Assembly: GCA_030529945.1 (NCBI GenBank) | Contig: JAUMVX010000025.1 | Coordinates: 1 to 34,240, forward strand | Direction: 5' to 3' | Length of the DNA: 34,240 bases | Source of the DNA: Bacteroidia bacterium | GTDB taxonomy: Bacteria; Bacteroidota; Bacteroidia; Bacteroidales; UBA932 | Part shown: one piece after another, positions 1-34,240 of the stretch | Position numbering within the stretch: the stretch's first letter is position 1 | Layout of the letters: the number at the start of each line of letters is the position of its first letter | Made by a program: the position numbers and the translations under genes | Notes under the pieces: model-generated | Database searches by the model: none | Told to the model about the DNA's origin: nothing | Seen by the model: only the letters and a program-made list of their open reading frames with translations

Positions 1-64
1 GAACCGCAGAACCATAGAATCATAAAACCATAGATTCACAAACCGAAAGAACAAACCACGATAT

Positions 65-2305
65 ATGTACAGACTAAACCTGACTGCCATCCTGTCCGCA
101 ATCCTTGCGGCCGCGATATTCAGCGGCTGCTGCGGCTCGCAGGCCGCCCATTATGACGGACCTGTCTATCTGAATCCACAGGCCTCCCTCGATGAGAGGG
201 TCGAAGACGCCATCTCCCGTATGACCCTCGAAGAGAAGGTCGCGATGGTCCACGCCCAGTCCAAATTCTCCTCGCCCGGCGTCGCCCGTCTGGGAATCTC
301 GGAGCTCTGGTGCACGGACGGCCCTCACGGGATACGTCCCGAGGTGCTCTGGGACGAGTGGGAGCAGGCCGGCTGGACTAATGATTCCGTAGTGGCCTAC
401 CCGGCCCTCACCGCGCTTGCGGCCACCTGGAACAGGGATATGTCCGCCCTTTACGGCAAGTCCATAGGAGAGGAGGCCCGCTATCGCGAGAAGGATGTGC
501 TGCTGGGACCGGGAGTGAACATCTACAGGACCCCGCTGAACGGCCGCAATTTCGAATATATGGGCGAGGACCCTTACCTTTCAGCCCGGATGGTGGTCCC
601 TTACATACAGGAACTCCAGAAGAACGGAGTGGCCGCCTGCGTGAAGCACTTCGCCCTGAACAATGAAGAGGCCTACCGCCATACCATCGATGTAGACCTC
701 GATGACCGGGCGCTCTATGAAATATATCTCCCGGCATTCAAGGCGGCTGTCCAGGAGGGAGGCGCGTGGTCGATAATGAGCAGCTACAACCTCTACAAAG
801 GCAGCTGGGTCTGCTCCGACACCCTGCTCACGAAGAAGATTCTCCGGGACGAATGGGGCTTCGACGGGGCCGTGATCTCAGACTGGGGAGGAGTGCATTC
901 CACGGACGAGACCGCGCACGGAGGACTGGACCTCGAGTTCGGGACCTGGACGGACGGCCTCACGATGGGCGCGACGAAGGCCTATGACAATTATTACCTC
1001 GCGGCTCCGTACCTGAAGAAGCTCCGCTCCGGCGAGCTGCCTGTAGCAGACCTCGACACCAAGGTACGCAATGTCCTCAGGCTCATCATCCGCACAGCTA
1101 TGAATACCGGGAAGCCTTTCGGTGCCCTCTGTTCGGAGGCCCATTATGCAGCGGCGCGCCGCATCGGCGGGGAAGGCATAGTGCTGCTCAAGAATGATTC
1201 CGCTCTTCTCCCGGTGAAGAAGGACGCGAAAAGGATTCTCGTCGTGGGCGAGAATGCCGTGAAGATGATGACCGTGGGCGGAGGCTCGTCCTCGCTCAAG
1301 GTCGAAAGGGAGATCTCCCCTCTGGAGGGCATCCGGGCACGTGCCGCCAAGGACGGGATTGAGGTGAAATATGTCAGAGGCTACGTGGGCGATGTGGGAG
1401 GCTCCTATAACGGCGTCACCACAGGTCAGGACTTGAGCGAGAGCCGCAGCGCGGCGGAGCTCATCGCGGAAGCGGTCAGAGAAGCGGCCGGCGCGGACTA
1501 TGTCATCTTCGTCGGAGGTCTGAACAAGTCCGACCACCAGGACTGCGAGGGTGCGGACCGCTACAGTCTCAGCCTGCCGTACAGCCAGAACGAAGTCATT
1601 GAGGCATTGGCCGCAGCCAATGAAAATCTCATAGTCTCGCTCGTGAGCGGCAATGCTGTCGCTATGCCTTGGGTGGAACGCGTGCCTTCGATTCTGCAGA
1701 CCTGGTACCTGGGCTCCGAAGCGGGCGAGGCGCTCGCGGACGTGCTCTTCGGCGACGTGAACCCTTCCGGCAAGCTGCCGTTCACCTTCCCGAAGCGGCT
1801 GACCGATTCGCCCGCGCACGCCGAGGGCGACAGCCTTTCGCACAACGGCAAGTATTTCTACAAGGAGGGCATCTACGTGGGCTACCGCTGGTTCGACGAG
1901 AAGGACATAGAGCCGCTATTCGCGTTCGGCCACGGTCTGAGCTACACGACCTTCGAGTACGGACAGGCACGCCTGAGCTCTTCCGCTATGAAGAAAGGAG
2001 GCAGCTTGAAGGTCACCGTTCCGGTGACCAATACGGGTGCGGTCCCGGGTGCGGAGGTCGTCCAGCTCTACGTCAGCGACGCCGAGTCGTACCTGCCGCG
2101 CCCGAAGAAGGAGCTCAAGGGCTTCGAGAAGGTGTATCTCGAGGCGGGCGAAACCGCCAATGTCGTATTCACTCTCGACGAGTCCGCCCTGAAGTTCTTC
2201 GATGCGGACCTTCACGAGTGGGTTTCCGAGCCGGGTGAGTTCACTCTGCTGCTCGGCTCCGCCTCCGATGACATCCGCACCTGCGCCAGCTTCACTCTGA
2301 AGTAA
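65..2305 (+). CDS. Glycoside hydrolase family 3 beta-glucosidase-like lipoprotein
   Basis: Predicted exo-acting beta-glycosidase that releases sugars from the non-reducing ends of oligosaccharides. The N-terminus is a lipoprotein signal (hydrophobic segment, then IFSGC with Cys22 as lipidation site), so it should be anchored in the periplasm or on the outer membrane. The GH3 N-terminal barrel runs about residues 40-345. KH at 194-195 matches the conserved substrate-binding pair, and Asp273 in ISDW is the expected nucleophile. The GH3 C-terminal alpha/beta domain follows (about 370-600), then a fibronectin-III-like domain (about 650-735). The 746-residue length is normal for three-domain GH3 enzymes. 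It stands alone: no SusC/SusD, other glycosidase or regulator lies next to it within the window, although the left side is cut close to the gene. The GH3 fold is certain; the exact substrate (beta-glucoside, beta-xyloside or other) cannot be read from the sequence. Confidence 0.93.
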   Translation: MYRLNLTAILSAILAAAIFSGCCGSQAAHYDGPVYLNPQASLDERVEDAISRMTLEEKVAMVHAQSKFSSPGVARLGISELWCTDGPHGIRPEVLWDEWEQAGWTNDSVVAYPALTALAATWNRDMSALYGKSIGEEARYREKDVLLGPGVNIYRTPLNGRNFEYMGEDPYLSARMVVPYIQELQKNGVAACVKHFALNNEEAYRHTIDVDLDDRALYEIYLPAFKAAVQEGGAWSIMSSYNLYKGSWVCSDTLLTKKILRDEWGFDGAVISDWGGVHSTDETAHGGLDLEFGTWTDGLTMGATKAYDNYYLAAPYLKKLRSGELPVADLDTKVRNVLRLIIRTAMNTGKPFGALCSEAHYAAARRIGGEGIVLLKNDSALLPVKKDAKRILVVGENAVKMMTVGGGSSSLKVEREISPLEGIRARAAKDGIEVKYVRGYVGDVGGSYNGVTTGQDLSESRSAAELIAEAVREAAGADYVIFVGGLNKSDHQDCEGADRYSLSLPYSQNEVIEALAAANENLIVSLVSGNAVAMPWVERVPSILQTWYLGSEAGEALADVLFGDVNPSGKLPFTFPKRLTDSPAHAEGDSLSHNGKYFYKEGIYVGYRWFDEKDIEPLFAFGHGLSYTTFEYGQARLSSSAMKKGGSLKVTVPVTNTGAVPGAEVVQLYVSDAESYLPRPKKELKGFEKVYLEAGETANVVFTLDESALKFFDADLHEWVSEPGEFTLLLGSASDDIRTCASFTLK

Positions 2306-2316
2306 GGTTTACGGCT

Positions 2317-2439
2317 TTAACTGTCGCTCTTGTGGCTGATGCTCTTGGGAGCTACCTCACCGGCTCTGTCGCCGCCCTTGTGGCCGCCACTGTCGTTCTT
2401 CTGGCTGCCTGATATCTTCAGCGGTACATCGATGGCCAC
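2317..2439 (-). CDS. Possible 40-residue hydrophilic protein (uncertain)
   Basis: A GTG-initiated frame on the minus strand begins MAIDVPLKIS and continues with a Gly/Lys/Asp/Ser/His-rich tail ending HKSDS. There is an in-frame TAA four codons upstream of the GTG. The frame contains imperfect repeats of a Gly/Lys/Asp-type unit, which is also visible as three copies of a CTGTCG...TGGC-like unit on the plus strand. It lies downstream of the Hdr-like operon, in the same orientation, in a gap that otherwise has no gene. I recognise no family. It could be a genuine small protein, the eroded C-terminus of a lost gene, or chance in a biased stretch. Codon third positions look gene-like, but the length is too short to be sure. 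Confidence 0.25.
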   Translation of the reverse strand: MAIDVPLKISGSQKNDSGGHKGGDRAGEVAPKSISHKSDS

Positions 2440-2488
2440 ACTAAAACGTTAAACATTAACCCTTCGATGTATAAAAGTACAGTGACGA

Positions 2489-2512
2489 CCACGTTTTGGG
2501 GCGAAAACGTGG
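2489..2512. terminator. Hairpin downstream of the Hdr-like operon
   Basis: The arms CCACGTTTT (2489-2497) and AAAACGTGG (2504-2512) are perfect complements around a six-base loop. It lies about 60 bases past the end of the Hdr-like operon on the minus strand. There is no U-tract after the stem on either strand, so a terminator or 3'-end-stabilising role is only a guess. Confidence 0.35.
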
Positions 2513-2539
2513 CCTTCTCTGCACCTGACCTCAGTAACG

Positions 2540-2564
2540 CTCGGGAGAAAGCCTCGGGAGAAAG
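2540..2564. repeat. Short tandem repeat, two copies of a 13-base unit
   Basis: CTCGGGAGAAAG occurs at 2540-2551 and again at 2553-2564, separated by a single C. It sits immediately past the stop codon of the membrane Hdr-like gene. No function is evident. Confidence 0.6.
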
Positions 2565-2569
2565 TCCGA

Positions 2570-4489
2570 TTATCGGGCACTGTCCAGCACTTCGGCGATG
2601 TCTTCGACAGGGCGGTCTGCGTAGCGGGCGAAGGTGGAGCGGCAGAGAGGGCAGGCGGTGACTATGCGGTCGGGGGAGCCGGCGCAGAGGTTCTCGAGGG
2701 AGGCCTTGGTGATAGGTTCCCTCTGGGCGAAAGAGAGGGTCAGCGAGCCCAGTGACCCGCCGCAGCAGATGCTCTTTCCCCGGGATTCGGCGGCTTCCAC
2801 CACCGTCCCTACGGATGAGAGGGCTTCGCGCGGCTGCTCATAGATGCCGCATCCGCGTCCCAGCTCGCAAGGGTCGTGGAACACCAGCCGCTCTCCGCTG
2901 TGGGATATCTTCAGTTTCCCGGCAGCGATAAGTTCCTGGAAATAAACGCTGTGATGAACCACCCTTATTCCCGTCAGCTTGTAATGCTCCGCGAAAATCC
3001 TGTAGCAGATAGGACAGGAAAGCAGGAGAGTGTCCGCCCCGGAAGCCAGAATAAGGGCGCGGTTCTTCTTTATGATTTCGCGGGCCTGATCATAACGTCC
3101 GGCCGTAAGGAGCGGCCGGCCGCAGCACAGTCCTCCTTCACGGTCCATAAACTCATAATTCACGCCCGCCTTCTTCAGAAGCGACTCTGTAGCCCGGCTA
3201 ATGGCGGGGGTGAGGGCCGTCATACAGCCCGCGAAATAAAGTACGCTCCCTCCGGTCGAGGCCTTCGTGGAAGCTGCGGTCGAGGAGTCCGAAGCGGCCT
3301 CGAGGACTGCTGCCCCCGTCGTGGCAGAGCGCAACGCAGCTGCCCCCGAAATCGCCCCCGCAGCCGCCCCCGCCGCCGCCGAAATCGACCCCACCGCCGT
3401 CACATTCTTATAATCAGGCACATAGGCATAATCGCGCATAGCCCTCTGGGCCATACGGAGAGCCGGCCCGTCCACGCCCACCTGACACAGCTCCGTACAC
3501 TTGCCGCAGAGCAGGCACTTGTCGCTTATCTCCTCGATGCGCTTCTCGTTGCCCCGGCGGATCTGCCGGTTCAGATACACCGTGGCATCCTTGATGTTCG
3601 CCTTCTTCACGTTCATCGGACACGCGTCGATGCAGACGCCGCAGTTCGGACAGGACCAGACCTGAGCCTTGGCGAAACCCCTCCTGGCGTGGATTATCTT
3701 CAGGCCCGCATTCCGCATCGGAATCAGCAGCATCTCCGTCGGGATATGCATATAGCGGGTGAACGGAAGCACCGTCATAAATATGCCCAGACAGATGGAA
3801 TAGGCCCACCAGGTCGGCAGCAGATGCATCGAGTCCCCCAGAAATCTCCCGAAAAGGTGATTCATCGGGACCGTCAGAAAGCTTCCGCCGCTGATGTCGG
3901 CAGTGAAGGCCTCGGCGAGAAGGCGCAGAGGAAATATCAGCCAGAGCGAGTACAGCCCGATGCGGTCCGGAAACGACGGTCTCGTGGTGCGCCTCATTCC
4001 GAAAATCTGCGAACGCACCCTCTTTATGATGGCCAGAGCGATACCGCTCAGCACCACCAGAAGGAAGAAGTCCATCAGGAAGAAGAAGATGGCCCCGCCC
4101 ACCGTGGCCTCGTTCTCGGAGACAAAATAGTTGAAGAAGATAGGGTAGTAGAAGAGCTTCATCCTGTGCGGCATATAGACCCAGCACTCGATATGTCCCA
4201 GCACTATCAGCATAAACCAGCCGAAGGCGATGCTCGAATGCATATAGCCCAGAACCTTGTTCCTCTTCCATAACTTTACGTGAATAAGACAGTTGAGAAA
4301 GATGTCGCGTACATTCTTCCAGATAGTCGCGGGAGTGATGAGCGACAGCAGGAACTGCCGTCTCTCCCTGCGCTCCAGCTGCAGATATATGTGCACGAGG
4401 CCGTAGAGGCAGTATCCGAGCACGAATACCATACCGAACATAAACGGCAGCACGAAAGGATGGAAGCCCGATGCGAAACGCTCTATCAT
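2570..4489 (-). CDS. Membrane HdrE-HdrD fusion (FadF/EMO-like quinone-linked Fe-S oxidoreductase)
   Basis: Predicted integral membrane electron carrier of 639 residues. About five transmembrane segments lie in residues 12-245. His84, His99, His222 and His248 sit at helix ends, like the heme b ligands of NarI/HdrE-type subunits. Two [4Fe-4S] motifs follow (Cys280/283/286/290 and Cys325/328/331/335). Next is an unusual Ala/Ser/Gly/Thr-rich linker (about 365-413). Two CCG (DUF224/HdrD) domains close the protein: Cys422, 455-456, 492/495 and Cys541, 575-576, 613/616. The same architecture occurs in FadF and in ETF:menaquinone oxidoreductase (EMO), and as separate DsrM/DsrK or HdrE/HdrD proteins. 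It is the last gene of the Hdr-like operon and its start overlaps the preceding stop by four bases, so it probably docks the soluble Hdr-like subunits to the menaquinone pool. The physiological donor and acceptor are inferred, not shown. Confidence 0.85.
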   Translation of the reverse strand: MIERFASGFHPFVLPFMFGMVFVLGYCLYGLVHIYLQLERRERRQFLLSLITPATIWKNVRDIFLNCLIHVKLWKRNKVLGYMHSSIAFGWFMLIVLGHIECWVYMPHRMKLFYYPIFFNYFVSENEATVGGAIFFFLMDFFLLVVLSGIALAIIKRVRSQIFGMRRTTRPSFPDRIGLYSLWLIFPLRLLAEAFTADISGGSFLTVPMNHLFGRFLGDSMHLLPTWWAYSICLGIFMTVLPFTRYMHIPTEMLLIPMRNAGLKIIHARRGFAKAQVWSCPNCGVCIDACPMNVKKANIKDATVYLNRQIRRGNEKRIEEISDKCLLCGKCTELCQVGVDGPALRMAQRAMRDYAYVPDYKNVTAVGSISAAAGAAAGAISGAAALRSATTGAAVLEAASDSSTAASTKASTGGSVLYFAGCMTALTPAISRATESLLKKAGVNYEFMDREGGLCCGRPLLTAGRYDQAREIIKKNRALILASGADTLLLSCPICYRIFAEHYKLTGIRVVHHSVYFQELIAAGKLKISHSGERLVFHDPCELGRGCGIYEQPREALSSVGTVVEAAESRGKSICCGGSLGSLTLSFAQREPITKASLENLCAGSPDRIVTACPLCRSTFARYADRPVEDIAEVLDSAR

Positions 4490-4824
4490 CTGGCAGCCTC
4501 CTTATCGTAAACCCTCCACAGGGAGAGTATCAGATGTCTGGTGTTTATCCCCCGCGGGCAGACCATCGTGCATTTCCCGCAGAGCATACAGCCCGAAACC
4601 ATCTTTCCGATTTCCGTCGCGCGCCCGCGCTGCAGGTCGTTTATGACCTTGCGGACGCTCATCCCCGTGAAAGGCCCCGCAGTGCAGGAAGCCGTGCAGC
4701 TTCCGCAGGCCATACAGATGTCCACGTCAGGCTCGAGAGCACGCACTTTACGCAGCAGGCTCAGGTCGGCCTTGTCCAGATTTATCGTGGACGAGGGTGA
4801 AAGAGAGAAACCGAAATCCATCAT
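4486..4824 (-). CDS. HdrC-like 4Fe-4S dicluster ferredoxin (small)
   Basis: A 112-residue soluble protein with two complete [4Fe-4S] motifs: Cys37/40/43/47 (CMACGSC) and Cys79/82/85/89 (CMLCGKC, ending CP). The spacing between the motifs and the helical segment joining them are typical of HdrC/QmoC N-terminal domains. It overlaps the HdrA-like gene upstream and the membrane fusion gene downstream by four bases each, a sign of translational coupling. It is the second HdrC-type protein of the operon and is probably the wire between the HdrA-like flavoprotein and the membrane HdrE-HdrD subunit. Two adjacent ATG codons make the exact start ambiguous by one residue. Confidence 0.85.
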   Translation of the reverse strand: MMDFGFSLSPSSTINLDKADLSLLRKVRALEPDVDICMACGSCTASCTAGPFTGMSVRKVINDLQRGRATEIGKMVSGCMLCGKCTMVCPRGINTRHLILSLWRVYDKEAAR

Positions 4825-5843
4825 AAACCGGAGGAACTTAAGTAGTTATGGATGGCCAGGGCGGCGGAGCGGGCCTCCGCCAACGTCTCCGGCACCGTCT
4901 TGGTCCCCGTGCAGGCTCCGGCGTAGAAGATGCCGCGCCGCTCGCTCTCTATGATGCCGTAGATATTGTCGCGGCTCTTCAGGAAGCCGTCGCTGTCCGT
5001 GCCGAGAGAAATCGTGGACGCGATCTGTCCCACCCCGGGATTGCTCACCATACCTGCCATAAGCACCAGCAGGTCGAGCGTAATCTTCACCGGCTTGCCC
5101 GAAAGCGTGTCCTCCGCTTTGACGCAGACGCAGCCGGAAATGTCCTCGCTGACCTCCGACACTCTTCCGCGCAGGAAATGGATGCCGTAATCCCTCTGGG
5201 CCCTGATATAGAAGTCCTCGTATTTTTTTCCGAAAAGACGCAGATCCATATAGAAACAGTAGATTTCCGCCTCCGGAAACTTCTCCTTGAGCTCGATCGC
5301 CTGCTTGATGGCAGTGATGCAGCATACTTTCGAACATTGGGCGTTGCCCGCCTTGACGTCCCGCGAACCCACGCAGTGCACGAATCCCACCTTGGACAGG
5401 TCGCGCCCGCCGATGCGCTCGTCCGGAGCACCGTTGAACCAATGTTCCAGGTCGCGGTTCGTGATGACCTGATTATAGATGCCGTAGCCGTACTCCTCCT
5501 TCTTGCGGGCGTCGAAAAGATGGAAGCCGGTCGCGAGCAGCACCGCCCGGCAGACCACGTTCACGCCGTTCGAGAGCATCACGCTGTAGCCGTCCTTGAG
5601 CTTGTTTATGAACGAAATCTCCGTGTCCAGGAAAATGTTCGCTCCGCCCAGACCCTCGCGTATCCCGTCCACGACTTCCGAGGCCGGAGTCATATCCGGG
5701 AAAAGCCTGTTCCACTGCGCGACGTGTCCGCCGAGCTGCGCCTCTTTCTCGACAAGAATCGGACAATAGCCCAGGGCAAGCAGCTGTTTCGCCGCCTCCA
5801 TCCCCGCGATGCCTCCACCGATTATCACAACATTCTCTTTCAT
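4821..5843 (-). CDS. HdrA/QmoA-like FAD-dependent oxidoreductase, minimal form
   Basis: A 340-residue flavoprotein. The N-terminus carries the FAD-binding VVIIGGGIAGMEAA signature (residues 5-18), followed by an HdrA-type acidic segment (VEKEAQLGGH). The hallmark HdrA cluster motif is present: CVGSRD at 157-162, then Cys170 and Cys174-175 (CSKVCC), expected to ligate a [4Fe-4S] cluster beside the flavin. A second nucleotide-binding region leads to YAGACTGTKTVPETLAEA near the C-terminus, as in thioredoxin-reductase folds. Methanogen HdrA is much longer, with an N-terminal ferredoxin domain and C-terminal ferredoxins; both are absent here, so it most resembles QmoA. It lies between the HdrB-like and small HdrC-like genes. 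In known Hdr complexes the HdrA flavin is the bifurcating centre; whether this reduced form bifurcates is unknown. Confidence 0.85.
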   Translation of the reverse strand: MKENVVIIGGGIAGMEAAKQLLALGYCPILVEKEAQLGGHVAQWNRLFPDMTPASEVVDGIREGLGGANIFLDTEISFINKLKDGYSVMLSNGVNVVCRAVLLATGFHLFDARKKEEYGYGIYNQVITNRDLEHWFNGAPDERIGGRDLSKVGFVHCVGSRDVKAGNAQCSKVCCITAIKQAIELKEKFPEAEIYCFYMDLRLFGKKYEDFYIRAQRDYGIHFLRGRVSEVSEDISGCVCVKAEDTLSGKPVKITLDLLVLMAGMVSNPGVGQIASTISLGTDSDGFLKSRDNIYGIIESERRGIFYAGACTGTKTVPETLAEARSAALAIHNYLSSSGL

Positions 5844-5861
5844 TCCTTTCCTATTTTTTCA

Positions 5862-5929
5862 GCGGCAGGCTCAGCCTGCCAATCCCGTGACTGCAATCCT
5901 TCCGCGGCAGGCGCAGCCTGCCAATCCCG
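5862..5929. repeat. Two copies of a 26-base inverted-repeat element
   Basis: Copies at 5862-5887 and 5904-5929 differ by a single base in the loop (T or G). Each contains GGCAGGC and GCCTGCC arms around a three-base loop, followed by AATCCCG. They fill the 107-base gap between the HdrB-like and HdrA-like genes, the only sizeable gap inside the operon. In the mRNA they would form two consecutive stable hairpins. They look like a REP-type element or an mRNA processing/stability element that separates expression of the two halves of the operon. Confidence 0.75.
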
Positions 5930-5950
5930 CATCCGCCGCAGCCCTTCCTC

Positions 5951-7021
5951 CTAACAGCACTTGAGCACCGTCGGCAGCCCCGGACGCATAATGTTCTTCC
6001 TGTCCACGCCCAGATATTTCGCCTTCGGGTCGTACTCGACGCCGATCTTGTCCAGCAGAGGCTCCACCGCCACCTGATGCAGCTGAAGGCCCAGATCCCA
6101 AGGGTCGTAGCCCAGCACGAGTCCGGCCAGCTCCTCGTAGGTGAGCACCGGAATCCCGTAGCCGTTGCTGCCGTAGGTCTTTCCGGTCTGCTCCGAAATC
6201 ACGTACTGCCACCTGTCCAGAAAATACGGACAGCCCGGACAGTTCGTCACTATCGCGTCCGGATGATACGGCTCCATAGACTCGAACTTTTTGTGCGTAT
6301 TGGATACGCAGTATCCGCGGTTCGCTTTGACGAAGTATTGGCGGAAGCCGAAGCCGCAGCAGTGCCGCCTCTCGGGATAGTCCACTACGCTTCCGCCCCA
6401 GGACTCGACCATTCCGGCGAGCACGTAAGGGTATTCCGCGCCGCCCACGCCCTTCGAAGGGAACATCTTCGAGTAGTGGCAGCCTATGTGCTCCACGATG
6501 CGCAGCGGCTCTCCGGTCTCGCGGTCCACGAGGCGGAACTTCGCCTTCTCGGCTATCTCGTTGCGGAATTTGTATATTAGGTCGCTGCTGTGCGCAAGAT
6601 ATTTCGGCTTGCGGAATTCCCTCCTGCAGGCCTTCCAGAGCATCTCGCGGATTTTCGTCTCCAGCTCGGGGAACTCCCTCCAGGTCTCGAGGATCTCCGT
6701 GTAGTTTCCGAAGGAAGTGATGCAGGACGGGCAGAGATTCTCGTAGCCGGACTCGGTCATAATGGCGAACTGTCTGGCCACCACGGTCATAGCCGTCTCC
6801 TGGGGGAGGGTGTCGCAGTGATAGGCGATGCCTCCGCAGGTCGTGTGGCTCGGATTCTCATAGATGTCCTTGCCCAGAACTCCGCGGGTAATCTCGGTGA
6901 ACATCTTCTCCGATGCCGGGAAGAAGTTCTGCCTGATGCAGCTGCGCACATAGTACCAGTGGTCGTCCGGTATCTCTTTCTGGTAATCGGCCCAGATTCT
7001 TTTCTTGCCTTGGTAGATCAT
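5951..7021 (-). CDS. HdrB-like CCG-domain protein
   Basis: A 356-residue protein with two CCG (DUF224) modules, the unit that binds non-cubane [4Fe-4S] clusters in the HdrB catalytic subunit. The C-terminal module is complete: Cys181, Cys221-222 (HCCGFGF) and Cys261/264 (CPGC). The N-terminal module has Cys28, Cys62 and Cys97/100, but its central motif is TCGG, so the first Cys of the usual CC pair is Thr61. In methanogen HdrB the paired clusters cleave the CoM-CoB heterodisulfide; here the substrate is unknown, since nothing suggests that the organism makes those cofactors. The start codon overlaps the HdrC-like stop by four bases. The protein ends in Cys-Cys. About 70 extra C-terminal residues after the last motif are not part of the classic CCG unit. 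Confidence 0.83.
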   Translation of the reverse strand: MIYQGKKRIWADYQKEIPDDHWYYVRSCIRQNFFPASEKMFTEITRGVLGKDIYENPSHTTCGGIAYHCDTLPQETAMTVVARQFAIMTESGYENLCPSCITSFGNYTEILETWREFPELETKIREMLWKACRREFRKPKYLAHSSDLIYKFRNEIAEKAKFRLVDRETGEPLRIVEHIGCHYSKMFPSKGVGGAEYPYVLAGMVESWGGSVVDYPERRHCCGFGFRQYFVKANRGYCVSNTHKKFESMEPYHPDAIVTNCPGCPYFLDRWQYVISEQTGKTYGSNGYGIPVLTYEELAGLVLGYDPWDLGLQLHQVAVEPLLDKIGVEYDPKAKYLGVDRKNIMRPGLPTVLKCC

Positions 7022-7722
7022 AGGTCCTCGCTGTTGAAATGTCCGGGCGTGCAGGTCTCGAAAACCTGCCGTTCATACTGTTCGATGGTCATACCCATCT
7101 CCTCCGCCTTCTTCTCGGAGAACCTGTCCACGGCCTCGATTCTCTCCGTACCGCCGGTCACGTCGAAAATGGCTTTCAGCTCGTCGAGCGCCTGCTGAGG
7201 AATCTTGCGCAGTATGCCGGGGCCCTCGCCCTGATAATTGCCCCCGTTGCGCTTTATGGAATCCTCCAGATGCTCGCAGTGCCACTTCCACACCGGACCC
7301 GATTCCGGGTGGTCCTCCCAGACGAAGGTCTTGGGATAGATGCAGTAGCCGTAGTTCAGCATATTGCCCGTGAGGGCTTTCGTGAGGGGATAGACCTGAC
7401 GGCCTTTCTCGCTGGCGGTGAACCAGCCCTTCTTTATGGACAGATTCCTCAGGGCCATAATCACCAGCCCCGGGCCGTTGCTTCTCGGACAGCGTGTCAC
7501 GCATGACATACATTCGCCGCAGTACCAGATGGTTTCGCTCTTCAGCAGAGCCTCTATCTCGGCATCGTCCTTGCGCTGGACCGTGTCCACGATCTTTCTC
7601 GGGTCATATTTGTAGAACTCCGCCGCAGGACAGATGGCCGTGCAGGTCCCGCAGTTTATGCAGGTCTTCAGGCCCTCCTTCAGGCGGTAGTCCTCACTGA
7701 GTTCATCGAACAGTCTGCCCAT
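7018..7722 (-). CDS. HdrC-like iron-sulfur protein
   Basis: A 234-residue protein with two N-terminal [4Fe-4S] motifs, Cys21/24/27/31 (CINCGTC, then CP) and Cys68/71/74/78 (CGECMSC, then CP). The C-terminal extension of about 150 residues carries no cysteines of its own cluster type. HdrC normally passes electrons between HdrA and HdrB, and this gene is translationally coupled to the HdrB-like gene by a four-base overlap (7018-7021). It is the first of the five Hdr-like genes and begins only eight bases after the stop codon of the HerA/DUF853 gene. The extension has a YCIYPKTFVWEDHPESGPVWKWHCEH-type central segment that I do not recognise from methanogen HdrC. Confidence 0.85.
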   Translation of the reverse strand: MGRLFDELSEDYRLKEGLKTCINCGTCTAICPAAEFYKYDPRKIVDTVQRKDDAEIEALLKSETIWYCGECMSCVTRCPRSNGPGLVIMALRNLSIKKGWFTASEKGRQVYPLTKALTGNMLNYGYCIYPKTFVWEDHPESGPVWKWHCEHLEDSIKRNGGNYQGEGPGILRKIPQQALDELKAIFDVTGGTERIEAVDRFSEKKAEEMGMTIEQYERQVFETCTPGHFNSEDL

Positions 7723-7730
7723 AATGGTCT

Positions 7731-9317
7731 TTATTTCAGAAGATTGCCCAGGATTGACCGCACGAGAGTGCGTGTCGCGGAGCTGGTCGCGGACTTGATT
7801 GCCCGGTTCGTGGCGCTCTTCGCGCTCGTGCGGCTTTTCGTGCCTGTCACCTTGTTCGCGACGGAGGTGCCCAGACTCGACGTGGCCGAGGTGATCGCCG
7901 CGCCCACGGCCGCGCCGATCAATGCTTTTCCGAGGCTCGTGCCTTTTCCGGCGTCCTTGCCCTTGGCGGCCTTTTCCGCCTCTTTCTGCGCCGCAAGCTC
8001 CTCCTCTTCCCTCTGACGCGCCTCCTCGGCCTCCTCGCTTTCCGCGAGCAGGACCTCGAACGCGCTCTCGCGGTCTATGGCCTTGTCATATTTGCCGTAT
8101 ATACGGCTCTGCTTTATGATTGTGTCGCGCCGCGACTCGCCGATCGCGCCTATCCGGCTGAGCGGGAACAGTATGCGGGCCCTTTCGACCATACTCGGGG
8201 AACCCTTTTCATCGAGGAACGATACCAGGGCCTCACCCGTGGCGAGTTCCATTATGGCGTCTTCTGTCCTGAAGGACGGATTCGCCCGGAAAGTCTCGGC
8301 GGCGCTCCGCACGGCTTTCTGGTCTTTCGGGGTGAATGCCCTCAGAGCGTGCTGGACGCGGTTTCCGAGCTGTCCGAGTATGCTGTCAGGAATGTCCGTA
8401 GGGTTCTGGGTCACGAAATAGACGCCTACTCCCTTGCTTCGGATGAGACGGACGACCTGTTCTATCTTGCTCACGAGGGCTTTCGAAGTGTCCTCGAAGA
8501 GAGTGTGGGCCTCATCGAAAAAGAACACGAGCTTCGGAAGATCCATATCTCCGACTTCCGGGAGGCTGGCATAGAGGTCGGAAAGCAGCCAGAGCAGGAA
8601 AGTCGAATAGAGTTTCGGGTTCAGCATCAGCTTGTCCGCCGCGAGGACGCTCATCACGCCCTTTCCCCCTTCCGTCTGCAGCAGGTCATAGATGTCGAAG
8701 GAGGGCTCGCCGAAGAATTTCTCGGCGCCCTGGTTCTCGAGCTCCAGAAGGGCTCTCTGGATGGCTCCCACGCTGACGGAGGAGACGGTCCCGTAACTTG
8801 CGGTGAGTTCCTTGGCGTGGTCGGCTATGTAGCTGAGCATAGCGCGGAGATCCTTCATATCCAGAAGCAGGAGGCCTCTGTCGTCGGCCACCTTGAAGAG
8901 GATGTTAAGGACCCCCGTCTGCGTCTCGTTCAGGCCGAGAAGTCTGGAGAGCAGCTGCGGGCCCATATCTGACACCGTGGCCCGCATCGGATGCCCCTGC
9001 TCGCCGAATACGTCATAGAAGCGCACCGGACAGGGGGCGAACTGCGGATTCCCGATACCGAATTCCGCGCAGCGCTTGCTGATGAAGCCGTTCATCGCTC
9101 CCGCTTCGCTTATGCCGCTGAGGTCTCCCTTCATATCGGCCATAAAGCACGGCACTCCCGCCTGGCAGAAAGTTTCTGCGAGGACCTGGAGGGTTACGGT
9201 TTTGCCGGTTCCCGTGGCTCCGGCGATAAGGCCGTGGCGATTCGCCATCCGGCCGCAGATGGAAATGGGACCTTCCGGCCCGTGGGCCACATACAGTCCG
9301 TGAGTGGAATCGAACAT
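7731..9317 (-). CDS. HerA-like ATPase (DUF853/YjgR family)
   Basis: A 528-residue P-loop NTPase of the HerA/FtsK superfamily. The Walker A motif is GATGTGKT (33-40), Walker B is LVFFFDEAH (263-271), and a conserved TQNP motif lies at 303-306. After the ATPase core comes a Glu/Ala/Lys-rich coiled coil (about 425-457), then a Gly/Ala/Ser/Thr-rich tail. This is the DUF853 layout of E. coli YjgR, whose physiological role is poorly known. I chose ATG 9317 over the TTG seven codons upstream (9338), because the -7 promoter element at 9343-9350 would place transcription start at about 9337 and leave the TTG without a leader. It is the promoter-proximal gene of the transcript that continues into the Hdr-like genes. 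A functional link to Hdr is not established. Confidence 0.9.
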
Positions 9318-9342
9318 AATCTTCGGTTTTAGTACCAAGCTA

Positions 9343-9350
9343 CAAATATA
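9343..9350 (-). promoter_or_regulatory. Bacteroidota -7 promoter element for the HerA/Hdr-like operon
   Basis: On the minus strand the sequence is TATATTTG, a perfect TAnnTTTG. A partial -33 element (GTTT) lies 19 bases further upstream at about 9370-9373. The implied transcription start is near 9337, giving a leader of about 20 bases before ATG 9317. No other promoter is visible between here and 2570, so it may serve all six genes. Confidence 0.6.
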
Positions 9351-9381
9351 CTAAAAACGGGAGATTATGAAACAGGCGTAC

Positions 9382-9420
9382 TAAAAAAACGTCCCCGGAG
9401 ACCTCGCAGGATCCGGGGAC
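9382..9420 (-). terminator. Rho-independent terminator of the outer-membrane barrel gene
   Basis: The arms GTCCCCGGA (9391-9399) and TCCGGGGAC (9412-9420) pair perfectly. On the minus strand the stem is followed directly by a run of seven T (plus-strand A at 9383-9389). It lies ten bases past the stop codon at 9430 and separates this gene from the HerA promoter. Confidence 0.88.
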
Positions 9421-9429
9421 CGGAACAAA

Positions 9430-10428
9430 CTATTTTTTGCCGCTGCGCAGCCGGAGCTTATACGTGATGCCGAGGTTCAGGCAGTCGGAGTCCGCGACAT
9501 CTCCGGTGACGAAAGACTTGGTCCGGCGGTGGTTGTAGGCGGCGTGGATTCTGAAATCGTCCCCGAGGGCCTTCAGCGGGAAGAATTCGAACTGGATGCC
9601 CCCGTTCAGACAGCGGAACTCGTCCGGAAGGCTGCAGAAATAGGAGATGCCGTCCGCCGAGACGCGGTAATTGGACTCGCCGCTGCGGTTATAGTCGATG
9701 GAACCCTCCAGACGGGTTCCGAACAGCCTGCCCGGTCTCCAGGTCAGTTTCGGAACTATGGTGAAATCTTTCAGCAGACCTCCGTGGAGACGGTCGGTGT
9801 AGTCCAGATAGAAGGTGAGCGCGTCGGTGAGGAGGAAGCGGTTGCCCAGACCCAGAAGCCAGGAATACTTCCCTTCGAGGTTTTCTCCGGCGTTCACCGA
9901 CCAGAGAGACTCGAAAAAGCCGTGCCGTCCGTTCCACATCGCGCTCAACATCACGCCCTTCTTTCCGAACGGAGTCTCGCCGACCTGGAGGCCGAGCATA
10001 TCGTTCTCTCCCACAAAGTCCACGGTCGCGGTGAACTTGTACGGGGCCACATTGTTGCAGAACTCCGAAGTGTAGAAGATGTCGATGGGACCCTGCTCAT
10101 ATTCGTAGCCTCCGATATAGAGGCAGTCTCTTCCCGCCTTGAAGCGCAGATGCTCGAAAGGCTGCCATTTCAGATAGAGGAAGTCGGACGAATTGATGAA
10201 GTTATGCTCTCCGAACCATTTGGAGAACCGCACTCTCCAGTGGAAACTGAGATTTTCCGTGAAACGTGTGTCCACACAGAGGTTTGCCAGATGGGCATTC
10301 AGCAGGTCCCCATCCTTGGGGAGCTTGGCGTCAGCCCTCATCTCGAAGCGTGATTCGACGGACGGTGCCTGCGCACCGGCTGTGGCGGCGGCGAGAATCG
10401 CGAAAAGCGCGACACATATTTTCTTCAT
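9430..10428 (-). CDS. Outer-membrane beta-barrel (porin-like) protein
   Basis: A 332-residue secreted protein. The signal peptide runs MKKICVALFAILAAATAGA with likely cleavage after AGA at about residue 19. The rest is rich in alternating aromatic and polar strands, such as FRFKAGR, FYLDYTDRL and DFRIHAAYNHRR, and ends with the strand LNLGITYKLRLRSGKK, so a barrel of roughly 14-16 strands is plausible. It resembles phosphate-selective-porin (OprO/P)-like proteins common in Bacteroidota, though I cannot assign a substrate. It is a single-gene transcript, with a near-ideal promoter at 10455-10485 and its own terminator at 9382-9420, which suggests strong, independent expression. Confidence 0.75.
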   Translation of the reverse strand: MKKICVALFAILAAATAGAQAPSVESRFEMRADAKLPKDGDLLNAHLANLCVDTRFTENLSFHWRVRFSKWFGEHNFINSSDFLYLKWQPFEHLRFKAGRDCLYIGGYEYEQGPIDIFYTSEFCNNVAPYKFTATVDFVGENDMLGLQVGETPFGKKGVMLSAMWNGRHGFFESLWSVNAGENLEGKYSWLLGLGNRFLLTDALTFYLDYTDRLHGGLLKDFTIVPKLTWRPGRLFGTRLEGSIDYNRSGESNYRVSADGISYFCSLPDEFRCLNGGIQFEFFPLKALGDDFRIHAAYNHRRTKSFVTGDVADSDCLNLGITYKLRLRSGKK

Positions 10429-10454
10429 AAAGTTACACGCGCGGGGAAGTGCGG

Positions 10455-10485
10455 CAAAGATAGTGATTCCTAAATCCTCCGCAAA
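10455..10485 (-). promoter_or_regulatory. Complete Bacteroidota promoter of the barrel gene
   Basis: On the minus strand the -33 TTTG (10485-10482) and -7 TATCTTTG (10462-10455) are separated by exactly 19 bases, the consensus spacing for the Bacteroidota primary sigma factor. The predicted transcription start is near 10448, about 20 bases before ATG 10428. Confidence 0.85.
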
Positions 10486-10530
10486 ATCGAAGCGGGGATT
10501 TTTTCATCATCACGGCGGCGGTTCCCGTGC

Positions 10531-10538
10531 GGGGGGGG
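10531..10538. repeat. G8 homopolymer tract
   Basis: Eight consecutive G between the barrel-gene promoter and the end of the permease gene. It is not inside a reading frame. Tracts of this length can slip, but this one lies about 45 bases upstream of the -33 element, so any effect on promoter strength is speculative. Confidence 0.7.
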
Positions 10539-10542
10539 ATTG

Positions 10543-10571
10543 GACGCGGAGCGGCGGAGCCGCCCCGCGTC
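10543..10571 (-). terminator. GC-rich hairpin at the end of the permease gene
   Basis: The outer arms GACGCGG (10543-10549) and CCGCGTC (10565-10571) enclose an inner GCGGC/GCCGC pair. It lies directly after the permease stop codon on the minus strand. No T-run follows (the next bases on that strand are C-rich), so it may be an attenuated or factor-dependent terminator. Confidence 0.45.
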
Positions 10572-10573
10572 GC

Positions 10574-12907
10574 CTAATCCTGCATCTTGAGCGTATCGAC
10601 CGGGTTCGCGCGTGCGGTCTTCAGAGTCTGGCTGACGATCGAGATGAACGAGATCGCGATGGTCAGGACCGCTGCCGCCGGAATCGCCCACCAAGGGAAG
10701 TCTATGCGGTTATAGAAGCCGTTGAGGTACAGGCGCATAGCCCAGATGCAGATAGGGACTGCGATGGCCGCCGCGGCGAGCACCATAATCAGGAATGTCT
10801 TCGACAGTCTCATCGCGGCTCTGTCCACGCCGGAGCCGAAGACCTTGCGCAGGGCGATCTCGCGGGACTGCTGCCCGGTGTAATAGACCGCCATAGCGAA
10901 GAGTCCGAGCGAGGAAATGAGGATTGCGATCAGCATAAAGGTAATCACGAGGGTCATCGTGTTCCGCTTGCCCGTGAGCGAGTCGTGAAGATAGTCCTCG
11001 ACATAGGTGAGCTGATGGGGTTCCGTAGGCATTCCGATATATTCCTTCGCTACTTCGATCCAGGCTCCGCGTACAGCGTCCAGAGCCTCCCTGTGGTCTC
11101 CGACAGTCTTTATGATGAGTCCCATACAATACTGCGAGCAGTCGCTGAGCATAACGGCGTTATGGCTGTCGTCCATAGGCTCGTCCAGCGCCGTTCCCGC
11201 CTTGAAATCCTCGATGATTCCGTGGCATTTGTATTCCTCGTTGTCGCCCGCGTAAGACTTGTCCTCGGATGTGCCGTAGCGCGACGCTGTCTCTTCCGTA
11301 AACCAGCATTTCCCGTATGACGGTTCGCTCCACTGCTGCAGAACCTTGAATCCCAGGATGTTGAATGCGGTGCTGTCCACCTGGACAAGTCTCATCCAGG
11401 ACAGTTTCTCGTTCTCGATGTGAACTCCGTTCGAGCCGCAGGCGTAAGGAGGGGTACGGTAACGGCCGACCTCCCGGACCTGAGGCAACGCTGCGACGCG
11501 TTCGGCGAGGGCGGACTGCGCCGAGTTGTTGAAGCCGAGCGTCCAGCTGTTCATCGTCAGGATGTCTTCCGTCTCGTAGCCTGTCGGCATATTCACCAGA
11601 TGATTCATCTGCAGCAGCATAGTCAGCGACACGGCGATCAGCACCGTGCTTATCACATTCTGGCAGATGATGAATATCTTGCTGAAAACCATCTTGCTGC
11701 GCAGACGGAAATTGCCTTTCACCACATCCACCGGCCGGAACTTCGACACGAGCGCGGCCGGCAGGAGTGCGGACGCGAGCGTGAGGAAGACGAGCAGCAG
11801 CAGGCAGACCACTATGTCGGCCGCCGATGCGGCCAATACCAGCTCACTCCCGAGCAGTTTCGCGAAGCTGTCTTTCAGGGCTGCAGCGAGCAGGCAGCCG
11901 ATTGCGAAGCAGCCCGCCGTGAAGACGAACGACTCGGCTATGTATCTGCGGACTATATCGCCGGAAGACTCGCCGAGCAGCCTTCTGGTTGCCATTTCCT
12001 TGGCACGCTTGCCCGTCTGGGCCACGGTCAGGTTAATATAGTTGAATACGGCGGAGACGAGGAGCACGAGAGCGACGAGCAGAAGGATTTCCACCGTTTT
12101 CCTGTCGCCTTTGCGCAGAGGGGAGTAGCTCTCGATATCGGTGAAATAGAGCTTGTCGAAACGCGTGAGGGTGGAACCGTAGAGGAAAGAACCTTCAGAT
12201 CCGTCCCGGTGATACCAGCTGCCCCAGTACTCCATATATTTGTCCAGAAGCTTTTCCGCCACCGCATCCGGGTCGGTGCCGGGCGCGAGCGTGACGAAGG
12301 TCTGTACGGTGCCGAAATTGTCCATCCTCTGCACCATCTTTCCCATCACCTTCATACTCAGGAAGATGTCGTAATGGCAGAAAACGTCGAACGGGCCGAA
12401 GTCCTCGATGGTGCCGCTGACGGTATATCGTGTCCCCTTCAGGGTGAAACTCTTGCCGACCGGGTCGCCCGTGCCGAAGGCCTTGCGGGCGAAACTTTCG
12501 GATACGAGTGCTTCATCCTCTCCGGCCAGTATCCTGTTCCAGTCGCAGCCTGCAGTCCTGTAGTCGAAGAGCCCGAGGAAATTTGTGTCCAGTGCGGCAG
12601 CAGATACGGAATAATAGTCCTCACCCACCATAATGTCCGCATCGCCGTAGGCCGCAACCCTTGTCCAGGTCTTTATCTCCGGAATGCCCGGGAAGAATTC
12701 TTCGCCTGTCCCGAGGGTCATACCCGTACAGTCTCCCATTCCGATGGCGTAGATTTTCTTCGCGTCTTTCTGCCGGGTGCCGACTCCGAACTCGGTCCGC
12801 GCGTAGGCGGCAAGCAGGACTACGAAGCAGAGGGCGACGGAAAGGCCCAGTATTTCCACGGCGGAGTAAAGTTTGTTCCTGACCAGGAACTTGAAATAGC
12901 TCTTCAT
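10574..12907 (-). CDS. MacB/FtsX-type ABC transporter permease
   Basis: A 777-residue permease with the duplicated layout common in Bacteroidota. A TM segment (about 15-37) is followed by a periplasmic MacB_PCD-like domain, then three FtsX helices near 275-390. A second TM and MacB_PCD-like domain come next, and three C-terminal helices complete it, ending VDTLKMQD. Conserved FtsX-type segments include VNLTVAQTGKRAKEMATRRL and a later GQQSREIALRKVFGS. Such proteins work with a separate cytoplasmic ATPase in mechanotransmission or in export of peptides or lipids, but no ATPase gene is adjacent. I chose ATG 12907 (MKSYFKFLVRNKLYSAVE) over an upstream in-frame ATG at 12946, because family members begin with a short basic segment directly before TM1. 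A weak -7-like CATATTTG lies at 12929-12922. Confidence 0.88.
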   Translation of the reverse strand: MKSYFKFLVRNKLYSAVEILGLSVALCFVVLLAAYARTEFGVGTRQKDAKKIYAIGMGDCTGMTLGTGEEFFPGIPEIKTWTRVAAYGDADIMVGEDYYSVSAAALDTNFLGLFDYRTAGCDWNRILAGEDEALVSESFARKAFGTGDPVGKSFTLKGTRYTVSGTIEDFGPFDVFCHYDIFLSMKVMGKMVQRMDNFGTVQTFVTLAPGTDPDAVAEKLLDKYMEYWGSWYHRDGSEGSFLYGSTLTRFDKLYFTDIESYSPLRKGDRKTVEILLLVALVLLVSAVFNYINLTVAQTGKRAKEMATRRLLGESSGDIVRRYIAESFVFTAGCFAIGCLLAAALKDSFAKLLGSELVLAASAADIVVCLLLLVFLTLASALLPAALVSKFRPVDVVKGNFRLRSKMVFSKIFIICQNVISTVLIAVSLTMLLQMNHLVNMPTGYETEDILTMNSWTLGFNNSAQSALAERVAALPQVREVGRYRTPPYACGSNGVHIENEKLSWMRLVQVDSTAFNILGFKVLQQWSEPSYGKCWFTEETASRYGTSEDKSYAGDNEEYKCHGIIEDFKAGTALDEPMDDSHNAVMLSDCSQYCMGLIIKTVGDHREALDAVRGAWIEVAKEYIGMPTEPHQLTYVEDYLHDSLTGKRNTMTLVITFMLIAILISSLGLFAMAVYYTGQQSREIALRKVFGSGVDRAAMRLSKTFLIMVLAAAAIAVPICIWAMRLYLNGFYNRIDFPWWAIPAAAVLTIAISFISIVSQTLKTARANPVDTLKMQD

Positions 12908-13004
12908 AAATACAGGCATTACAAATATGCCCGCAAGAGCGCACAAATTGTGCCTGAAGATATAAGGTATTGATAATAAGTGCGCTGCGAATGGGTTCCA
13001 AAAG

Positions 13005-13053
13005 AGGAGGTGTAAAAATATTTTACACCTCCTGTAAAGGAATTTTACACTCC
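13005..13053. promoter_or_regulatory. Palindromic operator-like array (TGTAAAA/TTTTACA half-sites)
   Basis: The 13-base arms at 13005-13017 (AGGAGGTGTAAAA) and 13021-13033 (TTTTACACCTCCT) are perfectly complementary around ATA. A second inverted pair overlaps the first: TGTAAA at 13033-13038 and TTTACA at 13044-13049. A further partial half-site, GGAGTAAAA, lies at 13079-13087. The array is in the divergent gap between the permease gene and the AAA/PD-(D/E)XK gene, so it could be an operator for either. The 12908-13197 gap holds nothing else that I can identify apart from a weak -7 element. Confidence 0.55.
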
Positions 13054-13163
13054 CTCATCCTGTGACGGCAAGAGTGTCGGAGTAAAACTGCCCAAGAGGG
13101 AATAATCCACAAGCGGCAAACCGAATAAAGCCGACCTTGTATGGAAAAGTCAGAAAAAAGTCT

Positions 13164-13171
13164 TAACTTCG
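13164..13171 (+). promoter_or_regulatory. Likely -7 element of the AAA/PD-(D/E)XK gene
   Basis: TAACTTCG differs from the TAnnTTTG consensus by one base. It would start transcription near 13178, downstream of the ATG at 13141 and 20 bases before the ATG at 13198. This supports the later start codon. Confidence 0.45.
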
Positions 13172-13197
13172 CATATTACGGAAATAAAGAGAACATT

Positions 13198-14742
13198 ATG
13201 CGTTATCCGATCGGAATACAGAATTTCGAGAAAATCCGCAGAGACGCTTATGTCTATGTGGACAAGACTGAACTTGTCTTCAGAATGGTAAGGCAAGGGG
13301 GCTACTTTTTTCTCAGCCGTCCCCGCCGTTTCGGGAAGAGCCTGTTCGTATCCACGCTGGAAGCCTATTTCAGCGGCAAGAAGGAACTCTTTGACGGTCT
13401 GGCCATCGCAAATCTGGAGAAAGACTGGACCCGGTATCCTGTGCTGCGGTTTGATCTGAGTGGAAAAGCATACAAAAAGAACTCCGATCTTTCTGAAACG
13501 CTGTATCAGCACCTCGATAAATACGAAGACTTATACGGTATTACCCCAAAGTATGAATCTCCCGAAGCACGTTTCAAAGATGTCATAGATGCAGCCTTTG
13601 ACCGTACAGGGCAGCCGGTCGTGATCCTTATCGACGAATATGATAAGCCGATAGTGGATTCTTTGGGCAATGATGAGCTTTCCGAATCATTCCGCAGTCT
13701 GTTGCAGGGCTTCTATAGTGTAATGAAGGCCAAAGATGCCTGCATAAAGTTCGGATTCCTTACAGGAGTAACCAAGATTGGCAAGCTCAGCGTTTTCTCC
13801 GGGCTCAACAATCTCAAGGACATATCGATGGATGCCCGCTATGCCGATATCTGCGGAATATCCGGGAAAGAGCTCAAGGATTATTTCGAGGAGAGCGTGA
13901 GTGAATTGGCCGAGGCCAATGACCTTTCTGTCGAGAAATGCTATGAGCAGCTGGCGGCAATGTACGACGGCTACCACTTCTGCGAGAATGCAGCGGGCGT
14001 TTACAATCCCTTCAGCCTGCTCAGCACCTTGGACAGCCTGAAATTCGGCACCTATTGGTTCTCGACGGGGACCCCGTCGTTCCTCATCCGTTTCCTCGAA
14101 GCCGGCAAGTACAAGCTTGAAAATGTGTCCGGCATCAAGGTGTCCCCGTTCCTCTTGTCCGGCGTGAACGCGAGCCGGCCCAATGCGATAACGCTCCTGT
14201 ATCAGACAGGATACTTGACAGTCAAAGATTTCGACAGATCCGCAAATCTCTATACCCTCGGTTATCCCAACAAGGAGGTGGAGGACAGCTTTATGGAGTC
14301 GCTGAGCGAGTTCTACACTCCCATTGAGAATAATCCGGACACATTGTCAGTTTACAGGTTCGTCGAAGACATACGCTCCGGCAACGTCGAAATGCTTATG
14401 CGTCGTTTCACGGCCTTCTTCGCAGATATGGACTATCAGATACAGGGCGATGCGGAGCTGTACTTCCAGAACACGATGTACGTGATGCTGAAGCTGATGG
14501 GCCAGCAGGTGCAGGTGGAAAGGCACACCTCGAACGGCCGCATCGATGTCCTTATCCAGACCGACAAATTTGTCTATATCATAGAACTCAAGCGCGACAG
14601 GGATCCGCAGGACGCCCTCGATCAGATTGACGAAAAGGGCTACGATTGGCCGTTCCTTGCGGACGGCCGCAAAGTCTTCAGGATCGGAGCGACCTTCTCC
14701 ACTGCGACCCGCCGTCTGGAGAACTGGGAAGTCCGCCAGTAA
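13198..14742 (+). CDS. AAA-ATPase-like / PD-(D/E)XK nuclease-like protein (DUF1703 type)
   Basis: A 514-residue protein. The N-terminal AAA-ATPase-like domain starts with the family signature MRYPIGIQNFEKIRRDAYVYVDKT. It has a P-loop variant RPRRFGKS (41-48) and Walker B VILIDEYDKP (142-151). The C-terminal domain looks like a PD-(D/E)XK nuclease fold: GRIDVLIQT with Asp, then YIIELK with the Glu-x-Lys pair. The family is abundant and multi-copy in Bacteroidota, and its role is unproven; defence or mobile-element links have been suggested. I chose ATG 13198 because homologues start at this MRYPIGIQNF and because the -7 element lies downstream of the earlier ATG at 13141. It is a single gene closed by a bidirectional terminator. 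The flanking genes do not suggest a mobile element. Confidence 0.88.
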   Translation: MRYPIGIQNFEKIRRDAYVYVDKTELVFRMVRQGGYFFLSRPRRFGKSLFVSTLEAYFSGKKELFDGLAIANLEKDWTRYPVLRFDLSGKAYKKNSDLSETLYQHLDKYEDLYGITPKYESPEARFKDVIDAAFDRTGQPVVILIDEYDKPIVDSLGNDELSESFRSLLQGFYSVMKAKDACIKFGFLTGVTKIGKLSVFSGLNNLKDISMDARYADICGISGKELKDYFEESVSELAEANDLSVEKCYEQLAAMYDGYHFCENAAGVYNPFSLLSTLDSLKFGTYWFSTGTPSFLIRFLEAGKYKLENVSGIKVSPFLLSGVNASRPNAITLLYQTGYLTVKDFDRSANLYTLGYPNKEVEDSFMESLSEFYTPIENNPDTLSVYRFVEDIRSGNVEMLMRRFTAFFADMDYQIQGDAELYFQNTMYVMLKLMGQQVQVERHTSNGRIDVLIQTDKFVYIIELKRDRDPQDALDQIDEKGYDWPFLADGRKVFRIGATFSTATRRLENWEVRQ

Positions 14743-14764
14743 GTTTTTGTGAGGAATCACAAAG

Positions 14765-14816
14765 AAACCTTTGAAAAAAGACTGCATCCTCTGACGCAGT
14801 CTTTTTTCGAAGGTTT
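14765..14816. terminator. Bidirectional intrinsic terminator
   Basis: The arms at 14765-14785 and 14796-14816 pair almost completely. The core is GACTGC with GCAGTC, flanked by A6 and T6, giving a T-run on whichever strand is read. It sits between the convergent AAA/PD-(D/E)XK gene (stop 14742) and the ammonia-lyase gene (stop 14853) and can serve both. Confidence 0.9.
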
Positions 14817-14852
14817 CCGGCAGCTTGGTTTCCCGTCACGCCATCATCGGGG

Positions 14853-16385
14853 TCAGAGATTCAGCGGATGAGATTTCAGATAGGCCTGCACGGCGGCGAT
14901 GTCCTTGTAGAACGGCGTGTCCTCAATGAAGACGGGCACGATGGCGCGGATGTCGGAGTAGATTCTGCGGGTCGCGGGGCTGAGTGAATCCGCTATGCCG
15001 AGACAGTCGACTGCCTGTGCCAGGGCGATGTACTGGATAGCCAGCACCTGCCATACGTTTTCGATGACCTGGGCGCAGAGCAGGGCGGTGTTCGTGCCCA
15101 TACTTACTATGTCCTGGTTGTCATTGTTGTTCGGGATGCTGTGCACGTAGTTCGGCATCGCGAGCGTCTGGCACTCGGCGGTAGTGGAGGTCGCCGTGAA
15201 CTGGCAGGCCTGCATACCGTAGTTCAGCCCGAGCTTCCCGAGATTCAGGAACGGAGGCAGAATGCCGTTTATGCGGTCGTGGAAGAGATAGTTCAGCTGT
15301 CTTTCGGCGGTCATCGCCACGCGTACCATTGCTATCTTCACCTTGTCCTCTTCGAGGGAGATGTAGTCGCCGTGGAAATTGCCCCCGTGATAGACGTTGC
15401 GGGTCTGCGGATCGACTATAGGGTTGTCGCAGGCCGAGTTCAGTTCCTCTTCCAGAACGCGGCGGGCGTTCCGGAGGGTCTCATATACGGGACCGAGAAT
15501 CTGCGGGGTGCACCTGAGCGAGTAGTAGGCCTGTACCTTGTGCTCGAAGACTTTGTCGGCGCTGTGGCCGTTGTCGTAGAGCTCGTGCTCCCTCTGCTGA
15601 AGGCATCCGCTGCCTTTCGAGAGCTCACGCATCCTCCCGGCTATGACCTGCTGCCCCTCGTGACGTCTTACTTCGTTAAGAGGCTGAGCCATAAGGTCGT
15701 CGAAGGAAGACGCTATCTCGTTCATCATAACGGAGGCCAGAGTAGCCCAGTCGAGAATCTGCTCCGCCTGGAACTGGTTTACGACCCCGATGCCGGTCAT
15801 AACCGACGTTCCGTTCGTGATGGAAAGACCCTCACGGATGTGTATCTCGAATGGTTTCAGACCGTTCTCCTCCATCACTTCCTTCGAGGCCTTCCATTCT
15901 CCCTTCCAGTGCACCTCACCCTCGCCGATGAGGGTCAAGGCTATATGCGCCAGCTGGACGAGGTCTCCGCTGGCCCCGACGCTTCCGTGGCGTGGGATGA
16001 ACGGGATGATGTCGCGGTTTATGAATTCCACGAGCAGTTTCACCACCTCGGGATGCACTCCGGAGCGGCACTGCAGGAAGGTGCCCAGACGGGCGATCAT
16101 CGCGCTCTTCGCGTCGATGTCCGGCAGAGGCTCTCCGGCTCCCGTGGAATGGCTGCGTATGATATTGTACTGGAGGTCTTTGAGGAAGGCGTCATCTACT
16201 CTCCACTGGGCCATCGGGCCGAAACCCGTGTTTATGCCGTAGATTACCTTGTCCGAGGCGAATTCCTTCAGGAATTCATAGCAGCTTTCGACTTCTGCCA
16301 TCGGGAGTTCTTCGAGGCGGATCTTCCTGCCTTCGAAAAGGACCTGGCGGACATATTCGAGAGTAAATGTGAAATGATTGTCCAT
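14853..16385 (-). CDS. HAL/PAL/TAL-family aromatic amino-acid ammonia-lyase (FjTAL-like)
   Basis: A 510-residue lyase that should remove ammonia from a histidine- or tyrosine-type substrate using the autocatalytic MIO cofactor. The MIO tripeptide Ala-Ser-Gly is at 138-140 (GSVGASGDLVQLAHIAL), and the catalytic Tyr is at about 49 (IYGINTGFGPMAQ). From memory, the segments NTGFGPMAQ, LQYN-IRSHS, PQILGP, NPI-D, YHGGNFHGDYISLE and HSIPNNNDNQDIVSMGTN closely match the Flavobacterium johnsoniae tyrosine ammonia-lyase linked to pigment synthesis, and match less well the HutH of Bacteroides. The Ser-His selectivity position (78-79) is shared by HAL and FjTAL, so substrate is unresolved. No hutU, hutI or ftcD lies nearby. 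It follows the 208-residue gene by 14 bases and is probably cotranscribed with it. Confidence 0.88.
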   Translation of the reverse strand: MDNHFTFTLEYVRQVLFEGRKIRLEELPMAEVESCYEFLKEFASDKVIYGINTGFGPMAQWRVDDAFLKDLQYNIIRSHSTGAGEPLPDIDAKSAMIARLGTFLQCRSGVHPEVVKLLVEFINRDIIPFIPRHGSVGASGDLVQLAHIALTLIGEGEVHWKGEWKASKEVMEENGLKPFEIHIREGLSITNGTSVMTGIGVVNQFQAEQILDWATLASVMMNEIASSFDDLMAQPLNEVRRHEGQQVIAGRMRELSKGSGCLQQREHELYDNGHSADKVFEHKVQAYYSLRCTPQILGPVYETLRNARRVLEEELNSACDNPIVDPQTRNVYHGGNFHGDYISLEEDKVKIAMVRVAMTAERQLNYLFHDRINGILPPFLNLGKLGLNYGMQACQFTATSTTAECQTLAMPNYVHSIPNNNDNQDIVSMGTNTALLCAQVIENVWQVLAIQYIALAQAVDCLGIADSLSPATRRIYSDIRAIVPVFIEDTPFYKDIAAVQAYLKSHPLNL

Positions 16386-16399
16386 AGCAAATATGTTTT

Positions 16400-17026
16400 T
16401 TAAAAAATGATATCGAAATCGACTGTTTCCTTTCCGCAGAAGCTGCCTTTCAGACTCGCTCGTCCACAGGCGGGGTATTGTGCCGACGGGTCGGCGGAGC
16501 AGAGGGGTCTGCGCGGCCGGAGTTCGAGTGCGATGATGTCTCCCGTGCGGATGAAGATGGCTCGTGTGGCCTCGGCGATGGCCTTGCGGATGTCCTCCGG
16601 CGAAGCCCCGGAGTGCGAGAACAGGACTTGACTCTCCCGCGAAGGCTCCGGGCCGGCGTCCTCTTTCTTGAACTCGAGCCTCAGCTCGAAGCGGCTTTCC
16701 GGGCTGAACGCTGCGGTCTTGTCGGATACGGGGAAGGGGAGGAAGGAGGTGTGGTCCAGGCAGCTGGCGCAGGCCAGACCGGCTTCGCTCCCGTCCAGCA
16801 GGTCGTCCGGATAGAGCAGAACGCCGTAAGCCGCTCCGTCATAATACCTTTCGGCAAACTCCGGACCCACGCTCCTGCCCGGCCTGCTGATTCTTGCGAA
16901 GAGCACGGGGGTCCAGGAGAGACGTGTGACGAACTCCGGCACGTAGAGGTTTTCATTGTCCCTCTCCCAGGTCGTGTCCGGTCGGACGATGTATTTTCCT
17001 TCTGCGGTTCTGACTATAATGTTCAT
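16400..17026 (-). CDS. Unrecognised 208-residue protein upstream of the ammonia-lyase
   Basis: A soluble protein without signal peptide or membrane segment. I do not recognise it with confidence. A short mid-C-terminal stretch, IFIRTGDIIALEL (about residues 155-167), and an earlier FARISRPGRSVGPEF resemble fumarylacetoacetate-hydrolase-like folds, but the usual Glu-x-Glu metal motif of that family is not apparent. It is the first gene of a two-gene unit: a good -7 element lies at 17082-17089 and the ammonia-lyase gene starts 14 bases after its stop. The pairing suggests a role in using or making the lyase substrate or product. The frame uses codons like its neighbours and starts with ATG. Confidence 0.72.
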   Translation of the reverse strand: MNIIVRTAEGKYIVRPDTTWERDNENLYVPEFVTRLSWTPVLFARISRPGRSVGPEFAERYYDGAAYGVLLYPDDLLDGSEAGLACASCLDHTSFLPFPVSDKTAAFSPESRFELRLEFKKEDAGPEPSRESQVLFSHSGASPEDIRKAIAEATRAIFIRTGDIIALELRPRRPLCSADPSAQYPACGRASLKGSFCGKETVDFDIIF

Positions 17027-17081
17027 AGATTCTGTACCTGTTCCGCCCCCTCGAAATCTCCGATTCTTCAGTTTCAGACGG

Positions 17082-17089
17082 CAAAGTTA
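17082..17089 (-). promoter_or_regulatory. -7 element of the 208-residue protein / ammonia-lyase unit
   Basis: On the minus strand this reads TAACTTTG, a perfect match to TAnnTTTG. The implied start site is about 50 bases upstream of ATG 17026. A TTTG at 17119-17116 lies 26 bases upstream, too far for a canonical -33. Confidence 0.65.
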
Positions 17090-17100
17090 TTAAAAATGTC

Positions 17101-17108
17101 TATATTTG
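17101..17108 (+). promoter_or_regulatory. -7 element of cdd
   Basis: TATATTTG matches TAnnTTTG perfectly. It implies a transcription start near 17115, 15 bases before ATG 17130. It lies only 11 bases from the oppositely oriented -7 element at 17082-17089, so the two promoters must share or compete for the same DNA. Confidence 0.65.
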
Positions 17109-17129
17109 GCATTTACAAAACGCACAATT

Positions 17130-17603
17130 ATGCTGGAACATACTATCGAAATCCGATACGGGGAGTATTCTTCTCCCGAGGAGCTGTCCGCAGCGGACCG
17201 TGAACTTGCCTATGCCGCCATCGAAGCCATAAAAGGCTCCTATGCTCCGTATTCCCGTTTCAATGTGGGGGCCGCAGTGCGACTGAAGGACGGCGGCATC
17301 GTCCGGGGTGCTAATCAGGAGAACGCGGCCTTTCCGTCCGGACTCTGCGCTGAACGCACCGCGATGTTTTCGGCAAGCGCGACCCATCCGGGCGTCGCGA
17401 TGACCTCCATAGCCATAGCCGCCTCTCAGGAAGGCAAGCTCTGCAGCAGCCCGGCGACGCCCTGCGGCGCCTGCCGCCAGGTGATGGCCCAGTACCAGTT
17501 GTTAGCCGGAGAGGATATGTCCGTACTGCTTGTGGGGGATGGCAAGATTCTGAAATTCAGCAAGGTGGATGACCTGCTCCCGCTCATTTTCGACAATATC
17601 TGA
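17130..17603 (+). CDS. cdd: Cytidine deaminase
   Basis: A 157-residue zinc enzyme of pyrimidine salvage that converts cytidine or deoxycytidine to uridine or deoxyuridine. The catalytic motif Cys73-Ala-Glu75 and the PCGAC motif (Cys112, Cys115) supply the zinc ligands and the proton-shuttling Glu. The substrate-binding YSRFNVGAAV segment (41-50) is typical. ATG 17130 is chosen over the TTG at 17106 because the -7 promoter element at 17101-17108 overlaps that TTG. It is transcribed divergently from the ammonia-lyase unit and converges with mnmA. The gene is intact and of normal length for the homotetrameric class. Confidence 0.95.
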   Translation: MLEHTIEIRYGEYSSPEELSAADRELAYAAIEAIKGSYAPYSRFNVGAAVRLKDGGIVRGANQENAAFPSGLCAERTAMFSASATHPGVAMTSIAIAASQEGKLCSSPATPCGACRQVMAQYQLLAGEDMSVLLVGDGKILKFSKVDDLLPLIFDNI

Positions 17604-17661
17604 GTAACGGGGTACACGACTGATGAACAAATGAATTTAGACCAAAAAGACAAGCAAATAA

Positions 17662-19044
17662 TCAGATCGTGCCGCTTCCGATCATCTCATCCTCATCATA
17701 CCATACGGCGAACTGCCCGGGGGTGATGCCCCGCTGCGGGGAGTCGAACAGAATGTACATCGCATCGGCGCGGCGAAGCAGAGTCGCATCCTGCAGCGGC
17801 TGTCTGTAGCGGATGCGCACGCGGTAGCGTCGCGTCTGCCCGGGTGCCATCTCCAGGTCCGGCCGTATCCAGTGAAGCTCCTCCGAAGGGATGCGCAGAC
17901 AGCTGCGTGAAAGCCCCTTGTGCCTGTGGCCCTGCCCGAGATACACGGTGTTCGACTCTATGTCGGTGGCTATGACGAAAAGCGGCTCGCTGTGTCCGCC
18001 GATGTTCAGGCCCTTGCGTTGCCCGACCGTATAGAACTGCGCCCCCTCGTGACGGCCGATGATCTGCCCGTAAGGATTCGTCCTGTAGCGGGTCTTGCGC
18101 ACGTGATGTTTGCCGCTGCGGTAGGTTTCGGTCTCGAAACGTATGGAAGAGTAACTCAGCGGAGAAGATATCAGTTCGAGCTCTTCAGGACCCAGAGCCG
18201 CGAACTTCTCGGCGGAAAAATCGTTGTGCGCGACCTCGGGCGAGTACTGCCTGTCTTCCGAAATATAGCCCGTGATGCTGTGTAACGGCTTCGTGGGGTC
18301 TTTCAGCAGGGAATGAAGTACGGCGAGAGAGGAGTTGTATTGGACGCAGTCCGCATAGAAAGCGTCGAAAACTTCGACCACGTCGCCTTCGACGCTGCGG
18401 AGCTTCTGCTTGAGGAACTCCGGCAGGTCGACCTTGCCCACGAAGCAGATGCCCTGCGAGTCCTTTTTGTCCGCGGACGGCAGCTCGGCCTCGCGCGCAA
18501 TGCGCCGCACTTCGCTCTTCAGCAGTCCGCCGATGGGGAAAAGCGCCTTGCTAAGCTGCCGCTGGGTCAGACGGCAGAGGAAGTAGCTCTGGTCTTTGCC
18601 GGGATCTGTGCCTTCGAAAAGGCGATGCAGCGTCACTCCGCCGGGCGCAGTGAAACTTTCGCTCCTGCAGTAATGTCCAGTCGCGACTGCGTCGGCGCCC
18701 AATCTTTCGGCGGCTTTCAGGAAGGCGTCGAACTTTATCTCGCGGTTGCAGAGCACGTCGGGATTCGGAGTGCGGCCGTGCGCGTAGGTGTCGAACATAT
18801 AGTCCACCACCCGCTTGCGGTACTCTTCGCTCAAGTCTATGAAATAGAAGGGGATACCTATCTTGCGGGCGACCATCTCCGCTACGAAGCGGTCCTCCTC
18901 CCACTCGCAGTCGCCGTGGAGCGTCCCCTCCGTGTCGTGCCAGTTCTGCATAAACATCGCGAACACATCGTAACCCTGCTGTTTGAGCAGCAGGGCGGCA
19001 ACGCTGGAGTCCACGCCTCCGGATAGGCCTACGCAAATCTTCAT
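17662..19044 (-). CDS. mnmA: tRNA-specific 2-thiouridylase MnmA with a long insertion
   Basis: Makes the 2-thio group on wobble uridine-34 of tRNA Lys, Glu and Gln. The PP-loop GLSGGVDSS (7-14) binds ATP. Cys99 (NPDVLCNREIKF) and Cys200 (SQGICFVGK) are the catalytic pair. The C-terminal PUA-like barrel includes GQRKGLNIGG (341-350). The protein has 460 residues against roughly 360-380 for typical MnmA. The excess lies between VEGDVVEV and GQIIGRHEGAQFYTVGQRKG (about residues 224-325), in the central domain. I chose ATG 19044 over TTG 19053. It follows the exonuclease gene by 93 bases with no terminator visible, so it is probably the last gene of the dnaN transcript. Confidence 0.93.
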   Translation of the reverse strand: MKICVGLSGGVDSSVAALLLKQQGYDVFAMFMQNWHDTEGTLHGDCEWEEDRFVAEMVARKIGIPFYFIDLSEEYRKRVVDYMFDTYAHGRTPNPDVLCNREIKFDAFLKAAERLGADAVATGHYCRSESFTAPGGVTLHRLFEGTDPGKDQSYFLCRLTQRQLSKALFPIGGLLKSEVRRIAREAELPSADKKDSQGICFVGKVDLPEFLKQKLRSVEGDVVEVFDAFYADCVQYNSSLAVLHSLLKDPTKPLHSITGYISEDRQYSPEVAHNDFSAEKFAALGPEELELISSPLSYSSIRFETETYRSGKHHVRKTRYRTNPYGQIIGRHEGAQFYTVGQRKGLNIGGHSEPLFVIATDIESNTVYLGQGHRHKGLSRSCLRIPSEELHWIRPDLEMAPGQTRRYRVRIRYRQPLQDATLLRRADAMYILFDSPQRGITPGQFAVWYDEDEMIGSGTI

Positions 19045-19137
19045 AGATGACAATTAAGTTATTTTTTAGGAATCACGAATCAGTCGCTGTTCCGTCGCGT
19101 CCCGTCCGAGTTTCCGCACGGGGCTTCCCGGAGGACG

Positions 19138-20118
19138 CTATCGCCCGAACTTCGCCGAGAGCATCTTCCCCGCTTCGGCAACCTCCTCATCACTCAGAGG
19201 CTTGCCGCTCAGCGCTTCGGCGCTTGCGCGTCCTTCGCGCTTCTCCCTGTCGAACTGCTCTTTCAGGGCCTCGAACTGCCTCTTCGTGTCGAACGTGAAT
19301 TCTCCGTTCCTTATCCAGGAGAAATAGGACGGCTCGCTTTTATAGACTTCACGGGCAGTCTTGCCCTTGTGCTTGCCGAAGGTTATGACGGCTTCCCCAT
19401 CGTCATTCAGGCTGAGGCGGCCGGCATAGTCGATATTGCGGTTTCTGGTGGAGAAGGAGGCGAGAAAGTCCACGTCGTTCTTAAGAGTCTCCGGATAGCG
19501 GTCGAGCTCTCCCTTGAGCACCTTGTATGTCGCGACCGTGTCGGCCTCCGCCGAATGCGCGTTCTCGAAATCCTCGCCCCCGCAGTAGAAGCGGTAGGCC
19601 GCCTTGAGGTTTCTCGGCTCCATCGTGTGATAGATGCCCTGCACGTCCACCATCTTCACGCTGTGCAGGTCTGTAGCCTTAATCATATTCAGGATATGGC
19701 TGAACCTCGCCCTGTTTTCTGCCGAGGCGGCGGGATGGGTGTCCAGATAGGTCTGTGTGTAATAGCGGAGCCTCTCTATCTCCTCGGAAAGCATCGGCAG
19801 GTCGAACTTCGCGGAGTTGAACCCCGCCAGGTCGCTGTCCTTCAGCCAGTCCAGCACCTCCTCGATGACATCGCAGAACCGCGGGCAGTCCGTCAGTTCT
19901 CCGTCGGATATGCCGTGTACCGCCTGCGCTCCGGGCGTGATGGGCTTCTGGGCGCGTTTCTCATAATCCCAGGGCTTCAGCCTCCAGGTCTTTATCCTTT
20001 CCTCTCCGCCGGGGAGAATCTTCACGAAGCTCAGCTCGATTATCGAGTCGGACACGATATTCAGCCCCGTGCTCTCGATATCGAAGAACAGCAGGGGTCT
20101 TTTAAGTTCGAGTTCCAT
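19138..20118 (-). CDS. DnaQ-like 3'-5' exonuclease with ExoX/DUF3820-like tail
   Basis: A 326-residue DEDD-family exonuclease. Motif I is FFDIESTG (Asp13, Glu15), motif II is within DLAGFNSAKFDLPML, and motif III lies in the HSAEADTVATY segment (His and the final Asp), so it is the DEDDh type. A separate C-terminal module contains ITFGKHKGKTAREVYKSEPSYFSWI and matches the domain often attached to ExoX-type exonucleases. Position between dnaN (44 bases upstream) and mnmA suggests cotranscription with the clamp. A proofreading or repair role is plausible; it is shorter than PolC-type epsilon domains and is not the polymerase itself. Confidence 0.88.
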   Translation of the reverse strand: MELELKRPLLFFDIESTGLNIVSDSIIELSFVKILPGGEERIKTWRLKPWDYEKRAQKPITPGAQAVHGISDGELTDCPRFCDVIEEVLDWLKDSDLAGFNSAKFDLPMLSEEIERLRYYTQTYLDTHPAASAENRARFSHILNMIKATDLHSVKMVDVQGIYHTMEPRNLKAAYRFYCGGEDFENAHSAEADTVATYKVLKGELDRYPETLKNDVDFLASFSTRNRNIDYAGRLSLNDDGEAVITFGKHKGKTAREVYKSEPSYFSWIRNGEFTFDTKRQFEALKEQFDREKREGRASAEALSGKPLSDEEVAEAGKMLSAKFGR

Positions 20119-20162
20119 TTAAAATACGGCGGCTATACCGCCTACGCTTGTGTTAAGAATCA

Positions 20163-21281
20163 CTATACGGCTACAGGCATTATGATGCCGCAGATTTTCT
20201 CGCTCTCGGCCTCGTCCTCCGAAGGGAGGATGAGGGCGGCGCGGCGGGCGTCCGCAAACTTCATCACCACGTTTTCGCAGGTCATATTGCTGAGAATCTC
20301 GATGAGGAACGGGGACTTGAAGCCGATGGTGAGTTCGGCGCCGCTGTAGTCGCAGGCGATCTTGTCGTAGGCCTCGATGGCGAAGCCGAGGTCCTGGGAA
20401 GTCACTTCCAGCTGATTCTCCTTGAGTTCGAACTTCACGTGGTTCGAGGCTTTGTTAGCGCAGACGGAGATGCGGCGGATGGTGTTCAGGAAAAGCTGGC
20501 GGTCGATTTTCAGTATGTTCGAGTTCGTCTGCGGAATGACGTCCCGGTACTTCGGGTACTTCCCGTTTATGAGACGGCACACCAGAGTCGTGGAAGCGAA
20601 ACTGAATACGGCCGAAGAAGCGTCGAAACGTATCGTGACATCTTCATCATCCTTCAGCAGCAATGTCTTGAGTACTCCCGCCGCTTTCTTGTGAAGGATG
20701 AAGGAGAGCTTCTCTTCGGCTTTCACGTCGGTGGTCGTGTAGCAGATCAGCTTGTGCGAGTCCGAAGCCACGAGCGTGGTGGACCCGGTGTCGATATCGA
20801 AGAAGATGCCGTTCATCGCCGGTCTCATCTCGTCCTCGGCTGTGGCGTAGATGGTGCTGTTTATGCCTTCCAGAAGGCTGGAGGAGCGGAATGTCACCGT
20901 GGAGGCGTCGTCAGAGACTTTCTTGGTCTCGGGATAGTCCTCGGCCGGAAAGAACGGAAGGACGGAATTGCCGCTGCTCCATATGCAGTCGAATGAGCTG
21001 TCGCCGGCGGTCTTTATGCTCACCGGCTGGTCCGGCAGAGCCTTCAGCAGATCGATTATGTGTCTGGCGGGCACTGCCATCCTGCCCTCTTCGAGGGTGG
21101 AATCCACCTCCACTTCCGTCACCAGAGTCAGTTCCGAATCCGATGCGGTTATCGTCAGGATGTTTCCCTGCAGCACGAAGAGAAAGTTCTCCAGTATGGG
21201 GAGATGCGACTTCATCGGGAGTGCCTTGGAAACGTCCGTTATGCCTTTCAGCAGGCTTGCGCTAGAAACTTTAAAATCCAT
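20163..21281 (-). CDS. dnaN: DNA polymerase III beta sliding clamp
   Basis: A 372-residue clamp that dimerises around DNA and tethers polymerase III. It begins MDFKVSSASLLKGITDVSKALPMKSHLPILENFLF, the standard opening of domain I. It continues with conserved segments such as SGNSVLPFFPAEDYPE and PAMNGIFFDID, and ends CGIIMPVAV as usual for this family. I chose ATG 21281 because the in-frame extension to 21359 has no family match and because the -7 element at 21304-21311 lies upstream of this codon only. The dnaA gene, often adjacent elsewhere, is not in the window. It is first in a probable transcript with the exonuclease and mnmA. Confidence 0.96.
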   Translation of the reverse strand: MDFKVSSASLLKGITDVSKALPMKSHLPILENFLFVLQGNILTITASDSELTLVTEVEVDSTLEEGRMAVPARHIIDLLKALPDQPVSIKTAGDSSFDCIWSSGNSVLPFFPAEDYPETKKVSDDASTVTFRSSSLLEGINSTIYATAEDEMRPAMNGIFFDIDTGSTTLVASDSHKLICYTTTDVKAEEKLSFILHKKAAGVLKTLLLKDDEDVTIRFDASSAVFSFASTTLVCRLINGKYPKYRDVIPQTNSNILKIDRQLFLNTIRRISVCANKASNHVKFELKENQLEVTSQDLGFAIEAYDKIACDYSGAELTIGFKSPFLIEILSNMTCENVVMKFADARRAALILPSEDEAESEKICGIIMPVAV

Positions 21282-21303
21282 AGTCGAATCATTTATACAG
21301 CTA

Positions 21304-21311
21304 CAAAAGTA
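21304..21311 (-). promoter_or_regulatory. -7 promoter element of dnaN
   Basis: On the minus strand this reads TACTTTTG, matching TAnnTTTG, 22 bases before ATG 21281. The -33 region at the expected spacing is weak. The 119-base gap to the divergent htrA gene carries both promoters. Confidence 0.6.
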
Positions 21312-21400
21312 ATAATATTTCCGTGAAGAAAGAAAAGTATGACAAAATGTTTTTGGCATAACATTTGACTGAATATCGCCCGGTAAATTTTATTCAGGTT

Positions 21401-22834
21401 ATGAAAAAGTCGCTTATAACTATTCTGGTTGCCGTTCTTCTGAGCGGTCTCACGGCTTATGCGGTCGCGAACGGCTCTTCGAAGAGCGCAGCCGGGGCTT
21501 CCTCCGCTGTCAGTCCGGAGATGTACAGGACTGTCAACCTGGCACAGACGGACTATCCCGACTTCACCTACGCGGCCGAGTCCGCCGTGGATGCCGTCGT
21601 GTATGTCGCGGTCACCGTCACTTCGCAGTCGAACTACCAGATAGACCCGTTCTTCCGCTTCTTCTTCGGAGACATCACCCCGCAGTCGCGAGAGCAGCAC
21701 GGCAGCGGCTCGGGCGTGATCATCCGCCCGGACGGATATATCGTCACGAACAATCACGTGGTCGCCAACGCGACCAAGGTCGAAGTAACCCTGAACTCGA
21801 ACCAGACCTACGAGGCCAAGGTAATCGGAACCGACCCGGCTACCGATGTGGCTCTCATCAAAATAGAGGCCGAGGGCCTGCCTGTGGTGGACTTTGCCGA
21901 CTCTGACGATCTGCGTCTGGGCGAGTGGGTGCTCGCCATCGGCAGCCCGTATGACCTGCGCTCGACCATCACGGCAGGCATCGTGAGCGCCAAGGGCCGC
22001 ACGATGGGAAGCTCCTCCCGCGAGGGCGGCTTGAAAATCGAGTCGTTCATCCAGACCGACGCCGCGGTGAACCCGGGCAATTCCGGCGGGGCTCTCGTGA
22101 ACAAGTCCGGACAGCTTGTGGGCATAAATACCGCGATTGTCTCCCAGACAGGCTCCTATTCCGGATATTCCTTCGCGGTTCCTTCGAATATCGTGAAGAA
22201 AGTCGTGAGCGACCTCATCGATTTCGGCAGTGTGAAGAGGGCGGTGCTCGGTGTCACCATATCCGACATAAATGAAGAAATCGCTTCCGATTTGAAACTT
22301 TCTTCCCGGAAGGGAGTATATATTAATGGAGTTTCGGAGGGCAGTACCGCCGCGAAGGCCGGTATGAAGAAGGATGACATAATCATCTCCATCGGCGGAC
22401 ACGATGTGGACAAGGCTTCCGAGCTTCAGGCGAGGGTGAACAGCTTCCATCCGGGTGACGAGACCACCTGCACGGTCATACGCGGCGGTGAGCAGAAGAC
22501 ACTGAACCTAACGTTCCAGGGGACCGTCGCTGAGAACGGCACGGTTTCCGAGGACGGTTCGGTGGCTTTCTACGGCTCCAAGCTGCGCAAGGCTCCTAAG
22601 GAAGTTCTGGAGCAGTTAGGACTGAAGGGCGGCGTGGAAATCACCTCCGTGGGCGAGGGCAAGCTCCTGAGCGCCGGCGCTTCCGAGGGCTTCATCATCC
22701 TCTACGTGAACGACCAGGCGGTCAGCAAGCCTGATGACGTGATAGAGATAGCGCGGAAAGCGAAGAGAGCCATATACATCGAGGGCGTGACAGCCCGGGG
22801 AAAGGCGGCTTACTTCGGCTTCGGCAAAGAGTAG
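21401..22834 (+). CDS. HtrA/DegP-family periplasmic serine protease
   Basis: A 477-residue envelope protease and chaperone. The N-terminal hydrophobic segment (about 4-24) is a signal peptide or anchor. The trypsin-like domain carries His119 (TNNHVV), Asp149 (DPATDVALIKI) and Ser228 (NPGNSGGAL) as the catalytic triad. Two PDZ domains follow, about 245-355 (with GVYINGVSEGSTAAKAGMKKDDIIISI) and about 385-470. I chose ATG 21401 because the frame upstream of it (from TTG 21365) matches no family and MKKSLITILVAVLL is a normal signal start. It is a single gene, divergent from dnaN, closed by a strong hairpin at 22859-22894. Confidence 0.94.
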   Translation: MKKSLITILVAVLLSGLTAYAVANGSSKSAAGASSAVSPEMYRTVNLAQTDYPDFTYAAESAVDAVVYVAVTVTSQSNYQIDPFFRFFFGDITPQSREQHGSGSGVIIRPDGYIVTNNHVVANATKVEVTLNSNQTYEAKVIGTDPATDVALIKIEAEGLPVVDFADSDDLRLGEWVLAIGSPYDLRSTITAGIVSAKGRTMGSSSREGGLKIESFIQTDAAVNPGNSGGALVNKSGQLVGINTAIVSQTGSYSGYSFAVPSNIVKKVVSDLIDFGSVKRAVLGVTISDINEEIASDLKLSSRKGVYINGVSEGSTAAKAGMKKDDIIISIGGHDVDKASELQARVNSFHPGDETTCTVIRGGEQKTLNLTFQGTVAENGTVSEDGSVAFYGSKLRKAPKEVLEQLGLKGGVEITSVGEGKLLSAGASEGFIILYVNDQAVSKPDDVIEIARKAKRAIYIEGVTARGKAAYFGFGKE

Positions 22835-22858
22835 CTCCGCTCTGCGGACTCCTCTGCG

Positions 22859-22894
22859 AAAGGACGTGTCTCTGTCATCGGAGACACGTCCTTT
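22859..22894 (+). terminator. Strong hairpin after the htrA gene
   Basis: The 14-base arms AAAGGACGTGTCTC (22859-22872) and GAGACACGTCCTTT (22881-22894) pair perfectly around an eight-base loop, 25 bases past the stop. Only a short T-run (three) ends the stem. A second small hairpin (CTGCGGA with TCCGCAG, 22908-22924) follows. Confidence 0.75.
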
Positions 22895-23026
22895 CCGTTC
22901 GCTGACGCTGCGGAACGTCCGCAGACGCGGTTTTTACGCCCGAGCGCCGCGAACGCTTCCGGCGGAGCTGCCGTGATGCCTCCCGGCAGGGGCGCAAGAA
23001 GGTAACAATAATATAATATATTTAGA

Positions 23027-23887
23027 ATGAGACAGTTAAAGATTACGAAATCCATCACTAATCGCGAAAGCGCCTCTCTGGACAAGTACCTCCAGGAGAT
23101 CGGCCGCGAGGAGCTTGTGTCCCCGGAAGAGGAGGTGGAACTCGCGCAGCGCATCCGCAAGGGTGACGAGGCGGCTCTCGAAAAGCTCACCCGCGCCAAT
23201 CTGCGCTTCGTGGTTTCGGTGGCGAAGCAGTATCAGAATCAGGGACTCAGCCTCCCGGACCTCATAAACGAGGGGAATCTCGGCCTGATCAAGGCTGCTG
23301 AGAAGTTCGACGAGACCAGAGGTTTCAAATTCATATCCTATGCCGTGTGGTGGATCCGCCAGAGCATACTTCAGGCCCTTGCCGAACAGTCCAGAATCGT
23401 GCGGCTGCCTCTGAACCAGGTAGGTTCCCTGAACAAGATTAACAAGGCCCTCAGCAAATTTATGCAGGAGAACGAGCGTCAGCCTTCTAACGAAGAACTC
23501 GCCGAAATGATAGAGGTCCCTAAGGACAAGATAGCCGACACCCTCAGGGTTTCCGGCCGCCACGTGTCCGTGGACGCCCCTTTCGTGGAGGGAGAGGACA
23601 ACAGCCTGTTGGACGTGCTGCCTAATGATGACTCCCCGTCGGCGGACCGCGGACTCGTGAACGAGTCGCTAAGCACCGAAATCGACCGGGCACTGCAGAT
23701 ACTGACCCCGCGCGAGAGGGAGATCATAAAGAGTTTCTTCGGCATCGGCTGTCAGGAGATGACCCTCGAGGAGATCGGCGAGAGGCTGGACCTTACTCGC
23801 GAAAGAGTACGTCAGATAAAGGAAAAGGCGATCCGCAAGCTCAAGAAGCCGAGCGCCTGTGACCTGCTAAAAGGATATCTCGGATAA
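23027..23887 (+). CDS. rpoD: Primary RNA polymerase sigma factor (RpoD/SigA, Bacteroidota type)
   Basis: A 286-residue group-1 sigma factor. Region 1.2 ([38 protein letters not shown]) begins almost at the N-terminus, so region 1.1 is absent, as is usual in Bacteroidota. Region 2 includes [38 protein letters not shown] and [15 protein letters not shown] for -7 recognition. Region 3 follows. Region 4 ends with the helix-turn-helix [31 protein letters not shown]. The TTTG/TAnnTTTG promoters seen elsewhere in the window are what this class of factor reads. Its stop codon overlaps the argS start by one base, so the two are coupled. An AT-rich stretch lies just upstream of ATG 23027 but no full promoter is clear. 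Confidence 0.96.
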
Positions 23888-25677
23888 TGACCCCTGAACA
23901 GTTTCTCGCCTCGAAAGCCACAGTGGCCGTAAAGGCGCTTTACGGAGCAGATATTGAGCCGTCCGCACTTCAGGTGACGGCTACCAGAAAAGAATTCGAA
24001 GGGGACTTCACTCTCGTGGTGTTCCCGCTTCTCAAGATATCGCACAGCGCACCCGATGCCACGGGTGCCGCCATCGGAGCCTGGCTCCAGGAGAATGTTC
24101 CGGAGGTGGGTTCCTATAACGTAGTCAAGGGCTTCCTCAATATATGTCTGTCGCAGCTCTACTGGACTGAACTTTTCTCTTCCATCGCCTCCGATCCCTC
24201 TTTCGGACGGCTTCCGTCCACGGGCCGCCGCGTGATGGTGGAGTTCTCTTCCCCGAACACGAACAAGCCCCTGCATCTCGGGCACATCCGAAACAATCTT
24301 CTCGGCTCCTCGGTTTCCGATCTGCTCAAAGCCGCCGGCGAGGACGTGATCAAGGTCACTCTCGTCAACGACCGCGGAGTCCATATCTGCAAGTCGATGT
24401 ACGCCTGGCAGAAATCCTTCCCGGGCGTGACCCCCGAAAGCAGCGGAAAGAAGGGCGACCATCTGGTGGGGGACTGCTACGTGGAGTTCAACCGCATTTA
24501 TAGTGAAGAGGTGAACTCGCTCGTGACCGGCGGAATGAGCGCCGAACAGGCTGCGAAGGAAGCTCCCTGTATGAAGGCCGTCCACGAGATGCTCGTCAAG
24601 TGGGAGCAGGGCGACCCTGAAGTGCGCGCACTGTGGTCGAAGATGAATTCCTGGGTTTTCGCGGGCTTCGACGAGACCTACCGCGCTCTCGGAATCTCCT
24701 TCGACAAGGTCTATTACGAACACGATACCTATCTTCTCGGCAAGGAACTGGTGCAGAGGGGGCTGGATATGGGCGTTCTGGTCCGCGATCCGGACGGCTC
24801 CGTCTGGTGCGACCTTACCGCGGACGGACTGGACCGCAAGCTCCTGCTCCGCAGCGACGGCACCTCGGTCTATATGACGCAGGACCTCGGCACTGCCGAA
24901 AAGCGTTTCTCCGAATTCAATCTCGACTCTCACGTGTATGTGGTCGGTGACGAGCAGAACTATCATTTCCAAGTCCTGAAACTTATCCTCGCCAAGCTGG
25001 GCTTCGACTGGGCCTCCAGAATCTACCACCTTTCTTATGGTATGGTCGAACTCCCGGAAGGCAAGATGAAATCCCGCGAGGGGACCGTGGTGGACGCGGA
25101 TGACCTCATCGAGCAGATGTACAGGGAGGCCAAGTCCACGTCCGAAGAGTCCGGCAAACTGGCCGACGTTTCGGAAGAGGAGAAGGAACGCCTCTTCAGG
25201 ATGATCGGTCTCGGGGCCCTCAAGTACTTCATCCTCAAGGTGGATCCTAAGAAGAAGATGCTCTTCAACCCTAAGGAGTCCATCGATTTCAACGGCAACA
25301 CCGGCCCGTTCATCCAGTACACCCACGCCCGCATCTGTTCCATCCTCCGCAAGGCCGATGCGCAGGGACTTGACCATACCCCAGACGGTATCGGCCCGGA
25401 CACTGAACTCAGCGCCAAGGAGATACGCCTCGTGAAAATATTGAACGGCTACCCGCAGAAAGTCGCCGATGCCGCCGCGCAGTTCTCTCCGGCCATCATC
25501 GCGAACTTCGCCTACGACCTTGCCAAGGAGTTCAACCAGTACTATCACGAGACAGCCATACTCAAGGAGGAGAACGCCGGAATCAGGCGTTTCCGTCTCG
25601 TGCTGATACAGACCCTCGCTTCGACGCTGCGCTCCGCAATGGGTATCCTGGGCATAGAACTTCCTGAAAGAATGTAA
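23887..25677 (+). CDS. argS: Arginyl-tRNA synthetase
   Basis: A 596-residue class I synthetase that charges tRNA-Arg. The N-terminal additional domain (about 1-110) precedes the catalytic core. The HIGH-type motif is HLGH (130-133) in NTNKPLHLGHIRNN, and the KMSK-type motif is in GKMKSREGTVVDADDL. The C-terminal anticodon-binding helical domain ends IELPERM, close to the usual ArgS ending of LGI-x-PERM. Length is normal. The ATG shares its A with the rpoD stop codon, and the next gene follows closely, so rpoD, argS and the radical SAM gene look like one operon. Confidence 0.97.
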   Translation: MTPEQFLASKATVAVKALYGADIEPSALQVTATRKEFEGDFTLVVFPLLKISHSAPDATGAAIGAWLQENVPEVGSYNVVKGFLNICLSQLYWTELFSSIASDPSFGRLPSTGRRVMVEFSSPNTNKPLHLGHIRNNLLGSSVSDLLKAAGEDVIKVTLVNDRGVHICKSMYAWQKSFPGVTPESSGKKGDHLVGDCYVEFNRIYSEEVNSLVTGGMSAEQAAKEAPCMKAVHEMLVKWEQGDPEVRALWSKMNSWVFAGFDETYRALGISFDKVYYEHDTYLLGKELVQRGLDMGVLVRDPDGSVWCDLTADGLDRKLLLRSDGTSVYMTQDLGTAEKRFSEFNLDSHVYVVGDEQNYHFQVLKLILAKLGFDWASRIYHLSYGMVELPEGKMKSREGTVVDADDLIEQMYREAKSTSEESGKLADVSEEEKERLFRMIGLGALKYFILKVDPKKKMLFNPKESIDFNGNTGPFIQYTHARICSILRKADAQGLDHTPDGIGPDTELSAKEIRLVKILNGYPQKVADAAAQFSPAIIANFAYDLAKEFNQYYHETAILKEENAGIRRFRLVLIQTLASTLRSAMGILGIELPERM

Positions 25678-25702
25678 GATGCCGGGCGGCCAGGAGGCAT
25701 AT

Positions 25703-27412
25703 ATGTTCCCCACTTCCGTGAAGGAAGTCGAGGCCCTCGGCTGGGACTACATCGACATCATCTTCTTCACGGGGGATGCGTTCGTGGACCATCCGTCCTT
25801 CGGTACCGCCTGCATATCGAGGTATCTTCAGAAATTCGGCTATCGCATAGCGGTCGTCCCCCAGCCCAACTGGCGGGACGACCTTCGCGATTTCCGCAAG
25901 CTCGGCGCTCCCCGTCTGTACTTCGCCGTGAACTCCGGCGCGATGGACTCGATGGTGAACCACTACACGGCGGCCAAACGTCTTCGTCACGACGACGCCT
26001 ACACTCCCGACGGCCGTTTCGGCCAGCGCCCGGACTACGCCGTCACCGTCTATACGAAAATCCTGAAGCGGCTGTATCCCGATGTTCCCGTCGTAATAGG
26101 CGGAGTCGAGGCCTCGCTGCGGCGGCTCACCCACTACGACTATTGGCGGGACCGCCTCTTTCCTTCCATTCTGGTGGACAGCGGAGCTGACTGGCTCTGT
26201 TATGGAATGGGCGAGCTGCCGATGCTGGAGATCACCCGCGCGATAGAGTCTCGGCGCTCTCTTCACGAGATGCGCAAGATTCCCCAGTTCGCCTTTTATA
26301 TGAGCGGCGCTTCCTATCCGGCGGACGCGCTGCTTCTGCACTCCTACGAGCACTGCCTGTCCGACGGAAGGGCTTTCGCCGAGAATTTCAACCTCATCGA
26401 GACCCACGCGAATATGCTGCACCCTTCGGTAATAGTCGAGCCTTCCGGGCAGGGCTATGTGCAGGTGAATCCGCCCTATCCTCCGGCGGACACGCAGACG
26501 ATGGACTCGTTCTGGGACCTGCCTTTCACCAAGCTTCCGCATCCGCGCTACCGGGGGAAGAGGATACCGGCCTACGATATGATAAAGTATTCGGTAACAA
26601 CGCACCGGGGCTGCTTCGGAGGCTGTAACTTCTGCACCATCGCCGCCCATCAGGGCAAATTCATACAGTCGCGCTCCGAGGAGAACATCCTGTGGGAAGT
26701 GCGCGCTCTGCCTTCGCTCCCCGGCTTCGCCGGCAACATTTCCGATCTGGGGGCCCCTACGGCCAATATGTACGGAATGCACGGTCGCAATCTTGAACTC
26801 TGCGAGAAGTGCCGCCGCAAGTCCTGTCTTTTCCCGCTGCCCTGCAGGAATCTGGACCGCTCCCACGCGCGTCTTCTGAAACTGTATGACGATGTCCTGA
26901 AAGTGAAGGGGATAAAGCACGCCTATGTGGGAAGCGGCATCCGTTATGACCTCTTCCTGACCGAGGACGGCTTCGTGGACGGGACTTCCTGTCCGTATCT
27001 GGAAGAGCTGGTGCTCCGACACTGCTCGGGCCGTCTGAAAGTGGCTCCCGAACATACCGAAGACAAGGTTCTGTATTATATGGGCAAGCCGTCGTTCCGG
27101 CTCTTCGAGCGTCTGAGGACGGAATTCGACAGGATAGTCCGCAAGGCGGGAGTCCGCACCGAACTCGTGCCCTACTTCATCTCCTCCCATCCCGGCTGCA
27201 CGATGAAGGATATGGAGCATCTTGCCTCGAATCCGGCCCTGAAGGGCATCTGGATGGAGCAGGTACAGGATTTTACGCCGACTCCGATGACCGTCTCCTC
27301 GGTTATGTTCTACACCGGAATCGACCCCCGGACGATGAAGCCGGTCTTCACTGAAAGGGACCCGGAGAAGAAAAGGAGACAGAAGTCGTTTTTTTTCAGA
27401 AAAAAAAGATGA
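25703..27412 (+). CDS. YgiQ-family radical SAM protein
   Basis: A 569-residue radical SAM enzyme of unknown reaction. An N-terminal YgiQ-type domain (FPTSVKEVEALGWDYIDIIFFTGDAFVDHPSFG) precedes the SAM core. The cluster motif is CFGGCNFC, and the TTHRGCFGG context is typical of the family. The C-terminal part keeps conserved blocks such as GSGIRYDL, APEHTED and SSHPGC. I chose ATG 25703: AGGAGG lies six bases upstream and family members open with MF-x-PT. An ATG at 25679, directly after the argS stop, would add eight residues. It is likely cotranscribed with rpoD and argS. The C-terminus is short and lysine-rich, unlike some longer YgiQ proteins. Confidence 0.92.
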   Translation: MFPTSVKEVEALGWDYIDIIFFTGDAFVDHPSFGTACISRYLQKFGYRIAVVPQPNWRDDLRDFRKLGAPRLYFAVNSGAMDSMVNHYTAAKRLRHDDAYTPDGRFGQRPDYAVTVYTKILKRLYPDVPVVIGGVEASLRRLTHYDYWRDRLFPSILVDSGADWLCYGMGELPMLEITRAIESRRSLHEMRKIPQFAFYMSGASYPADALLLHSYEHCLSDGRAFAENFNLIETHANMLHPSVIVEPSGQGYVQVNPPYPPADTQTMDSFWDLPFTKLPHPRYRGKRIPAYDMIKYSVTTHRGCFGGCNFCTIAAHQGKFIQSRSEENILWEVRALPSLPGFAGNISDLGAPTANMYGMHGRNLELCEKCRRKSCLFPLPCRNLDRSHARLLKLYDDVLKVKGIKHAYVGSGIRYDLFLTEDGFVDGTSCPYLEELVLRHCSGRLKVAPEHTEDKVLYYMGKPSFRLFERLRTEFDRIVRKAGVRTELVPYFISSHPGCTMKDMEHLASNPALKGIWMEQVQDFTPTPMTVSSVMFYTGIDPRTMKPVFTERDPEKKRRQKSFFFRKKR

Positions 27413-27439
27413 ATTCTTGTGTGTGATTAGTTTTTGTCC

Positions 27440-27447
27440 TATTATTG
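27440..27447 (+). promoter_or_regulatory. Possible -7 element of the small acidic protein / CLC unit
   Basis: TATTATTG has one mismatch to TAnnTTTG, and a TCTTG-type -33 candidate lies about 20 bases upstream. It would start transcription near 27454, just before ATG 27460. Confidence 0.35.
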
Positions 27448-27459
27448 CACCCGAAAACA

Positions 27460-27843
27460 ATGACACCTATGAAACAGATAGACACCAGAAGACGTCACGT
27501 GGTAAGCTACGAGAATATGTCCGAAACGGTCGCTGCGGCGTTTAACGCCAAGTATCCCAAAGGATTCAACGACTATCTCCAGGACCTTACCAGATATACC
27601 AAGCCGGACGGGACGCCATTCTACGCCGTGACCATAGAATTCCCCGATTCCATTTACCTTGTGAAGATAAAGGTGAAGACTGACGATATGGACGATATCG
27701 AAAGGTGGCTCGAAGGAGAGGAAGAGGCTGAGGAAAGCCAGGTTACGGGCGCTGCGGAAAGCACCCACGAGGGTGACGCCCTGCCGGACGACAATATTTC
27801 CCAATACGGAGCCGAAGAAGATTCCTCGGACGGGGACGTATGA
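27460..27843 (+). CDS. Small acidic protein of unknown function, coupled to the CLC gene
   Basis: About 127 residues. The N-terminal 80 residues look folded (ETVAAAFNAKYPKGFNDYLQDLTRYTKPDGTPFYAVTIEFPDSIYLVKIKVK). The tail is strongly acidic (DDMDDIERWLEGEEEAEE..., ending EEDSSDGDV). No signal peptide or membrane segment is visible. I do not recognise the family, although the first half slightly recalls small PepSY-like or regulatory proteins. The stop codon overlaps the CLC start by four bases (27840-27843), implying translational coupling and a possible partner or modulator role. ATG 27460 and ATG 27469 are both possible starts; an earlier TTG overlaps the putative promoter and was not used. 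Confidence 0.8.
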   Translation: MTPMKQIDTRRRHVVSYENMSETVAAAFNAKYPKGFNDYLQDLTRYTKPDGTPFYAVTIEFPDSIYLVKIKVKTDDMDDIERWLEGEEEAEESQVTGAAESTHEGDALPDDNISQYGAEEDSSDGDV

Positions 27844-29576
27844 CCTTCCCCAAACTGTCCCCGCGGAACAGACTCCTCGCCCTTGCCTTGCTTACAGGAT
27901 GCCTGTCGGGCGGTGCGGCCGTGCTGCTGCACTTTCTGATATCTCTGATAAAGACGGCTGCGGACGGGGTCTTTTCCTTTATTCCGGGGCGTTGGCAGTG
28001 GCTGGTGCTTCCGGGAGTCGGGATGCTCATATCTTTACTGATAGTAAAGTATCTGGTCCGTGACAATATAAGCCACGGAGTGACCAAGGTTCTCCAGGCC
28101 ATATCGAACAAGCAGTGCTTCATAAAGGCGCATAATTTATGGTCTTCGATGGTAACGAGCGCCGTGACCATCGGACTCGGCGGTTCTGTGGGAGCCGAGG
28201 CTCCGATAGTCTATACCGGGGCGGCGATCGGCTCGAATCTGGGAAGACGCTTCGGGCTGAGCTACAGGCAGATGACCATTCTGCTGGGCTGCGGTGCGGC
28301 CGGTGCGCTCGCCGGAATCTTCAAGGCCCCTCTCGCGGGCGTGCTCTTCACGATGGAGATTCTGCTCTTCAATATCTCGATGTCCTCCCTTATGCCGCTG
28401 CTGCTTTCCACCGTGGCCGCGGCTACGGTAGCCTATATCTTCACGGGTCCGGAAGCCGAGTTCGCAGCCGCGATCGTTCCTTTCCGCATATCGAATTTCC
28501 CTTTCTACTGCATTCTGGGAGGCTTTTGCGGACTGTTTTCGGTGTTTTTCGTCCGCTGTACTCTCTGGCTTGAGGACCGTGCGGCGAAGGTAGCCGGCGC
28601 ATACAGGAAATGGGCCGTATGCGCAGTGGCGCTCGGACTTCTCATCTTTCTCTTCCCGCCTCTGTACGGCGAGGGTTATGACTGGGTCCGTATGCTGCTC
28701 AGCGGCGGCGATCCGGATTTTTCGGATGTCACGCTGCTGTCTTTCCTCACCCGCTCACCCTGGGGGATAGTGCTTTTCTTCGCTCTGGTGATGCTGCTGA
28801 AGGTGTTCTCTATGACCTTCACGAATGCCGGCGGGGGAGTCGGCGGCACTTTCGGACCGACCCTTTTCGTGGGGGCCATAGCGGGCTTCGTGATAGCCAG
28901 GGTGCTGAATCTGTGCGGAACTGATGTCCCGGAATCCAATTTCGTATTGGCCGGAATGGCCGCTATGATGGCGGGTGTGATGCAGGCTCCGCTGACCGCG
29001 ATCTTCCTTATCGCCGAGATGACGGGGGGCTATGAACTTTTCCTTCCGCTGATTCTGACTGCGGCGCTCTCTTTCGGAACTACGAGAATTTTCGAGAAAT
29101 ACTCCATTTATACCAAGCGTATCGCTCAGACGGGCGAGCTGCTCACTCACGACAGCGACCAGGCGGTGCTCACGCTTATGAGTCTGAATGAACTGGTCAG
29201 CGACAAGTATCCGAGGATTTCGCCGGACGCGAAGCTTGGCGATGTGGTGCGGGTGCTCAAGTCCAGCAGCGCACAGGTCTATGCCGTGGTGGATTCCGCC
29301 GGGCTTTTCTGCGGTCAGGTGACTCTGGACAACATCCACCGGCTGGCTTTCCGGACGGACAAGTATAACACTCTGCCGGTCAGGAGTTTTATGGAAGAGC
29401 CTAAGGCTTTCATCTACGCTGACGACAAGATGGACACGGTTATGGACAAGTTCGACAAGACGGGAGCCTGGAGGCTGCCGGTATTGACCGAGAACCGCAG
29501 GTATCTCGGTTACGCCTCGCGCTCGCGCATCCTGACGGCGTATCGCGAGAAGCTCAGGGATTTTTCGCAGGATTGA
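27840..29576 (+). CDS. CLC-family chloride channel/transporter with CBS domain pair
   Basis: A 578-residue membrane protein. The CLC pore motifs are present: NISHG (76-80, central Ser loop), GSVGAEAP (115-122, with gating Glu120), an AGIFKAPLAGVLFTMEIL segment (158-175), and GGGVGGTFGPTLFVGA (331-346). The C-terminal CBS pair (about 445-570) is cytoplasmic and may bind nucleotides. In the exchanger E. coli ClcA an internal proton-carrying Glu follows the segment LFIIE. Here the matching residue is Ile174, after Glu173, a change seen in channel-type CLC proteins, so chloride channel rather than H+/Cl- exchange is possible. It is coupled to the small acidic gene upstream. Confidence 0.92.
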   Translation: MTFPKLSPRNRLLALALLTGCLSGGAAVLLHFLISLIKTAADGVFSFIPGRWQWLVLPGVGMLISLLIVKYLVRDNISHGVTKVLQAISNKQCFIKAHNLWSSMVTSAVTIGLGGSVGAEAPIVYTGAAIGSNLGRRFGLSYRQMTILLGCGAAGALAGIFKAPLAGVLFTMEILLFNISMSSLMPLLLSTVAAATVAYIFTGPEAEFAAAIVPFRISNFPFYCILGGFCGLFSVFFVRCTLWLEDRAAKVAGAYRKWAVCAVALGLLIFLFPPLYGEGYDWVRMLLSGGDPDFSDVTLLSFLTRSPWGIVLFFALVMLLKVFSMTFTNAGGGVGGTFGPTLFVGAIAGFVIARVLNLCGTDVPESNFVLAGMAAMMAGVMQAPLTAIFLIAEMTGGYELFLPLILTAALSFGTTRIFEKYSIYTKRIAQTGELLTHDSDQAVLTLMSLNELVSDKYPRISPDAKLGDVVRVLKSSSAQVYAVVDSAGLFCGQVTLDNIHRLAFRTDKYNTLPVRSFMEEPKAFIYADDKMDTVMDKFDKTGAWRLPVLTENRRYLGYASRSRILTAYREKLRDFSQD

Positions 29577-29672
29577 CGCCGGGCCCTCGCCGGACGCTGG
29601 AGGACAGCTTCGAGCTTCGCGGCGGGCAGGAGGTAGAAGGACATTCCGATTGGCCGCAAGGCCGTATATAAT

Positions 29673-31820
29673 ATGGCTATGAAAGAAATATATATCAGGT
29701 ACATCGCCGGAGCGATGGATGTAAAGGATTGGCAGATAGAGAATTGTGCGACTCTATTCGAGGAGGGCGACACGATTCCGTTCATCTGCCGCTACCGCAA
29801 GGAGCGCACCGGCGGGCTGGATGACGCCGAAGTCGCGGAAGTGCGGCATTGGTACGATGTGTTCGCCGAGATGGAAAAACGCAAGACGACGATTCTGGAG
29901 ACCATCGCTGCGCAGGGCGGATTGACTGATGAATTGCGCTCTGCCATAGAGACTTGCGTGGATTCAGCGATGCTGGAGGACCTGTATCTGCCTTATCGTC
30001 CTAAGCGGCGCACGAGGGCGACCGCCGCGAAGGAGGCGGGACTGGAGCCGCTCGCCGATCTGATGTACGGAGTGAAACTGAAGGATCCTGCTCCCGAGGC
30101 GCGCAAGTATCTGAACGACAAGGTCTCCACTGTGGAGGATGCTCTCGCGGGAGCGCGCGATATCATAGCTGAGAGGCTCAGCGAGACGGCCTCGGTGCGC
30201 GAGACCCTGCGCTCGATTTTCCGCACGCGCAAGGTGGTTTCGAAAGCCGCCAAGGCTGCGAAGACCGATCCGGAGGCCGCCGCGAAGTACCGCTCCTATT
30301 TCTCCTTCTCGATGCCCCTGTCGAGGATTCCGTCGCATAATCTGCTGGCGATGCTCCGCGCCGAGAACGAAGGTTTTCTCAGCGTCAGCATCGATGCCGA
30401 CCCCGAGAAATGCGGGGCGAAAATCTATTACGATTTCTGCAAATCAGCTTCATATCCGTCCCCGGCTCTCGCCTCGCAGCTGCATCTGGCCTTCGACGAT
30501 GCGTACAAGCGTCTGCTGGAGCCTTCCATAAGAGGTGAGATTCTGAAGGAAGCTAAACGCCGGGCGGACATTGAGTCCATAAACGTGTTCGGTGAGAACC
30601 TGCGGCAGCTTCTGCTTTCCGCACCTCTGGGGCAGAAGAGGGTGCTGGCCATAGACCCGGGCTTCCGCAACGGCTGCAAGACGGTCTGTCTGGACGAGCA
30701 GGGGAGACTCCTGCATCACGAGATTATTTTCCCGCATCCTCCTCAGAATGAGAAGGTAAAGTCCATAATGGCCATTGGCTCGATGGTGGAGAAGTACGGG
30801 ATTCAGGCCATAGCTGTGGGTAACGGGACCGCGAGCCGGGAGACCGAGGATTTCCTGCGCAAGGTGCATCTGCCGGTAGGCTGCAAGGTCTGGACGGTCA
30901 GCGAGGACGGCGCGTCGATCTATTCCGCGTCGGAGGTCGCCAGAGCGGAGTTTCCGGACGAGGATGTCACGGTGCGCGGCGCGGTGTCCATAGGACGCCG
31001 TCTGACGGACCCTCTCTCCGAGCTGGTGAAAATAGACCCCAAGTCTCTGGGAGTCGGTCAATATCAACACGATGTGGACCAGGGTCTGCTCCGCGAGAAA
31101 CTCGACAACGTGGTCTCTTTCTGCGTGAACAGCGTAGGCGTGAACCTGAACACCGCCAGCCCGTACCTGCTGAGCTACGTTTCAGGCATAGGGCCCGCTC
31201 TCGCGGCCAATATTGTTTCCTACCGCGCCGAGAACGGAGCGTTCGCGTCACGCTCCGAGCTGCGCAAGGTCCCGCGTCTGGGGGCCAAGGCCTTCGAGCA
31301 GTGCGCCGGCTTTCTGCGCATTTCGGGCGCGGCGAATCCGCTGGACAATTCCGCGGTGCATCCCGAGTGCTACCACATAGTGGACAGGATGGCCGCGGAC
31401 CTCGGTATGCCGGTCTCGGCCCTTGTGGGCAATGCCTCCGCGTGTGAGCGCATCGATGCTTCCAAGTATGTGGAGGGCGATTTCGGCCTGCCTACCATAA
31501 ACGATATCATCCGCGAGCTGGCCAAGCCAGGGCGCGACCCGCGCGAGAGCGCCGAGGAGTTCGAGTTCGCTCAGGATGTGCGCAGTCTCGAAGACCTGCA
31601 CCCGGGGATGGAACTTCCGGGCATAGTGACGAACATCACGAATTTCGGAGCCTTCGTGGACATAGGTCTGCACGAAAACGGACTCATACACGTTTCGCAG
31701 ATGGGTGTGAGGGGTCACGCAGACCCGTCCAGGATTCTGAAACTCCACCAGAGGATACGCGTCAGCGTGCTCGACGTCGATACCGGGCGCGGCCGCATCT
31801 CGCTCAGACTGCTGAAGTAG
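29673..31820 (+). CDS. tex: Tex-family RNA-binding transcription accessory protein
   Basis: A 715-residue nucleic-acid-binding protein. The N-terminal helical Tex domain is followed by a YqgF-type RNase-H-like fold beginning RVLAIDPGFRNGCKTVCLDE near residue 322. A helix-hairpin-helix module follows (about 493-551, with LSYVSGIGPALAANIVSYR). A C-terminal S1 RNA-binding domain completes it (about 643-715, with GIVTNITNFGAFVDIGLHENGLIHVSQM). These match the family in order and length. Tex proteins act in transcription and in stress and toxin expression; the mechanism is not clear. The 3' end overlaps the convergent glycosyltransferase gene by 17 bases (31804-31820). The ATG three codons later is an equally possible start. 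Confidence 0.95.
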   Translation: MAMKEIYIRYIAGAMDVKDWQIENCATLFEEGDTIPFICRYRKERTGGLDDAEVAEVRHWYDVFAEMEKRKTTILETIAAQGGLTDELRSAIETCVDSAMLEDLYLPYRPKRRTRATAAKEAGLEPLADLMYGVKLKDPAPEARKYLNDKVSTVEDALAGARDIIAERLSETASVRETLRSIFRTRKVVSKAAKAAKTDPEAAAKYRSYFSFSMPLSRIPSHNLLAMLRAENEGFLSVSIDADPEKCGAKIYYDFCKSASYPSPALASQLHLAFDDAYKRLLEPSIRGEILKEAKRRADIESINVFGENLRQLLLSAPLGQKRVLAIDPGFRNGCKTVCLDEQGRLLHHEIIFPHPPQNEKVKSIMAIGSMVEKYGIQAIAVGNGTASRETEDFLRKVHLPVGCKVWTVSEDGASIYSASEVARAEFPDEDVTVRGAVSIGRRLTDPLSELVKIDPKSLGVGQYQHDVDQGLLREKLDNVVSFCVNSVGVNLNTASPYLLSYVSGIGPALAANIVSYRAENGAFASRSELRKVPRLGAKAFEQCAGFLRISGAANPLDNSAVHPECYHIVDRMAADLGMPVSALVGNASACERIDASKYVEGDFGLPTINDIIRELAKPGRDPRESAEEFEFAQDVRSLEDLHPGMELPGIVTNITNFGAFVDIGLHENGLIHVSQMGVRGHADPSRILKLHQRIRVSVLDVDTGRGRISLRLLK

Positions 31821-32541
31821 ATGCCGGGCGGATTTTTCGCAGGCGCAGTCCGATGACTCCCCAGAATGCCTCGCCGAAGATGCCGCTGGACATTTTCGAC
31901 GTGCCTTTCGTGCGGTTCACGAAGATGACCGGCACTTCCTCTACCTTGAAGCCCAGACTCACCGCGCTGTACTTCATCTCGATCTGGAAGCCGTAGCCTT
32001 TCATCTTCACGCGGCTCAGGTCTATGGTCTCCAGCACCTTGCGGCTGTAGCACACGAAGCCGGCGGTCGAGTCGTAAATCTTGATTCCCAGCATCTTGCG
32101 AACATACACCGATGCGTAGTAGGACATTATGATGCGGCCTATCGGCCAATTTATGACGCTGATTCCGTGGCAGTAGCGCGAGCCTATGGCCATATCGGCC
32201 CCGCCTTTCGCGCAGGCTTCATAGAGTCTCGGCAGGTCTCCGGGATTGTGCGAGAAATCGGCGTCCATTTCGAAAATATAGTCGTAGCCGTGCTCCAGCG
32301 CCCATTCGAAACCGGTCAGATATGCCGTACCGAGACCGAGTTTGCCGCTGCGGGAGATGATGAATACTCTTCCCTGAAGTTCGTCCATAAGGCCTCTGAC
32401 GATGGATGCGGTCCCGTCAGGCGATGCATCGTCGATTACCAGCACGTCGAAGCCGTCCTGCAGTGAGTTCACGCGCCTGATGATGGCCTCGATGTTTTCC
32501 TTTTCGTTGTAAGTGGGGATGATGACCAGTTTTCTGTCCAT
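31804..32541 (-). CDS. Dolichol-phosphate-mannose-synthase-like GT2 glycosyltransferase
   Basis: A 245-residue cytoplasmic GT-A-fold enzyme. It opens MDRKLVIIPTYNEKENI and carries VIDDASPDGT (35-44), SRSGKLGLGTAYLTGF (63-78), the metal-binding EMDADFSHNP (91-100) and DSTAGF with KGYGFQIEM further on. All are hallmarks of DPM1-type polyprenol-phosphate hexose synthases, which attach a sugar to undecaprenyl phosphate for envelope glycosylation or lipid A modification. No GtrA-type membrane domain is fused, so it resembles soluble DPM1. Its 3' end runs 17 bases into tex. It is divergent from the second glycosyltransferase gene. Confidence 0.92.
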   Translation of the reverse strand: MDRKLVIIPTYNEKENIEAIIRRVNSLQDGFDVLVIDDASPDGTASIVRGLMDELQGRVFIISRSGKLGLGTAYLTGFEWALEHGYDYIFEMDADFSHNPGDLPRLYEACAKGGADMAIGSRYCHGISVINWPIGRIIMSYYASVYVRKMLGIKIYDSTAGFVCYSRKVLETIDLSRVKMKGYGFQIEMKYSAVSLGFKVEEVPVIFVNRTKGTSKMSSGIFGEAFWGVIGLRLRKIRPASTSAV

Positions 32542-32570
32542 TTCGCACGGGTGTTACGTTCTACAAATCA

Positions 32571-32578
32571 CAAAAATA
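32571..32578 (-). promoter_or_regulatory. Candidate -7 element of the DPM1-like gene
   Basis: On the minus strand this reads TATTTTTG, matching TAnnTTTG, about 30 bases before ATG 32541. The surrounding A-rich DNA makes chance matches more likely, and no good -33 is visible. Confidence 0.45.
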
Positions 32579-32683
32579 ATAAAAATATCGTCTTTTGTCT
32601 CCGCCGTAGATGCTAAAAATGCGGTTTTTTTCATATTTCTTCAGATTGGTGTTGTTTTGCAATGCGGGTAGTTAAAAAAACAT

Positions 32684-32691
32684 TACATTTG
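32684..32691 (+). promoter_or_regulatory. -7 promoter element of the GT2 gene
   Basis: TACATTTG matches TAnnTTTG. A TTTG at 32656-32659 could be the -33 element, with a 24-base spacer that is longer than the usual 19. The implied start near 32698 gives a 26-base AT-rich leader before ATG 32724. Confidence 0.65.
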
Positions 32692-32723
32692 CGGATACGA
32701 ATTTAAAATAAACCATATAATTT

Positions 32724-34187
32724 ATGAAAAGAATCAACTGCTTTATCCCTTTCCGGGATGCAGACCAGGTACGGGTGACCGTAGAGAATCTCAGAGCACA
32801 GAATGAAGTAAACAGGATCTATCTCGTCAAGAGTGACGAAACTCCGGTCGCCGAGTTCCCGGATTGCGGCGTCATAGCCGCCGCATCGCTCCAATGCACA
32901 GATGCCGTGCGCAAGATTGCCGCAGCCTCCGATGCGGAGTTCTCCCTTATTTATACTAAGACGACCCAGCTCAGCTTCGTGCTTTTCGCGCTCGAGCGTA
33001 TGCTCTCTCTCGCCGAAGACTCTTCCGCCGCGATGATCTATGCGGATCATTTCAACGAAACTGACGGTGTCCGCACCAATGCTCCCGTCATAGACTATCA
33101 GGAGGGGTCTCTTCGCGACGATTTCGATTTCGGCGGACTTCTGCTTTACCGCGCCGGCGCTCTGAAGGAGGCTGTCATCCGTATGTCGGCCGAGTATAAG
33201 TTCGCGGCTCTCTATGACCTTCGCCTCAAGGTTGCCGAGAAAGGTGTGCTCGAACACGTGAACGAATACCTGTACTACGAGGTGGAGACTGATACCCGCA
33301 AGTCCGGCGAGAAGATCTTCGACTACGTGGATCCTAAGAACCGCGAGGTGCAGATCGAGATGGAGAAGGCCTGTACCGAGCATCTGAAGGTCGTGGGCGG
33401 TTTCCTGACTCCGGAGTTCAAGCATATCGAGTTCAGCGACGATCCTTTCGAATATGAGGCTTCCGTGGTCATTCCTTGCAAGAACCGCGTCCGCACCATA
33501 GCCGATGCCATCACTTCGGCGCTTTCCCAGAAGACGAACTTCAAATACAACGTGATCGTGGTGGACGACAACTCCGAGGACGGCACCGTCGATGTGATAA
33601 AGAAATTCACGGGAGATCCTAAACTCATATATGTGGCGCAGGACAAGTCCTATCACGCCATCGGCGGAAACTGGAACGTGGCGCTGCATCACCCTAAGTG
33701 CGGCAAATTCGCCATCCAGCTCGACTCGGACGATGTTTACTACGATGAGAATACGGTGCAGAAGTTCGTGGACGCCTTCTATGCGCAGAACTGCGCAATG
33801 GTGGTCGGCACCTACAGGATGACTAATTTCCATATGGAAACCCTGCCTCCGGGAATCATCGACCACAGGGAGTGGACTCCGGACAACGGCCGCAACAATG
33901 CTCTGCGCATAAACGGGCTCGGCGCTCCGCGCGGATTCTATGTCCCTCTGCTCCGCACCATCAACTTCCCGACCACGAAATACGGTGAGGATTACGCCGT
34001 CGGACTCCGTGTCTGCCGCGAATATCAGATAGGCCGCATCTATGACGTGGTTTACAACTGCCGCCGCTGGGATGACAACTCCGATGCGAACTGCGATGTG
34101 GAGAAGATGAATGCCAACAACTTATACAAGGACCGCATCCGTACCTGGGAACTCAAGGCCAGAATCAAGATGAACGGCGGCAAATAA
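32724..34187 (+). CDS. GT2-family glycosyltransferase with an extra N-terminal domain
   Basis: A 487-residue soluble protein. The C-terminal half (from about residue 246) is a GT-A glycosyltransferase domain: EASVVIPCKNRVRTIADAI, VVDDNSEDGTVDVI, GGNWNVALHH, and the nucleotide-sugar metal motif QLDSDDVYYDENTV. The N-terminal 230 residues (MKRINCFIPFRDADQVRVTVENLRAQN) look like a second, degenerate GT-A domain without a clear Asp-x-Asp motif, as in some two-domain or inactive-plus-active glycosyltransferases of Bacteroidota. The acceptor is unknown. It is divergent from the DPM1-like gene and has a recognisable promoter. It has no signal peptide or membrane helix. Confidence 0.85.
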   Translation: MKRINCFIPFRDADQVRVTVENLRAQNEVNRIYLVKSDETPVAEFPDCGVIAAASLQCTDAVRKIAAASDAEFSLIYTKTTQLSFVLFALERMLSLAEDSSAAMIYADHFNETDGVRTNAPVIDYQEGSLRDDFDFGGLLLYRAGALKEAVIRMSAEYKFAALYDLRLKVAEKGVLEHVNEYLYYEVETDTRKSGEKIFDYVDPKNREVQIEMEKACTEHLKVVGGFLTPEFKHIEFSDDPFEYEASVVIPCKNRVRTIADAITSALSQKTNFKYNVIVVDDNSEDGTVDVIKKFTGDPKLIYVAQDKSYHAIGGNWNVALHHPKCGKFAIQLDSDDVYYDENTVQKFVDAFYAQNCAMVVGTYRMTNFHMETLPPGIIDHREWTPDNGRNNALRINGLGAPRGFYVPLLRTINFPTTKYGEDYAVGLRVCREYQIGRIYDVVYNCRRWDDNSDANCDVEKMNANNLYKDRIRTWELKARIKMNGGK

Positions 34188-34212
34188 TTTTTCTGATTTT
34201 TTTGCAGAAAAG

Positions 34213-34240
34213 TTTGCGAGTTAAAAAATAGTTGCTACCT
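34213..34240 (+). promoter_or_regulatory. Promoter truncated by the window end
   Basis: TTTG at 34213-34216, then exactly 19 bases, then TACCT at 34236-34240, which would complete TAnnTTTG if the next three bases are TTG. The spacing is ideal. It predicts a transcription unit starting just beyond the window on the plus strand. Confidence 0.6.

Follow-up and report, generated by a model that had tools for sequence, protein, structure and literature searches.

The window, a 34,240-nucleotide stretch of DNA from a gut bacterium of the Bacteroidales (class Bacteroidia), carries five adjacent Hdr-like genes, which raise the question of what such a set does in a non-methanogen. The first-pass annotation had placed HdrC1, HdrB, HdrA and HdrC2 genes and a fused HdrE-HdrD-like gene (DE) on the minus strand at 2570–7722, with three four-base overlaps. 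The gene set was borne out, as were the overlaps (C1/B, A/C2 and C2/DE); B and A are spaced by 107 bases. The five products would form an iron-sulfur/flavin complex that probably transfers electrons taken from a sulfur compound to quinone in the membrane.

HdrC1 (234 aa; 7018–7722, minus strand, like every feature below) is a dicluster [4Fe-4S]-type protein with its eight cluster cysteines invariant in 56/56 alignment rows, and HdrC2 (112 aa; 4486–4824) is a dicluster ferredoxin-like protein with eight cysteines in 51/51 rows; the Fer4 dicluster family was matched in both and in DE. HdrB (356 aa; 5951–7021) matched Hdr models and is the best-conserved subunit (71% mean column identity, 40 rows). 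The CCG family (PF02754) matched one stretch of HdrB and two stretches of DE. The single full CCG motif of HdrB, found in 40/40 rows, is C-terminal (C181–C264; 6230–6481; five cysteines in 59/59 rows) and, from its residues, is probably the site of a noncubane [4Fe-4S] cluster. The N-terminal motif (6713–6940) is degenerate: C28, C62 and C100 are kept in 59/59 rows, T61 in 56 and S103 in 58, and this pattern recurs in cyanobacterial B1 and type II sHdrB1. HdrA (340 aa; 4821–5843), recognized by structure alignment and family matches, is reduced to the FAD/Cx12Cx3CC core and lacks the ferredoxin domains of methanogen HdrA; its residues 5–330 align to 6tjr and the core to 5odc/9sfi. Its motif cysteines C157, C170, C174 and C175 (5319–5375), present in 53/53 rows, are a probable [4Fe-4S] site.

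DE (639 aa; 2570–4489) joins an HdrE/NarI-like membrane part, a dicluster Fe-S part and an HdrD-like double CCG part. Five hydrophobic regions precede the Fe-S part (3767–4477), and H70, H84 and, just behind the last region, H248 are invariant in 50/50 rows. By analogy with EtfD, as described in PMC13083937, the membrane region is a probable heme b and quinone site. Two weaker stretches of DE, 363–386 and 478–496, likewise exceed the hydrophobicity threshold. The two [4Fe-4S] motifs (C280–C290 and C325–C335; 3485–3652) occur in 50/50 rows, and alignment and motif counts place two full CCG motifs, C422–C495 (3005–3226) and C541–C616 (2642–2869), in 31/31 DE rows. The conserved-residue alignments comprised 19 of the 80 named loci (18 for C1), every fourth of the 74 five-gene ones being taken, plus 30–39 fetched loci of G-numbered genomes and the window; they omit L001 and L002 (the genome's own) and L132 (no HdrB), and rows below 70% of query length were dropped from the counts. 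Five-gene loci totaled 106, one of them a short search locus.

The five genes are one conserved unit. HdrB (E ≤ 1e-20) was present in 66 of 198 genomes sampled from the window's order; DE was found in 65 of these 66 and in none of the 132 HdrB-lacking genomes (Fisher p = 4e-52, uncorrected for phylogeny), which puts the complex (B plus DE) in 65/198 sampled genomes, about a third. A draw from the whole phylum gave HdrB in 3/247 genomes, namely the window's own and two of sHdr type at 28–29%. B and DE lie on the same contig in 61 of the 65 genomes, and among the 95 loci longer than 9 kb, to which the order count was confined, 85 have the order C1-B-A-C2-DE. Clusters are thus not consistently split across relatives; in two genomes (G001 and G120) the cluster is split in two places, yet both B and DE are retained. 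The earlier proposal of a soluble C1-B-A-C2 part coupled to a heme-b/quinone-type membrane arm in a non-methanogen is thereby supported. In the HdrB tree, the two-gene C1-B paralogues, six in number, cluster together (85/77) within the HdrB proteins of Bacteroidales; bootstrap values have not settled, and long branches leave the cyanobacterial and sHdr placements unsure.

By the features tested in the sequences, the complex is not sHdr-LbpA, EMO, Qmo or HdrABC. Its subunits are homologous to those of methanogen HdrABC and HdrDE, but the layout is closer to that of sHdr (C1-B1-A-hyp-C2-B2). Compared with the methanogen enzymes, HdrA is truncated to its 340-aa core and so has neither the N-terminal domain nor the ferredoxin domains, HdrB has one full CCG motif instead of two, HdrD and HdrE are fused, and both modules sit in one cluster. 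The best NCBIfam matches of C1, C2, A and B were Hdr models and those of DE were LdhH and TfrB, all that were shown scoring below the curated cut-off; DE has the HdrDE domain plan in fused form, and neither an HdrD nor an HdrE model was among its matches. QmoABC comprises QmoB together with QmoC, an HdrC-HdrE fusion; here the membrane domain is fused instead to HdrD, and the C1 Fe-S region overlaps weakly with qmoC (49.6 vs 300 bits). EMO, Qmo and bifurcating Hdr were each set aside as the identity of the complex on membership features of this kind.

The sHdr systems are the nearest functional model. Type I is arranged shdrC1B1AHC2B2 and type II shdrC1B1AHB3 with etfAB (PMC11582611), and sHdr yields sulfite (PMC12423496, PMC6335251). 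The cluster shares with them the C1-B1-A core in the same order, an HdrA of 340–353 aa and the degenerate N-terminal CCG motif of B1. It differs in having no hyp, B3, ETF, LbpA or DsrE; A overlaps C2, which is followed by DE. The window's own genome (95.7% complete) contains no LbpA candidate beyond the glycine-cleavage GcvH, its single GCV_H gene lying between gcvT and gcvP. Against a pair of type II sHdr loci, B is 27%, A 32–33% and C1 30–31% identical, and those loci lack the full CCG motifs that B and DE keep. Also close is an operon (L154) on a Picosynechococcus sp. PCC 7003 plasmid (NZ_CP016476.1), ordered C1-B1-A-C2-B2, with 48% (C1), 41% (B) and 43% (A) identity. In its B the N-terminal CCG motif is degenerate in the same way and the C-terminal one is full, and its last subunit has two full ones; this B2 is HdrB-sized (290 aa) and, unlike DE, has no membrane fusion. 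A flavoprotein weakly like sulfide:quinone reductase follows (83 bits vs a cut-off of 525).

That no nearby gene names a partner, as the first-pass annotation had it, holds in the window but not in relatives, where the cluster lies inside a sulfonolipid operon and adjoins genes of the sulfonolipid (capnine) pathway, which comprises cysteate synthase, CFAT/SulA/CapB and ketocapnine reductase. Looking at neighbors in relatives thus named a candidate partner pathway. A cysteate synthase gene (TIGR03844, 442.6 bits vs a cut-off of 324.9) is on the same strand in 54/80 named loci, all one clade; it is the ORF directly after DE, same strand, in 50 of the 65 named loci where DE is complete and an ORF follows it, at gaps of −38 to +79 bases. 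The nine-gene series VOC-CFAT-SDR-C1-B-A-C2-DE-cysteate synthase runs in order on one strand in 16/80 named loci, whose DE proteins are 51–98% identical (median 61). CFAT adjoins the cluster in three other families, as Hdr5-CFAT (L139, genome G141), CFAT-PALP-C1-B-A-C2-DE-SDR-VOC (L128, G041) and CFAT-PALP-SDR-VOC-C1-C2-DE-B-A (L127, G081). Serine palmitoyltransferase, the best NCBIfam model for this AONS-type neighbor (below cut-off), was dropped after PDB comparison: the protein scored 550–634 bits to 7u7h (taken to be A. finegoldii SulA on the basis of the match and residue numbering) and 535–593 to 28eh, 'Cysteate-C-fatty acyltransferase', vs 237–254 for serine palmitoyltransferase. Both CFAT queries have Lys at the SulA Lys281 position.

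The association has bounds. None of the four sulfonolipid genes occurred in 26/80 named loci, nine of them full 21-kb loci and the others shorter, and among 31 fetched five-gene loci of G-numbered genomes such genes appeared only at L112, L127, L128 and L139. The cysteate synthase gene of the window's own genome is on a separate contig (C61). Genome-wide, archaeal-type cysteate synthase was found in 22/66 HdrB-bearing vs 29/132 HdrB-lacking genomes (p = 0.09), no strong link; this test covers the archaeal type only and is weak both ways because a second cysteate synthase, CapA, exists (PMC10191378). Cysteate arises by sulfonation of phosphoserine (PMC10191378). Weak support comes from two published observations: capnine lipids are present in Labilibaculum euxinus A4 (PMC12927429), and strain SYP appears in a wide listing of strains credited with an Hdr system (PMC11129491). 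Cultures of the Black Sea strains in the latter study did not oxidise sulfide (PMC11129491).

The genes flanking the cluster in the window and the other gene profiles yielded no partner. Six genes flanking the cluster in the window, including GH3, HerA-like ATPase, porin and ABC permease genes, are almost never near it in relatives (GH3-like in 1/80 named loci, and one lyase-like gene in L151); the HerA-like ATPase gene sits 8 bases upstream of HdrC1 in the window. The sulfur importer YeeE is rarer in HdrB-bearing genomes (21/66 vs 72/132, p = 0.003). In favor of sulfur chemistry, the HdrC1-HdrB paralogues have neighbors of that kind: at L123 these are YeeE, rhodanese and DsrE-like genes, elsewhere OsmC with a Cys/Met PLP enzyme. 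FlpD turned up at the L123 paralogue alone. Menaquinone synthesis by MenD or Mqn showed no association (49/66 vs 99/132), MenD alone being negative (12/66 vs 53/132) and Mqn alone positive (38/66 vs 47/132). Both were missing in 17 of the 66 HdrB-bearing genomes, the window's own included. Among these 17, MenA exceeded the cut-off in 11 (it was unmatched in G001 and G095) and a fumarate reductase cytochrome was matched in nine; the window's own genome encodes MenA and fumarate reductase cytochrome b.

The sulfonate of sulfonolipids enters via cysteate, and cysteate synthase uses sulfite. From the place of the cluster within the sulfonolipid operon of relatives, the complex may be a source of oxidised sulfur for sulfonolipids that does not depend on oxygen. 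Our best reading, at somewhat under even chances, is a quinone-linked, sHdr-like thiol/sulfane oxidase that makes sulfite for sulfonolipids. The five products would together make up a single complex, anchored in the membrane and related to the sulfur-oxidising sHdr enzymes. The putative noncubane CCG sites of HdrB, of the HdrD part of DE, or of both would oxidise a thiol, persulfide or sulfane sulfur from the cytoplasm. Electrons would pass from HdrC1 through HdrA, by way of its FAD and [4Fe-4S] cluster, and through HdrC2 into DE, whose Fe-S clusters and heme b would reduce menaquinone for reoxidation by fumarate reductase. The sulfite/sulfide couple lies at about −116 mV and menaquinone at about −74 mV, and therefore quinone, not NAD+, is a fitting acceptor. 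A sulfur substrate of thiol/disulfide type with menaquinone as acceptor, as first suggested, is supported as the most economical reading. The product would be sulfite or an equivalent oxidised form of sulfur, with which cysteate synthase would form cysteate; it would replace sulfite obtained from sulfate or through oxygen-dependent steps. The scheme may hold for the window's genome too.

A general thiol/disulfide:menaquinone oxidoreductase, similar to HdrDE, in which DE with its CCG motifs would oxidise a dithiol or reduce a disulfide, would make no sulfite and would have the sulfonolipid operon as merely one regulatory context. Two full CCG motifs, found in every DE row, are the arrangement of disulfide-cleaving HdrB/HdrD, and this account also gains from the missing LbpA candidate and the weak genome-wide link to cysteate synthase. 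We consider it unlikely, if the most serious competitor, because it leaves unexplained both the close operon linkage to cysteate synthase and CFAT and the top conservation of HdrB with its sHdrB1-like degenerate site. Electrons might instead flow in reverse, menaquinol or HdrA-borne electrons reducing sulfane sulfur or sulfite in detoxification or sulfur respiration. Hdr-type enzymes are reversible, and the paralogues adjoin thiol and sulfur genes; this seems improbable, however, since there would be no point in consuming sulfite next to a biosynthetic gene that needs it, and the five genes include no sulfite reductase domain. A flavin-bifurcating HdrABC variant passing electrons from a soluble donor to both ferredoxin and quinone could draw on the FAD and Cx12Cx3CC motif of the HdrA core, with HdrC2 perhaps replacing the missing ferredoxin domains. 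We regard it as distinctly improbable: HdrA is without the extra domains of bifurcating HdrA, and no MvhD, hydrogenase or formate dehydrogenase was recognised among the 40 largest neighbor families listed, a minority of the neighbors having been scanned with profiles. An ETF:menaquinone oxidoreductase (EMO/FadF/EtfD-like) for β-oxidation would fit the domain plan that DE shares with EtfD (9ojn_A; PMC13083937), with its five hydrophobic regions, conserved His, two [4Fe-4S] and two CCG domains, but is very improbable because DE, with its four soluble Hdr partners, keeps both CCG motifs, the first being degenerate in EtfD and lost in FadF and DgcB in that text and no full one remaining in the EMO of the two type II sHdr loci (20–23% identity to DE), and because ETF-alpha (E ≤ 1e-12) was not found in five of the 66 HdrB-bearing genomes (the window's own, G000, and G029, G129, G154 and G178), ETF showing no association overall (61/66 vs 117/132) and not being required.

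Returning to the sHdr-like oxidase, it is possible, though a more tentative claim, that the complex is a dedicated biosynthetic sulfite generator, oxidising reduced sulfur to sulfite by means of menaquinone and needing neither oxygen nor a lipoyl carrier. The available parts of accounts of the capnine pathway mention no Hdr complex (PMC9304779, PMC11211663, PMC10191378), and 'heterodisulfide' occurs 0 times in PMC9304779. The word 'sulfite' is absent from the main texts of PMC9304779 and PMC11211663, and the sulfonolipid literature, in its available parts, does not state the sulfite source of strict anaerobes. The same literature treats the sulfonolipids of Alistipes, Odoribacter and relatives as gut metabolites with health links. 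Once tied to this pathway, an orphan five-subunit redox complex gains a testable job, and the pathway a candidate sulfur source. If true, the proposal would give the sulfonolipid pathway its missing source of sulfite, enabling sulfonolipids in the anoxic gut, and sHdr-type chemistry would have its first assimilatory role, with Hdr-type sulfur chemistry reaching beyond energy metabolism into lipid biosynthesis.

The five Hdr-like genes lie adjacent on the minus strand, as the first-pass annotation had described: HdrC1 (7018-7722), HdrB (5951-7021), HdrA (4821-5843), HdrC2 (4486-4824) and DE, a membrane HdrE-HdrD-like fusion (2570-4489). The coordinates bore out its three 4-base overlaps, and Pfam and NCBIfam supported Fe-S, CCG and HdrA-type flavoprotein domains in the products, with NCBIfam matches under curated cut-offs. 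HdrB and HdrA are 107 bases apart, and between them are two 30-base repeats (5858-5887 and 5900-5929; 93% identical). Both contain the palindrome GGCAGGC..GCCTGCC, whose core pattern is absent from the rest of the window. A HerA-like ATPase gene (7731-9338, same strand) ends 8 bases upstream of HdrC1; no relatives of it were found in the 80 named loci (those matching the window's HdrB) or the fetched distant loci (E ≤ 1e-20, half length). The window also encodes a predicted AAA-ATPase with a PD-(D/E)XK domain (13141-14742) and a member of the aromatic amino acid lyase family (14853-16385). The window is contig C70 of a genome that comprises 2.28 Mb in 93 contigs (95.7% complete). The nearest HdrB proteins, 81-86% identical in the best 80 of 518 matches, belong to uncultured Bacteroidales that include Candidatus Cryptobacteroides, and the order was taken as Bacteroidales on this basis.

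HdrA consists of the FAD/thioredoxin-reductase-like core alone; residues 5-330 could be aligned to 6tjr, which we take to be a Hyphomicrobium HdrA-like subunit, and the core to methanogen HdrA. Its Cx12Cx3CC motif was present in 53/53 aligned sequences. The C-terminal CCG motif of HdrB is full and the N-terminal one degenerate (one full motif in 40/40). In DE, five hydrophobic regions precede the Fe-S part; all 50 aligned sequences share H70, H84 and H248 and carry a pair of [4Fe-4S] motifs plus two full CCG motifs (31/31 for the latter in a separate motif count). The domain plan is that of EtfD, which according to a passage of PMC13083937 holds heme b along with two cubane, one linear [3Fe-4S] and one noncubane cluster and has a putative quinone site, but DE differs in retaining both CCG motifs. 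The window's copy, alone among the 50, has an Ala/Gly-rich insert of ~25 residues (3287-3361, DE residues 377-401) that lies after its Fe-S domain and ahead of the first CCG domain.

The five genes are one conserved unit. When gene order was compared across relatives, as the first-pass annotation had proposed, C1-B-A-C2-DE was found in 85 of 95 HdrB loci longer than 9 kb. The ten exceptions comprised contig ends (L062, L088, L110), split reading frames (L068, L086, L126), a rearrangement (L127, C1-C2-DE-B-A), paralogue pairs (L123, L124) and a split cluster (L129). Non-Hdr neighbour families each occurred in ≤3 of the first twenty diverse loci. Among 198 sampled genomes of the order, HdrB was present in 66 (E ≤ 1e-20) and DE in 65 (E ≤ 1e-60), every one HdrB-positive. 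Consistent splitting of the cluster, which the annotation had held would argue against a five-subunit complex, was not seen: HdrB and DE shared a contig in 61 of these 65 genomes. Both parts were retained where the genes were divided, as B-A and C1-C2-DE in G120 and as B-A and C2-DE in G001.

Membership of the sHdr-LbpA, EMO, Qmo and HdrABC systems was rejected by the features tested. Two genomes of the same phylum, G202 (L161) and G284 (L162), carry clusters like the type II sHdr defined in part of PMC11582611, with C1-B1-A-B3-EtfB-EtfA-EMO, a GCV_H-type LbpA and DsrE; only L161 has an ORF (251 aa, without a Pfam match) at the hyp position. Identities to the window's proteins were 27% for B, 32-33% for A, 30-31% for C1 and 20-23% for DE, and by the pattern applied B1, B3 and EMO contain no full CCG motif, against one in the window's B and two in its DE. 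Among named operons the nearest, C1-B1-A-C2-B2, is carried by a Picosynechococcus plasmid (L154, 9242-14982) and also includes a flavoprotein with weak similarity to sulfide:quinone reductase. These comparisons make the window's set a membrane-fused relative of sHdr-type complexes.

Clustering of neighbours at the 80 named and 42 other loci revealed a 428-aa protein after DE, identified by its match to TIGR03844 (442.6 bits; cut-off 324.9) as cysteate synthase. It is encoded on the cluster's strand in 54/80 named loci, and is the next ORF in 50 of the 65 having a complete DE plus a following ORF (gaps -38 to +79 bases). The earlier view that no nearby gene names a partner thus stood for the window, whose flanking genes are almost never near the cluster in relatives, but not for the relatives, which carry cysteate synthase and cysteate fatty acyltransferase (CFAT; SulA/CapB). 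The latter was identified in an AONS-type neighbour that scored 549.7 bits to 7u7h, 534.7 to 28eh and 236.7 to serine palmitoyltransferase (633.8, 593 and 253.7 for the L139 protein). We take 7u7h, whose entry names only an AONS-like enzyme, to be SulA of Alistipes finegoldii, since its numbering, less a 20-residue offset, matches the Lys251 and Lys281 positions in a passage of PMC9304779; both AONS-type queries have Lys at both.

In 16/80 named loci the order VOC-AONS-SDR-C1-B-A-C2-DE-cysteate synthase lies on one strand with short gaps, and it outlasts much sequence change because DE identity among these loci is 51-98% (median 61). The SDR is, by gene place only, a putative ketocapnine reductase. 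Since the 80 named loci, which are the top-ranking of 518 matches, form a single clade, they do not count as 80 independent events; the general operon claim rests on five families (f1, f2, f27, f41, f81), f2 by the VOC gene alone. In other families, on one strand, CFAT follows DE in L139 (G141), and the orders are CFAT-PALP-C1-B-A-C2-DE-SDR-VOC in L128 (G041) and CFAT-PALP-SDR-VOC-C1-C2-DE-B-A in L127 (G081); L166 (G120) has VOC-C1-C2-DE. The PALP protein resembles threonine synthase (184 bits; cut-off 303) and is under the cysteate synthase cut-off (120 bits versus 324.9); at a guess, it might be a second cysteate synthase. The VOC/glyoxalase protein (~356 aa) accompanies Hdr-sulfonolipid genes at L127:13169-14239, L128:14402-15460, L166:7233-8303 and 20 named loci; in L127 and L166 its gene is separated by 2 bases from HdrC1, which lies downstream.

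In L112 (G008) the cluster is flanked by RlmD on one side and cysteate synthase plus MscS on the other. The window's own genome has these three genes together on contig C61 (L172, 8448-13093) without Hdr genes, and no remnant of the five was recognisable there between RlmD and cysteate synthase. The five genes accordingly sit at another site as a set, relocation being the simplest reading. The MscS-type channel gene accompanies cysteate synthase at L112:3703-4626 and in 28 named loci; a sulfonate exporter is conceivable.

Neighbours of HdrC1-HdrB paralogues also point to sulfur: YeeE, rhodanese, DsrE-like and FlpD genes in L123, and OsmC, a Cys/Met PLP enzyme, Mrp-type ATPases and FeMo-co-type proteins in L134, L136, L148 and others. 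In L123 and L132 (G026:C67) a TonB receptor separates the HdrC1 and HdrB paralogues, with a YeeE-type transporter, rhodanese, DsrE-like protein, FlpD and HdrA nearby. The pairs in L124, L134, L135, L136 and L148 have no adjacent HdrA, C2 or DE, form one group with L123 in the HdrB tree, and lie near varying sets of FeMo-co-type, Mrp-type, OsmC, CGGC, DUF134 and Cys/Met PLP genes.

Several results weigh against a role in making sulfite for sulfonolipids. Archaeal-type cysteate synthase was only weakly associated with HdrB (22/66 HdrB-positive versus 29/132 HdrB-negative genomes, p = 0.09). This comparison is weak in both directions; environmental Bacteroidota have a different cysteate synthase, CapA, according to part of PMC10191378. 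None of the four sulfonolipid-set genes was in 26/80 named loci, 9 of these 26 being full 21-kb loci. YeeE was rarer in HdrB-positive genomes. Menaquinone synthesis by either route was unassociated with HdrB (49/66 versus 99/132), MenD alone being negatively and Mqn alone positively associated. G001, which bears DE, had no MenA match, and the window's genome had no LbpA candidate besides GcvH. Capnine lipids are given as 24-33% by peak area for Labilibaculum euxinus A4 in a passage of PMC12927429; another strain of this species, SYP, appears in a list of strains from several phyla said to hold some kind of Hdr system, in a portion of PMC11129491 that records no sulfide oxidation in culture. 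Among the literature matches listed, no paper was found naming the five-subunit complex or tying Hdr to sulfonolipids, which leaves absence in print unproven.

Sulfur enters the archaeal-type cysteate synthase as sulfite. Cysteate is made by sulfonation of phosphoserine, as a passage of PMC10191378 describes, and sHdr oxidises sulfane sulfur to sulfite, according to parts of PMC6067878, PMC12423496 and PMC6335251. The sHdr system is the nearest functional model for the five-gene complex. A sulfur substrate would be delivered to HdrB and/or the HdrD part, and electrons would pass from HdrC1 through HdrA and HdrC2 to DE, and within DE to heme b and menaquinone. The sulfite/sulfide couple lies at about -116 mV and menaquinone at about -74 mV, so that a quinone would be a workable acceptor and NAD+ would not. 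Searches of the window's genome found neither MenD nor Mqn but did find MenA and fumarate reductase cytochrome b, a pattern that would fit a strain completing menaquinone synthesis from a precursor that it scavenges. Taken together, the simplest interpretation would be that the five-gene complex makes sulfite for cysteate synthase.
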